From Dactylonectria macrodidyma (lineage: Eukaryota > Ascomycota > Sordariomycetes > Hypocreales > Nectriaceae): a stretch of 64,000 bases of DNA. The stretch covers positions 372,001 to 436,000 of the forward strand of contig JAGMUV010000019.1 in assembly GCA_020744425.1 (NCBI GenBank). Reading direction: 5' to 3'. Under the pieces are notes generated by a model that saw nothing but the letters and a program-made list of their open reading frames with translations, searched no databases and was not told the origin of the DNA. A program made the translations under genes and the position numbers. Numbering within the stretch: position 1 is the stretch's first letter; the number at the start of each line of letters is the position of its first letter. This document shows, one piece after another, positions 1 to 64,000 of the stretch.

Positions 1-449
1 TGCCCCCGCGGCTGCTGCCCGAGGAGTACGGCTTCTTCGACACTGTCCGACGCGAAGACAGCGAATCCATCTACGCTACCAACAAGTTCTTCAACCAGCT
101 CGCCGCCTTCCCCTCGCTGCACTTTGGCTACTCCTTCTGCATCGGCACCGTCTTCCTGTACCACTCGGGCTTGTTCCGCCGCCGCCTCGCACCCCGTGAG
201 AAGCGCATGTCCAAGGGCTGGCAGGTCTTCTTTGCTACCCTGAGCGTCGTCTACCCGTGTTATGTCTTGACCATCATCGTGTCCACAGCCAACCACTACT
301 GGCTCGATGCCTTGGCCGCCACTGGTGTCGTCCTCATCGCCTGGCTGCTCAACCGCTGCTTGCTGGTTCTGCTACCCCTCGAGGACTTCTTCCTCTGGTC
401 CGTCAAGCTGGCCAAGCCCGTTCCCACGACGGCCAACCGGGTATTTTAA
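1..449 (+). CDS. PAP2/Aur1-like membrane phosphatase or transferase, 3' end only
   Basis: The reading frame is open from base 3 to the TAA at 447-449; the start lies outside the window. The visible 148 residues contain FPSLHFGYS followed by a hydrophobic segment, then a second histidine motif in ANHYWLDALAA and another hydrophobic stretch. This pairing (Ser-x-His, then His-x5-Asp-like) is the C-terminal half of the PAP2_3 family, which includes inositol phosphorylceramide synthase Aur1 and related fungal lipid phosphate enzymes. The two histidines would form the catalytic pair on the lumenal side of an internal membrane. The protein ends shortly after the last membrane helix. It is followed by a 460-bp gap shared with the convergent glycosyltransferase gene. 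Whether it is Aur1 itself or an uncharacterised paralogue cannot be told from this fragment. Confidence 0.75.
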   Translation, partial: PPRLLPEEYGFFDTVRREDSESIYATNKFFNQLAAFPSLHFGYSFCIGTVFLYHSGLFRRRLAPREKRMSKGWQVFFATLSVVYPCYVLTIIVSTANHYWLDALAATGVVLIAWLLNRCLLVLLPLEDFFLWSVKLAKPVPTTANRVF

Positions 450-909
450 CGTGTTATATACGGCTGTATTCATGCATATAGATCAAGTTGCCAAACTTTA
501 TATAATGATGTGTCTTTTTGGCATGGCAGAGGATTGTGCCTATTAGCACGTAATAGCCTAGGCGACACGGGAGACACGGCAACGAGAGGCGCAGATTGAA
601 GGATAACGAACAGGGCGTAATAATATATGGCCACAAAAAGATTGGCAAAACGAAATAGTACCAATTATTTGAATCAAGATTCACCATTCTAATAGTTAAA
701 GCGCCTGAAACCCGTCCTTTCCAAACCAGTTGACTCCTCACGTACGCGCCCGCCCTTGAAGCAACGCTGCTGGATCTTCCGACGGTATCATCTCGAGCCA
801 AACTGCAAGTCAGTTTCGCGGAGCCTTTGTGGTCGTAGAACGAAACGCGTGGGTATGGGTTCATAGCTAGTATACATTTGTCTCATTTCAATTATTTCCT
901 CTTCTGCTT
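450..909. other. Intergenic, convergent 3' ends
   Basis: This stretch separates the stop codons of two convergent genes. It is AT-rich in its first half (runs such as tataatgatg and aataatatatgg), as expected for 3' untranslated regions and polyadenylation signals. An antisense ORF of 136 codons here has no recognisable domain and I do not count it as a gene. Confidence 0.5.
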
Positions 910-2684
910 TCACTTGCCCTCGGCGGCTTGTACTTCTTCCGCGTTCACGACTGGCGGCGCTGCTTCTTGGTTTTCCACGGGAGGCGTCGCATCGCCGTTG
1001 TTCTCAGCAGGCGGAGCTTCTTCCTTCTTGTCCTCGACAGGCGCCTCTTCTTGCTTGTCCGCAACAACCTGCACATCTTCCGTGTTCACCGCAATGGTCG
1101 GCACCTCGGCCTTGCCAATGGCAGCCTCCACGTCCTCCTTGCAGAACTGCTGCAGCGGGATGAAAGCCTCCGCCTCGAGATCGGTCCACACGCCGCCAAA
1201 CTCGTCCTGCAGCTCCGGAGCATCGGGGAACGCTGGGCCGACGGTCCACATGCGGCCGTCGATGGGCCGGCTGGTGATGTACTCCTGGTCGTTGATGGCG
1301 CGGACGGAAGCTCGCAGCAGGGGCCTGATGAGGGGGAAGAACCACGAGTCCTGGTATTTACCGACGAATGCGCCCTTGCTGCATGTGTTGTGGTAGAAGG
1401 CGTAGATGTTGCGCGTGCCGATGTTGGTGCTGAGCTCCAGGCTGCGGATCCATTGGCGCGCCGAGCCCAGCGGGCGTTCTTCTTCGAGCATGCCCTCCCA
1501 GACGCGGCGGAGGCCTTGGTAGAGAGATGAGGGCATCTGGATGGTGTATGGGTGGAACGTATCGCCTTCTTCGAGCAGGTCGTCATTGATGGTCGTCGTC
1601 AGGTCATAGTTGCCGTATCGCAGCTTGTGCATAAACTTGTTGTTGTGGCACTGCGTCTGGGTGAGTGAATACTCCTTGTCGACGAGAACATGGTACTCTG
1701 TCTGATCCTGCTCGTTTTGTCTCAGCTCGGGCACCTTTCGGCCATTAACCTCGAGCGGGAAAACGCCTCCGTTGAGATCGATAGCGCGGTGGTACTCCTG
1801 GCGCGCGTACAGCGTCGAGATGTAGTACTGGTCCGAGTTCTTGAACTTGAACTCCGGGTCCCAGGTCTCGTTGATCAGGCGCAGCGACGCGTCGATGAAG
1901 GTCCGCAGGTCGCCGAGGTGTCCGATGACGGTGCCCGAGTTGAGGAATCGAGACTCGCTGTAGATCATCTCGCCGTTCTCCGTCTTGGGACCCCATTTGA
2001 AGCGAGGGAGGGTTGAGAACGGGACGAGCCAGCATCGCGGGTCGTCGCGGCCGCCGGGGAAGCAGCCCTTGTCGGTGCCCCAGACAAGAGTATGCTTAAG
2101 ACCCTTCTCGTGAACTTCCTCAACAGTAAGACCACGCTGATCCGCCAAATTCCGATCCGCAGCGCCAATAAAGTCGAAATAGCGCTCAATCACCGTCGCA
2201 GCGGGGATCTGGGCGAGGACATCGAAGCCGTCCACGACGATGGCCAAATCATCCTCGTGCGCACCAGCGTCGCTGTACAAATACCGGCGGATAGACCGCA
2301 GCTTGGCGATGTGGGCGGCTTTGGCGTCGTACTCGCCCTTGCCCTTCCAGCCGAGGATGGTCGGGATCGGGAAGCGGTTGGCGAGGGCCGAGGCGACGAC
2401 GGCGCACAGAGGGGGTTTCACGGCCGTCGCGGGGACGAGGTAGTGTAGGCGAGAGGGTTTGCGGTGTTGTGCGTGGCTTGAGGATGAGATGGAGTCGAGG
2501 CCATATGTGAATTCCTACATTATACGTGTTAGTTGATCTGTGATGGTGTTGCTTCAAGAGCCAGTATCACAAGTCAAGGGGAACCAACCGAACTCCTCAA
2601 ATTCAGCGCAACAACGAGCAACACTGTAACAAGGACGATAATCACGCCGGCGTTGCGCGGCACAACGCTTGCTGACACAATCAT
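910..2684 (-). CDS. Type II membrane glycosyltransferase, PLOD-like GT domain
   Basis: Two exons: 2684-2589 and 2514-910, intron 2588-2515 with donor GTTGGT and acceptor TAG, giving 566 residues. Exon 1 encodes a signal anchor (hydrophobic residues about 11-29), so the enzyme is probably Golgi or ER resident. Exon 2 opens with RLHYLVPAT and carries IVVDGFDVL (about 124-132), a DxD-like nucleotide-sugar site, and SESRFLNSGTVIG (about 218-230). These are features of the glycosyltransferase domain of procollagen lysyl hydroxylase/galactosyltransferase-type proteins, of which fungi have standalone copies; acceptor unknown. The last about 65 residues are a low-complexity Glu/Pro/Ala/Val tail. The large exon alone has no ATG at its 5' end, so the small upstream exon is needed for the start and membrane anchor. 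Confidence 0.75.
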
Positions 2685-5193
2685 GCTGACGGCCTTTCAC
2701 AAAAAAACGGGCAAGCAAAAAAAGGCCGGGTTTTGTTAGGGACTCCCACGAGAAAGAGAACAAGGTGTTAAACGAGAGACTGGAGGACAAAACTCAAGGA
2801 AGAAGAAGCCAAGGGAAGGGGAGGGGGGGGGGGCTGCAACGTTCCCTGGGGAAGACTTTATTGTGTCTCGAAAAAAACGGGAACAGGGAGACAGACCACC
2901 AGGGATGGGTGTCTGCCAAGAAGAGGCCATTCTCAGTCTGGGTAAGCGTGCTTGGAGAGGATGTGTGGGAGTGTGGGCGAAAGAGGCATAGGATGGGAGA
3001 ATCACCCGGGTCGGAATCAAGCCGTTCTGTCTCTCGCTCTAGAGGTATCATGTACAAACTTGGCGGGCAGCCAGGTGGAACAGGCAATCTCAAAGAGCGG
3101 CTGAAGTCTCATCACGAACTCTCCCGCCCCCTTCTCTAGTAAGGGTCCAGGTAAGGGTCCAGACATATCCTCTGGTGGCTTTCCCAAGTGTCGTTCCCCC
3201 TTGCTCAGCCTTTCTCCCATTTCAGGCATGGCGCCCAGTGCTAGAAGAGCGCGAAGGCGTCCGACTATCGCCCAGACTATGGCCGACTATCGTTCCCGCC
3301 CACGTCTTAGTTAGTCTCTCCCCCCTCCCCTCTCCCCTCTCCCCTCCCCATCATCCGCAACCGCGGACTGGAAAGGAACTGGACGAATCATGGCTGCAGC
3401 ATGTGTGTGCTGGGCTGAAGCACAGGGGGGAATTTTAGCGGCACAGCGCTCACCCTAATTTCACCGCCCCCTGCTTGATTCAAATCCATCCATCCCCCTG
3501 CTGGAATAGGTTGCGAAAGAGGAATGTGGCCAAACTTTTCTGCCTTTTTTCTTTCTCTTGCAAAAGGGGGATCACGTGGTTCTTTTACACGTTCTGGATT
3601 TTGCGAGAGCGAATCGTCTTACTGGTACTTTGGTGGATTAAACATTTTGTCCGGCTTGATGCCTTTCGCCCCTTGAATTCCCAACACCCCCTGCATCCGA
3701 CTAAACAGCTCTCCCCCCTCCACCCCTCCCCCTGAACGCTGCAACCCGGATAACACACACACAACGTTATCTCAACTTATCTCTTCGTCTTGCAAACCCC
3801 CTATTATTCTGTCCGTGCACGGCAACGCAATCGAGACAGATCGGCCTGGAGCGAAGCGATAGGGCTGAGAGAGTTGAAAAATGTTACAGTTGATGAAGCT
3901 GATGGCGAGAGTTGAACACCTTCGTACACAACCATGCCACAAGCCGTCAGCTGACGGAAGACCGGGTGTAACCTGTTATGCCTATTTATACCTTTTGTGC
4001 CTGCAATGCAACGCCATGTGATTCCGTATTCACCCTCAGCCCTGAATGACATCATGTCATACATGCCTGCCAAAGTCATGAGAGGGCTTCTAACCGAAGT
4101 CCGTATTCACTGACAGAAAGGGAACTTGTGTTCGATATGACTGATGTGATTTCTATCGCTACCAAAAAAACTGCCCACATAAATTTGCATGACAAGCGGG
4201 GGGAGGGGAGGGGGAGAGAGGCCAAGGCTTTCAGCTCTCCATCATAACCCCTGGCCCGTGATTTAATTTCTCCACCGTGTACAGATTACACCCCTGTGGT
4301 TAAGGCACCATGACAATTTTAACGGAGCACCCGGACTCATTCAGATCTTTTGTCCCCTCCCATGTTCAATAACTCCAAGAACCATTGATCAGTGACTTCG
4401 GCCATTTGCCGCTCGTCAAATTGCGCGGGACAAATATCCATGGGTTCCCATTTTCCACAAGATAGACCTTCATAGAAACCGGGTCAGCACGGATTTATTC
4501 TGCTTTTCTATCCATACACTCCACCAAGAAATCCCAGCTGTCGGCGCCGCCCTTCCACGATCTCTACTGCCAGTGGAGAACCTAGCCGCGTCCCAGTCAT
4601 TCCTCTCGAGCTCCATCTGCGTGCCAGCCAAGACCCCGCTCGAACGTCTTCCTTGGCGATATTGAACAGGCTGTCCTCGAGATTTGTTCGCTGGGAGAAG
4701 CGGCATCTCGAGGGGCCCTGGTCTTGAAATGGATCAGTTTTTGATGCTGGACGGCGCGAGTCCCGGTCGCATTAGCCCGCTGCTTGCTCGCTCGCATGCT
4801 AGAGGCTCACTGTAGGTACATCGGGACGGAGACTTCTTAATGGCGATGATGTTTCGCAAATTAGATTGCACAAATCAGCAGTAAAACCCCGGTGCGTGTT
4901 GCTGCAAGTATGAACCAGGCGTTGAGCTCAAACAGTCGTCGCAAAGCATCTACACCCGCATCTGCCAGCGACATCAACAAGCAGCCTCTGAAGTCGTCGA
5001 CGAGCATGTCGAGACTACTGCCTGTCATTATCCGACACAGCCGCAACGCAGACGACAATACAACAAATAGGTGCGACATGAGTTCTACGATTGTATTAAT
5101 CACAATTATTTTCGACAGAAAGAAAATTACCATTTGGTCAAGAGAATGACATCCTAAGGGACACGCCAATCCCGCATCAAATCATCCACTCTT
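2685..5193. other. Long gene-poor intergenic region with G- and CT-rich tracts
   Basis: No convincing coding region in about 2.5 kb; the short ORFs have no domain or compositional support. It holds a G-rich tract on the + strand at 2813-2833 (GGG, GGGG and a run of 11 G), pyrimidine repeats near 3317-3350, and a second G-rich tract at 4198-4214. It contains the upstream region of the glycosyltransferase gene at its left end, and the 3' flank of the FAD monooxygenase at its right end. Confidence 0.5.
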
Positions 5194-6369
5194 CTAAACT
5201 GTCAGGCTCGTCTCTTCATCAATGCTAATGCCAAACGAACTAGCAGCAGTAGTATAGCTCTTGTTCACAGCCTCACTACCATACACCCTCATCTCCTCCT
5301 CGTACGCAGCCGTAACGCCATCCTTGTACCCGCCGGCCTCCCGCAGCAACCTCCCGAGCAAGGCCGAGTCCCGGACCGCCGTGTTGGCCCCGAGACCGGC
5401 CGCGGGCGTCATGGAGTGGACGGCGTCGCCAATGACAGTCACGCGGGGCTCATTCGGCCACTGCGGTACCCCCGAGGGCGTCGAGCAGGTAATCTTCCAA
5501 AAGGCAGCTTCCGACACGTTCATTTCGTCGAACAGCGGCTTGAAGCGCGGGTGCCAGTTCTTGGAGATGTCTTTGGCGATGTCTGCAGCTTGCTGGCCTA
5601 CGATGCTGTAGTCGTCGTTGGGGGCTCGGATGGCACCTGGTTGGCCGCCCATGGTCCAGCCAAACTGCATATTAGGATCGTCCATGTCCTTTGCGCGGAC
5701 GTTGGTGATGATAAAGACAGCGCCATTGGGACCTGTCTCGTCTCGCAGTCGAAAGACGCCCTCGCCGAGTCCTTTGAAGGCTGTAGTCGGCGCTTGACCG
5801 TGGATTCCTCTCGCACCCGTGTCGTAGACCTTGAGCTTGCCGCCTGAGAGCTGCTTCGCCACTTTGGAGTAGATGCCCTCGCCGCCCACAAGCATCGAGC
5901 CCTCGACTGACTTGGTACCGTCGGCAAAGGTGGCTCGCACTCCGTCGTCAGTGATTTCGTACCCGACGACGTGCTTGGCCCATTCGATATGGTCCTCGCA
6001 GCCATCCGCAAAGATGCGACGCATATCTCCGCGCGCTATCCCGACAATCTTGTCATCGCGCGACGTCAGCTGCTCGTCGACCACATGCGCCGTCTGCTCG
6101 CCGGAGACGGCATCGTACGCCCTGAAGCCGCCGCCGCCCGTCTTGCCGCAGGTATCCCAGAAGCGCTGCCACGTCGGGGCGTCGAGGACCGATTCGATGG
6201 CGTCGATGCCCTCGGCTGAGAGGCGCAGTCGGTATCCCTGGGCGCGGAACGCAAATGAGGCGTCGCGCTCGAAGATCTTGAACGGGATCTTGGAGAGGCG
6301 GAGGGATTGGGCGAGGAGCAGCGAGGAGAGGCCGGCGCCGGAGATGAGGACGGGTTTACTGGCTGACAT
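5194..6369 (-). CDS. FAD-dependent monooxygenase (PHBH/salicylate hydroxylase-like)
   Basis: Single exon of 391 residues starting at the ATG 6369-6367. The N-terminus VLISGAGLSSLLLAQSL (residues 7-23) is a Rossmann FAD-binding motif; the acidic ERD (34-36) follows at the end of the second beta strand. GDAVHSMTPAAGLGAN (314-329) is the second FAD motif (GD) that contacts the ribityl chain. Length and layout match class A flavoprotein monooxygenases, which use NAD(P)H and O2 to hydroxylate or epoxidise aromatic or polyketide substrates. No membrane segment is visible. It is divergent from the serine hydrolase at 7505, with 1.1 kb between them. The substrate cannot be inferred, and no other biosynthetic gene flanks it. 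Confidence 0.85.
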   Translation of the reverse strand: MSASKPVLISGAGLSSLLLAQSLRLSKIPFKIFERDASFAFRAQGYRLRLSAEGIDAIESVLDAPTWQRFWDTCGKTGGGGFRAYDAVSGEQTAHVVDEQLTSRDDKIVGIARGDMRRIFADGCEDHIEWAKHVVGYEITDDGVRATFADGTKSVEGSMLVGGEGIYSKVAKQLSGGKLKVYDTGARGIHGQAPTTAFKGLGEGVFRLRDETGPNGAVFIITNVRAKDMDDPNMQFGWTMGGQPGAIRAPNDDYSIVGQQAADIAKDISKNWHPRFKPLFDEMNVSEAAFWKITCSTPSGVPQWPNEPRVTVIGDAVHSMTPAAGLGANTAVRDSALLGRLLREAGGYKDGVTAAYEEEMRVYGSEAVNKSYTTAASSFGISIDEETSLTV

Positions 6370-7504
6370 TGCGAGATGTGTACTAGATCGTAGAGATTTG
6401 GAGATGTCACGAAGCTGGAGAATTGAGGCGCAATTCCCTCGCCTTAAGAAGTAGCTGTACCAACTGTGATACCCACACTTGCTTCCTTTCTACTGTGGCG
6501 CTTTGTCTCGGCCTTCGGTCTTTGCAGCATCCGTTCCTGTAGGCAAGCCCAAAGTCCGAATGGCGTAATTAGGGTAGCACATATTTACCCCTCAGCTCGA
6601 TTTGTCAGTCGGTCGTAACTCTCATGTAAACCGACACTTTGGTGCCCAAATACGAAGGTTTGATAAGGCCTACATTGATCACGGCAATTCAGTGACGTCA
6701 CAAGACATATATTGGTGGAGTAAATCTGAAAGGTTCTGTCGAACGTAATTACGCGCGCGGTTCAGTTTGCAGTCATCCCGGCTCGGGACTTGGACATAGA
6801 CTAGGAGCTAGATCATCACGGAGATCATGGATGCTCTGGATAGCGGATCCATGACTAGTCTACCGCCGAGCTCAATGAGCTACGAAGTGATGCTACTACA
6901 GCCGACTCTCTATTCTGCTATTAAGCTGTCGTGTTCAGGAAGCAATTGTCTGCATGAAATAGCTCAACCATCCACAGCCAAAGCACAATCAGCCACAGAG
7001 GTATTGGGCGTTTTTATATCTTGACATGAGCCACAACCTAGCATATCAATTTGTCTGGTCGATGCTTCAATTTTATCTTTCCAAGAACTTTCCTGACCCG
7101 CGCACTAGCCGAGCTCCAGGTTAGTTGAAAATGCTCGTCAGGCCCGACCAGACAACTAAGTACGGTGGCCGAGACCCCAAAGACTGCTTCATTGCTTGCT
7201 TGCTCCTATAAAAAAGAAAGAAAAAAAGCCATCCTTTGTTTACGAAGGATTCACCTCGGATTTCTTGGGAATGTTCTGAGGACTGTACGATCAGGTCTAG
7301 GCTGTGACGTGTGTCAGACCTTCCCAATCAGTCATCCTGGCACGGAACATCATCTGACGCCGCTGATTAATCTCGCTCACCCACCGGTGTGACCTGGTAA
7401 GATAAACTCTCATTCCGCTTGACTAGTCACTGAACAGACAATCGATATCAGCGCCCTAAGGCCAGAGTTTTTGATACTTGCCAATTGGTTTAGTGTCGCT
7501 GGCG
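6370..7504. other. Divergent promoter region
   Basis: Separates the start codons of the FAD monooxygenase (minus) and the serine hydrolase (plus). The 65-codon ORF from the ATG at 6827 has no recognisable features. I see no repeat or RNA gene here. Confidence 0.4.
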
Positions 7505-9162
7505 ATGCCGATGGTGCCCACGAACATGGGGGGCACCAAGATAACGGATCCATTCACGCCCAACTTTGTCAAGTTCGTCGAAGAAACCTTGGACGAATGG
7601 AAGGCTGTGGGTATGTCGATTGCAGTTGTTGATGGTGACGATGTGTTTTCCAAGGTTAGGCCACTGATCTCAACTCACCCACACGTCTAACACATCTGGT
7701 GCAGGGCTTTGGGTATGCAACTCTGCCAGACAAACCAGCAACACCAGACACGCTCTGGTACACTGGCTCTACAACCAAGGCCTTTACTACCGCCACTCTC
7801 TCGCATTTGATAGAGAGTAAGAAATATCCTGAGCTATCTAAAGGCTGGCAGACCCCGATTTCTTCCATTATTCGCGAGGATTTTGTCACGCAAGACGTGT
7901 GGGCAACAAACAACCTGACCTTGGAGGACGCGGCCAGCCATCGCACAGGACTGACCAACAACGACGAAACAATTCTCGTGGAAGAAGACGGAAGGCCGTG
8001 GACGGTCAAGGACATTGTGAGGAACCTTCGAAGCTTTCCTCTGCGAGTGCAGCCCCGCACTGAGTTTCAGTACAACAACGAGGGATATGCGACGCTTTCG
8101 CATGTGATTGAGACGGTTACTGGCAAGAACTTGGGAGATGTGTTGAAAGAGATCATCTGGGGGCCGTTGAAAATCAACGCAACTTTCCTCGACTTGGATC
8201 AAGCCAAGGATGCGCCGGAGCATTTGTCCACGGGCTATTACTGGAACAAGCAGGATGAGCTTTACGAAGCCATTCCATTCCTCCCCACAACAGTCATCAG
8301 CGGCGCAGGCGCAGGCATATCCAACGTCGTCGACTACGCCAAATGGATCAAGTGCCTCTTACGAGAAGAGCCCCCGCTGTCGAAAGAAGTGCACAAGGAC
8401 ATCCGCAAGCCCCGATTCATCGATAACCCTACTCCTGAAAGAGGCATGGACGTATCTCTATACGGTTTGGCTTGGTGGCGCACGAGTATCAACGGGCAAG
8501 TCGTGTACTGGCATTCCGGGTCGGTGATCTCGCATGGTGCTCTAGTCTACTGGTTCCCTGCCTTGGACTACGGCGTTGTGATTCTGGCTAACTTCCCTAC
8601 TCCGGCTCGGGAGGTCATCATGAGGAGACTTGTTGATGATAAGCTTGATATTCCGTTGGACAAGCGATATGATATTGCAAAGGAGTAGGTTTCGATTTTC
8701 CACGTTTGCAAGCCATGCACTGACGACTTTAATAGGTTGAGGGACGAGAAGCGCAAGGACGAAGAAGACCTCAAGAACGCTGACAAAACCCTGTTTCCAA
8801 ACCAACCCAACCCCCCCATACCTCCATCCCTGGACATGAGTAAGTTTTCAGGAAAATACCACGCTCCTGGCTTCGGCACCTACGAGTTCGTCGAGGAGGC
8901 CAGCGATGAAGCGTCCACGGGCAAAGTGCTTGTCGCTCACCGTCCCGACTTTCTATGGAAGACTCGAGTCACTTTGCGTCACGTCTCTGGTGATTTCTGG
9001 GTTGCGTTTATCGCGTTGATGGACAACCTAGAGCAGGAAGTGGACTATTTTGCTGCAGAGTTCAGGTTTGGGGTTGATGGGAATCCGTCGGGGCTTGAGA
9101 TTACGTTTTCGGATCGGCTGGAGGCTAATGGAGGCAAGGTGTTGTTGGAGAGAGTGCAGTGA
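7505..9162 (+). CDS. Class C beta-lactamase-like serine hydrolase
   Basis: Three exons: 7505-7654, 7705-8684, 8736-9162; introns with donors GTTAGG and GTAGGT and CAG/TAG acceptors; 518 residues. The catalytic signature of the beta-lactamase/esterase/penicillin-binding family is complete: S72-T-T-K75, Y173-N-N, and H320-S-G in place of the K-T-G box. The first splice joins VVDGDDVFSK to GFGYAT, the family-typical sequence. The C-terminal exon (about 142 residues) is the extra domain often found in fungal members, with KFSGKYHAPGFGTYEF. No signal peptide is seen, so it is probably cytosolic. The first of three in-frame ATGs (7505) was chosen; 7511 and 7526 are alternatives. Such proteins hydrolyse esters, amides or lactones; its substrate is unknown. 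Confidence 0.85.
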
Positions 9163-9400
9163 TATGAATACTCCATCTGTGATGATATATAAGCTGTGAA
9201 CAGGTCCAGAGCCCGTCACGGTCTCAAGAACAAAATCGGTATCAGATGATGTGGTGAAGAGTTTAACGATAGGGAACAGATATAGCTGATCTATTCAAGA
9301 GTCTGCACGCTTCGTGTATTATAGATTACTGGTGTAATATCAAATAAAACCTTGCCCATCTAAGAGTTGATTGCGCGCCAAGTCATTTGCTTTTCCTTCT

Positions 9401-10078
9401 TCATACATCGCTCTTCTGCCCCACGGGACCGAAGCGAGTCACTTCCTTGTATGTCTTCGCATCCCAAAGCGCAATTCCCGTCTCGACGAGGTGGATGACG
9501 AAAAATGGGATCAGATTGTACTGCCAGCCTCGCATCAAGCGCAGGCGTGTCGCGATGGTGTTTCTCATATCGTCATCGACGAGGTCGAGATCGAGGACCG
9601 CGGAGAACCAGCCCTGCGGCGCCCACGTATCCAGGTAGTACTTCCGGCCCTTGAGGCCCGCGGCAACAGCGGGGTTGATGCTTTGGCCGCTGTATTTGTT
9701 TGTGACGACAAAGGTGTAGATGAGGGCCGTTAGAACGAGCAGTAGGCTGAGGACGTTGATGACCAGCCACGCGCGGTACAGGAAGTTGCTGAACTTGCCC
9801 GCGTTCGGTCGAGATCGCAGCCAGAGCACGAGGAAGCCGCCGAGGCCGACGAGGACAAAAGCCGTGCCCGCTGCACCATTGCTAGTGTGGCCTTGATCCG
9901 TGACGAGGTTCTTGGGATGCCCGGGCAACTGGTGCGTCGAGCCGTCGTAGGAAAAGCCAAAGGTGCCGCTCGCCGGACCGTGTAGGAACCCGACCATGGT
10001 CGAGATAAAGGACAGCTCGATGATGGCCACGATCATCAGCAGCACCAGGGCTGCGTACAGCGCAATGCGGGATGCCAT
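9401..10078 (-). CDS. Small four-helix membrane protein, unknown function
   Basis: Single exon of 225 residues from the ATG at 10078. An in-frame start 29 codons upstream exists, but the shorter product begins directly with the first hydrophobic helix (ALYAALVLLMIVAII) and looks more natural. Four hydrophobic segments are visible, at about residues 5-25, 73-85, 103-125 and 195-210. A soluble loop between helices 1 and 2 holds Gly/His/Ser-rich sequence. I recognise the architecture from unnamed conserved fungal membrane proteins but not a function. It is convergent with the serine hydrolase, with 238 bp between stop codons. Confidence 0.65.
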   Translation of the reverse strand: MASRIALYAALVLLMIVAIIELSFISTMVGFLHGPASGTFGFSYDGSTHQLPGHPKNLVTDQGHTSNGAAGTAFVLVGLGGFLVLWLRSRPNAGKFSNFLYRAWLVINVLSLLLVLTALIYTFVVTNKYSGQSINPAVAAGLKGRKYYLDTWAPQGWFSAVLDLDLVDDDMRNTIATRLRLMRGWQYNLIPFFVIHLVETGIALWDAKTYKEVTRFGPVGQKSDV

Positions 10079-10512
10079 ATTCGAATCTAGGGCAGAAAAT
10101 TGTAACCAAAATTGGGAGGAAGAATTGCCAAGGGATGGAAAACCAATGCAGGGGAGACCAAACAAGCGGGAAACAATGTTTATAAGGGAGGGGCTTGATC
10201 CAAATTGCTAATCATCAGCCTGACGTGAGATTCACTTTCTTACTCCCCCATCAGTGGCGTCAATAATGCCACCACCCAGCCACGCTAAAGAACGGGGACT
10301 GCCACTGGGATTTTTTGTTTTATTTTAGAATCGCCGTTTCGGGTACAGCCACCATTCGCTCGCTAGGTGCCGTCGGACTAATCCGAGGAGGCCTGTTTCG
10401 CTGGAGGCGGTGCAGGTGGGATACGGAGCAAATATTCCTTCTCAGCGGTGGCTGGCTGGCTGGCTTTGCTTTAAACATACATCGTACAGTAATTAATCGA
10501 TAGTTCTAGTCT
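10079..10512. other. Intergenic region left of the hAT element
   Basis: Contains the 5' flank of the small membrane protein gene. No coding feature; ends at the target-site duplication of the transposon. Confidence 0.4.
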
Positions 10513-10520
10513 CTTGGGGT
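10513..10520 (+). repeat. Left 8-bp target-site duplication of hAT element
   Basis: CTTGGGGT immediately before the left terminal repeat. The identical 8 bases follow the right terminal repeat at 13284-13291. An 8-bp duplication is diagnostic of hAT transposition. Confidence 0.9.
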
Positions 10521-10540
10521 CAGGCTTTCTATCCATACTC

Positions 10541-10620
10541 CATACTCCATACAGACCCGTATGGAATATGGAATATGGAATGCGCCTCGTATGGAAGCTT
10601 ATTCCATACGTATGGAATAC
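10541..10620. repeat. Left subterminal repeat array of the hAT element
   Basis: Multiple copies of CCATAC and its complement GTATGG, some forming hairpins, ending with an 18-bp palindrome. A 23-bp segment at 10598-10620 is repeated directly at 13174-13196. Probable transposase-binding subterminal motifs. Confidence 0.75.
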
Positions 10621-10818
10621 AAAAAATGACGTCATCTCACACTAAGTTACCACTATCGTAAAGAACCGGGTTTGGGAGCTCTGCAATTCAGTAATTGTAC
10701 AGTGATTTGCCTGCCGTCGGCTGCAGACAGCGCTGACATTGAAGTATGAACCAGCAAAGACGAAGGTTTGGGATCACTCTGAAACAGACTACAATAGCGG
10801 GAATAATATTTTTACTTT

Positions 10819-13050
10819 TCAGTCTTGAAAAGAATCAGGTGTTGAGCCCCGCCACCTTTCCATACTACCACCTTCCTCCTCGTTCTCCCCCTCTTCGACC
10901 AAGTCGACCGGAATTCCCTGGGTGATGCCGCTCTTAATCCAGCTCTTCATGCACTCTCCTCTCTCAATTGTACGACTTCCCAGCCGACATCGATCCCATG
11001 ATATTGTGCGTCGTGCGCCAGAAAAGACGCGCTCTGGCTCGGCCGACATAGCGGGTATTGAGAGGATATCGACGGCCATTTTGGATAGACGGGGGTATCG
11101 TTGTTGCTGCTCCTCTCTAAGCCACCAAGCAAGCGGGGAACAGTCGATGGCGACAGGAGTTTCCGCGGTGAAGGACTTGTATTCGTCGAGATCACTCATC
11201 GCTGGGCTAACGACATCGAGCTCTCGAGCAAGCAGGTCATACTCGTCGAGTGGCTGTAGGCTATCTCGTAGCTCAGGCGTTGTGGTGGTAATCGGTAACC
11301 CCTGGTAGTAATCCTCCCAATACTTCTTCACGCCATCGAGGACTGGTTTGTGCCACGATTTGGGCCAGTTCTTCTTAACATGGGCCATACGCCGCGACGG
11401 ATGAAGTATCATGGCTGCGCCATAGGCAGGGCTCTCATCTGTAAGCTGGTAATACTTGTCAAATATAGCCCATGAGGCTGCAATGCAACTTCGGAGGGAA
11501 TGATTGTCGGATTGCTTTTGGAAGGCTTGTGTGTAATGCTTGTGAAGAACGTCCATGGTGAAGAGCGTGCGGTCCAGAGTGGCATAGCGGCCCTCCGTGA
11601 GTTGAGTAATCTTCCAGAAGGGTTGAAGGAAAGCGCGTGTTTCCCGTAGGGCTCGCCACTCATTAGGGGTGAGATAATCGTCCTGCGTGTCCTCATAGTA
11701 CTTTCTCTGATACCACTCCACGTGCTCCTGGAGATCAAGGACAACGTCTAGAAGAAGGAACCATGAGTTCCAGCGCGTATCATTGTCAAGGCCCAACGAC
11801 CTTCCAGCGCGCTTCTTAAATAGATTCCACCGATAATCATTCTCGCGCATGTGCACTGAGATATTGTGGACTTTGCCAAGTGGCCCCAGTCGACGCCAAC
11901 CAAGCGCTTTTTGCGCCTTGACCCGTTCAGCAAAGTCACTGCCAAACGCAACTTCGTCGTCGCCCTCAATCTGTTCCAGAGCTGCTCGTGCGGCTTCTTT
12001 GGAGTCCATGAAGAGGAAGGCTTGAACAGCGAGGTTGATGACATGGCCATGGCATCGAATCCTCTGCTTCTTTGCCTCCCAGTTGATGCCTTTCCCTTGA
12101 AGATATTTGCCCAGCAAACGGCAGAGCTTGTCGTTTGAACCATGGTTATCACCGGTATAGAAGCCGATCTTATTCCAGATGTTATAGTCTTCGAGGACAT
12201 GCTGGAGAAGCTTCCACTGCTCAGCTCCGCCATGGCTACCCGGCCCATCGAGGCCCGGTAGCTCTGATAGAGCAAGCAGCGCTTGCAGTGTCTCCTTAGC
12301 GTCCGTGTCGACAAATTTGACGCAAATTCCAAGGAAGGCTTTGTGATTCGGAGCCGACCAAACATCTACAGAGAGATGGAGCTTCGACGACGAGGATTGC
12401 AGCTTTCTCCGCAGGACATCCTTGTGCACACAATAAGAATTGGAGACAAGCTTTTGAATGGAGCCGTGGGAGAGGCTAATTAGGTCCTCCGCAGTGTAGT
12501 TCACCGCGCAAATAAGCGCGTGTAATTCTGGCCAAGAGCTGCAGTTGTAGGAGAGATTGCGGACGGTAACGAGCTGTACCAGGGCCTCAAGTGCGGCCTT
12601 CCGATTGACTGCAGCTCTAAGAGTTTCCTCTTGCCTCGCCAATTGCTTCGTAGTATTCGCCTCACCAGCCTTGGCGAAAGCATCCTGAATAAGGTTGTCG
12701 CGTTGTTTCTTGATCGGATGGTCGTGGGCAACTAACTCAATTCCGTGGATTTTGAGCAAATGGCGTCGAAACGTGGTTGAGACAGTGGTGGAATAGGTCG
12801 GATCTCTGCAATGCATACAATAATAGAACTTCTCATTTTTCCGAGGGCAGCGCGCAGGCTCCGAGTTCTGTGGCTCACGGGCATGTGCCCAAGTATTTGC
12901 AGTTGACTTGCGTTTTCGAGTCTTGCGGCCGCTGATGTCGGATGGATCTTGCGGAGCAGAACTTGGAGATGAGCGAAGCCCAGTGGTGGACGAAGCCGAC
13001 CCCGCACGGTCAGTGGAATGATTTGAAGCGAGGGAGGACGGTTGGAACAT
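10819..13050 (-). CDS. hAT-family transposase
   Basis: Open reading frame of 743 codons from the ATG at 13050; the frame stays open upstream to another ATG at 13242, but that one lies in the subterminal repeats. A BED-type zinc finger is visible at about residues 75-102 (C78, C81, H97, H102). The middle region has DVWSAPNHKAFLG and GFYTGDNHGSNDKLC, which resemble the first two acidic positions of the RNase H-like catalytic core. The C-terminus has the hAT dimerisation block, with LAWWLREEQQ, YPRLSKMAVDIL and SAEPERVFS. The protein would bind the terminal repeats in the nucleus and catalyse cut-and-paste movement. No stop or frameshift interrupts it, so the copy may be autonomous. Confidence 0.92.
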   Translation of the reverse strand: MFQPSSLASNHSTDRAGSASSTTGLRSSPSSAPQDPSDISGRKTRKRKSTANTWAHAREPQNSEPARCPRKNEKFYYCMHCRDPTYSTTVSTTFRRHLLKIHGIELVAHDHPIKKQRDNLIQDAFAKAGEANTTKQLARQEETLRAAVNRKAALEALVQLVTVRNLSYNCSSWPELHALICAVNYTAEDLISLSHGSIQKLVSNSYCVHKDVLRRKLQSSSSKLHLSVDVWSAPNHKAFLGICVKFVDTDAKETLQALLALSELPGLDGPGSHGGAEQWKLLQHVLEDYNIWNKIGFYTGDNHGSNDKLCRLLGKYLQGKGINWEAKKQRIRCHGHVINLAVQAFLFMDSKEAARAALEQIEGDDEVAFGSDFAERVKAQKALGWRRLGPLGKVHNISVHMRENDYRWNLFKKRAGRSLGLDNDTRWNSWFLLLDVVLDLQEHVEWYQRKYYEDTQDDYLTPNEWRALRETRAFLQPFWKITQLTEGRYATLDRTLFTMDVLHKHYTQAFQKQSDNHSLRSCIAASWAIFDKYYQLTDESPAYGAAMILHPSRRMAHVKKNWPKSWHKPVLDGVKKYWEDYYQGLPITTTTPELRDSLQPLDEYDLLARELDVVSPAMSDLDEYKSFTAETPVAIDCSPLAWWLREEQQQRYPRLSKMAVDILSIPAMSAEPERVFSGARRTISWDRCRLGSRTIERGECMKSWIKSGITQGIPVDLVEEGENEEEGGSMERWRGSTPDSFQD

Positions 13051-13173
13051 TTCCGGGCCGATCGCATCACGACGCGCCTTTTCGTTGCTGATGTCGAAGC
13101 GGAAACCTGATGAAAGTGCCTGGTAATTACACAGCCCCTGAATTGGCTGCGGCTGGATTAATATTCTTCCGGC

Positions 13174-13263
13174 CTTATTCCATACGTATGGAATACGGAC
13201 GGCCCGTATGGAATATGGAGTATGGAGTATGGAATATTCCATACTCCATCACTTATTCCATAC
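13174..13263. repeat. Right subterminal repeat array of the hAT element
   Basis: Same CCATAC/GTATGG motif family as the left end, including GTATGGAATATGG and GGAGTATGGAGTATGG units and the second copy of the 18-bp palindrome. Confidence 0.75.
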
Positions 13264-13283
13264 GAGTATGGATAGAAAGCCTG

Positions 13284-13291
13284 CTTGGGGT
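13284..13291 (+). repeat. Right 8-bp target-site duplication of hAT element
   Basis: CTTGGGGT directly after the right terminal repeat, identical to 10513-10520. Confidence 0.9.
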
Positions 13292-15023
13292 TGGTGTCCA
13301 ATCACGGGGAGGTGGGTTGAGGCGCTATGCCGGTCTAGACACGTCCCGGCGGCCTAGGTCTTACATGTAGGCATTTGTAGCGTAGCGGGCAAGGCGACTG
13401 CCGAGCTGGCACATTAGGGCATAGCTATCCATCGCGCTGATTAAGATGATGCAACAATTATCGCCACTTGACATAGCAGTCAGCTCAAGGGTCACTAAAC
13501 CATCAGATGGTGCTGTAGACGGGCATAAGGGCATCCGAAATCCAAGGTTAATAATCTGCTCTTTCCACGTCATTATAGTGGCTGACGTTGCGTTCCAATG
13601 TCATCAAAATAAATGGGCGACGCGCATGCTACTTCATCGTCAGTACATGGTCCACATCAGTTCGTATTCTACTTGCTGCCTGATATGAGGAGCACTGCCT
13701 CTAGATGGATCAGACCCGATGATGAGACTGGTAAGCTGATATGACCCTGATTTCGGCAATATGAACTAAATCTCAGAAACGGTGGGCCAAAGGTCGGAAA
13801 AAGCAATTGAAGGGAGAATAACCGAGACAATAGGAAATAGAAGGTAAGGAAGGCCTAGAGAACTAGGCATAGATGGTTAGGTAAAAGCGATCGGAAGAGG
13901 TCCGTGTCAAAGAAGGAAAACAGCATGCTGCTCTACCACTTGATGGGCAAGACCGCCGTCTTATGTATTGTTCCTAGGTTAGGCCAGGATTTTTGTCGGC
14001 TAGAGCTCGGTGAGTCCTCCAGCCTGAAGCTACCTATCTAGGCAAGTCACGATATGGGACCGCCATCTCTAACACAACATACTGGGTCCTAGGAGTGCGA
14101 ATGATTCAGCCTTGCAGCCAATCAAGCTATTCGAGCCAAGGAGCTTGTGGCAGGTCTATTATTGGACTGGGAGATGACAGGCAGCAGCCACGTGCCTCTG
14201 GGTGCCACACGGAGCCTCAACTAGAGCTGGGCTTGGGGCTTGGCACTGGCATGGCATCGGCGGGAGCATACATACCACAGCTAGTCCCTCGAGATTCAGG
14301 GCTCAGAGATCAATTAGGCTCAGTGGTAACCTCTGCCAGTGAATCTACGGCTATTGACCGGCGACCTTCACATTTCTAAATGGCAGCTACAGCAACTGAG
14401 ATTCGCTCCAGCGGAATGATAGCATCTTCATTCGGCAAAAACAGGATTGATAAGAATAATGTATCGAGGGCTTATTAGCACATCGCCAAACTCGAAGAAG
14501 CAGGCAGGAGCAACGGCATTTCACCCGGTGACTCACGTCGGGCCATGATCCTACGCCCGAACCACGTCAACCTGCCTGCTATATTTCACCTCATTCTTGG
14601 ATAACAGCTGGTTCGTGGTGATTATCGCATGTCGGTGTAGATGAGATGTCTGGCCTAATAGCGTTGATTCTTCGTCGGGGGGTTTCCACTTCTAGCTCGC
14701 CGGCAATTGATTCCAAATGCACGCTGTTCTCATTGGTCGCCCTTCATTGACATCCGGTGCAGTTGCCAGATGCGGTTACCATGATCGCGTATGATGCCAT
14801 TCTTGCAGATGCATCGTACTGGACTTGATAAAATATTACAAATCGGGTAAATGCAGTGTTGCCGACAGCAGTTAGAATAGCCTCATCTGAAATACTAATA
14901 ATACAGATAAGTCCTGAGAACATACTCTCTAGATACTGACACATTGAAGTTGCAACTGAAACCACGCAGCCTTGGCACGAACCAACTCTTCAATCTCACA
15001 AGCCAACACTTCTTCTATCAAGC
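13292..15023. other. Gene-poor accessory DNA
   Basis: About 1.7 kb with only short ORFs lacking domains. I find no terminal repeats or RNA gene. The last part is the promoter of the S66 homologue, with a pyrimidine-rich leader just before its ATG. Confidence 0.4.
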
Positions 15024-16103
15024 ATGCCATCTCCAATAATTCCAAAGGCCCTGGAGGCTGGCGCAACTATCGCATTCATCTCTCCCTCAGCACGACTTAA
15101 TGATGAACTCCCAGACGTCATGAAGCGGGCGACGGCTGTGCTTTCAGAGCGAGGCTACCAAGTTCGGGCATTCTTCAACAAGGACGAAGGCATCCAGTCA
15201 GGGATAAGCAACCGTCTATCAGAGATTCGCGCCGCCTTCTCAGATCCCACCATCTCTGCTATTATCTGCACAATCGGCGGCCCATGCTTCAACGAGTTGC
15301 TGCCAGCCCTCATTGCTGATACCGAGCTGCACGGCATTATTCGTGCCAATCCCAAGATCGTTGTGGGCTACTCTGACATCAGCGGCCTGCATTGGTTCTT
15401 GTATGCAATGACTGGCTTGCGCACGTTCTATGGACCTGGTGCGATTCCTGAACTCGGCGAGGTCAAGTCGACTGATTACGAAAATTCTCCGCTTGCCTTT
15501 TGCATCAAGCATCTCTTCCGTGCGATTGCGACTCGTGAACCTCTCGCAGATATCCCACGCTCGCTGACCTACGCACCGAAGGAGGCTCCCTTCTTCCTCG
15601 ATCCACCTTCGACGGTGCTACCTGATCTAGCCCCTTCTCACCCGTGGACTTGGATCCGCCGTGGCAAGGCGCAGGGCCGGCTCTTCGGCGGCTGTCTGAC
15701 TGTCGTGGCCCGTCTACTTGGCGTGCAGGCCATTGTTCCGCAGTGGAAAGATCGCATTGTGTTTGTTGAAACAGCCATGGGGGATACCGAAGCTAAGGGA
15801 GTGCCGCTTGGCCGAGTGCGTGCCGCATTTGCAGACTTGATAGCCGCGGGCGTATTCGAGGAGGCAGCGGGACTCGTCGTTGGCCGGGCGTTTGGCTATG
15901 ACTCCGAAGAAGCCTGGCAGAGCTATGCTGGTGTCATCAGAGAGTTACTGTGCGAAGGGAGATTGGCTGAGAAGAAGTTTCCAATTCTGTTCAACGTGGA
16001 TATCGGGCATACAGTACCCATGGTCACACTTCCGTACGATGCCTTGGCTGTGTTGGACTCGGAGAATGATAAGTTTGCAATTATAGAGTCTGGGGTTGCG
16101 TAA
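15024..16103 (+). CDS. S66/LD-carboxypeptidase (MccF-like) homologue lacking the nucleophile
   Basis: Single exon, 359 residues. The family cleaves L,D- or aminoacyl-nucleotide amide bonds (bacterial LdcA, microcin C7 immunity protein MccF) with a Ser-Glu-His triad. Family landmarks are TIGG (83-86), VVGYSDISGL (113-122), FYGPGAIPELGE (135-146), FVETAMGDTE (247-256) and NVDIGHTVPM (324-333). They place Glu249 and His329 correctly. The nucleophile elbow normally reads G-G-x-x-Ser-Asn; here it is G-G-P-C-F89-N, the codon being TTC at 15288-15290, one base from serine TCC. Catalysis by the normal mechanism is therefore doubtful. Fungal copies of this bacterial-type family are common; horizontal origin is an inference. 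No signal peptide. Confidence 0.85.
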   Translation: MPSPIIPKALEAGATIAFISPSARLNDELPDVMKRATAVLSERGYQVRAFFNKDEGIQSGISNRLSEIRAAFSDPTISAIICTIGGPCFNELLPALIADTELHGIIRANPKIVVGYSDISGLHWFLYAMTGLRTFYGPGAIPELGEVKSTDYENSPLAFCIKHLFRAIATREPLADIPRSLTYAPKEAPFFLDPPSTVLPDLAPSHPWTWIRRGKAQGRLFGGCLTVVARLLGVQAIVPQWKDRIVFVETAMGDTEAKGVPLGRVRAAFADLIAAGVFEEAAGLVVGRAFGYDSEEAWQSYAGVIRELLCEGRLAEKKFPILFNVDIGHTVPMVTLPYDALAVLDSENDKFAIIESGVA

Positions 16104-16493
16104 ACGGAAGACAGTCCTCGGCTTGATGCAAAGCTTAGCATACAATCACAAACCAGTTACAGTAGATTGAGAATCATTCAATAATTGACATTCTTGGCAT
16201 TCTTAAACATGATAAAAGAGACCCATGAAACGTGTTCATTCAGGGTTTATGCTAGACTTAAACGAGTGAAATGCATCCTTAGAATTTTCAACGAGAGACT
16301 AGGATGCGTGCTATCCAGATACTTCAGGGGTCCTGGACCTCCTATAAAATGTGACGCAACAGTCTGAAAGAAAATATTGACTACAGAGTCGTTTTGATAC
16401 TGTCGTGTTAGAAACCTGATGTGAAGTTGAGCTCTTGGCATGAGCATGTCCCTGCTTTTACATCTGTTCCTACACAGCAACCATATTCCTAAC
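16104..16493. other. Convergent 3' region
   Basis: Lies between the stop codons of two convergent genes; AT-rich, no coding feature. Confidence 0.4.
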
Positions 16494-17756
16494 TTAAGCA
16501 GGCGTCAAGGAACCACCACCAGTCAAGGAAATTGTCTCTCCGCTGGAGGAAGACAGGCTACCGTAGTAGATGGTGTAGCCATTGCTGTTGATGTTGGAGT
16601 AGGTGGTATCGTCATCCTCGAGGACGGTCACGTAAGAGTCGCCGGTGACCTCCCAAGTAGAGCTCGAGTCAAGAGAAATAGTCAGGCTAGAAGCTGAGTC
16701 GTCGGCGTTGACAGTACCAGTGAAGGTGCTGCTATCTGTCAGATCCAGTTCCAGGGTGCTGATGTCGTCAACGTAGACATCGCCGCTGACGGCGACTTCA
16801 GAGAGGACAATGAAGGCGTCACCGCCGTTGCTACCAGACGTTCCCCAATCGTCAGTCGAGATGTTTGCAAGGATTCCAGAGTCAATAGAGATGGTCACAT
16901 CGGTGAGGTACACATAGGCAGCAATGTTGCTCGCGAAGATCAATCCGTAGGTTCCTCCAGTCTCGGCGACGGAGCCACCGGTGACGTACGCATACGCGGT
17001 GTTGCCGGTGCTAGACGAAACGGTGCTCATGAACTGGAAGACTGCGTGCTCATTCGGGGCGGCAGAAATCTCCGGGTCATTGAGCGTCCACGAGTTAGAG
17101 CCGTCGATGACGCAAGCCGGAGACTTGGCTGTGCTTCCAGTGAGGTTGTTCACGGTGACGTTTCCAGTCGAGTAGACAAGGGCAGACTTGGAGCCATAAG
17201 TGTAAATTTCGGCATTGTTGACGAGAATTGTGCCGCCGCCAGTATCAGTGGCAATGGCGCTGCTCGAGGTGCCATATGTGCTGCCTGTGAGGTCTTCGGC
17301 GTAGATGTAGCCGCCGGCAGTATAGATGCCGTGGCCAAACTCGCCCGCGCAGTAAAAGTCCAGGTTGTACAAATACGCGTAGGTGCCATCTTCGTACGTG
17401 TGGAGCGCGTTTGAGCCCTCGTCGTCGGTTTCGATATAACAATCAGTCAAGTAGACGACACCTCCCTTCTGAATCGCAATGGCGGCATTCAATGCCGACT
17501 GGGAGGAGTCCTCCGTGCTGGATGTGTCGCCAGACTTGATAAAGGTCACGCTGGAGGCGTAGGCGACGCCAGACTCTTCCGCGAGCAGGACGCTCTCGTC
17601 TGTTGCGGTGGCGACGAGCGTGGTCGAAGTGATTGTGGTGGTTGTTCCAGAGACAGTCACGGCAGCGGATGAAACGTAAGTTGCGCTGACTGGGCGCAGG
17701 ACGCAGCATACAGCAGCCACGAAGAGAAGATTGAGGAAAGATTGAACGTTCGCCAT
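16494..17756 (-). CDS. Secreted Ser/Thr/Gly-rich beta-helix-like protein
   Basis: Single exon of 420 residues from the ATG at 17756; an in-frame ATG 23 codons upstream would bury the signal sequence. A typical signal peptide is present (hydrophobic SFLNLLFVAAVCCVL, then RPVSA before the likely cleavage). The mature part is acidic and very rich in S, T, G, D, Y and V. It shows loosely repeated short strands such as GGVVYLTDCYIETD, GGYIYAEDLTGSTYG, GGTILVNNAEIYTYG and TGNVTVNNLTGS. The spacing of these GG/xVxxxxxxI units suggests a right-handed parallel beta-helix, as in pectate-lyase-fold proteins and bacterial adhesins. No lyase active-site motif is evident and cysteines are few. Function unknown; extracellular or cell-wall role inferred. 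Confidence 0.7.
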   Translation of the reverse strand: MANVQSFLNLLFVAAVCCVLRPVSATYVSSAAVTVSGTTTTITSTTLVATATDESVLLAEESGVAYASSVTFIKSGDTSSTEDSSQSALNAAIAIQKGGVVYLTDCYIETDDEGSNALHTYEDGTYAYLYNLDFYCAGEFGHGIYTAGGYIYAEDLTGSTYGTSSSAIATDTGGGTILVNNAEIYTYGSKSALVYSTGNVTVNNLTGSTAKSPACVIDGSNSWTLNDPEISAAPNEHAVFQFMSTVSSSTGNTAYAYVTGGSVAETGGTYGLIFASNIAAYVYLTDVTISIDSGILANISTDDWGTSGSNGGDAFIVLSEVAVSGDVYVDDISTLELDLTDSSTFTGTVNADDSASSLTISLDSSSTWEVTGDSYVTVLEDDDTTYSNINSNGYTIYYGSLSSSSGETISLTGGGSLTPA

Positions 17757-19235
17757 GATTGCTGGACAAGTCTTGAAAAGAGATGAGGATCTAGGGAAGC
17801 TGTTGAACAAATGTAATTCTGCCATCGAGGAGCCAAAGGGTTCTTATACTCAACATCTATAACTCAAATAGGCTATTCTGGCCCTATTAATTTGTCTTTG
17901 AACCTCCATGAAGGTGGGCCCGAGATCCAACTTCGTGAACATAGTCCCATCTCGACTCAGTGATTGAAGGACAAAGAGTCAGACTAGACGCTGGGCCATT
18001 TGCTTCGGGATGTGGACCTAGAATCTTGCAACGATCCCATATCACATTCAAATGAGGAGAAATCTAGGGGTTGCGATGGCATCAGCTGCAATTTGGTTCT
18101 TTTCGGGATGTGGAGCCGATATCTCGTCCAGGCGATAGATACCTGTGGGCTTGGACGAATAGGGGACCATTCGCGGCCCCAGAACAGACGACCGGAGTTG
18201 AAGACCTACAAAGACTTAGGAGAATCATCTCACGACTGGTTTTGGTGTGTGGGGTGTTCTACCGTATCGCTTTCCATGTCTCGTTGCAAGATCGGAACCA
18301 GATCTGTGATGAAACATATCCTCGGGCTCAAGCCTTTGAGAGAGCCAATTTCGCTACCCATGAGTCGAATCGGCGTAGAAAGCTCAATCTCACGACGATA
18401 CCAATACATAGCTTACTTTCCCTTTGGTGCAACGTATGTCTAAGGGCTATCGTGGACATGCTATATCACGATGCTAAATTTCTGCATCATAGACACAGAC
18501 GATGTGATGACCTTGCATGTTAGTGACATTGCATTCGGGGCCACATTCCATGAATACTCACTAGATGCTGAACAAACACCTTTGCATTCGCGTCCACGTT
18601 CCGAGCAGACTTGCATCGCGAGGTTACGTGGGGTATCAAATTACGTGATCGATGAACAGAACTACTATTTTCTTTTTGCCAGAAATTCCTCCAAAGTAAC
18701 GTGACGTACTGGACAGCGATGATTAGCCTATACTAACCCAAATATTAAATTATTCGGCCCCTCACGTTCTATGCTGCTTTATTGGGTTACATTGGTTAAC
18801 GGTAGAGGGTGGCCTGAAACCTGGGGTTTGCGGGGTAGAATCGAGAATGAACACGCGTCCCCTGGACCGGTCGATACGTACGGCCACTCTGATCGACAGA
18901 CGCCGAATTTTTTATACTATTGCCCTATACTATGCTCGTTGCTACTCCCCACATCCCGTCGTGACTTGTTCCCTGTGTTCGGATAATGGGACATATGAGA
19001 GCGTGACGAGGCTAGTTGAGAAAGACGGCGCCGTAGCCTACAGTCAGCCGTGTGCGGACATTCCATCATGACATTTTTCCATGAGATTGTCACATTATGA
19101 ATCCTATTCATTTAACCCATTTAATACATTTCTCCTATCGCTGTTATAGCCGCTGAATACAACCCTTGCCTACTTTTTCCCACACGCCATTCGAAGTCCC
19201 TCAACTTCTAGATCATGCACAATATTAAAGAAAAA
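17757..19235. other. Gene-poor AT-rich region
   Basis: About 1.5 kb without a supportable gene. Overlapping ORFs of 147 and 150 codons near 18000-18523 show no domain, no codon-use signal I can see and no plausible splice partners. The left end is the promoter of the secreted protein. Confidence 0.4.
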
Positions 19236-20520
19236 TTAAGATCGAAAAACACCTATAGCTGTTAGTAATAATGAAACCACAAGAAGTAAGGAAGACGTAC
19301 GCCGTCTTTGTGGCAACTTGCCAGTATTTGTTTCCCAGCTGGCAGGCGTATATGTTTCATTGTGTATGGGATCAGTCCCAATGGGTTGATTGATCCAATC
19401 AGTGGGTATCTGTGTTATGAAGTCGTACCAGTAGTGGCCCATCTCCCGATAACCCTCGTCCGACGGGTGTACACAGCCATCAAGGTTGCTCAGGGGATAC
19501 GTGCTCATGTCGACGGCGAGGACGTGGTTGCCGTTGGCACGCCGCTCCCGGACCATGATGGGGATTAATTTTTGATAGACGGGAAACGATGCTGCCGTCG
19601 TTGGGGTGCATCTGGGGATGAGCACAGCGACGAGGACGACGGCGTCAGGGCATGCCTCTACAATCGTGTCGACAAGATGACCCAGTCGCCTGACTGTGCC
19701 CTGGGCCGAATGGTCCCCGTGCGTTCCGTAACTCATGTCGTTTGTTCCAGCATGAACAAGGACGATGTTGGGGCGGTGCGCAAGAGAAGGGATGATGTGT
19801 TCGGTGATCTTCGAAATCCTCTTGCCCGGCCATGCTGCCTGTTGAGAAGTAAGTTGGCTGTTAGCGAAGCTCCCGTTGGGGCGATGCGCAAGGGCAAGAC
19901 ATGTCTCACATAGTAGCCGCCAGCCATGGTGCCAGCACGATCTAACCCAGCGTAAACGACTTCATCCTCTATATTCACGTTAGCCTCGTACATCTATCTT
20001 CATAACTGAATCCCTTCATACTGGACAAGTCCTCTCGCAGCTGAAGCCGATAGCCGTTGCCACTATGGCCGGTCTTATCCAGGAAGCCGGCCGTGATGGA
20101 GTCGCCGACGCAGAGAATCCGCAGTTTCGTGCCCGGCTTGACGGCTTTGCCCGGAGCCACGCCGATTCGGCTCAGCACCGGAGCGATCCTCGCCAGCTCC
20201 GGAACGGCGCTCGTCACCACCGGAGCGGCACTCGTCACCGCCGGAGTAGCGCTCGTCACCACTGGGGTAGCGCTCGTCACCACCGGAGTACCGCTCGTCA
20301 CCACCGGAGTACCGCTCGTCGTGAAGTTCTATGTTTGCGGACGAGGCTGCGTCAGCAAGGGTACATGGAGTCGACTTAGTCGATAAGTTTACTAGGAGTT
20401 TCGTACATTGAATTCACTGTCCAAGTGCGGGTGGTACGTCACAATGGCAATGGTGAAGTAGACGTAGGCGCCTAGGATGACGCTACCCACGATCAGGACG
20501 TGGCCGACAGTGAGCTGCAT
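19236..20520 (-). CDS. Membrane-anchored SGNH/GDSL hydrolase (CE3-like)
   Basis: Four exons: 20520-20407, 20328-20022, 19968-19910, 19838-19236; introns of 78, 53 and 71 bp; 360 residues. Exon 1 encodes a signal anchor (HVLIVGSVILGAYVYFTIAIV). Exon 2 starts with a Thr/Ser/Pro linker of seven-residue repeats, then LRILCVGDSITAGF with the block I Ser at about 115. The joins give LREDLSKDEVVYAG and GGYYAAWPGKRIS, as in fungal family members. HAGTND (about 189-194) is block III and D280-x3-H284 (DGCVHP) is block V. The family deacetylates or deacylates carbohydrates and lipids. The C-terminus ends in RRR followed by a hydrophobic tail, so a second membrane anchor or GPI-type signal is possible. 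Exon 1 is the least certain part. Confidence 0.8.
20188..20322 (-). repeat. 21-bp minisatellite inside the SGNH hydrolase gene
   Basis: About six tandem 21-bp units encode the heptads TSGTPVV, TSGTPVV, TSATPVV, TSATPAV, TSAAPVV and a decayed TSAVPEL. The units at the 5' end of the gene are most alike and diverge towards the catalytic domain. Copy number change would shift only whole heptads, so the frame is kept. Confidence 0.8.
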
Positions 20521-20758
20521 CACGGCGACACGTTTGGTGCTTGTGACTTGTGAAGGAGGCAACGCGTATCAGGAGAGGGTGTTGGCATTGGAGATAGCAA
20601 AACATCGTTTGCTTGACTAAGTTACACTTCGCTGGCTCAGCCATGTAATTAACAGAACGCAAATTGATGTCCCACCCGTCATGACACGATTGGTTTGCGG
20701 GTGCAGAGGCGTACGAAGGCTGTTGGCACTTGGCAGACGTTTTGTAAGTCTGGACCGT
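20521..20758. other. Promoter side of the SGNH hydrolase, up to the MITE
   Basis: No coding feature; carries the 5' flank of the SGNH gene. Confidence 0.3.
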
Positions 20759-20760
20759 TA

Positions 20761-20976
20761 GTTTGCCCCACGAGGCTTTCGGTAACAGCAGAGGCGTTGA
20801 GAAGTCTCTACCGCACTTAGCAAAAGCCGGGTTGCCGGGAAAGCTGAAATCATAGAATCCCCTCCAGATTTCAGAGAGGACCAGGGGTAGGCGATCCCAG
20901 TGGTGTGCACACTCAGGGGTGCAGCTGAGCTACTTGTTGAAGCCCCTGCAGATATCGAAAGCCTCGTGGGGCAAAC
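20761..20976. mobile_element. MITE-like element with TA target duplication (216 bp)
   Basis: Perfect 21-bp terminal inverted repeats starting GTTTGCCCCACGAGGCTTTC (20761-20781; complement at 20956-20976), with imperfect similarity continuing about 15 bp further inside. TA dinucleotides flank both ends (20759-20760 and 20977-20978), as in Tc1/mariner/pogo insertions. The 216-bp body encodes nothing, which fits a non-autonomous element. I do not recognise the terminal sequence as a named family. Confidence 0.75.
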
Positions 20977-20978
20977 TA

Positions 20979-21813
20979 ACAAAACATACGCGCCAGCAGC
21001 CAGCCTTCAGCAGAAACTATTTGCGTCTAGGCCCCCAACTAGCAATTGGATGCTCCAATCATGGACTAGCCCCAACCCCTATGTGACAGAGACCCCCTAT
21101 TCGACGGAGCAAAAAAACGTCAACAAATCAACTGGATTGATTGGCGAGGTCTTGGGACGGTGGCGTAGATAGCTTTTCTACCTGTTGGTCTGTAAGTTTT
21201 TAAAAGGAGGAACCGTTAGGGGTTTTCATGCACATAGAGGGTTTTCTTGATGGATGAATATGCGGCTATTAGAATGTGAACAAAGTTGTGTTAGGACTTG
21301 TGCAATAGCGACACTGCAACAGAGCCAGGATGACAAACTAGCTAGCCTAGGCACCTTTTGAGGCTTCTTTAGTGATTAAAGACTTGTTTACCCAAATAAC
21401 ACTTGCATGAAACACACGCACACGTCCGCAGTGTGTTTTAACTCGCAGTTCGCACAGCGTTTGTGCCGCGGATAAGCATGTTTGCTGGGCCTCTCTGCAA
21501 CATTGTATGGCAAATAAAGTCGCAACAAACATCCCAAAGTTTCATTACTAAACTGAGTATCCCCGTATACCCTTTTTCCAAGCCAGGCAATTACAATCAT
21601 GTCTGTTTGTATCCCATCCGCTGGGCGTTGTGACTGCGCGTGTTGCTTTGCGAAGTGGCCTTGGAAGAAAAGTGAACCAGCGAAATCAGGACTGCATTAG
21701 TTTCGGGTTTGTTGCCATTATGAGCATGGGCATCTTGGTATCGTTAAAGAGCAGAAGGCAGGCAAGAAACGACATGGCAACAATCCACGAGCCTATCTGA
21801 TAGAACTGGCGGC
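20979..21813. other. Intergenic, no feature seen
   Basis: About 0.8 kb between the MITE and the amidase stop codon; only short unsupported ORFs. Confidence 0.4.
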
Positions 21814-23840
21814 TTATTCACTCGTTCCTTGACTGCTGTCGGTGCGGTTCAGCTTGGCCTCCATCTTGGTCATCGAAATGACGTCCTCCCATGTCGGAGG
21901 CTTGCATCTGACCTCCTGGGCCGCAGCCTCGGCGTCAACGCCAAACTTCAGCAGCGCAGACTCGCTGCACCATTCACCAGTTGCCATCAGTCCCACGGGG
22001 ACCTTCCCTTCCGTATTCTCATCTCCCACAGCGCCTGTGTCCTTGTGTCCCTTTGGAACCACGTATCCAGCCGGAACGGTGAGTGACGGCATGCCGCAGT
22101 AGTTTGCCAACCACACGTAGACCATGCTTTCGATGGTGTGGTTTCCATCGTTGAGACCGTAGTTGAGCTCTCCAGATCCTCCACTAATAGGCGATCCAGC
22201 GCACGCAGTGGTGGGGGTTATGATCAGCATGCCAGGATACTTTTGCCAGAGATAGGCCAGATGCTGCATGAGCAGGCTGCGCAGCTTCTGCGCGAGGAGA
22301 TAATCGGTCGACGAAGTTGAGCCGCCCAGAGCAAGAAGAATTTTGTTTGCTGAAGTGAGGTTATCGGTTTTGGGAAGCAGTGTTGCGCCGTCGGTGAGAA
22401 TGGTGATGGAGTGAGCCGTTTGACCTTCCGAAACAAAGGGAATATTAATGTTGACGGTATGATATCCATAGTCCAAACACAGCTTGTTGATGAGACCCTT
22501 GATAAGACTCTGGATACCCGGTTCAGAGCGGGCGATCCATTTCTCGTCGATTCCGAGGACCTTGGTGAGCGGGGGACGAGGCTGTAGCGCCAGAGGAGGA
22601 AACTGCGTCGAGGGGTGAGGCTCAGCGATGACTTCGTACACCGCCGCGAGGGAATGGATATCAGCTGCGAGAGGTCCCTGAACGGAGCATGTGGAAGCAT
22701 GATTAGCACTGGGGTGGCATGAGAGACGCGCGTGCGTAGGCTTCAGCCCGAATACGGAGCAATACGAAGCGGGGATGCGGACGCTACCACCGCCGTCGCT
22801 GCCGAGGGCGATGGGAACAAGTCCGGTACCGACGGCGTAGCCGGGTCCGGAAGAGCTGCCACCGGTGTAGTATTTGGGGTTGAATGGATTGCGAGGCGTC
22901 TCATAGTTAGGGCTGTTTCCAGTGGTATCTGATATAATTAGTAACTAACACATCGCGTGCCGACTGTTAAGAGACGGAAAATGTACGTACCAAGGCCAAA
23001 CTCGTTCATAGTCAGCTTCCCAAGAATGACAGCTCCAGCTTCTTCCAGCTTCTTGACACACCAATTGGTGATGGAGCTGTCGTCAGAAGGCTTTGGGGCA
23101 TAATCATTCAGCGATCCCATATGGGTGGCATAGCCATCCATGTCGTAGTCATCCTTGATACCGGTAGGTACACCGTCTAGAACTCCAAGTGATCGCTTTT
23201 CTTTATAACGCAAAGTCGATGCCTTTGCCGCCTTCATGACCAATTCGATGTTGGTATCCATCCAGGCTGCCGCGTGCTTTCCTGCAGGGGAGGTATCTCG
23301 GCGGATCAAGGGTACTAGCGTTAGCGCCACGTCTGTTGGTGTGATCTCGCCTGACAAGTACATGGCGTGATAGTCGGAGACGGAGTAGAACTTGCGATGC
23401 TCTAGTTGCGGGGGGAGATCATGAAGTCCGTTATTAGGCTTAGGATGGGGTTCAGTCACGGGCATGGGAATAACAGTTGGTTCGAACCAGGGTTCGTGCT
23501 CCATAATATGGTCCCGGATGTTGCGGATTGAGCCGAAGCCGGCGTTTTTCCAAGCTGTCTCACGAACAAAGCGAGACCGTTCCATTCTGTGCAAGATGGA
23601 TTAGTGGGGGGATCTCAAACTTTGATGACAAATGTACTCACATGAAGGCTGCGGCAACCAGAAGCCGCCCCTTAAGACGAGGGTTCTGGAGCTTCCTGTT
23701 CTCGTTCGGAACGTCCGGTCTGATTTGAGTTAGCTAGAGGATATAAACTAGGTAGTAAATAGTGATAATTACCCCTTGCTGGGCGTTGGGTAGTTGAAGA
23801 AACCCAATTTGCCCGTTGATGCGCTCATGGTTGGGTCCAT
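21814..23840 (-). CDS. Amidase signature family enzyme
   Basis: Four exons: 23840-23773, 23719-23642, 23586-22991, 22928-21814, with donors GTAATT, GTGAGT and GTACGT; 618 residues. The Ser-cisSer-Lys triad is complete: K193 in GVPTGIKDD, the GGSSSGPGYAVG block (about 270-281), and nucleophile S296 in GSDGGGSVRIPAS, followed by FGLKPTHARL. The family hydrolyses amides and related C-N bonds, in fungi often with broad substrate range. The final splice joins MNEFGL to DTTGNSPNY, the expected sequence. No signal peptide. The leader upstream has purine repeats of the type AGAGCGAGAG. Substrate unknown. Confidence 0.88.
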
Positions 23841-24665
23841 GATGAAGCCGGCGAGGCGAGCGAGAGACTAAAGAGCGAGAGACTGGAGAGCGAGAGGCTA
23901 GAGAAGTTGTTGGTGTTGGGTTTGGAGAGAATGATGACCTGTGTCGGGTCCCGGGCGATAAAAAGCGAAAATGAGGCTTCCCGTGATGATGCTTCGATGA
24001 TGAAACCCAGGAACAGTTTTGTGCTGGTCTCAGGCCACCGTCACCTGAGAACAGCCAATGAGAGGGCGGAAACCGGACCAGTCAGGACAGCCGTTCCAGG
24101 ATCATCGGTAGAGGAGCGGCGAGCTCTTTCACATGTCGCGATACTGGTGTGTTTGAACGCATCCGAAACACAGTACCTGCAGGCAAACGGTTTGATGAGT
24201 GCAGGCAGTGGGAAGCCAACTTGTGCCTTGTGGTGATACGTGATGTTTCTGTCATTGTTTCTGTCATTGTTTTAGTGATTCCGAGGCGAAAGTCATGTGA
24301 AAGCTTAGTCATCATTGGCCGCTGACTGTCTTGACGCTCCTTGCCCCTCTTATCGATAAGCCGTTCAGCAGCTGGTTTATCTCGCCACCATTGGAAGGGT
24401 CTGGTCTCCAGGAAACACTGAATGACGAGGACTTACCACGCACTTACTCACCAACATCTGAATGGATCGTTGCTTGTACAATACACTCAACACCCACTTT
24501 GCGTACAGACTACATTACCTATGCATGCAAACTTTTTTGTGACGAGGTTGGACGAGATTGGCTTGGGAGCATCGCGCCAAAACAAAACCTCAGCGACCCT
24601 CACATGTCGCAATCAGGAGGTCATCAACTCTGTCGTCGACAAACTCGGTCTCAAAGCCCGCCGTG
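23841..24665. other. Divergent intergenic region with short tandem repeats
   Basis: Divergent promoters of the amidase and the F-box gene. Repeats seen: AGAGCGAGAG-like units next to the amidase start (about 23860-23900) and two copies of TTTCTGTCATTG at about 24244-24270. Confidence 0.4.
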
Positions 24666-25620
24666 ATGGAGAACACGCGCCTTCATGTGCCAGATTTTAC
24701 GCATACGAAGCAAAATATCTGTGATAACACTCTAGACGATGCACAGCTGGTGACACGGTGTCCGCTTGACAATGGGCGATGCATCGACGCGTCTATCCCA
24801 ATCACAACGCATTATTCCGCCGGTCAACTCGACCAGCTTCCAGCAGAACTTCTCATTCAGATCCTGCTATCTGTCGACATCCCGTCGCTAACTCGTTTCC
24901 GCCGCGTCAACCGTCGGGCCAGGGAGCTTGTCGACTCGGTCCCACCGTACGCCGCTATCATCAAGCATTGCCCAAACATCATCCGAGCCATTCTCAGCCT
25001 CCAGGCAGACGCTTTTGACTGCCATGTGCTGTACGCAACCCTCAGCTCGACCCGATGCTCCACGTGCGAGCGCTTCGGCGACCATCTCTACCTTATCGAC
25101 TGCCGTCGGGTCTGCTATTTCTGCTTCACCCGGCGCCTGGAGTACTTCCCCCTCACAATCGGCCGTGCATCGAGGCTCTTCACACCCCGTATCACTCCTG
25201 GCGGGACGCAGAAATGCAGTGCCATCACCAAGCGCCAACAGTTACGTGCAGCGAACCTCCCAAGCATCCTGGGCCAGTGAAGGGGGCAACGTGTTGCGGA
25301 AACGGCTTCAACTATTCGACCGGCGCGCAGTAATCCAGGATATCGCAGGTTGCGGCCTCCCAAAGGTAGAAAAGACCACGAGGGAACCTCTGCGCTTCAT
25401 GGCCATCATCACCGCACCGCATCTATTCGATTCCGGGCTGCGGGCCGACTGGGGATACTTCTGCCTTGGCTGCATGGAGGAAAAAGAGGAGAACACGAGA
25501 CATTTCAGGATCAAGTACACAAGAGAAGAGGTTTCGGAGCATATTGCGAGGTTTGGACCTGTGAAGGAGATACCAAGGATACCTGGCAGGTTCATGCATG
25601 TCACTCAAGCCCGTTGGTGA
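24666..25620 (+). pseudogene. F-box protein gene with an apparent frameshift
   Basis: From the ATG at 24666 the frame encodes 204 residues with an F-box at about 55-92 (LDQLPAELLIQILLSVDIPS). A Cys-rich segment (RCSTCERFG, CRRVCYFCF) typical of a large fungal F-box family follows. It stops at TGA 25278-25280 just after LPSILGQ. The next frame immediately continues family-like sequence for another 113 codons (NVLRKRLQLFDRRAVIQD, RFMAIITAPHLFD, WGYFCLGCMEEKEE) to 25620. No GT-AG intron of plausible length joins the two without deleting conserved sequence. A 2-bp deletion or 1-bp insertion near 25277 would explain it, either a real lesion or an assembly error. F-box proteins recruit substrates to SCF ubiquitin ligases. 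Confidence 0.65.
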
Positions 25621-26575
25621 TGTGTGCCAACCTTAGTCCTTGGGGGAGACTCGCATAGTGGTCTAGTGCTCGTGGTTCGAGGTCGGCTTGGGCGGCACCT
25701 TAGACAAGCCAGTTGGCTACCTTCTTAGAACAATATCTCGGAAGCACTGGACCAATTCGGCAGCTGCCCTATAAATCATTCGCGCATTGAGTTGTCAGCT
25801 AGGCTCAAGACCAATAGCCACCAACAGCCGCCAACAGCTACCAGCACATCTTACATCGCGGAGGATGCAGCGCGTCTTCAGAGACCAACTTCCCAGCGCG
25901 TGACTATACTAACACTTCTCTATCCCAGTGACTATTCTGCCAGTGGGGGCGTAACATCACCAGACCCTTGAACTGTGTAGTTGCCGCATGCTCCTGGCTA
26001 TCCCAAACTCCGATGTTCCAGCTCTGCGTGCCTTGCAAGTCTCGACAGGTGCAGGGTAGGCACGTCGGCATTAGCTCAGCGACAAGCGGGAGATTGGACG
26101 ATGTGTTGAACTCTTATTGCATGGCTCTGTTTTTTTCGGCACAAGTAGGAGTAAAACGGTTGAGCTCTCTTGATTGGTTGAAAAATAGCTCGGGTTTCAT
26201 CCATGTCATGTCCTCCAATCTCAACCTCCCTTGTTTGGTGCTTCCCCAATGTCTCTTTTTGACAAGCTCCGTGGATGGATTGGAATGACGGGCCCGGATT
26301 AACAAATATCCCGGCTCTGACATCATCAAGGGAGCAATCTGAAAGCGCATCTCTGATAGCGCTAGACTCCATCTGGCAAAAAAGTCCAGATCGGCCTCGG
26401 CGCCAAGCTCCTTATCTCGAAGGAGCTGTGATGTCTTGCTGTGGGAGCTGTGCGACATGGCTGGCAATATATGAGTGCGTCGCGTCCGGGTGACCAACGT
26501 CATCCTTTTCATGTACGTATCGATACTAATATTTGCTTGATTCATCACATTGGATTGATCGAGTCGCTCGTCACA
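25621..26575. other. Intergenic, no gene seen
   Basis: Nearly 1 kb with short ORFs only. A tRNA-box-like stretch at about 25655-25690 was examined and dismissed. The right end is the promoter of the ammonium transporter. Confidence 0.4.
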
Positions 26576-28210
26576 ATGGCAGACTCTGTGCTCAAGGATT
26601 GGGCGAATTGCGACAGGACAGACACCCTCTTCATCATTGTCTGTACCTGCATCTGCTGGACCATTGTCCCAACGGTACTCCTCCTTTCCTTCTCCTCTTC
26701 CCTCCCCTCAGCTGTGTATTCTATTGAGGGCTGTGAGCCCCTCATAGAATCTCATTCACTAACAATCCTACTCTAGGTCGGCATCGCGTATGGAGGATAC
26801 TCATGGAAGCGCAATGGCCTCGCCAGCGCTATCCCTGCGTTGCTTGTCATCATGACCTGCTCTATTCAGTGGTGGATTGTTGGTTACACCTTGGCTTACG
26901 GTGATGGCGGCGCCATTGTCGGAAACCTAGCCCATCTCTTCCACCGAGGCGTCCTCGCTGAACCCATCGGAACCATCCCTGCCCTGCTCTTCAGCCAGTT
27001 CCAGCTCGTCTTCGAGGCTACTGTCTGTGCCATTGCCGTGGGAGGCTTCTGCGAGCGTTCGCGATTGCTGCCCGTGATACCATTCATCTTTGTTCGTTCT
27101 TTGTCTCCTGAAATCTAATCGAGACTGTCATCTCTAACAAGCTGCGCAGCTCTGGTCAACATTTATCTACTGCCCTTTGGCGCACATGGTTTGGGGTGGA
27201 GGCTTCCTGGGCGAGACGCTCGGGGCTCTCGACTTTGCTGGCGGTAATGACGAAAACCATCTTCGTTGTGTGACCAATTATTGACTCAACGGAAAATAGG
27301 AACACCTGTACACGTCTGCTCTGGCGCCACGGCAATGGCCCTCAGTCTGTACCTGTCGTATCCCATCTTCCGCTCTCGCCGATCCGACGTGCGCACTCCC
27401 ACGCACATCCGCCTCCATCGCCCCGGCAATTCCTTCTACCAGCTGTTGTCCATGATTATCATCTGGGGCTCATGGCTCGCCTTTGACGCTGGCACCACTC
27501 TGACGCTGTCTTTCCAGTCTCTCATGGCTCTCGCTGTGACCAACTTGTGCGCCTCATCTGGAGCACTCACTTGGGGGCTGATGAACTACTTCGAGACGGG
27601 TCGCTGGTCTATTGACTCCATCTTCATGGGCGCCATTTCGGGGTTGGTCATGATCACACCCGCCGCTGGCTTCATCGATCTCACTACGTCATTCTTCTTT
27701 GGCATTATCGGCGCGATGCTCTGCCGCCAGGCGCTTCGAATCAAGTTCACCGACTGGGCAAGACGCTGGAGATGGGTTGACAATGCCGATACCTTTGCGA
27801 CGCACTGTGTCGGTGGCATTTGTGCAACCATTTGCACGGGACTCTTTGCCCAAAAGAAGGTGGCGGCGTATGGCGAGGTCGACATTGTCGGCGGCGTTTT
27901 CTTCGATGGCAACGTGAAGCAGCTTGGAATCCAGATTGCGGAGGCTCTCATTGGCTTTGTATGGGCTGGAGCGGGCTCATTCATCATCATTGCCTTGATT
28001 GACTGCGTCCCTGGTTTCGAGGTCCTGGCAACAGATAAGTATGTTGCTCCCAAGCATAAATCACAAGACTGGCAGCATTACTAACGGGATGCTAGGCACA
28101 TTGCAGCAGGCTTGGACACACATGAAACGGAGGAGACATTGTGCGAGTATGATCATCCCGACGAGGATGACTACTGTCCCCTTGACGGAGGATCACTGGG
28201 GCTGGCGTAA
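26576..28210 (+). CDS. Ammonium transporter (Mep/Amt/Rh family)
   Basis: Five exons: 26576-26674, 26777-27091, 27150-27243, 27300-28038, 28096-28210; all GT-AG, 453 residues. About 11 hydrophobic helices are visible. Family landmarks: [14 protein letters not shown] at the first helix, [32 protein letters not shown] with pore histidine H174, and [22 protein letters not shown] with the second pore histidine. Near the middle the canonical WFGFNxGS reads [10 protein letters not shown], with Asp replacing the conserved Asn. The helix after the start lacks the usual PG/FYSGL signature (VGIAYGGYS). It is thus a divergent paralogue, perhaps a specialised transporter or sensor. It imports ammonium at the plasma membrane. 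The permease at 28447 is convergent, 236 bp away. Confidence 0.87.
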
Positions 28211-28446
28211 GAGTCTGGCATTCATTGTACGATGGAATCATGAGATAAAGAGTGTTTCACCGCATTGCAACATAGGAACTACTAGACCTCCAAGATAAGC
28301 GGTCCACACTTAGTGCATGAGTGTTGTTAAATGCCAAGGAGTAAAGCGGATAGTGAATAAGTATGGCATGGTCTATCTTGGCGTAGCAGCACACTACCGC
28401 CTTGCTCAATGGCCCAAATCCAGCCCCTTTTCATATCTGGTTCCAG

Positions 28447-30095
28447 TCACTCAATCAACGCCCAAAGCATTCGTGAGACGGGACCTCTCTTGGGCTTTGG
28501 CCGCTCTGCCGCAAGGACCTCATCTAAACCTTCCGTCATGTCAATATCCTCAGGCTTCCTGATCCACTCATCATTCCAGTGGTAGATGCGGTGACCAAAG
28601 TAGATGAGTAAAAATGCGGGAATCCCGATATACGCTGTTAGGAATGTGCTGACTGACCACTCGGACGGAAAGAAGACGGTGAATCCATTGATCAACAATA
28701 GAATTGCCGAGCCGACAGTGCTAAAGTAGATGCCCCAAGGTTGCGGCCGAGAGCGATATGGGGATTCTAAGTTATGATGCTCAATGGTTCGTCGATACCT
28801 GGCGTAAATGAGCCCGCAGCACATCCAGCTGATGTATCCCGATGTATTAGTGATGCTGATCAACCAGTTGAAGACGTTGAGACTGCTGCTAGATAGACTG
28901 AGATACGCAAGAACCCCAAGGGAGGCCGTGATGGCAACTGAAAAGTACGGAACACCATAGCGGTTGCACCTCTTGAAAATCGCAGGCGCATTTCCAGCTT
29001 TGGCAAGTGAGTACAGATTTCGAGACGCAGAGTACAGAAATGCGTTTCCTGCAGTGATGGCCGAGAGCAGGATCATGCCGTTGACGACACTGTCAAGAAC
29101 TGGGATGCCGGCGTTTCGGATGGCGATGACGAAAGGAGAGCTGGCCGTTCCTCCGGCAGTGAGGCGGGGGTCGTTGGAGGCGCAGACGACGCTGATACCT
29201 AGGATGCTCGGCATGAAAAGGATGATGAGGCGCCAGACGTATCGGCGAGCAGCGCGTGGAAGATTGTAACGCGGTGATTGCATCTCGCCTGCTGTCACAA
29301 TCAGTTGCTCTGGGGCGAGGACAAAGGCAAACGATGCCAAGACGAGGGACTGCAAAAGGGCAATAAAACGCCCGGCATCCCCCTCCTTGATGTGAACGTT
29401 GACTGGCCCAGGATCTCTCCAGTACCGAAAGTACAGTCTATCGTGGTTCGGGCCTCCTCCAAAGAAGAGCACAACAGAAAGGAAGATGAGCATGAGAATC
29501 AGGATGATCTTCATGCCGGCGCTCCAAAACTCGGCTTCTCCATAGTATCGGACGGGGAGGAAGTTGAGCACGACGATGACAAGGTATATGACGGTTATCC
29601 AAACAGCCGGACTGACGGAAGGGTTCCAGTAATCGATGAGGAGAGTCGAGGCAACGAATTCGTAAGGGACGAGGATTCCGAGCGAGTACCAGTATAAGTA
29701 CCCCATGGCGAAACCCATGCTGCGAGACACGTACTTATGCCCGTAGTAGGCCATGGTACCCCCCGGCACGGGCAGAAACGTGGCGACTTCGGCGATAGCG
29801 GTGACAACGCAATATATGAGGGCGGACAAGATGCCGTAGGAGACGACAAGGAACAAGGGACCGCCCACGCGCAGCACCTGGGCTGTCCCGAGAAAGAGGG
29901 AGGTCCCGATGGCGCCGCCGAGGGCAATCATCTGCGAGTGGCGAGGCTTGAAGCCGCGATGGGTCTGCTCGTTGGGGTCGGCCGCCGAGGTGCCATTTTG
30001 GAGGCTTTCGACTTTGCCGAGATGGACATTGGAGTGGTCGGGTTCGTTTTGAAGGAGGGTTGGGAAGAAGGATCAGGATTGATCTTTTCGTCCAT
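28447..30095 (-). pseudogene. YAT-family amino acid permease with disrupted N-terminus
   Basis: A 494-codon frame (29931-28447) covers all 12 membrane helices of a yeast-type amino acid permease (APC superfamily): MIALGGAIGTSLFLGTAQVL, PVPGGTMAYYGHKYVSRSMGFAMGY, and a conserved ASNDPRL loop. Upstream of that ATG the same frame reads on as family-like N-terminal sequence (VHLGKVESLQNG, EQTHRGFKPRHSQ) for about 50 codons, but reaches a TGA with no ATG. The natural start, ATG at 30095 (MDEKINPDPSS), is in another frame, and no GT occurs between them to allow an intron. A 1-nt indel near 30040-30065 is implied. Either the protein starts at 29931 without its cytosolic N-terminus, or this is a lesion or assembly error. 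It would import amino acids or GABA. Confidence 0.7.
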
Positions 30096-30671
30096 GGTTG
30101 GTTTGCCAAATGCTTGAGAGAAAAATAATGAGGGTTGCTGAAGCATTGGTAAATTGGATGGTGACTGAAGTGAAATATCGAATCCAATGGGGGCTGTCTT
30201 CGCTTCTTATGTTGCGTCGCTACCAACACAACAAGTCATTCGTAACTATGTACTAACATGGGGTGTTGGGTTGACTACCTTGCGCCTGTATCTGTGTCTT
30301 CCCTGCGAGGCCATGATGCCCTGGTAAGATTTGGTCTAGCCTGTTCCCCATGTGAGTGCGGAATTCCGGGGAAATGGGGAAGCCAGTTGAAAGCCAATCC
30401 ACATGATAGTTGATATGATTAGATACGCGACTCGTTACTGGATATGGTTGTTGACGCTAAAGGGCATCTCGGCGCCAACAGCGGTGTCCCCTCTTCCCCA
30501 CCATCATGGCCTCGGATCAAGATCGGGGAAGAATCGTAATCTATGAGATTCGGTGCTAGCCAGGTGCATCACGTTATCTCAGGCATCATATATCTTGGTG
30601 GTCCAGGCGCTTCCCAAGCTGAACTCATCATAGTAGTTCGACTTTGGCGAGATACTGAGATATTACCCAAC
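30096..30671. other. Divergent promoter of permease and aminotransferase
   Basis: No coding feature. The aminotransferase frame is open upstream to 30543 but the ATG at 30672 fits the family better. No CGG-N7-CCG motif is present here, unlike the cluster further right. Confidence 0.4.
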
Positions 30672-32171
30672 ATGGCTCATCCCTTTGTATCTGATTCCCA
30701 CTTGCTACATCGCACCTTTGCGCACCGTCCCGAGAGGGTCGTTTCTGCTTCAGGCGTTTCTCTGTATCTCGACTCTGGCCGCCAAGTCTTGGACGCATCG
30801 GCTGGGCCAGCTGTCTCGTGTCTCGGATACGGAAGGCCAGAAGTCGCAGATGCCATCGCCAACCAGGTCAACCAGCTAGCCTACCTCTACTCTGGCGCAC
30901 GCTTCACCTGCGACGCCACGGAAGAGCTCGCCACCGCGCTCTTGCAGGGTCAGCCGGGAGGGCTTTGTAAGGCTATCTTTGTCAATTCTGGAAGCGAAGC
31001 TACGGATGCTGCCATCAAGCTCGCCACACAGTACTGGCACGAGCGCGGAATGCCGCTGAAGAGCCACTTTATTGCACGAAAGCAGAGCTATCATGGCAAC
31101 ACCATCGGAGCGCTTTGCATCTCTGGTCACGACTCACGCCGCGCAATGTATCGAGACTGGCTTTCGGGGAATGTCAGCTTCGTCGACCCTTGCTTTGCTT
31201 ATCGTCTTAAGGGAGAAGACGAGAGTGACGATGCATATGTCAAACGACTAGCAGTCCAACTGGAAGCTGAGATTCTTAGAGTTGGGCCTGAAAAGGTGTC
31301 GGCCTTTGTTGCTGAAACAGTTAGTGGGACGACTCTTGGGTGTCTTCCCGCCGTACCTGGGTACTTTAAGGCCGCGCGAGAGATTTGCGACAAGTACGAC
31401 GTTCTTCTCATCCTGGATGAGGTTTGTTTTCCCAAACATTTGAGATTTTGCAGCGCTTACAAACATGACAGATTATGTGCGGGATGGGAAAAACAGGGAC
31501 TGTCCATGCGTGGCAGCAGGAGGGCATCACAGGTCCCGACATTCAAACTATTGGCAAGGCTCTAGGAGGAGGATTTATTCCATTGTCCGGTGTGCTGCTT
31601 AGTCGCAAGATCTTCGATGCCCTGGCCGATGGCTCCGGTGGGTTGGCTCATGGCCATACGTTCCAGGTCGGTCCAACGCTTTAATCCAGCGCTTCATTTA
31701 ATTTCTTCGACTAACAGTGATGGCTGGGCGCAGGCTCATCCGGTGGCGTGTGCTGCGGCCCTCGAGGTTCAGCGGATCATCCGAGACGAAAACATCCTGG
31801 GCAACGTGACTAGGATGGGGCATGTGCTGGAGACGCTGCTGAAGGAGCAGATTGGCCCCTTAGAGTTCGTCGGCGACATCCGCGGTCGCGGCCTCTTCTG
31901 GGCGGTCGAGTTCATGCAGAACCCTGTCGACAAGGTTCCATTTGCCCCCAACGCAAAGCTCTGCAACCAAATCGTGGACCGGGCCCTGGAGCTAGGCCTG
32001 AACGTCTTGGGGAACTTGGGGACGACTGGAGAAGTGCATGTGGAGCATGTCATCATGTCTCCCCCGTATGTAGTCACTGAGGCGGAGTTGACGCAGATGG
32101 TTGGGATACTGCGAGGGGCGATCATGGATGTTACTAGCAAAGTTAGCCACATGAAGGGGGCAAGGCTCTAA
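30672..32171 (+). CDS. Class III PLP-dependent aminotransferase
   Basis: Three exons: 30672-31421, 31472-31666, 31734-32171; donors GTTTGT and GTCGGT; 460 residues. Fold type I class III landmarks are in order: FVNSGSEATDAAIKLA (cofactor phosphate binding), SYHGNTIGAL, LLILDEIMCGMGKTG (the Asp that pairs with the pyridine nitrogen), TIGKALGGGFIPLSGVL with the Schiff-base lysine, and a C-terminal RGRGLFWAVEF. The family moves amino groups from omega-amino acids, diamines or amino sugars to 2-oxo acids. No targeting signal is clear. It is divergent from the amino acid permease and followed by a Zn2Cys6 factor, so a role in using an imported amino compound as a nitrogen source is a reasonable inference. 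Exact substrate unknown. Confidence 0.88.
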
Positions 32172-32660
32172 GACTTTGACGATGAGTCGTAAATAGGACT
32201 TGCAAATTTACACCATTGCCAAACCCGAAGCACAATCATTCTCTGATGTGAACTATGAAAGTGATTCTTGATACAAGGCTAGTAGACATGTATTCCGAAC
32301 AGGACTGCGCACCGGCTGGTGCTTCGGATGGACAAGTGTAGCGACAGTCATTACTCAGTGGGTAAGCCACTTGTTACACTGATTGGTTGTGTCATGAACC
32401 TTGTCTGTTGACCCAGGATCTCCGCGATTTCATACGTCCGTACAGACTAGAGTGCACGTAGATATCACACCTTACTCATTATAGCAAGCTTGGGCAGACC
32501 CACCCCGCCCATGGCGCCGTGCATTCATGATAAGACTTCTCATCCCCGCTCATACTCGCCTCCATCATGTCCTCTTTTACATCACCGCCCTTGACGCCCG
32601 AAGATGTAACTCATAACCACCAAAGTTGGGGCGAAACATTGATTTGGCAAATCGAACATC
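32172..32660. other. Intergenic, promoter of Zn2Cys6 factor
   Basis: No coding feature seen; contains a GTGTAGCGACAGTC-type unique sequence and no repeats. Confidence 0.3.
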
Positions 32661-34306
32661 ATGGACAGCCTGGATGGACCCCTCACTAGGACCAAGCCCA
32701 ACTCGGGGGCATCGAGAAGAGAAGGTTATACGCGCCAACGGCGGGGGTGTCTGACGTGTCGGCAAAGGTATTTGCTCCATCAATTCCCTACCGGGAGTAT
32801 GAGTTCATGACTAATGATGTGCTCTAGGAAAAAGAAGTGTGACCAAATCTACCCCGTCTGCAGCCATTGTTCACGACTGAACCTTGTCTGCAAACGAGAA
32901 GCCCCCCGTGCCGTACAGTCATCCCTCCCGGCGGACCCGAGCAAGTCGATCGCCGCGAAGCCCAAGACAGCACAATCTGGAGAATGGGCCCAAGGTGTCA
33001 TGATGTTTCTGGGACGTGTCCCACCTCCTTATTCTGGTCCCTCAGAAGGCACAGATTCATGCCAGCTTGCCGCTAGCAGACGGGCCATGCTCCGCTATTA
33101 CACAGTCACGCTTGCGTTTCTGCTGACAACAAACCTGGAAAACAACTGCTTCCTATCGGGTATGTCACTTTGGATCCTTTACGGTGGCCTTAGCTTACCC
33201 CAACAGTCATTCTTCCAATGGCCTTTGAGTGCCCTACACTAACGTACGCCGTCTCCGCATGGGCGTCGTCCCATCTTGCGTTGCGGGACAACGCCTTCAA
33301 GTCATTGGCATTGCAGCACCGTGGACACACCATAGCCCGTTTTCAAGAGTCTATGCAGCAGGGTGACCTCTCCACGGAGATGTGTCTTGCTGTGACCATG
33401 GTGCTCTGCTCCATGGAATGTATTTCCGAAGCAACGGACTGTTGGTACCCTCATCTTGCTGGAGCGGCTGCGGCACTGACTAAGCGGCCGGGCTCCTTGC
33501 ATGATCCCAAGCATGCAATCCAGTCTACGTTCGAAGGGAGATGGCTTCTTCGGAACTTCGCATACCATGATGTGATGACTAGCGTGTCTTTGGACTGTCG
33601 GCCATTGATTCGAGGCTTCTACTGGGCTTCTGAGGACGACTCATTGGCGGATCCGTATTTTGGATTTGCTTCGCGGCTTTTGTTTCTCATATCGGAAACC
33701 AGCGTCTTGAATAGCGATTTCGCCGAAGCAAAAGATGAGCGGAATACAGGAAACGGCTCAAATTCTCATCTTACCAGCGAGATGGAATCCTTCGGCTCGA
33801 GTATGTTCCAAGGAAGCTTTTCGGAACGTGCTCATGCAATTGAGGAAGAGCTGCAAAACTGGACGTCTCCTCCTGGCGAGGGCAACCCACCCTTGGCGTT
33901 GCTAGGCGAATCGTACCGTAATGCCGCGCTCATCCACCTTTACCGGACACTTAGAAGGCATATTGACGGCTACTCGGCGATATTACAAGCTAAGATCGAC
34001 TTTTGCGTAGAAGCCATCTGTAACCTCAGTCGTGACGTACCCGAGGGATGTCTAGTAGAGTGCACGCTCCTGTTCCCGCTCTTCATGGCTGGAGGGGAGG
34101 CACAGGGGACAGAGCAGATTGAGATGATCCGCGAGAAACTCCAGGCCATGGAAAGATGGCGCAAGTTTCGCAATGTCCAAGCGTGTTTAGATGTTCTCGA
34201 TGAGGTTTGGCGGCGGAAAACGGACGGATCGCGGCGGAGTGATTGGGATCATGTGGATTGGCTAGATGTTGTGAAACAACGAGGCTGGAAACTTTCGATA
34301 TCTTAG
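32661..34306 (+). CDS. Zn2Cys6 transcription factor
   Basis: Three exons: 32661-32767, 32828-33159, 33207-34306; 512 residues. The first intron splits the zinc cluster after its second cysteine, a common position in fungi. Cysteines C30, C33, C40, C47, C50 and C57 have the C-x2-C-x6-C-x6-C-x2-C-x6-C spacing of Gal4-type binuclear clusters, with basic KKK before the third Cys. The rest is an alpha-helical fungal-specific regulatory region without a recognised catalytic domain. It binds DNA in the nucleus and probably controls adjacent genes (aminotransferase, permease, cupin). No lesion is visible. Confidence 0.88.
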
Positions 34307-34503
34307 CAGAATGGAAAGCTTCCGAATACCGAGACTTCTCCTCAGGTATCCTCTTGATGTACTGTCTCTACTCCGGGCCGCCGTTGGCGCCTGTTCTCCA
34401 CCCACCTGTGTTCTAAGCATGCGTCGTCCAAACTAAGCCCGCGTTACTCTTTCGAGGCTGGGCTAACGGATGTTGCGTCTCAGTAAAGCATATTCCCTAC
34501 AAG

Positions 34504-34524
34504 CCAATCAGTAGGTATATAAAA
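34504..34524 (+). promoter_or_regulatory. CCAAT and TATA elements of the cupin gene
   Basis: CCAAT at 34504-34508 and TATATAAAA at 34516-34524, about 96 bp before the ATG at 34620, a normal spacing for a fungal core promoter. Confidence 0.45.
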
Positions 34525-34619
34525 CGATGACACCTACTGGGGGAATTAACCCAATGTGACCAGAGCGTAATCCCCTTCTACTCTTCACATACAAACCCAA
34601 TCGGTTCACACGCATCAAA

Positions 34620-35207
34620 ATGGCCGCTACGACGACCACCACACAGGCAGCAATCATCACACCGCCGAAGCAGGATGACTTCAAAGAACGCGCTGACCAA
34701 GCGGCTGTTCCCTACCGAGGACCTCGTCTCCCAGCTGTGCCAGATGACCTTGTCGTCCCAGGCATATTCGACATAGAATGCGACGAGCGCCTCTGGGTCC
34801 CTCAAGCCCCCGATGTTTGGTTCCGACCCCTCCTCTTCTCTGTCTCGGGCGGTTACTTCGTCAACATTCTTCGCGTCCGTCGCTCCGGCATCCTGTCGCG
34901 TCATCGCCACGCTGGAGCCGTGCATGCTACTGTTCTCAAGGGACGGTGGCACTATCTCGAGCATCCGTGGTGGGCTACTGAGGGTGGATATGCCTACGAA
35001 CCCCCAGGAGATATCCATACGCTGGAGGTGCCTGAGGATGTCAAGGAGATGGTCACTCTGTTTCATGTCACCGGCGCGTATATTTATGTTGACCCTGATG
35101 GTGTGCCTGTTGGTGTGGAGGATGTGTTCAGCAAGCTAGACAAGGCAAGAAAGCATTATGAGGCTGTTGGACTTGGTGCCAGCTTTGCCGATCAGTTCGT
35201 AAGGTAG
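34620..35207 (+). CDS. Cupin protein, 2,4'-dihydroxyacetophenone dioxygenase-like
   Basis: Single exon of 195 residues. A cupin barrel is visible from about residue 60. The metal-binding signature is SRHRHAGAVHATVLKG, then YEPPGDIHTLEV; the His residues in RHRH and PPGDIH are the likely iron or nickel ligands. The sequence between (GRWHYLEHPWWATEGG) matches the pattern I know from 2,4'-dihydroxyacetophenone dioxygenase-type cupins, which cleave aryl ketone C-C bonds. The first about 30 residues are Thr-rich and disordered. Cytosolic. Its substrate here is unknown; neighbours suggest it belongs with the Zn2Cys6 factor at 32661. Confidence 0.75.
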   Translation: MAATTTTTQAAIITPPKQDDFKERADQAAVPYRGPRLPAVPDDLVVPGIFDIECDERLWVPQAPDVWFRPLLFSVSGGYFVNILRVRRSGILSRHRHAGAVHATVLKGRWHYLEHPWWATEGGYAYEPPGDIHTLEVPEDVKEMVTLFHVTGAYIYVDPDGVPVGVEDVFSKLDKARKHYEAVGLGASFADQFVR

Positions 35208-35669
35208 ACAAGAGATATGGGATAATACTAAATTTCTTGTTGAAAAGACTAGACAAATTGGCCACACTTCTCAATCAGTCATATGCCTGTTGTTGTTATA
35301 GTTAAAGCAGGTACAAGCAAAGAGGTTTGACAATCGGTTCGGGGAGTACGGGTAGCCTGCGAGCTACATGATAGACACGCGTGGTGTTGAGTGATAGCGT
35401 CATTGCTATTGATTGGAATATTCATGCTTGATGCGGACAGTCTAGCTATGCTATGGTCCTTCTGCCGCAGTTCACCGCTCAATCTTACGTGCAGTGAAGT
35501 GAGGCTGTGGAAGTTGGCTGATGAATCATACGTACAGTATATCAGGCACTGACATATTTGAGCATTCAGCTCTGACCATTTCATTTTCATCAAAACGTGA
35601 AGCTGGAGGTTGGCTCAGTGCCTTTAAAAGACTGAAAAGACACAGCATACACCTGAGAAAACTCAGATC
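35208..35669. other. Intergenic, no feature seen
   Basis: About 460 bp between the cupin stop and the DUF3632-like gene; only antisense short ORFs. Confidence 0.35.
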
Positions 35670-36613
35670 ATGTCTCATTTCAAGCTCAAGCTTGAAGATC
35701 CAGCTGCAGATGTAGTTGAGATTCTGAACTCGACGCTTCCACCAGACACTGCGTCGTCGCCTGAAGGCGCTGCGGTTTCCCTGGACTCTATTCTGGCTCG
35801 ATATCATACTGATTCCGGCACTATGGGCGCATTCTTCTGGCGGTTCTGGGATTTGATTCACGACCTCTCACGCCAGATTCCCCATGACAGTCCTGAGCAG
35901 GACCGGCTAGCAGAAGTAGCTAAGGCGCTGCATAACCTGCCGCCCGAGGCCACGATATTTTAAGAAGAACTGCAAGAAAGCGTTGTGCAGGCATGGAGAG
36001 GTTTGCCTTCATTTGACCAAAAATACGCAAGAAGCTTAGTGGTGAGTCATCCATGGTGAGTCGTGAGCTTATGACGACATTACAATGCTTACTTCGTCGC
36101 CATATAGACGATACGAGAGCCGTGGGAGAAACCCAAAGAAAGGAACGAGCAGTCACTTTGAACGCCTTTGCCGCAAGGGTTGCCGGTCTGGAAATTGTCC
36201 CCCTCGAAACTTACGCGATCTGGGCATTTGTTGATGCTCTGGAGGGTACAATGATGCCGATCCGGGATGCCCCAGATGAGGCGAATAGCGACCCTGCAGC
36301 GGAAGAAGATATTACATACAAAGTGGAGAGTGCTGCAGCCTGGGTGACCTATGCAGGCCATGTTTTGTATGGACGCGACGAGGAGGTACATGGAGCCACG
36401 GCTGGTCCACTCTGGTTACTCCCGAAGAAGGAAGCAATCAAACTGCGGCGAAAATGTAGAGGGACCAACGGATTATCCCCGGAGAGATGGTTACTCTGGA
36501 AAGAACGCTTTGCAGCCGTTCGAGACTGCGACGGTTTGGACGCAACGACCAGGAAAGAGGCTAAGAACGCGTATAATGTTATGGAAAGGACTGAGATTCG
36601 GCGCAGAACGTAA
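35670..36613 (+). pseudogene. DUF3632-like gene, disrupted by an in-frame TAA
   Basis: The first part (ATG 35670) has the fungal DUF3632 pattern: FFWRFWDLIHDLSRQIPHDSPEQD, followed by AKALHNLPP. A TAA at 35961-35963 ends the frame, yet the same frame continues family-like sequence right after it (EELQESVVQAWRGLPSFDQ). A later exon in another frame (from about 36108 after an ATAG acceptor) completes the family: VTLNAFAARVAGL, AAWVTYAGHVLY and ERWLLWKERFAAV, to 36613. The only donors with consensus sequence (GTGAGT at 36042 and 36056) do not give the right phase; a weak GTCATC at 36046 does. Excising the TAA with a GTAGCT donor would delete conserved residues. The gene is probably broken. The family has no known function. 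Confidence 0.6.
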
Positions 36614-36930
36614 CAGGATCACCTTGGCGTCCATCAAATTACATGGTCAAGCTGATAGCTCATAGACATTGACTGAAGATGGGTAACATTTATTCATAAA
36701 CATAATCAAGAAATTTTGTGCTGACAACGACATGAGTAGGATTGTGGTGAATTCAGCAAGTCTCTTTATCTACCTATGTCCATATGTTCCAGTCAGGATT
36801 GATAGGAGGTTTTTGGTCCTCAGGCTTAATTCGCGCTGCCTGTCCAAAGAAACGACCTGCTGCTGTCCGAGACTTTGCTCATGCAGCCGCACCTAGTAAG
36901 ACAGCAACTTATGATACCCTAGAGTCGAGC
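36614..36930. other. Convergent 3' region
   Basis: Between the DUF3632-like gene and the MFS stop codon; nothing coding seen. Confidence 0.3.
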
Positions 36931-38598
36931 TTAGGACGCTTCTTTATACTGCACACCAATGCTACACTCCTCTTCCTTTCCCTCCGACGCTGCGGCGAGT
37001 GCCTTCTGCTCCCCAATGAGTCTGACACTCGCCCTTCCAACCTTGTACCAGGGCATTGTGAACAGTTCATCCATACGCTCCATCGAGACCCCCTTTGTCT
37101 CAGGATAAGCGAAGAAGCAGTATGCCGTGAAGCAGGTAGTCGTCACAGCGAAGAGGAGGAAGGGGCCCCAGGGGTGGATGGTAATGACCATCTTCGGTTG
37201 AGCCTTTGTCAAGGCGAAGTTGACCAAGTATTGCCAAGTAATGCAGATGGCCATACAGGTTGACCGAACATTGTTGGGGAACACCTCGGAGTTGATGATC
37301 CACGGGATGGTTCCCCACGATATTGCGTATCCGATGGCAAATATGTAAATTGCCACGACTGCTACCCATCCTGCGGCTCCCGTTTGCGAAGTTGCGTCGG
37401 TGGAAGGATGAGCGACGGCAACATATACAGTCAAGTATAGAAGTGCGCCAATAATCAGACCAGAACCAACGAAGAGACCGAAACGCCTTCCAAATCTGTC
37501 AATGATGTATAGACAGTAGAGAAGGACAGCGATGAACTTGACCAGTCCATAGATACCTGAGAACAGATAGTTGGTGGATTTTGTTATCAGGCCAATAGAC
37601 GTCAGAATCGAGGTATTATAGTAGGTGATGATGTTGCCACCCGAGAACTGGAAGCCGACTTGGATCAGCATGACCATTATCATACGCTTCCGAACGGACA
37701 TGGAGAAAATCTCCTTCCAGATACCGGCTCCTCCAGAGTGGACTGATCTCTCTGCCTCAATGTTGCCGCAGATTTCACCGAGCTCCCGCTCGACAAAAGC
37801 GTGGCTCCGAGACAACGATCGCAGGTGCTCAAGGGACTTGGTCGCGGCCTCGATCTTTCCATGGATGGCTAGCCATCTAGGAGATTCAGGAATAAAGACC
37901 AAGCCAAGTAATAGAATGACTCCCGGAAGCGCCTGCACACCCATAGGAACTTGCCACTGGGTGTTACTCTCGGAGCTGATGTGTCGGAGGGAACCGTAGT
38001 TGATCCAATAAGCCAGACCAACCGAGAGCATGGTGTTGGCATTGTACAACGCGGACAGGCCGCCTCGGATGGCCTTGGGAGCAATCTCGGCGATGTATCC
38101 AGTGCCTATGACACTCGCCGCTCCAGAACCGAATCCTGAAAGCGCGCGGCCGACTAGAAACTCGACACGGCCACCGCTGCCACCAGGGTTGGCGCTCATA
38201 AGAACGGCAGAGAGCGAGAAGAGGACCGTGAAGAATGCCAGCGAGATCTTGCGCCCGAATTTGTCAGTGACAGGGGCACAGGCGAATGCGCCGACACATG
38301 AACCGAGGATCAGAATCGAGGTAATCCAACCAGTCCAGTCAGCCAGAGAATCGTCCGAAAGAGTATCGAGCTCAAAGTGATGTTTGAATGTGTTCATGGC
38401 AAGGACGCCGGAGATGTTGGCGGTGTTGAAACCTGGAAGAAAGGAAAAAGATTAGTTTGGTCAACGAGTACAAATGGAGATGGACAACGTACCATGTAGA
38501 GCACCAGAGAATGAAAGAATGGCGCAGTAGAAAATAATCTTCCAGGAAATGATCTCCTTGGGAGTCTCCGCGTACGCGGACCGATCGATGATAGCCAT
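36931..38598 (-). CDS. MFS sugar/quinate-type transporter
   Basis: Two exons: 38598-38493 and 38432-36931, intron 38492-38433 (donor GTACGT); 535 residues. Exon 1 supplies the first helix (IIFYCAILSFSGALHG), spliced into FNTANISGVLAM. Sugar-porter signatures: DKFGRK after helix 2, ERELGEI in the central loop, PESPRWL after helix 6, DRFGRR after helix 8, and PETKGVSMERMDELF after helix 12. Twelve membrane helices are expected. It imports a sugar, polyol, sugar acid or quinate-like compound at the plasma membrane by proton symport. It is divergent from the amidohydrolase at 39358, sharing a 759-bp promoter with four CGG-N7-CCG sites, and is the probable uptake step of the cluster. Confidence 0.9.
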
Positions 38599-38793
38599 CC
38601 TGCTGAAGTTGGTCTGCAGTAACAGCTCTAAGTTGTGAGCCACGGCTTCAACTATGCCAAGCAACTAAGGTTCTCGATATGGTGTGACTTCCAAGCCACC
38701 AGCTTGGCAAACGGCGAATATATGGAGAATAGTCAGGTGGGCTTGAAGCCAGTTCTAGCTCGAACGATTCTTGGGATTTGGTTAGTTAAAACT

Positions 38794-39158
38794 CGGGTCT
38801 CGCCCGTCTTCTCCACAATCCGGGGTAGGGTATGGGGGTTCTCGGGGTGTCCGTGGAGATGACATTAGCATCATTACGAGAAAAGTTCCCTGGACATGGG
38901 AGCCTGACCCTTGGGGTGATACCCGGAGCGGGACGCGGCCGTTGAGCTAGCAAGAGGCTTTCCTTGACCTTGCTCATCGGGTTAATCGGATTGTGACCGT
39001 AGAACGTGAATAGCATTCAATTTGAACATGATTCGATTTCATACATGGGCCATTCGTGCCATCACTAAGCAAAGCACACGTGCCGACTGGATGGTAGGGG
39101 ACTAGGTAGGTTAGACGAATGACTAGCACCCAGCGCCGCTGGTGTCGGAGGAAAGCCG
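38794..39158. promoter_or_regulatory. Four CGG-N7-CCG inverted repeats in the MFS/amidohydrolase promoter
   Basis: CGG and CCG triplets separated by exactly seven bases occur at 38794-38806 (spacer GTCTCGC), 38929-38941 (GACGCGG), 38987-38999 (ATTGTGA) and 39146-39158 (AGGAAAG). The outer two lie 196 bp and 200 bp from the two start codons. Zn2Cys6 dimers bind such inverted triplets, with spacer length setting specificity. Confidence 0.6.
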
Positions 39159-39357
39159 ATGGCAATTAGTTGTAGGCGGCAGTCGTTTATGCAGAGGGAC
39201 GGATAGCCGATGCCGAGAGAGCCTCATGACAGTTTATCTTTTTCCTTTTTAAGGCACTAGTCTTGTCACGCCGCTGGAGCATATGAGTCGTACACAATCC
39301 CAAATCTTGTGTTGAGGTTATACGCAGTACATACAGAACGCAACACATTATTGCAAC

Positions 39358-40305
39358 ATGTCGCCTAATTCTCCGACCGCAAGCCAGATCAAGCCCGTCC
39401 CCAGCAGTGCTTGGGACACCCATCATCACATCTTTGAGCCAAACCAGTTCCCATTCGCAGCCGGCCGGCACTTCACCCCGTCGGTTGCTACGCTGGAGCA
39501 GCTGAAGGAGTTTGAGGCGTCCATAGGAGTCGCTCACGTCTGCATCGCGCACGGTTTATCCTACGGAGCAGACTGCTCCTCCTTGCTGTATTACTTGGGC
39601 CAATTCAATGGCGAGGCACGGGGAATTTGCGTCTTGGACGAGGCAAACGTCACCGACGAGCAGCTCGACGCATACCACGATGCTGGGATTCGGAGCGTTC
39701 GCTTAGACTTCTTCAAAGCTCAAGCTATGGACGACCAAGAGAAGCAGGTGGAGCTGATTCGATCTACTGCAGAGAGGCTTCATCGATGGGATGCCTCGGG
39801 AAAGGGATGGAGCATCCAAATCCAGCAACCAAACCTGTCTCATTGGAAGAAGCTGAGGGAGGTTGCTCATGGACTGGGACTGCCGCTTGTCCTCGACCAC
39901 ATGGGTCTGGTCAAGGCCGCCAGCATGGCCCCTGAAGGTTCTATCCCAGCTACTAAGACTGAAGGGTGGCAAGACCTGCTTGGATCTCTGCGCGATGGCA
40001 ATCTATGGATCAAGATCTCAGCGCCGTATCGATGCTCGCGCGGAGATCCTGAATTTGACGATCTGGAGGACATTGTCAAGCAGCTCGTGGCGGCGAACCC
40101 CAAGAGGATGGTTTGGGGCAGTGACTGGCCGCACACGCAGCGACACGAGGATAGACACAAGCGCAGCAAGGATAGCGAGGAGCCGTTCTTGAAGATAGAC
40201 AACCCGAGGTGGATTGAGTCGTTGAGCACATGGCTCAGCGACGAGGAGTGGCAAGACTTGTGGGTAAATAACCCATGCAAGCTGTACGACTACCCTCAGC
40301 AGTAG
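39358..40305 (+). CDS. Amidohydrolase family 2 (lactonase-like, COG3618 type)
   Basis: Single exon of 315 residues. The TIM-barrel metal motif starts the protein: AWDTHHHIFEP (residues 19-29). Later strands carry IRSVRLDFFK, LPLVLDHMGL and MVWGSDWPHTQRHED, where the final Asp is the general base. The family includes 2-pyrone-4,6-dicarboxylate lactonase (LigI), D-galactarolactone isomerase and sugar-acid lactonases such as L-rhamnono- and L-fuconolactonase. A lactone-hydrolysing role in the cluster is therefore likely. Cytosolic; no signal peptide. It is divergent from the MFS gene and followed by the class II aldolase in the same direction. Confidence 0.85.
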   Translation: MSPNSPTASQIKPVPSSAWDTHHHIFEPNQFPFAAGRHFTPSVATLEQLKEFEASIGVAHVCIAHGLSYGADCSSLLYYLGQFNGEARGICVLDEANVTDEQLDAYHDAGIRSVRLDFFKAQAMDDQEKQVELIRSTAERLHRWDASGKGWSIQIQQPNLSHWKKLREVAHGLGLPLVLDHMGLVKAASMAPEGSIPATKTEGWQDLLGSLRDGNLWIKISAPYRCSRGDPEFDDLEDIVKQLVAANPKRMVWGSDWPHTQRHEDRHKRSKDSEEPFLKIDNPRWIESLSTWLSDEEWQDLWVNNPCKLYDYPQQ

Positions 40306-40604
40306 ACTAGGAACATGGGAACATGGCTGGCACTTGGCATATAGTAGATTGTATGTACCGTGGAAATGGTGTATACTGCAAAGAGTTAGTTCACGTTGGC
40401 AATCCACCTAGTCAATTTTGATGTTCTTGTGATTACGTCCAGGGGACGGAAACCGAAACCTGGCCAGGATTATTCCTCATGGATGATGCATCTGCTCTAT
40501 GGATCTAGTATGTAATGGTTTCTGTCAGGCGTCATGTCTCTATGCGGAGTCGGGTTGGAATCGGAACTAGTCATCCTCATGGCTTAGAGTACAATGATAC
40601 CCAC

Positions 40605-40617
40605 CGGCTTTACCCCG
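40605..40617. promoter_or_regulatory. CGG-N7-CCG site before the class II aldolase
   Basis: CGG-CTTTACC-CCG, 137 bp before the ATG at 40755. Confidence 0.5.
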
Positions 40618-40754
40618 AAGGTGGACACATGGCCTACCTATACAAGGATATGTATGCCTGGGGTTGTAATATTTGGGCCTTGTGTACAACGCCAATTTGT
40701 CACAAGGCTCCTCTGTGCTGTCGTTTCCACCTGGTATACTTGACAGGATCCAAG

Positions 40755-41781
40755 ATGCCTGAATTCCCTCACAATAACAGGACCTTTCAGGTGCTTGACG
40801 CCGCTCGGAAGGGGGGATACGCAGTGGGCGCGTTCAACTGGTGGGTTTAGCAAAGCCAAAGAACATGAACGAACTCTGAGTATTTCGTTAACCATGCTGC
40901 AGTTACAATAATGACGGAGTAATGGCTGTCATCCGCGCAGCGGAGGCTTGCCAGTCTCCAGCAATCATCCAGCTCTTTCCTTGGACAATGAAGTTTCAAG
41001 GCGCCCATTTCGTCCGCTACGTCATCGAGGCGGCTCACGCAGCGAACGTGCCCATTGCCGTCCACCTCGACCACTGCATCGAGCCGACTGACGTGGAAGC
41101 CGCCCTGGAACTTCCGTTCGACTCCATAATGATCGATGCTTCGGTGGAGGATCCGGAAGAGAATAAGCGGGAGTGCAAGAGGGTGGTGAAGATTGCCAAC
41201 GCTAGAGGAATTGCCATTGAGGCGGAAATGGGACGCATTGAGGGCGGAGAAGACGGTCTGCCTACTGTTGACATGGACACTATTCTTACGCAGCCCGACT
41301 CTGTTAAGGAGTTTGTGACCGAGACTGGCGTCCAATTCTTGGCGCCGTCGTTTGGAAATATCCACGGAAACTATGGCCCTGGTGGCCCCGAGGCGTCGTG
41401 GCATCTACCTTTGTGAGTTTGCGCTGCGTTAAACAAGTGCTCTCCGAAGACTTCTTGGCTGGCCCCTTCAAGATTCGTGGGAGTGAAGATGAACATGCTA
41501 ACATGTTTAGGCTAATGGAGATCCACGAAACCCTTCCTACTATCCCGCTGGTGCTTCACGGGACACACGGCGTATCGGACGAACTTTTCCGCGTCTCGAG
41601 GAGGCACGGCATGGCAAAGATCAATCTGAACCGAACGGTTCGAGACGAGTATACGGACTTTGTGGCCAAGAATTCCGGCACGCTTGAGCTCACGGAGCTG
41701 AAGATGCGAGCGGTGGAAGTGTACCAGGCTTCTATCATGAGGGTCATGAGGGAGGTCCTTGAATCTGCCGGAAAAGCATGA
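40755..41781 (+). CDS. Class II fructose-bisphosphate aldolase-like enzyme
   Basis: Three exons: 40755-40840, 40903-41412, 41511-41781; donors GTGGGT and GTGAGT; 288 residues. The zinc-dependent aldolase signature is complete: GAFNCYNNDGVMAVIRAAE near the N-terminus, HLDHC (H83, D85, H86), IDASVED, FLAPSFGNIHGNY with a zinc histidine, and LHGTHGVSDE with the third zinc ligand plus phosphate-binding glycines. At under 300 residues it resembles the tagatose-bisphosphate/ketose-bisphosphate aldolase group (GatY/KbaY, FbaA-short) and not the about 360-residue housekeeping yeast enzyme, so a specialised catabolic aldol cleavage of a phosphorylated ketose or sugar acid is likely. It sits between the amidohydrolase and the RraA-like gene, all on the plus strand. 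Confidence 0.87.
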
Positions 41782-42223
41782 TCTGAAGAGGCGTGAGAAT
41801 AAAAGTCTTGAGTTGTTATTATCGCGTACATAAAAATTGCCTACATGAACCACATGACGTCCCTGATGACATAAATTGCAGTGGCTGATCACAACCACTT
41901 AACTAAAACCCTGCTAGCGGTGCATGTTTCATTCCCTCATAAATGTCTCGTGACTAGCCTGGGTAGAACCGCTTGCAGGAGCAAGTCAATGGCAAGATGC
42001 TGGACTTCTTTCCTCTTGATGGACCTCCTAGGCAGAATCCATTATAGAGCTAGTCTCAGTGCGATTGTCAGACTAGACAACGAGAATGACAAGGTCTCGG
42101 CCCGGGATCGACTCGGATTTCCATGGACCTTTGGTGACGTACGCTAGTCTAGTTATTTCCCCTCGGTGGCCTAGAAGCTGAGGCGCTACTTGGGATGGTG
42201 CTTCAGGGATCGGATGTTCCCGT

Positions 42224-42236
42224 CGGACGAAAGCCG
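42224..42236. promoter_or_regulatory. CGG-N7-CCG site before the RraA-like gene
   Basis: CGG-ACGAAAG-CCG, 114 bp before the ATG at 42351. A neighbouring CGG-N6-CCG overlaps the same stretch. Confidence 0.5.
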
Positions 42237-42350
42237 ACCGGCGAGACCGAGCCTGGAGCAGATAATTGAGCCTGAGCAGCATCACTCAAAGCTGTGGCTA
42301 AGCCAAGACGCTCAATTCTGATCGCATCGCCAAATACATTGTCAACTAAA

Positions 42351-43296
42351 ATGACTTCATCAACTGAATCCGTCGTTGAGCGACTGCAGCGGTGGTCCAG
42401 CTGCGACGTATGTCCTCATCCCACAGCTGAAATCTAACGTGTCTCGCTAAATCTCCACCAAAACACAGATCTCTGACGGCTTATCCAAGCTCGGCCATGC
42501 ACACGGCGGCTTCCTTGAAGGCCTTGTTATGTACGCGCCCGAGTTCCAGGCTGGGCGGACCAAGATCGTAGGGCCCGTCTTCACCGTCAAGTTTGCACCC
42601 AAGACGGACGCGACGGCCCCGAAGCTCAAGGGCAACTACGTATGTTCCATCAATGCTACCATGCTTATGCTTCATGACTATAGAATGTGAAGCTAGGCTT
42701 CGCCTGGGGTTCGACGCGAGCTGCTCTTTTAGATCCGTTCATTAACACATGTTCAATTAGGTGGATCAAATTCCCGAGGGCTCCGTTGTCTTCATCTCCC
42801 AGCCACTCCCGCACATCAATGCATGCTATGGCGGCTTGATGTCCTTGAGGGCCAAGCATCTTGGTGCCCGCGGAGTAGTCATTGATGGCTTCCTACGAGA
42901 TCTCCAGGAACATCGAGACCTTGAATTCCCAGTATGTATCCATTCCTTACCTAAACTCGCTCATTCGTTTGCTACGAGGCAACAATTCGACTACAATGAC
43001 TTACGGTTCCACAGATGTTCGCTAGGGGAACCGGCACAACCGCCGGTGGTGCCGTCTGCTTCCCATCCGAGATCAACGTGCCAGTTCAGCTGCAGTCCAC
43101 GAAGCAAGAGGCAACCATCGCCCCGGGGGGATATATCATTGCCGATCTAGACGGGGTTGTGTTTCTTCCTGGAGACTTGGCAGAGAAGGTTCTGGAGGTC
43201 ATCCCAAGCATTGTGGCTGCGGATGAGAAGTGTGCCGAGGCCATTCGTGGTGGGATGACAGTCAAGGAAGCATTTGCGATGTACAGGGGAAAATAG
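42351..43296 (+). CDS. RraA-family aldolase (HMG/CHA aldolase-like)
   Basis: Four exons: 42351-42407, 42469-42639, 42761-42931, 43015-43296, with donors GTATGT three times; 226 residues. The fold signature is present: ISDGLSKLGHAHGG, VVFISQPLPHINACYGGLMSLRA split by the family-typical loop, then ARGVVIDGFLRDLQE with the R122-D123 catalytic pair, and FARGTGTTAGGAV. These are the substrate and metal-binding residues of 4-hydroxy-4-methyl-2-oxoglutarate/4-carboxy-4-hydroxy-2-oxoadipate aldolases. The family also has oxaloacetate decarboxylase activity and sugar-acid members. Despite the RraA name, an RNase E role is excluded in fungi. In this cluster it probably acts on a 2-oxo acid intermediate. 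Convergent with the Ldh2-type gene. Confidence 0.85.
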
Positions 43297-43631
43297 AGAG
43301 AGAGAAAGATATAAAATATACAGCTCAACTCTTGTAAAAAATATTCGACATATTTTGCGTGTTGTCCCGCATTACTTATGTGCCACATTTGCAAGTGCGA
43401 CTTCGGCACTTGGTTGACTGCAAGTTGCGCCCTACAGATTAATTCCCATGACGAGTGGATATCGGAGAGCTAAGTGAATGGCAGTTACATTGACCATGAA
43501 TTATCACCCACGTAGATATAATGATTCCTTCTGAATGCAGTCACTTGATTAATTCAACACTCAAGTCAATTCTTTACTATGTTGTTGTATCTATTTTGGG
43601 TGCGCATTGTCGATTCTCCCATGTGAGGCTC
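43297..43631. other. Convergent 3' region
   Basis: AT-rich gap between two stop codons; no feature seen. Confidence 0.3.
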
Positions 43632-44800
43632 CTATGCCAGAGGGACATTTGACAAAGCCAATGTAGGTACGCCGTACTTCTCAGCCAACTCATCGAACAT
43701 CTTCTTCTCGGCCTGGGCGAACGGCAGTCCTTGGACCTTACGCTCTAAGGAAAGTCGGTGCTCGGGCTCTCCGGGGAAGAGGACCTCCTTGAAGCCATCT
43801 GCTGGGGCGACGCCATGAACGCGCTGGACCAAGGTGTCGATTCTTGATCGGAACTCGTCCGACGACATGAAGACGTCGGGCTTGATGACGATGAAGCTGT
43901 GGCCTACATTCTGTGGGCGAGACTCCTTGTACTGGTCGCCTACTTGGCCACCGAACTCGGCGCCAGAGAGGACACCCGACATGATGTCCATCAGAATGGC
44001 GATTCCTGATCCCTTGGGGCCGCCAATGGGAGCCATAGAGCCGTTGAGAGCTTCGTCGGCATCTTCGGTGGGCTTTCCATCCTTGTCGTACGCCCAACCC
44101 AGAGGAATCTTCTCGCCACGGCGGGCAGCCTTGCGGATCTTGCCCTTGGCCACGACAGAGGGGGCCATGTCGAGAATATAGGGCACTTCATTCTTGCTGG
44201 GGGCGCCGGCGGCGAAGGGAGAGATGCCGAGCAGCGTCTCCTTGCCGCCAAAGGGAGGCATCTGCTTGGCCGAGTTGGTGAAGACCAGCGAGATCATGCC
44301 TGCGTCGAGGGCCTGCAGGACGTATGTGGCGGCCATGCCGAAGTGGTTGGAGTGGTTGGCCGTGACGATGCCGATGCCGTAGGTCTGAGCTCGGCGGATG
44401 GCGTCCTCCATGGCCTTGCAGGCGACGATGAAGCCGAAGCCGTTGTCTCCATCGACGTGAGCCGCGACCGGCGTCTTTTCGGTGATTTTGATGTCGGGTT
44501 TGGCGTTGACTAGGCCGCTGTTGACGCGTTCGACGTACTGCTGGAGGCGAGCAAGACCGTGTGTGTCCTAAAAGTAATGGCGAGATGTGAGCATAGGAAG
44601 GAATAGATGGGATGGCTTGGAAAAGCCATGAGAGAGGGACATGGGGAGTGGCATCTTACCACGCCGCGAGTATCAGCTTGAACCAAGCAATCAGCCATGA
44701 GGGCGGCATGGTCCTCAGGAAGACCAGACTTGATCAGCAGCGCGCGTGCAAAAGCTGCGGCCTCGCTGGGCTTTGCGTAGAGACGAGCTTCGGATGCCAT
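43632..44800 (-). CDS. Malate/L-lactate dehydrogenase family (Ldh2/YiaK type) oxidoreductase
   Basis: Two exons: 44800-44660 and 44567-43632, intron with donor GTAAGA and acceptor TTTAG; 358 residues. The splice gives DTRGV-DTHGLARLQQYVERV, the N-terminal family pattern. ANHSNHFGMAATYV (117-130) holds the catalytic histidine; SPFAAGAPS, LDMAPSVVAKGKI and APIGGPKGSGIAILMDIMSG are the nucleotide and dimer regions. The family (Pfam Ldh_2) reduces 2-oxo acids or oxidises 2-hydroxy acids with NAD(P): malate, ureidoglycolate, sulfolactate, 2,3-diketo-L-gulonate. In this cluster it could act on a sugar acid. Divergent from the Zn2Cys6 gene at 45381. Confidence 0.88.
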
Positions 44801-45073
44801 TTTGGAGGTGGTGGAGGTGGAAGAATGTGTAGCTGATGAGCTGGTGTAGATAGTCTCAATCTCACTGTGTTGGGCAAGGGTCTGAAGAAACGCCGTTGCA
44901 AGGTGTGATCTAGGTGTCCCAGAGTGTCTGGGGTTGGCAATCAGAGGGAGTCAATGGTTTTATCGAATCATCGCGTCAACCAAAATGCCGGCTGATCACT
45001 CTAATCCTTTCACATGTCTCCCCGTATTATGGAGTAACTACGTGATGCTCAGCTACACCAACAGCTAGCTGAT

Positions 45074-45086
45074 CGGGATTATGCCG
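45074..45086. promoter_or_regulatory. CGG-N7-CCG site between Ldh2-type gene and Zn2Cys6 gene
   Basis: CGG-GATTATG-CCG, midway in the 580-bp divergent promoter: 273 bp from the dehydrogenase ATG and 294 bp from the regulator ATG. It would allow autoregulation of the factor. Confidence 0.5.
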
Positions 45087-45380
45087 AACGCGGGGCTTCA
45101 AAAGTTTGGAGCAAAGCCGTAGCGTCCGACTGACTGCGGGGCGCTTGCATTCTTTTAGCCCTTGTGGCCATGTGGAGATGGCATCATACCAATCCCGATG
45201 CCCCGGGATGCTTGCGATTAAAGCACGGCATTTCCCCTTCTTCCCCCAGACCAGGCCCGTTTCCCCAGACTCCATGACCTGGCATCGTCTCGCTTTCAAC
45301 CCGAGCTGTCATCTAGGATCAGTATCCGGCATCTCTTATCTCTTCCATCTCCGTCATTTGTAACCAAGAACGACTCCGGC

Positions 45381-47853
45381 ATGTCGGCCGGGGCTCCTCC
45401 GAGATGCATCGGCGACTCGCAGCAACATCCCGAGCCGCCGCAGCAACAGCATCCTGAGCCTCGCCCCGCTCCTCGGGGATCCGGACGCAAGAAAGGAACG
45501 GCCTGCGCTCGCTGTCGGGGCCAAAAGATTCGCTGTGACGACGAGACGCCCTCGTGCGCCAACTGTGCGCGCGTAGGCGCTTCGTGCGTGCGTTCGAACC
45601 TGGCTAATATACCGGACGCTGTGAGGTTCGTTTTGCTATCTACCTAGCGCGAGATCTAGGTAGTCAGCCGCCGTATGTCGAGTTGAGGCTGATAGCTATC
45701 GCGTCTTTCACAGCCACGTCACGCAGATAGAATCACGACTGCGTTTCCTCGAAGAATCGCTTCGTCGTGTCGCCCCCGAGGAGCTGGAAAAGGCACCTCC
45801 CGTCAGTCATGCCTCCTTCAGCTTCAACGGCAACGGTCCATTTCTCGGTCAACCATATGCAACAGATACTCTTCAGTCACCGGCATGGCCACTTCAATCT
45901 CACTCTCACCTCACGGGGGGCGTCAACTTGGCCACGGGGCCTGGGATAAACAATCCTCTCCACCAAGGCATCCACCAAGGCGTCTCCTCCACCAGCCCAA
46001 GTGTCGTGGCCTCCGTCAGTCCTGCTGCCTCGACCGAGATTGGCCCCGGCGAGCCTCTAGCCCACGAAGTTGGCATGCTCTCGCTTGCCAACTCGACCGC
46101 TTCCAAGTATCTGGGCCCCTCGTCTGGTGTCCCTTTTGCCCGCTTGATCTTCTCCGCCATCCCACAGTCCCAAGGCTTGGCTACCAACTGGGCTACTCCA
46201 GATGGGGCTTCGACTTCCCAACGCCTTGCTCAGGCGCAGCCTTTCCCTCAGCACTGGACATCCGACGTAGATCTACAGCATTTTGTGGATGCCTACTTTG
46301 AGACGCACCAGCCTTTCTATCCCTTCCTAGACGAGGATGCCGTCGCCGACCGCCTTGAGCTTCTGTATACGAAGCCATCGCCAGCCGTCCATTCTCTGCA
46401 AATGCCCAAACTGGCCGAAGTAGACGCATCGCTCTCCCCAGCGCACGTAGTGCAGATGTTTCTCGTCGTCGCGCTTGGTGCCCGAATCTTGGAAGTCCGC
46501 CTGTCATCCGATTTTTCCTCTGAGCGATACCTGGCGACGGCCATGCAGCGCATCGGCACGTTGGCGCTGCATGACAGCATCGAAGGACTCCAGATCATGC
46601 TCCTCCTCACCCTGTCCAGCTTCTACTTCGAAGACGGCCCTAATGCGTGGTTTCTGACGTCCAACATCATCGCTAGCTGCTTGGACTTGGGCTTTCAGCG
46701 AAAATGGACTGTAGCTCCTCCCCATCCTCCGCCTGGCAAGAACAACAGACAGCTTCCTGTCCACGACAACCTCAGAAGAGGAATATTTTGGTCTGCCTAC
46801 TCCCTCGAGAGAACCCTGGCTGTGGTCCTTGGGCGGCCACTCACCCTCCGCGACGAAGCCATTGATGCTGAGTTTCCAGGTGAAATGGTTGTTGATCCAA
46901 GCCTAGGAGAAGAAGACACCCACAATCCAAGCCAAGAACACGAACATCAGCCCAAACGTGCTCGTGTTACTATATATCCGTATACCGCCTCGCGGTATTC
47001 ATTTCGCTTTGATCAAATCATTGCAGAGATAAAACTTATGCTCCATCGCGTCGTCAACTTGCCGCATCGCTTTCCGTGGCCGACAAACATTGAGGAGTGG
47101 AAAAAGGTGATTAAAACGGACTGCGATGCTCTTCTGGAAGATTTGAGGAGGGATCTAAGGCGACGCTCCCGGCGCAATACATCTGACAGCGCTATCCGAA
47201 ACCTAGAGCTCAAGTATCACCATTGCCTGATGCTGCTGCACCGACCCTCACCAGCCGTCCCTCGACCAAGCGTCGACTCATGGAAGACATGCTACAACAG
47301 CGCCGCGGCCACGATCCTCCTCAACGCGGAGCTTCACCGCTTCTCCAAGCTCTCTAACAGCTGGCTGACGGCGCACACCGTCTTCGTCAGCGGTATCACC
47401 CTGCTGTATTGACTTTGGGTGAACCCAGAGATCCAAGCCGAGACTACGCCTGGCGACTTCTCGGGCGTCGCAAAGGCCTGCACGGATCTTCTGCAGTACC
47501 TGGGTAAGACGTGGAGCGTGGCTGCCGACGCGGTGGACAAGATGGAGAGGCTGGTCCATATGACGACGAGTTCTTGGAAGACGGGCCAGGACGAGCGGGA
47601 GTCAGAATTGGCTGCTGGCCACTCCTTGATGTCAATGTGGCAATCCCAGGGCCAGTACTTTATGAAGACGTCAGGGAGCGATGGGAAAGGCCCTGGAGGT
47701 CCTTTGATGGACTTGCCTACCTTTGGCTCTGCGGAAATGCAGGAAGGAACCGGGCCAGGCGTCGAGTTTGAGTCGGAGTTTTTCTTCAACGAGCTTGGAG
47801 ACATGAGCACATGGTTTGATCTTGACTGGCTTGCCAATCCGAACGTTGGGTGA
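45381..47853 (+). pseudogene. Zn2Cys6 transcription factor interrupted by an in-frame TGA
   Basis: Exon 1 45381-45625 and exon 2 from 45714 (donor GTTCGT, acceptor CACAG). The zinc cluster C42, C45, C52, C59, C62, C69 has canonical spacing and follows a basic RKKGTACARC start. A coiled-coil-like HVTQIESRLRFLEESLRR comes next. A fungal-specific TF domain (FVDAYFETHQPFYPFLDE; RRGIFWSAYSLERTLAVVLGRP) follows. The frame stops at TGA 47410-47412, after 647 residues, inside VSGITLLY. The same frame continues at once with LWVNPEIQAE and runs another 146 codons to 47853, ending in acidic/hydrophobic sequence (FFFNELGDMSTWFDLDWLA) typical of an activation domain. In homologues this position is normally Cys, and TGC or TGT to TGA is a single change. 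It may be a null allele, a readthrough stop or a sequencing error. It is the likely cluster regulator. Confidence 0.8.
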
Positions 47854-48017
47854 CAGTGGGATATGAACTCTGCCCTCTGTACTATTTTGATGTGATATCA
47901 TTATTCCATTGTTTGGTGGCGTTTAACTCTTCGCGTACGGCGTGGCATCTGTCGTATGATCAAATTGCAACTCATCCACTACTTCAAATGAATCGTCGAT
48001 GCCTATCTCAATACCTA

Positions 48018-50043
48018 TTAATTGCTAGGTCCCTTCAATGCATCCCGAATGCCCGTCACTATTGAAAACACACCGCAGGCACCGGGGTCAGGAATACCTC
48101 TACCAACGCTTCCCCCTTCCTCGGCACCAACATACGTACTGCGGCCAAACTTGCCCTGGATGTCTCGGGTCAGTTGGCATCCTGCATCTGCTGCAGCCAC
48201 TGCCTGGTCCAATCTCTCCAAAGTTGTTCCATTTGCAGATGACAGGGTATTCACGAATGGAATCAGCGCATCCATCATGGTCCTGTCGCCCTCCCTGGCG
48301 GCCGTAACGCTCTGAAGGCTGTTCAACGCCGCTTTAGCTGCGTCAGCCAAGTCACGGAACTCAAAAGCTCCCCGCAACTCGCAGCTGGATGAAATAGCAG
48401 AAGCCAGTCCCGTGAAGAAGACAGAGTACAAGGCGCCGGATGTGCCTCCCATGCTCCGACAGAGGACGTTGGCCAGATCCATGATGCCTTGGGAAAGGCT
48501 GCCAGAATTGAAGGTGCCGTCTTCTATAGCTGCGACAACTGATGCAGAGCCACTGAGAAGTGTGGTTCCGCAGTCTCCGTCGCCCAATATTGTATCCATT
48601 CTTGTGATTTCGGGTTCTGCAGCGACAAGCGAAGCGTGGACAGATTTAACGATGTGGGTGAAGGTTTCAGCGTTGCCTGGTGTTTGTTAGCCTAAACATT
48701 CGGAATAGTCAAACATCATCGAAATTTATTCATACAAGGGACTGATGGGCCATCAAGTGGTTTCTTTTCCTGGGTTGTTTCATGCACCGGCTCAGAAGTC
48801 CCAGCTTTGGCGGAAGAATCATTCCACGCTGCTGTCGAGATACTGCTCGTCCAGCCAAGAGCATCCGTGGGCGCATCCAACCACTGGAGGACCTGACCAG
48901 AAAGAGGTTGGTTCTTGGGCAAACTGAGAAGAGTAATACTGAAACCTGGCCCGTTTAAGGCCGACAAGAAGGTACCGCAGTACATCCGCGAGGGCTTGAT
49001 TGCGTAGTCGCTCTTGAGTTGAGAGACAACCTCGCCAGTTGCAGCGGCCATTTCAAGCTGCGACAGAGAGCCCAAGTTGTTGACGAGGAGAACGACGTCG
49101 TGCTCATCTGGCCTTGGAGAGTTCTCGATGTAGTTGCGCTCAGCGTCGGTCGTGTCTAGAAGCGCAAGCATCATCTCCTTGACCAAGACAGATAGACTGG
49201 GTCGCGGCTGAACCCGTTTGCTACCAGGCTCGTTGTGAATGCCAATACCAATCTCTAGCTCATCAGGCTGTAGTCGGGACTTGGGAGCTTGACCAGGCAT
49301 GCTGCAAGAATCCAATCCCACGCCGATGGTGCCCATGTTCTTTGTGGCAAACTCGGCCACGTCTGCCACCTCGTCGAGGCTGAGGCCAGCGACAGATGCA
49401 GCACCAGCGACCTTGTGCACCAGCACTGTTCCAGCGAGACCTCGTCTTCCAACCAGACCAGACCTTGTGCGTCCAATGGAGACGTCGTCGCTCACAATGA
49501 CTAGCCGAATCGGCGTGCGCGACGTGAAGCGGAAGCGATCTGCCGCCAGGCTGAAGTTCAGCTTGTCGCCGGTGTAGTTCTTGACGATGACTAGGATGCC
49601 TCGGGGCGATTCGATGAGTTTCAGACCCCCTTCGATCTGCAGCGCGTTGGGAGATGCAAAGACGGCGCCACAGACGGCTGCATCCAGCATGCCATGACCT
49701 ACGTATCCTACATGGGCCGGCTCGTGGCCAGAACCGCCTTCAAGGTAAAAACCGTCAGAGATCAGAATCAAGACCGCTGGGACGGAGAGGGTTGCATAGA
49801 TCTAGTTCTCTGGGCGGGACATACCTCCACTGATCAGCGTAACCCGACTCTTCTTGTCGCTCGAGTTCCGATAGATGACTTTTGCTTCAGTTAGTCCAAG
49901 ACTCGGCGCTAGAACGGATGGAAAGTGGTACCCCTGTGTTCTTCGTTGTGTTGCAGCGACGGATGCAAGGCGACAAAGCCATCTAGGGCACTCCAAAGCG
50001 CCGTCTCGCTGTCAAGCACAATCGACAAGTTTCGCTCAGACAT
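48018..50043 (-). CDS. Dihydroxyacetone kinase (DhaK-DhaL fusion)
   Basis: Four exons: 50043-49932, 49884-49825, 49737-48736, 48676-48018; introns of 47, 87 and 59 bp; 610 residues. The N-terminal DhaK domain shows KVIYRNSSD, ISGGGSGHEPAHVGYVGHGML and the substrate-binding histidine H225 in EIGIGIHNEPG. The C-terminal DhaL domain has the nucleotide/Mg signature MDTILGDGDCGTT (418-430) and RSMGGTSGALYS. A Ser/Thr/Lys-rich linker joins them. The enzyme phosphorylates dihydroxyacetone; related kinases act on erythrulose and other short ketoses. In this setting it may phosphorylate a pathway intermediate before or after aldol cleavage. Three CGG-N7-CCG sites lie within 270 bp of its start. Confidence 0.9.
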
Positions 50044-51229
50044 TGTTGGAGTATCGACCGGAGTTTGTTCTAGTGCGACCCAAGTTGAGCTTACAGGGCC
50101 GTTTCTCCATCCCCTGAACAGCGGTACACCTTATACAGCATGGATACGACGTTATTCGCTGTCTCAGTCTATCTCGATTCGTACTACTCGGACCATCAAC
50201 ACAGTCATCTCCATGATTCCGACCCGGCTTCTAACATCGGCAAATGGCCGATAAAGGTCGGAGACGGACCGGCTTGTGTCCGCCCCCACATCGGATGCAA
50301 ACCGCCGACTGACGAATTGGGGGGGATTCGCGAAAGCTACAGTCTTGTCATAACAACTTTTGTCCTGTACCTAATCATTTAGGTTTCATCACCCCTGTCA
50401 CAGAGCAAAGGCTAGGCTGTAATAAAAAGTCTCTTTAAAACATGGCACCCTGTCCTTGATGGATATTCGGAATTGTGGCCCTGTCCATTCAGGTGGTGAG
50501 GCATGGCTATCCCTTAAGATGCATCTCGTCCGCTTTGTATTACAAGAGCGTTACTACTGCCTCAAGCTGCGATATGAATTAAGATATCAAGCCTTATTCG
50601 TAAGCATTACACCGGAGACTTGTATTTCATTCGTGACATAATAAACTTGAAAGGCCATTCAAGGCTCTAGGGTAGGTAATTCCTTCTGATGGAAGTGGAG
50701 GTTGGACGTGTCTTGGTGCGTGACTTAGCGAGTCATGAAGGACTGTTGATAACCGGGATAAGGATCAAATCCATATCTAAGGGGAAGGAAGGGGTATATT
50801 TGTAAGGAAAAACCTCCCTCTATTCCCTTCTCCGTTATTTCAATCGCCGCAGCTTGATTCCGTCTGTCTGCTTGTTTCCTGTTGCGTGTCGTGCCCGACA
50901 AGTGGCTCCCAGCAAACCCTAGCAAAGCCAACACCTTCTTTCAACCAGGACTAGCTGGCAGTATCCACGACTCGAGACCCAAACTTTCACGTAATACGTA
51001 CGCATATGTAATATCAATGGGTATGTATTTGACATAAAATAAGAATGGCTTGAAAGCCATTCCAGTGACTAAGAATTGAAGTCTTCGGACAAATTTTGCA
51101 TTGAGACCAAATACATCCAGTCCATTATCCCGACGAACACACCGAATGGGAACCCCAAGGACCAGAATTTCGAACTAACTAGGTGTCGAACCAATTCAGT
51201 ATCCAAAGAAAAACTAATCTCTCTTTATT
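50044..51229. other. Intergenic region
   Basis: Apart from the three inverted CGG repeats this 1.2-kb stretch holds only short unsupported ORFs. Confidence 0.4.
50238..50304. promoter_or_regulatory. Three CGG-N7-CCG sites upstream of dihydroxyacetone kinase
   Basis: Sites at 50238-50250 (spacer CAAATGG), 50259-50271 (AGACGGA) and 50292-50304 (ATGCAAA), 194 to 260 bp before the ATG at 50043. The first two start 21 bp apart, two helical turns, so bound dimers would face the same side of the DNA. Confidence 0.6.
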
Positions 51230-52947
51230 TTAGGTAGTGTAGCGGAAAGCCGCCCGTCTCGCGGCACGGTCTTCCTCCGACAGGCCCCCAATCTGGGCTT
51301 GGGCCTCACCCTTCATGATATCAGCGACGTCGGCGCCAGCCTCAAGCTTCTTGTTTGCGCGCTGCAGAATGATGCGCATAGCCGTAGCCAAGATGATGAC
51401 ACCGAGGGCAAAGCCAGAGTTGACACTCATGGCCAGGACGTAGCGTGGCTTCGACCCATCTGTGTACAGGTACGCGGTCCAGACCTAGCAGGGTTGTAGT
51501 TAGCACAGTATACTAAGCGCTGGTTGAGCGGGCATCACGAACCTGTGAAATGTTGCCAAAGGCATTAATGAAAGCAACAGCAGCGGCTCGCTTGATTCTG
51601 GGTCGGAGCATCGTCTTCTGCGCCCATGCCAACACCACAGCGTTCGCTCCATGGCCTCCGCCGACCATGAGCATCATGGCAAAGTATCTGGCGCCCGTGT
51701 TCAGAGTCGCGGCTGCAACAACAAATCCAACAATCGCGAGTGCCAACGGCCACATAACATGGAAGGAAGAGTTGTTGAGCCGATCCGCAGACCAGTTGTT
51801 GGCGATGGAGAAGATCAAACCGAGGATGTAGGGAGGTGCAGTCAAGAGGAGCGTCGTCACTCGGCCGTATCCAAGAGTCTGGACGACGGACGGGAAGAAG
51901 TTGGAGGTGGCGGCGGCAACCTGGAGGCAGAAGAACATGGCAGCGAAGACGTATACGCGCCAGTCCTTGAAGGCGAGCTTGAAGCCGTAGCTCCATTTCT
52001 CGTCATCTTCGTCGACCTGACCAGCGTCGCGGATAAGTCTCCATTCAGCAACCGCACGCTCAGTGGGAGTCAGCCACTTGGTCGTGGACGGCCAATCCGG
52101 TAGGACAAAGGCTGAGCATAGGGCGATGAAGATGGTGATGGAACCCTCGATGATGAACAACCATCGCCACGCTTCAAGGCCGCGAGCTCCGTCGAGACCA
52201 TATTGGATGCCAGCACCAATGAGTCCGGAAAATGCACTGCCGAGCTGAGTGGCAGAGAAGAGGACAGCGCTTCGGAGACCCATCTCAGACCTCTTATACC
52301 AGGAAGAAATCAAGAAGAGAGCACCGGCTGGAATTGAAGGGGATTAGCATATATCCTCGCTAATTACTGAAGAAGACACCGTATATCCTGTGTCGGACTA
52401 CTCACGATAGAAAGCAGCTTCGACAAATCCCAAAAAGAATCGACAAGCGTACAACCCCCCACTGCTGTGTGTAATGCCGGTTAGGGTGGAAATGAGGCCC
52501 CAGACGGCCATGCACCCGGGAAGGTAAAGAGAAGGTCGGAGCGAAGCGAGGAACACGTTGGAAGGGATCTGCATAAGGACGTAGCCGACGAAGAGAATAG
52601 CAACAGCGGTCGAATATTGCTGCGCAGACATGTTGAGCGACTTGTCGATGCCAGAAACCTTGGCTGCAGCAATGTTGTTCTGTAGCACTATTGCATCAGC
52701 ACATGAGAGAAGTGCGCCATAGAGAAAGAATCCTTACCCTGTCCAGATAATTCATGACGAAGATGACCCAGACACAGGCAAGAAGACGAAGATCCAACTT
52801 CCTCTTCAAGCTCTTCTCGGCGTCGAGGAACTCCTCCTCCGACATGTTCTGGGCAGCGGCCAGACGGTTCTGGTTGTCCAGACTCTTCGTCTCCGCCATG
52901 TCGATCTTGGCCTTGTCAATGTCCACAGAGCCCTTTGGAGAACTCAT
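51230..52947 (-). CDS. MFS transporter, Dal5/anion:cation symporter type
   Basis: Four exons: 52947-52738, 52679-52406, 52327-51543, 51484-51230; 507 residues. Joins restore MNYLDRNNIAAAK at helix 1, FYPGALFLISSWYKRSEMGLR at helix 4/5, and ISQVWTAYLYTDG near helix 11. These are the standard landmarks of the fungal Dal5/Tna1 (allantoate, nicotinate, pantothenate, vitamin) family. Twelve helices with charged cytosolic ends (RAARRAAFRY at the C-terminus). It imports a small organic anion at the plasma membrane. Divergent from the Dabb-domain gene at 53640; one CGG-N7-CCG site (53358-53370) lies in the shared promoter, so it may or may not belong to the cluster. Confidence 0.88.
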
Positions 52948-53639
52948 TCTGGCGGTGTTGGTTGTTGAAGCGATGGATGGAGAAGAGAGTGCAGAAGTTG
53001 AGCGAGGGTGTCCGGTTGAGCCGTGCCCTAGGAAGGATCTTTATAGGGTACTTATTGTATTCGCAGGGTAAGAGGACCATGCTTGACTTGATGAGCTGCT
53101 GAGAGATAGGCATGGGCTAGAACCGCTGTAGCTGTCTTTGTTGTTCAGGGTTTAGCACGGACAAGACGCGCTTCAACTCCTCCACATAACTCCGCCTGGG
53201 GACCCCGCAAGCATCTCGCGGGGTACTCGTGACGGCGGAAAACTGGGCTTTGGAGAAGAGAAACATTAAAAGGGGGAGCTAAGTGGGGATGGTTGGTGGA
53301 GATTGCGATTTGATCTTTAAGTTCCCGTTAGAGCCCGATTATGCCGGTGTTGCAAGCCGGCCTCACCCCGAGAAGCCGGCCGTGATGCCGTAGTGGCGGA
53401 TTCAACTCTTGATGCAGCTGGTGAGGAACAGGAGTCGAGGCCCATGTGCCGTGTGATCAAGTAGGAGCCAGGATTCCTATTCACCTGACGAGGACCCAAC
53501 TAAAAAGGCATTCTCCTTCGCTGACTTGTTCAAGCCATCAGCTGTATCAAACTCGCGTTCTCACCGCCACCGCTTCCCATTTTCGCAGTTACTCCTCAAC
53601 TCTACCAAAGCCTTCCATTTGACTTACACGTCCATAATC
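52948..53639. other. Divergent promoter with CGG/CCG-rich stretch
   Basis: Between the Dal5-type transporter and the Dabb gene. A GC-rich segment at 53340-53400 holds several CGG and CCG triplets, including one N7 inverted repeat at 53358-53370 (spacer CCTCACC). Confidence 0.4.
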
Positions 53640-54187
53640 ATGACTATTGTTCACATGGGTAAGTTAATCACGCTGATCCTCACCTCAATGGCCTATAGGT
53701 ATACTAATACTAATTCTTCCATCACAGTATTCTTTCGCTTTCGAGCCGACGTCACCGACGAGCACAAAGAAACCTTTGTCCAGGAACTCAAGAAACTCAA
53801 GAACCTCTCCTGCGTCAAGGACAACAGGTTAATAGTCGGAGGGCCTTCCGTCACCGACCCAATCGAGAGGAGCAAAGGATTCGAGTTCGCTCTGCTCAGC
53901 TTTCACGAGAACCGCGCTGCTCTCGATAAGTATCAGGCCTCCAAGGAACATCACTGGTACGATTCCATCACTACCACTATTACTTGCCATACCGGGTATG
54001 ACTTTATCGTGTCTCGCTAATGTTATTACTGTTTAGGGTCACGCAGACATACATGTTCCCCTTCAAGGAGGACCTCTGTCGGTTTGACTTTGAAGTCGCG
54101 CCCGAGGATGAACATATGTGCACGTTCCGCGCGTTATCCCAATTATCAGGAATTCAAACCCCGGCCGAAAGTGAAGAAGCAGCATGA
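53640..54187 (+). CDS. Dabb (stress-responsive A/B barrel) domain protein
   Basis: Three exons: 53640-53658, 53728-53956, 54037-54187; donors GTAAGT and GTACGA; 132 residues. The first exon encodes only MTIVHM plus a split Val codon, giving TIVHMVFFRFR, the classic start of Dabb proteins. The body has ELKKLKNLSCVKDNRLIVGGPS and a C-terminal HHWVTQTYMFPFKEDLCRFDFEV joined across the last intron. Such dimeric ferredoxin-like barrels include stress-induced proteins and polyketide cyclases; no catalytic role can be assigned from sequence. The longer frame from 53526 is not needed. Confidence 0.85.
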
Positions 54188-56430
54188 AGAGGAGGCGCTG
54201 CGGGTAGTGCCGGACAGCAAGGGGATGTCACGTTACGCGTTACATAGCCATTAGCGATAGAAGATAGTTGAGAAATGGTCTCTTTGGCCTATTGCCAATG
54301 CATGGGATGGAACCATCCGGTCAGCGATCAGATTACCAAGTAGATAATTTAAGATTCATCAGACAATGATGTTAGGATACCGGATCATCCCTGCTAAGAC
54401 CTTTCTCTGCTCCCTCTAGGGTACAATCCGAAGCTAGATTCTCGTTTCGCAACCAGGCTGATCTTAGAGTAAAGGGTTCCTAGCTCAATGGAGAAAGGGA
54501 CTTTTCATCAACTGGGTTGAACGAAGCGGTTTTGCTATCAAAATTGACCATAATTAAATGTCCTCAAATGGGACTGAGTTTAGAATGTTGTTGTTGTTGT
54601 TGTTGTTGATTAATTACCGTCGTGAGGACATCTAGATGTCCACAGAATGTGTACTTGAGCAGCGTGGGGTGCCATTGACTAGATTAAGATTTGGAGCATA
54701 GTGCCGTCTATGCCCGCCTGCGTACGAATTTCGTAGCACGCCAGTGGGTAGTATATAAAGCATTAACCTTTCCTAAACTCAGTCAGGACTAATGGCTAGC
54801 CTTGTTTTCCAAAGCCAGCAGATACACTGGAACTATATTTCACCTCGATGGGTAGGGTCTTACCGTCAAAGAGAGGATTAAGTCCCATGTGACCAGTATG
54901 AGGCTAGCTAGAGCTAGAAAGATCTTACTGGATATCACCTGTCTGAGCAGTAGTGGGACCAGCTTGAACACCTTTGTATCCAGATAGAGACACTCTATGA
55001 CGGAACCCTCTCCACCGAAGGCAAGTTTTCAGCATTGGAGGATCACTTTCTGACAATTGACTGGATGCCAAATGAGATTTAGCAGGCCAAGATTAAATCC
55101 GAAGAATTCCACAAGGCGGTGTTCGAAGGAACACCAGTCGAGAAGCTGTTGTTGCTGAAGCTGACGATTCCGTATTTCTTGCCGTTTCCGCGGAACCTTC
55201 CTGACGTAAGGCGAAGGGATACCTCAGAAAAGCGGATGAGACACAGTTTAGTATGCCAGCTTTGCGCTGAATACGGCTCAAGAACCAGTGGTGCGCCGAA
55301 GCCGAGACAGACGAGGAAGAGCAAGCATAGATCCCGAGCGTTCCGAAGCTTGTAAGGGGGCTCTGCCAGAAGAGTATCGGGTAAAACATTCCACGAAGCA
55401 TGCTTCAGTTTCCGCTTTGTTCTGTACAACCTTGCCTGCTCCGGTTAGAAAGAACAAGGTCGTTGTGGCGGTCAAGAGCCATAAACAACTCAAGTTTCGT
55501 CACGAGGCCCCAGCGACCGACCATCCGACTGTCAACTTGTGGAATACTTTGGAGGATATCAACATCGGGAGAATAGAAAGGGTGTCTGATTTGAAGGGGA
55601 ATTGGGAGTCTGACGAAGGATCTGAAACTAGAATGGGCTATGCTGATTTTTAGACCGCCGATCAAGTTGGTTCGTTCCCTTGATGCTGGAAATACCTCTC
55701 AGGGGGCCTTGCGGTAACCAGTATTATTAATGTCAAATATACACCGCCATAGCATTGAACAAGGATCGATCCCGCAGGAAATCCCGCGCGCGATCTTTTT
55801 AGTAAAATGCGGAATACATCTAATCTATTTGAAGAATTAGATTTGCATTGGCGCGCGCTCCTGGCGTCTCCAAACACGTGCATTAGACTGGACTAGATCC
55901 GATTTCAAAATTCAACGCAGTCCAATCTAACACAATCGCTGGCTGTCTGCGCAGTAAATCTAGGGCTCGGCACTAATCGCATAGTCTCTCTCAATGACAT
56001 GCCGTTGTTCAGAGCACCGATCTTGCTGCATCCCCACATCTAAAGCTTAGACTACAACTTGGAAGATTGTCCGGGTCTGGCGGAACAAGTGCGGAGACTT
56101 CATAGGCTATCGTTCAATCCCTAAGTCTCAACTCGTATCCACCCCCAGACGATGCTTGATAATCACTCCGAGCCAGCGCGCGGTTGCCGAAAGTGGCAGT
56201 CTTGAGCGCGCGGGTAATGTCTAGTACCACCGCTGGATTACTCAATCCTCCTCCACCACCACCAGCCTCATCAAGATGTATGCAATTACAGGTAAAATTA
56301 TTTGCTGATAGATATATGTTCCTACTCTCGCTATGTGGATAAAAGCCTGGCAGAACTCCAACCTCATAACATCTTCAGCAACCTCTATTCCTCTCATCTC
56401 TCACTATACCGATCAATTTACACCAGCGCC
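54188..56430. other. Gene-poor region with a (TTG)n tract and coding relic
   Basis: A TTG microsatellite of about eight units lies near 54586-54609. Apart from the relic described separately at 54950-55360 nothing coding is supported. The right end is the promoter of the nitroreductase. Confidence 0.4.
54950..55360 (+). pseudogene. Decayed coding relic, family unknown
   Basis: One frame reads as coding-like sequence (DQLEHLCIQIETLYDG, STEGKFSALEDHFLTIDWMPNE) and hits a TAG at about 55079. It then continues in frame with AKIKSEEFHKAVFEGTPVEKLLL. A further stop-flanked segment just upstream (LTGYHLSEQ) looks like part of the same frame. I do not recognise the protein. A decayed gene or transposon fragment is the best description. 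Confidence 0.35.
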
Positions 56431-57120
56431 ATGACTGTCCCCAGCAACATTACCACTGACCAATGGCTTGCCGCTGCCAAGCATCGCCGTACGGTATACG
56501 GCCTCAAGGATACCTCTCATGTGCCCGACAGCCGTATCGAGGAGATTGTCAAACAGGTTCTGGATTTCAGCCCCTCTTCGTACAACACTCAGCCTGGTCG
56601 TGTCACCATAGTCCTTGGGGAGAAGCACAAGCAACTTTGGCAAGTCATCATTGATGCTGCTAAGCCTGTTCTCGAGGCTGCTGGCCCAGGTGTTTGGGAG
56701 GCTATGGGTCCTCGCTTTGAGGGTTTTAAGAACGCCTACGGTTCGGTACGGTAACCTCTTTGTTTCCACACACTACCAAGTGCTAATCAGATACAGGTCC
56801 TCTTCTGGGACAGTGAGGAGTCCATCAAGGAAACCCAAGGAATCCACAAGTCTGCTGCCCACATGTTCCCTCAGTTCGCTGAGCACGCTAGCGGCATGGC
56901 CCAGATCCTTGTTTGGACGGCTCTGGAGATTGAGGGCTTTGGCGCCAACCTACAGCACATGGGCGCCATCCCCCCTGTTCAGGCTGCCCTTCAGAAGTTC
57001 CTCGATGTGCCCGAGGATTACTCCCTCAAGGCCAACCTCAACTTTGGCGAGAAGGCTCAGCCGCATCCTGAGAAGCCCGAGAAGTTGCCTTTCAGCGAGA
57101 CCTTGAAGATTATCAAATAG
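56431..57120 (+). CDS. Nitroreductase family protein (Frm2/Hbn1-like)
   Basis: Two exons: 56431-56745 and 56797-57120, donor GTACGG, acceptor ACAG; 212 residues. RRTVYGLKDTS and FSPSSYNTQPGRVTIVLG are the FMN-binding segments; ILVWTALEIEGFGANLQHM and a C-terminal LNFGEKAQPHPEKPEK complete the fungal nitroreductase pattern. The splice restores YGSVLFWDS. Such enzymes reduce nitroaromatics, quinones or unsaturated fatty acid derivatives with NAD(P)H and respond to oxidative stress. The frame is open 43 codons further upstream to an ATG at 56302, but homologues start at the ATG chosen. Cytosolic. Confidence 0.9.
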
Positions 57121-58253
57121 ATTAGACAATTGCCCAGCATTCGCAATAGCGGGTGCTTTTTGTAACTAGACGAGTACATGTCCAACATTATAGCTTCACG
57201 CAGTCGTCAAAAGAGAACACTTTCGTTCAATAGCTCTAGGAATACCGTACGTGGGTACCATAATTACTTTCGCTCCAGATTCGAAAGCCCGTAGGCTTGA
57301 GTCTTGACGAATAGGAAATGATGACGCTGACTCCACAATTACCGCCAGCGCCCTGGCCAATGCAATCTAACGCAATTTAGTATAGTACAAAACGCGGGAA
57401 AAGGGGCAAGGCGTTGACGCCGCCTGTGGAACGGCTGGTTGGGTACAAGACACCTGGCGAGTTAGGCATATTGCTGTCGTTAAAAAACATCCGAGGAGTA
57501 ATGCAGAAAGTGAACTCAACGCTTTTGAGGTACACATTCCAGACCGCAAGGGTGAGCACACGTTAATCTACAATAGTAGATACCTAGTGCTACATAGCCC
57601 CAAGTGACAGCCCAAGTTGATTTATCTGTGGCTCCGTAGTCTAGGGTAGGCCCCATCCTGACGGGAGGTTTTAGGACACTCTTAGCACCGCATAGTGCAC
57701 AGAGTTGTACCAATTAATCCATCTTGTAAAGTGCATCAATGGAACTAATTAAAAGGAATATTCAACTGAAAAACATTCGTATGATTGATAAGCGCTATCA
57801 TTGTCCTCTCCCTAGGACTGAAGGCTGTAGAAATGTCGACCGCAGCCGATTAGAGCTATTTACTGCACCTTAGGGGGGGGGGCAATGATGTCATCGAATC
57901 TTGAACTGGAGGATGCTTGAGGAGGAAATGTAACTTCAAGGACACATCCTCTGAGGACTCATCTCACATCTGGTAGCAGTCAACTGACAAGCAAAAGACG
58001 TAGAAACCCAAGCCAAGTGCATTTGAACGCTCGTCCAGTGCTAAGTGAATACGTTGTATTACAGATTGAACTCATTCTATGTGTTATCTATTGAACTTGC
58101 CATTCCATCATATGCCTCAGTTTACTAATCATCAAACGACCTGTCTAAGGAAGGTATAAAGGTGAGACAAAAGAAAAAAAGCCATAGCAAATACACCCAA
58201 AAGCATTGCCGTACCCGTCCATACCTTAAAGCGAATGCAAACAACTCGTTCCC
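57121..58253. other. Convergent intergenic region
   Basis: About 1.1 kb between the nitroreductase and ATPase stop codons. It contains a run of ten G at 57873-57882 and no supported gene. Confidence 0.4.
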
Positions 58254-61200
58254 TCACATCTTCTCCTTCTCAGCATTCGTGCTGTCATTGACACCAGTGC
58301 CGGAAATAACCACAACAGGAGCGATACCAGATTCATCGTCATCCTGCACATTCTTCTTCTTCTTGAAAACGCCGACAACCTTGTACCATCCGTTTGCGAG
58401 AGCCTTGTAGACGACGACAAATGGCTTTCCAACAACAGCAACAATAGCAGCAAACCAGGCATCAGGGAAGAGCCGGATTACGACAGCCCAAGGGAGGCAT
58501 ACCAAGGCAACCACGATTGAAATCGCCCACTGCGTACCATCGAGACCGTTTGGGTGGATGGAGAAGGCTCGGGAGCCCACGAAGATGATCGCAATCTGGA
58601 GACCAACCATGAGGCAATTGATGACGATAAACAGAGGGTTGCGGTGGACCCCCTCGAAGATGTTGAACTTGTTGTCAAGGCGACGGTTGTTGAACTCATT
58701 GAAGATTTGCATCCACACAAAGGTGTTGAAGATGACAGTGTCTAGTTCGAGCATCTTATCCTCATCATGTCTGTCGTAGCCAAGGATTTCTGCTCCGGCA
58801 AAGTAGAGGACTAGAGTGGTGACAAGTTGGAAAATGGCCTGACCGATAATCATCTTCCACATCTGTACATGGTTGTCAGAGATTGTTCTGCGATATCGAC
58901 AAGTGTATTATTGCAACTCACGTTGGTAGTAATCAAGGGTTTATCCTTTCCTTGTGGAAGGCGATCCAAGATCTTCTCAGTCGGGGGGTCAGTTGCGAGA
59001 GCCAGGGCGGCAAAGGTGTCCATGATCAGGTTAACCCAAAGGAGTTGGACAGCCTTGAGAACGGACTCCATCTTTTCGGAATAGACGGCAGTGATGAAAG
59101 CCAAGAGTACAGCAGTGATGTTGACGGTGATTTGGAACTGTACACGTTAGTTCATGATCAACTGCAACTACGTCATCTGACGGAACTTAGTCGTACCTGC
59201 AAGAACTTCTGGACAGCATCGTTAACAGCGCGGCCCCATTTGAGAGCGGTAACAATCGAAGTGAAGTTGTCATCCATGAGAATGATGGAGGAAGCTTCCT
59301 TGGCAACCTCTGTTCCAGAGATACCCATCGAGAAACCGACATCAGCAGCCTTGAGAGCCGGAGCGTCGTTGGTGCCATCTCCAGTCACAGCAACGGTTTC
59401 ACCGAGGGACTTGAGCTTGGCGACCAGGACTCTCTTGTCCTCTGGAGATGAACGAGCGAGAACGCAGAGCTTGGGAATCGTAGCAATCATTTCTTCGTCA
59501 GACAGCTTGCGGAAAACGGGACCTTCCATGACAACGCCGCCATCCTTGTAGATACCACACTCGGTAGCAATGGCCTTAGCAGTTGTGACGTTATCTCCGG
59601 TGACCATGCGGACAACGACTCCAGCATGTTGGGCCTTGCGAACAGCCTCGGGGACACCAGGGCGCACCGGGTCTTGGATACCAACAACACCAAGGAAGAT
59701 GAGATCGGACAACAGAGACTCAAAATCAGCGTGACCATCAGTACTCTTGGCATGAGCCGGAGGCCACTGCTCATAGTCGTGGTAAACAAGACCGATTGTC
59801 CTGAGTGACTGTTGTGCGTATCGTTCAATGGTTTCCTGAAGTGACTGGCGACGATTATCCGTGAGGGGTTCTGCTTGGAGTGACTGGAAGTGAGCCTCCT
59901 TTGAACAGTAGCTGAGAAGAATTTCCGAGGCTCCCTTGACGAGAAGACGGTAACCACCAGAGCGCAGCTTGATGACAGCACCCATGCACTTCTTGCTGGA
60001 ATCGAAAGGCATCATCTGGACGACTTGCTCGTTGGCACGAGTTTGAGCGAGAGACTGGAGACCAAGATGGTCCTTGGCAAGCTGGAGCAGAGCGGTCTCG
60101 GTCTTGGATCCGATAAAAGTGGCCTGGCCATCTTCTTCACCTTCAAAGGCTGTTGAGTTGATCGCAATAGACTGGATAACGGCTTCCTTGGAAGATGGTG
60201 TGACAGAAGATGCCCAAGATGAGACTGATTGATCCTGCGACGTTTCCGTCTCTGACTTGGAAAAGCTTGAGGTTCCAAAGGTACCAGCGACAACAGTCAT
60301 TTTGTTGGTTGTCTGTGAAGTTCTGTGTTAGTTCTCGACGTCCTAGAGGAGAGCTGAAGATTGACGTACCAGTGTGCCGGTCTTATCAGAGCAGATCGTT
60401 GTGGCGTTGCCCATGGTCTCGCATGCACGAAGGACTCGGACCAAGTTATTCTCCTTGAGCATCCTTGTAGTAGCAAAAGCAAGAGCTAACGTCACGGCCA
60501 GAGGTAGGCCCTCGGGTACCGCCACGACAATGATGGTGATGGCAACAATCAGGATATCCATGAAGACGGAAGCCTTGTCTGCAGCAGTGCGATCGTCGCC
60601 AGGCAAGCCACCAATGAAGCGGAACAAGAGGACGAAGAACAACAGACCAGCCGCCAAGCTTCCAAGCTTAGCAATGGCAAGGGCAAGACCTTCGAGCTTC
60701 TTCTGAAGTGGTGTGGCCTCCGCTTCCGTGCGAACGGACATCATGATCTTACCAAAGCTGCTGTTGACACCGACCGAGGTACACACGAAGGTACCCATGC
60801 CTAAGGCGACGGTTAGCCATGGTTGGACAATTGAGGGGTAGGAGAAGTCACTTACCTTCAAGGACCTTGGCACCTGAGATGATGAAAGGATCGAGGTCCT
60901 TGACAGACTGACCCGACTCTAGTGCCTGGAAGACGCGGTCACCACCGGTCTTCTTGAGAGCATCGGACTCTCCAGTGGCCGACGACTCATCACACTTGAC
61001 ATCGTGACCGTCGATGAAGATGCCATCAACAGGCACCAAGTCACCAGGCTCAAGATGAAGAACGTCTCCCACAAGAATATCGTAAACGCTAATCATGAAG
61101 GAGCTTCCAGACCGAATGACCTTGACCTCACGCTCTTCCTTCTTTGCGTTGAGCCTGACAAAGGCACGTTCCTTCTGCCAGTCATTGAGCGAGCCTACCA

Positions 61201-61888
61201 GGGTGACGATGATGATGGCGACGCAAATGGCAACGCCTTCGATCCAGTCTACCGGGGTCGGATCGCCCGGCTCATGTTTGGCACCGAAAGTCTCATAGAG
61301 ACCTAGAGCCAGGGAGATAACGGCGGCAACGGTGAGGAGAATAAGTACTTGGTCGTTGTAGGCGTTCCACATGAGCTTCCAAAGGGGCGTGGCCTTCTTG
61401 GCGGGCAAGACGTTCTTCTTGTAGACACGAATGCGGTCCCTGAAAGCCTCGGAGGTAGGCGAAGGTGCTGACTGTGTACCCTTGGTGGGCGAAGATCCGG
61501 GCTGCACGGCCTCGGTGAACGAGATGTGGCTGGGGGCGCTCGTCTCATCAACGCTGAGACCAGTACGGACATCTGTCTGAAGGCCCCGAGCAATGCCCCG
61601 GAGGCCGCCCAGCGCACGGAATGCAGCGAGTGATTTGGGATTCAGCAACTTGTTGAGATGGCCTGGCGTAAAAGCGAAGGGGTTGTTGTCGACATGGAAG
61701 TCATCTTCTGTGCCCGGATCTGGTCGGAGTGCGGCTTCTGGATCTTCTATAGCACTGGAAGCAGGCCGGGTAGCGACAGGCGTCAAGAAGGGGTCTGAAA
61801 TGGATGACATAATGGTATCGGCGGTCGAGGATGCGCGAACGCGCGTCTCCACCTGGAGCGTGGCGGGAGCAAGTGTGTCACCCGCCAT
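58254..61888 (-). CDS. Ca2+-transporting P-type ATPase (PMCA/Pmc1 type)
   Basis: Five exons: 61888-60856, 60800-60370, 60312-59197, 59137-58922, 58862-58254; introns of 55-59 bp; 1134 residues. The P2B pump signature is complete: [16 protein letters not shown] and [15 protein letters not shown] (actuator), [19 protein letters not shown], and the phosphorylated Asp of [13 protein letters not shown] (about D483), which the second intron splits just after. [24 protein letters not shown] and [17 protein letters not shown] (about 796-812) follow. Ten helices are expected. It moves Ca2+ out of the cytosol into the vacuole or across the plasma membrane. Start chosen at 61888, where homologous-looking N-terminal sequence begins; the frame is open further upstream. 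No extended calmodulin-binding tail is seen; the C-terminus is short and acidic. Confidence 0.93.
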
Positions 61889-64000
61889 GGCGAAGAGATG
61901 CAAGAGACGAGAGTGACCGGAACTGACTGCAAGATAGGTGAAGGAGTGGCCTCGATGGAGTGTTTCTGATCCAACTCGAAGGCACAGGTGAAGATTTGAG
62001 TAGTGGTGAGGGCATGTCGATGGTTTGTTTGTGAGGCATTTGAGAGTGGTAATATACTGGTGCAAGGAGGCTGAGCATCACAACGTAATGAAAAAATTAT
62101 AAAATATGGATACAAGTGCTTGGCGGAGTAGACGGTGGGTGCATTGGTAGGCTCGTGCTTGTGCTGCGAGGCTGGCCTCAGGCTGCTTGTGATGGACGTC
62201 GGAGATGCTCCGTGTGAAAAGCCGGGTATGCAGAGTACAAAGTGACAAAGGGGGCAGTACAGGGGGAAGGGGCGGATAAAACCAGGGCGGACCAGAAAGA
62301 CCAGGCAGCATGTCACAGGCAGAGAGAGATAGGCAGGACGAGACAGTCCACGCGAGACAGGCTTACGACCTTGTTTCCACTTCGTGTGTTTCCGGGTCTT
62401 GGCTTTGCCCCTGGTTCTCCCAATCACGGCGCCATTAACGTGGCTTCATCACCTCTTGACATCACCGCTGGGGCCCCCGGCGCACTTCTCATGCATCCCC
62501 CTCTCTCTAGCCCAAAGCTTGTCGCTCTCCGTGGTCTGCTATGGGTCTGTTATGGGCCTGTTGTGTGGACTCCGGTCCATCCCCTCACCTGCCAACCTTG
62601 TTCTAGCTCCACGCGCAAATCTCTTTCAAGTCAAGTAATTCCCCGCACGGGGCAGTGCTTATTACGGACTCTAATCCAACCCTCGTGCCTTTTACCATCC
62701 CGTCGTTCCGGGTGGGGGACGCGTCTGCTTGTGGCAACAAATGGAGGAGCAAGGGTCGGGGATTAGGTCGCATCCAACAATTTGGGGTTAAAATTTTTGG
62801 TCGGAATGGTAGATCTGGGGACTTCTTGGGATCCGATAGCCTCATCGACTGAAATCGTATTTGCCTTTATTATTTCTCTCTCTCTCTTTTTTAATATATT
62901 TTTATTTTATTCATTTTAAATGTGTTTCGAGTGCATCCACCCTTCCCCCTCTAAGCCACCAAAATTCTGCCGAAAATTGTAATCGCCGAGCCATGTGCTA
63001 ACTTGCCCTGCCTGCACGACGTGATGAAAATCTAAAAACCCAAGCCTTTGCCACCCAGACATTGCTCAGCCCCCTTCGGATGTGCTGCAATATCCTCGAG
63101 ATAAAATGACACCATCTCTTCACATGAGATATCCTGTCCCGAACCGAACCCTTCAACACGTCTAGATGGGAAAATAGCCGCTTCGCGGGGGGGATGGCGC
63201 AAAGCCGATGCCCCTCAGATGTCACCAACTGGCAGATCTAGACGGAGACAATCAACCCAACTTGACTACAACCGTATCACCGAAGGAGGCTGTGCCTTTT
63301 AGACTGCAGACACCGTCTCCGTCTCTCACCGATTGTTAAAGCCGATGAAGTTGCCAAGCCCATTCGCCAATCCCAGCAATTTCAAAATTCATCAACCCCG
63401 ACCACAACAAATCACCATCTCATCTGATCACCGATGCAACTCATTGCCGTGAATGCGGGGAAATCATGCCACTAGTCTCCAAGATCCCCAGGAAAAGCAG
63501 GGAAACGCTTCCTTTTCCTGCCGTCTTCTCGATAGTCCGCGGCTGCATGGGCGCTAGTGTATACGGATAGCTCCGCACAACGCATAGGATGGATCCGTAA
63601 CTCATCGGATAGCACCGCGGCGCGATAAAACCTCAAAGGAGGCTGTGCTATCACACACTCACACACCGGCGACATGGTCGGGTTATCACGGAATGAGGAT
63701 GTAAGTGGTGATCGCGCCCAACTTGCTGTTACATCTCTTGCTGATCTCTGTAACAGTTAAAGTCGGGCTTCGACCACGACACACCCGTGAGGCTGTGCAA
63801 GCAAGCTTGGAAACTAGAGGAGAATCATACACAGCCTTTAACGTTGGTCTCCATCTCGATGGAGCCATCAACTCACCTTTTACCGCTGATAATTGGCTCC
63901 AGAACGGAAATGAGAATCGATATATTGAACACAGCCTCAAACACGACATGAAATACCGCAATGATTCATGATGGTCTAGACCACTTGCTCTTGACCGAGG
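61889..64000. other. Long upstream region of the Ca2+ ATPase
   Basis: More than 2 kb without a supported gene. A (CT)n tract at about 62875-62887 is followed by a poly-T/AT-rich stretch to about 62920, consistent with a promoter or long leader. Short ORFs, including one reaching the window's right side at 63705-63971, show no domain. Confidence 0.4.

What the first reader, a model, noticed from the sequence alone, without database searches (positions are those of the whole stretch)
38794..50304. A shared CGG-N7-CCG inverted repeat marks every promoter of one gene cluster
Ten copies of CGG-N7-CCG lie in the five promoter regions of the 36.9-50.0 kb cluster: 38794, 38929, 38987, 39146 (MFS/amidohydrolase), 40605 (class II aldolase), 42224 (RraA), 45074 (Ldh2/regulator), 50238, 50259 and 50292 (dihydroxyacetone kinase). 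The promoters total about 2.9 kb. At even base composition one 13-bp match is expected per 4096 positions, so less than one by chance. The neighbouring promoters of the permease, aminotransferase, first Zn2Cys6 factor and cupin show none. This is the kind of operator a Zn2Cys6 dimer reads, and it defines the members of the cluster independently of annotation.
Basis: partly seen in the sequence, partly recalled or inferred. Interest (0 to 1): 0.88.

Follow-up and report, generated by a model that had tools for sequence, protein, structure and literature searches.

The report
Shared operator of a fungal catabolic regulon
A 13-base mirrored DNA signal (CGG, seven free bases, CCG) sits in the promoters of a fungal sugar-breakdown gene cluster, of a second related cluster, and of a gene that seems to have moved away from the first cluster, which makes it very probably the docking site of the clusters' own zinc-cluster switch proteins.

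Summary
Five promoters (3,532 bp) hold 11; the next best of 63 triplet dyads/spacings reaches 5, 2,000 shuffles reach at most 5, and the genome-wide rate predicts 0.66. Flanks lean to TCGG-N7-CCGA. Two independent lines go beyond the finding. (1) A paralogous cluster on another contig (Ldh2, fungal factor, IlvD, SDR, Dabb) carries 7 N7 sites in 1,140 bp of promoters; no other dyad there exceeds 2. (2) An 88-bp relative of the kinase promoter's array lies 156 kb away upstream of an ATP-grasp gene that relatives keep beside the factor and kinase. Best reading: the activating site of this Zn2Cys6 family, an N7 variant of the PPR1 (N6) class. Caveats: three promoters have one site, each an 8-10% chance event; absence next door and at a C6 kinase/aldolase pair says little; genome-wide the motif is not enriched; the cluster factor has an in-frame TGA where 12 of 12 aligned relatives have Cys, so its paralog may be the working reader. 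No binding data; site conservation in other species untested.

The parts
36931..38598 (-). Sugar transporter gene (MFS, PF00083)
   Evidence: gene model, Pfam
38794..38806 (.). CGG-N7-CCG site, MFS/amidohydrolase divergent promoter
38929..38941 (.). CGG-N7-CCG site
38987..38999 (.). CGG-N7-CCG site (T flank on one side)
39146..39158 (.). TCGG-N7-CCGA site
39358..40305 (+). Amidohydro_2 gene (nearest solved relative: 2-pyrone-4,6-dicarboxylate hydrolase)
40605..40617 (.). CGG-N7-CCG site, aldolase promoter (single)
40755..41781 (+). Class II fructose-bisphosphate-type aldolase gene (PF01116)
42224..42236 (.). TCGG-N7-CCGA site, RraA promoter (single)
42351..43296 (+). RraA-like gene (PF03737)
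43632..44800 (-). Ldh_2 (PF02615) dehydrogenase gene
45074..45086 (.). TCGG-N7-CCGA site, Ldh2/regulator divergent promoter (single)
45381..47412 (+). Zn2Cys6 factor gene (Zn_clus + Fungal_trans); exons 45381-45625 and 45714-47412; frame ends at TGA 47410-47412 where 12 of 12 aligned relatives have Cys
47413..47853 (+). Further codons beyond the in-frame TGA, homologous to the C-terminus of relatives
48018..50043 (-). Dihydroxyacetone kinase gene (Dak1+Dak2)
   Evidence: deposited protein P0121, 608 aa, 100% identical over 93% of the query
50226..50313 (.). Operator array of the kinase promoter; 75% identical over 88 columns to the ATP-grasp promoter array at C11:266323-266408
50238..50250 (.). 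TCGG-N7-CCGA site, retained in the ATP-grasp array
50259..50271 (.). CGG-N7-CCG site, retained in the ATP-grasp array
50270..50282 (.).
50292..50304 (.). CGG-N7-CCG site, retained in the ATP-grasp array with 4 of 7 spacer bases changed
53358..53370 (.). CGG-N7-CCG match 282 bp upstream of the Dabb gene (single; tentative)
53640..54020 (+). Dabb (stress-response A/B barrel) gene, a probable cluster member; exon limits not modelled

Best explanation
The repeats are upstream activating sites read by a dimeric Zn2Cys6 activator whose DNA-binding domain is nearest to PPR1: each monomer reads a (T)CGG half-site and the linker and coiled coil fix a 7-bp spacing. The natural reader is the factor encoded at 45381, which shares a divergent, site-bearing promoter with Ldh2, or its paralog at C12:686 kb, whose own cluster uses the same site. 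An inducer, probably a sugar lactone or sugar-acid intermediate, would switch on transporter, amidohydrolase, aldolases, dehydrogenase and kinase together. Shown: site enrichment, spacing specificity, a flank lean, recurrence in a paralogous cluster, a homologous array at the ATP-grasp gene. Inferred: binding, dimerisation, activation rather than repression, inducer, pathway.
For: 11 N7 sites in 3,532 bp with no competing dyad above 5; TCGG-N7-CCGA, 955 per 77.3 Mb, occurs 4 times in these promoters. Zn_clus and Fungal_trans domains in the linked factor; nearest solved DNA-binding domain PPR1, 1pyi, E 6e-9. Paralogous cluster C12: 7 sites in 1,140 bp of three promoters, 0.21 expected; no other dyad tested exceeds 2. 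ATP-grasp array: 18 of 18 triplet bases kept against 15 of 21 spacer bases and 33 of 49 other columns (my count on the alignment); that gene gave one match in the genome and is fused to, or linked with, the factor and kinase in relatives.
Against: No binding or expression data. The factor's frame has a TGA 147 residues early. Three of five promoters have one site only. The motif is not enriched genome-wide, and neither are close pairs: the backwards control is commoner (24,228 against 14,352; 117+112 against 57+53). In the 264 kb of C11 examined, other dyads also form groups of 3 or more within 600 bp (up to 5 such windows and up to 5 matches in one, against 6 windows and at most 4 for N7, of 42 dyads), so grouping alone is not proof. 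Over the whole 16.4 kb of C12 the N7 excess is less clean (17, next inverted spacings 15 and 14).
Confidence: 0.8

Rival explanations
1. The sites in the main cluster are now read by the C12 paralog (or a heterodimer), because the cluster's own factor is truncated; one protein runs both clusters.
For: Both clusters use the same half-site and spacing. The 45381 frame stops at 47412 before a C-terminus that relatives largely conserve (ELGDMS-WFDLDWL in the consensus), while the in-frame stop in the C12 factor can be removed by a short intron with a canonical GTAAGT donor.
Against: The stop could be an assembly error or a strain polymorphism; the truncated protein keeps its zinc cluster and most of Fungal_trans; the paralogs are only 30% identical; the C12 factor's six-cysteine signature was seen only by eye, split over two frames.
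Confidence: 0.25
2. The sites belong to a broad regulator (for example carbon-source control) and not to the pathway-specific factor.
For: 14,352 matches genome-wide; zinc-cluster regulators such as AcuK/AcuM act on many genes (PMC12719309, passages).
Against: Sites concentrate at two paralogous clusters that each carry a related factor and at a former cluster neighbour. AcuK/AcuM read a direct CCG-N7-CCG repeat, of which the five promoters hold none. The flanks of a C6 kinase/aldolase pair have no site, but 0.4 to 1.0 would be expected, so that control is weak.
Confidence: 0.12
3. Chance or base composition.
For: The motif was picked after seeing the data; three promoters have a single site; no genome-wide enrichment.
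Against: 11 observed, at most 5 in 2,000 shuffles; maximum over 63 dyads in 500 shuffles was 8; independent replication at C12.
Confidence: 0.02
4. The likeness of the kinase and ATP-grasp arrays reflects only a recent duplication and not selection on the sites.
For: Order and spacing of three sites are shared.
Against: All 18 triplet positions are kept while the remaining 70 columns are 69% identical (0.69^18 is about 0.1%, treating columns as independent); no other significant match between the two promoters was listed.
Confidence: 0.1

Closest known systems
PPR1 (Saccharomyces, Candida) and, from recall, UaY of Aspergillus
   Same: Zn2Cys6; inverted CGG triplets; nearest solved DNA-binding domain; TCGG/CCGA flanks as recalled for UaY; three of the 120 relatives listed (P0011, P0094, P0071) carry automatic labels of purine or pyrimidine regulators.
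   Different: PPR1 reads CGGN6CCG (PMC11534201, passages); here N6 occurs once and N7 eleven times in the five promoters, and none of the enzymes modelled looks like a purine or pyrimidine gene.
AcuK/AcuM (AOD2/AOD5) regulators
   Same: Seven-base spacing between triplets (PMC12719309, passages).
   Different: Direct CCG-N7-CCG repeat; 0 such repeats in the five promoters; no PAS domain found in the factor here at E 0.001.
FUR1, L-fucose regulator of Trichoderma reesei
   Same: Sugar-catabolism factor, cluster-linked in some species, with its own motif (PMC12370193, passages).
   Different: CCGACGG (CCG-N1-CGG) instead of inverted N7; that dyad occurs once in the five promoters.
GAL4
   Same: Inverted CGG triplets; alignable linker and coiled coil.
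   Different: CGGN11CCG (PMC11534201, passages); N11 occurs once in the five promoters.

Membership tests
Fungal Zn2Cys6 transcription factor | CX2CX6CX5-24CX2CX6-9C signature and zinc-cluster domain | tested here: met
   PF00172 37.5 bits against cutoff 21, residues 40-71; signature as quoted in PMC11534201 (passages), matched by eye
Fungal Zn2Cys6 transcription factor | Fungal_trans middle region and intact C-terminus | tested here: inconclusive
   PF04082 64 bits, but an in-frame TGA removes the last 147 residues
Zn2Cys6 inverted-repeat operator (CGG-Nx-CCG) | Fixed spacing enriched in target promoters | tested here: met
   N7 11 against at most 5 for any other of 63 dyads; replicated in three C12 promoters, 7 against at most 2
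Zn2Cys6 inverted-repeat operator (CGG-Nx-CCG) | Bound by a dimer of the cognate factor | not testable with these tools
   needs EMSA or DAP-seq
Zn2Cys6 inverted-repeat operator (CGG-Nx-CCG) | Sites conserved in orthologous clusters of other species | not testable with these tools
   no fungal DNA collection was open; only proteins of relatives were reachable
PPR1/UaY-type operator | CGG-N6-CCG spacing | tested here: not met
   N6 once, N7 eleven times
AcuK/AcuM operator | Direct CCG-N7-CCG repeat | tested here: not met
   0 in the five promoters

The most novel reading that the evidence does not exclude
One operator type, TCGG-N7-CCGA, ties together a dispersed regulon: two paralogous catabolic clusters on different contigs, each with its own factor of the zinc-cluster kind, and a member that left its cluster but took the operator array along. 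Because the main cluster's factor is truncated, control may have passed to the paralog, a regulator hand-over caught in progress.
Probability: 0.2. Interest if true: 0.65.

Novelty: new variant of a known kind. Interest (0 to 1): 0.48.

Why it matters
From recall, the operators of most fungal zinc-cluster factors are unknown. Here sequence alone gives a spacing class, a candidate regulon and a testable factor-site pair, and an evolutionary test case: a gene that left its cluster with a copy of the regulatory array. It would also help to define a still unnamed sugar-acid or lactone pathway (amidohydrolase, RraA, Ldh2, class II aldolase, dihydroxyacetone kinase, ATP-grasp, Dabb) whose factor, kinase and ATP-grasp genes appear to stay linked in several ascomycetes.

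Tried and rejected
Chance and composition (rejected for the set). Frameshift in the kinase: suspected from my first models, rejected because the deposited protein P0121 runs through that place as one protein, which an ordinary intron explains. An intron rescuing the factor's TGA: 12 GT-AG options of 40-140 bases listed, none with a GTRAGT-type donor and all deleting residues that relatives keep. A six-residue excess in my first factor model was corrected by a later acceptor site; searches used the uncorrected model. Further copies of the kinase array: a 131-bp DNA search of the genome listed only itself; it also missed the known ATP-grasp array, so it is insensitive.

Literature: no paper of the library holds CGGN7CCG, CGG-N7-CCG, CGG N7 CCG or CGGNNNNNNNCCG, nor TCGG-N7-CCGA or TCGGN7CCGA (where both hits held CCGN7CCG); spellings with brackets cannot be searched and subscription papers are missing, so this does not show the spacing to be unreported. 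Searches for a described cluster of this make-up: one search found none, one search listed 12 of 13 papers, none of which I recognised from title and abstract start as describing it. Searches were further listings; of papers I saw passages only.

The linkage table used typed contig lengths from 59 of 120 listed factor rows, 21 of 120 kinase rows and 25 of 120 ATP-grasp rows; identity of contig is inferred from equal length, so it is partial and indirect.
Full report
What it is. The window is C11:372001-436000 of a 77.3-Mb, 77-contig genome. Two deposited proteins, a kinase (P0121, 100% identical over 93% of the query) and an ATP-grasp protein (P0241, 100% over 88%), lie on a contig of exactly C11's length (1,466,067) and are named Dactylonectria macrodidyma, so the source is taken to be that species (inference from identity and length).

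Genes. Models and Pfam: Sugar_tr transporter 38598-36931(-), Amidohydro_2 39358-40305(+), class II aldolase 40755-41781(+), RraA-like 42351-43296(+), Ldh_2 44800-43632(-), Zn2Cys6 factor 45381-47412(+), dihydroxyacetone kinase 50043-48018(-). Nearest solved relatives are 2-pyrone-4,6-dicarboxylate hydrolase, a putative fructose-bisphosphate aldolase, the RraA-like protein YER010C and L-sulfolactate dehydrogenase. That fits catabolism of a sugar acid or lactone (inference); the substrate is unknown.

The observation. Ten of ten listed sites exist, plus one missed. Five promoters, 3,532 bp, hold 11. Of 63 dyad/spacing combinations (CGG..CCG, CCG..CGG, and CGG..CGG summed with CCG..CCG, spacers 0-20) the next highest is 5. 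Shuffles: mean 0.53, maximum 5 of 2,000; the maximum over all dyads in 500 shuffles was 8. Genome rate 14,352 per 77.28 Mb gives 0.66 expected. The motif is not enriched in the genome as a whole: the pattern read backwards is commoner (24,228). Flanks: with the three ATP-grasp sites added, T precedes the CGG in 18 of 28 half-site views. TCGG-N7-CCGA occurs 955 times in the genome and four times in these promoters (39146, 42224, 45074, 50238). The single-site promoters are individually unconvincing (8, 10 and 10% by chance), although two of those three sites have both flanks.

Replication in the same genome. The best other matches of the factor (30%) and of Ldh2 (51%) lie together at C12:683.9-687.3 kb. 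Fetched DNA (C12:677355-693803) shows a cluster Dabb / Ldh2 / Fungal_trans factor / IlvD-type dehydratase / SDR. Pfam found only Fungal_trans in the factor piece scored; the six-cysteine signature is visible by eye in two frames separated by an intron-like gap (ACLRCQRRKIR, then CDGELPACKNCRNAGATC). The 16,449 bp hold 17 N7 sites, the highest of the inverted spacings 0-20, though spacers 14 and 0 reach 15 and 14, direct repeats (both strands summed) reach 20 and GC-rich control dyads 18. The clean signal is in the three promoters: 7 N7 sites in 1,140 bp (683502, 683543, 683675; 685188, 685211; 689977, 690008), 0.21 expected, with no other dyad above 2. I set the promoter edges from first ATGs after seeing where sites lay; the Dabb edge is approximate, and the factor's ATG came out 10 bp further right than the edge used.

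The relocated member. A search for paired sites (57 + 53 matches genome-wide against 117 + 112 for the backwards control; the first 100 listed, so most are presumably chance) showed C11:266335, 266355 and 266387. The region is 75% identical over 88 columns to the kinase array, and no other significant match between the two stretches was listed. Triplets 18 of 18 kept, spacers 15 of 21, other columns 33 of 49 (counted on that alignment); the fourth kinase site, 50270, is not kept. The array lies about 146-210 bp before the ATG of an ATP-grasp gene that gave one match in the genome. In Diaporthe and Colletotrichum the same protein is annotated as fused to this factor (P0017, P0029, P0030, P0105), which implies neighbouring genes. 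In Cylindrodendrum it is fused behind Dabb (P0281, g7868) next to the kinase (g7867), with the factor at g7871. Consecutive or near tags also occur in Fusarium lateritium (factor 009040, kinase 009039), Fusarium sp. NRRL 66182 (factor 908, ATP-grasp 907) and F. torreyae (factor 013734, ATP-grasp 013730). Equal contig lengths place factor, kinase and ATP-grasp on one contig in 8 other assemblies, including an 11,070-bp contig of the closest relative (87%, 81% and 83% identity), and two of the three on 12 more (a partial table; long contigs show only the same chromosome). So a former neighbour seems to have moved 156 kb along the scaffold with a copy of the operator array. A phosphotransferase-like frame starts on the other side of that array (my reading of the frame, no Pfam run), so it may serve two genes.

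Edges and controls. The Dabb gene at 53640 probably belongs, by the Cylindrodendrum fusion and by the copy at C12, the only other match in the genome; it has one upstream site, 53358. Flanks of another kinase/aldolase pair on C6 (2,200 bp) have no N7 site, but only 0.4 to 1.0 is expected there, so this is weak. A group of three at C11:440701-440824 precedes an Iso_dh gene, a possible further target. In the same 264 kb other dyads also form occasional groups, one with five matches, so groups alone are not decisive.

The factor. In 12 of 12 aligned relatives the place of the TGA at 47410 reads Cys (YCLW in 11, YCFW in 1; the window's own sequence was compared by eye). None of the 12 introns tried removes it plausibly. 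It may be a real truncation, a strain polymorphism or an assembly error. The 120 rows name no Dactylonectria factor. The C12 factor's in-frame TAA can be removed by a short intron with a canonical donor.

Known frame. Zn2Cys6 factors read inverted, direct or everted CGG triplets with variable spacing (PMC11534201; PMC12719309; passages). PPR1 reads CGGN6CCG and Gal4 CGGN11CCG. AcuK/AcuM read CCGN7CCG. FUR1 reads CCGACGG (PMC12370193, passages). The UaY site TCGG-N6-CCGA is recalled, not read. The nearest solved domain is PPR1; linker lengths of PPR1, GAL4 and this factor look alike by eye, so spacing cannot be deduced from length. An inverted N7 operator in this branch is a new spacing variant as far as my limited searches show.

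Verdict. The finding is real and stronger than stated as an operator, weaker than stated as a membership rule. Mechanism confidence 0.8; which of the two factors reads the sites today is open.

Noticed in passing
window 47410-47412: In-frame TGA in the Zn2Cys6 factor where 12 of 12 aligned relatives have Cys; 147 homologous codons follow. Possibly a decaying gene, a polymorphism or an assembly error.
   Followed up: partly
L025 4335-4399 (C11:266335-266399): Three-site array homologous to the kinase promoter array, between an ATP-grasp gene and a divergent phosphotransferase-like frame.
   Followed up: yes
C12:683-690 kb (L042, L011, L045): Paralogous cluster Dabb/Ldh2/factor/IlvD/SDR with seven CGG-N7-CCG sites in three promoters; the 13-mer CGGGAATTGTCCG occurs in two of them.
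   Followed up: yes
L036 4701-4836 (C11:440701-440836): Three CGG-N7-CCG sites starting within 124 bp, upstream of an isocitrate/isopropylmalate-dehydrogenase-type gene, 4.7 kb right of the window.
   Followed up: partly
window 53358-54020: Dabb gene, outside the stated cluster, is probably a member: its Cylindrodendrum relative is fused to the ATP-grasp gene's model; one site upstream.
   Followed up: partly
C6:722-725 kb and C1:5700-5707 kb: Two other places where a dihydroxyacetone kinase and a class II aldolase homolog lie close together; the C6 flanks lack the motif, the C1 flanks were not read.
   Followed up: partly
P0242 (Dactylonectria estremocensis): A sister species has the ATP-grasp gene (88%), but none of the 120 rows listed or is named after it, which hints (no more) that the main cluster is missing there.
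   Followed up: no
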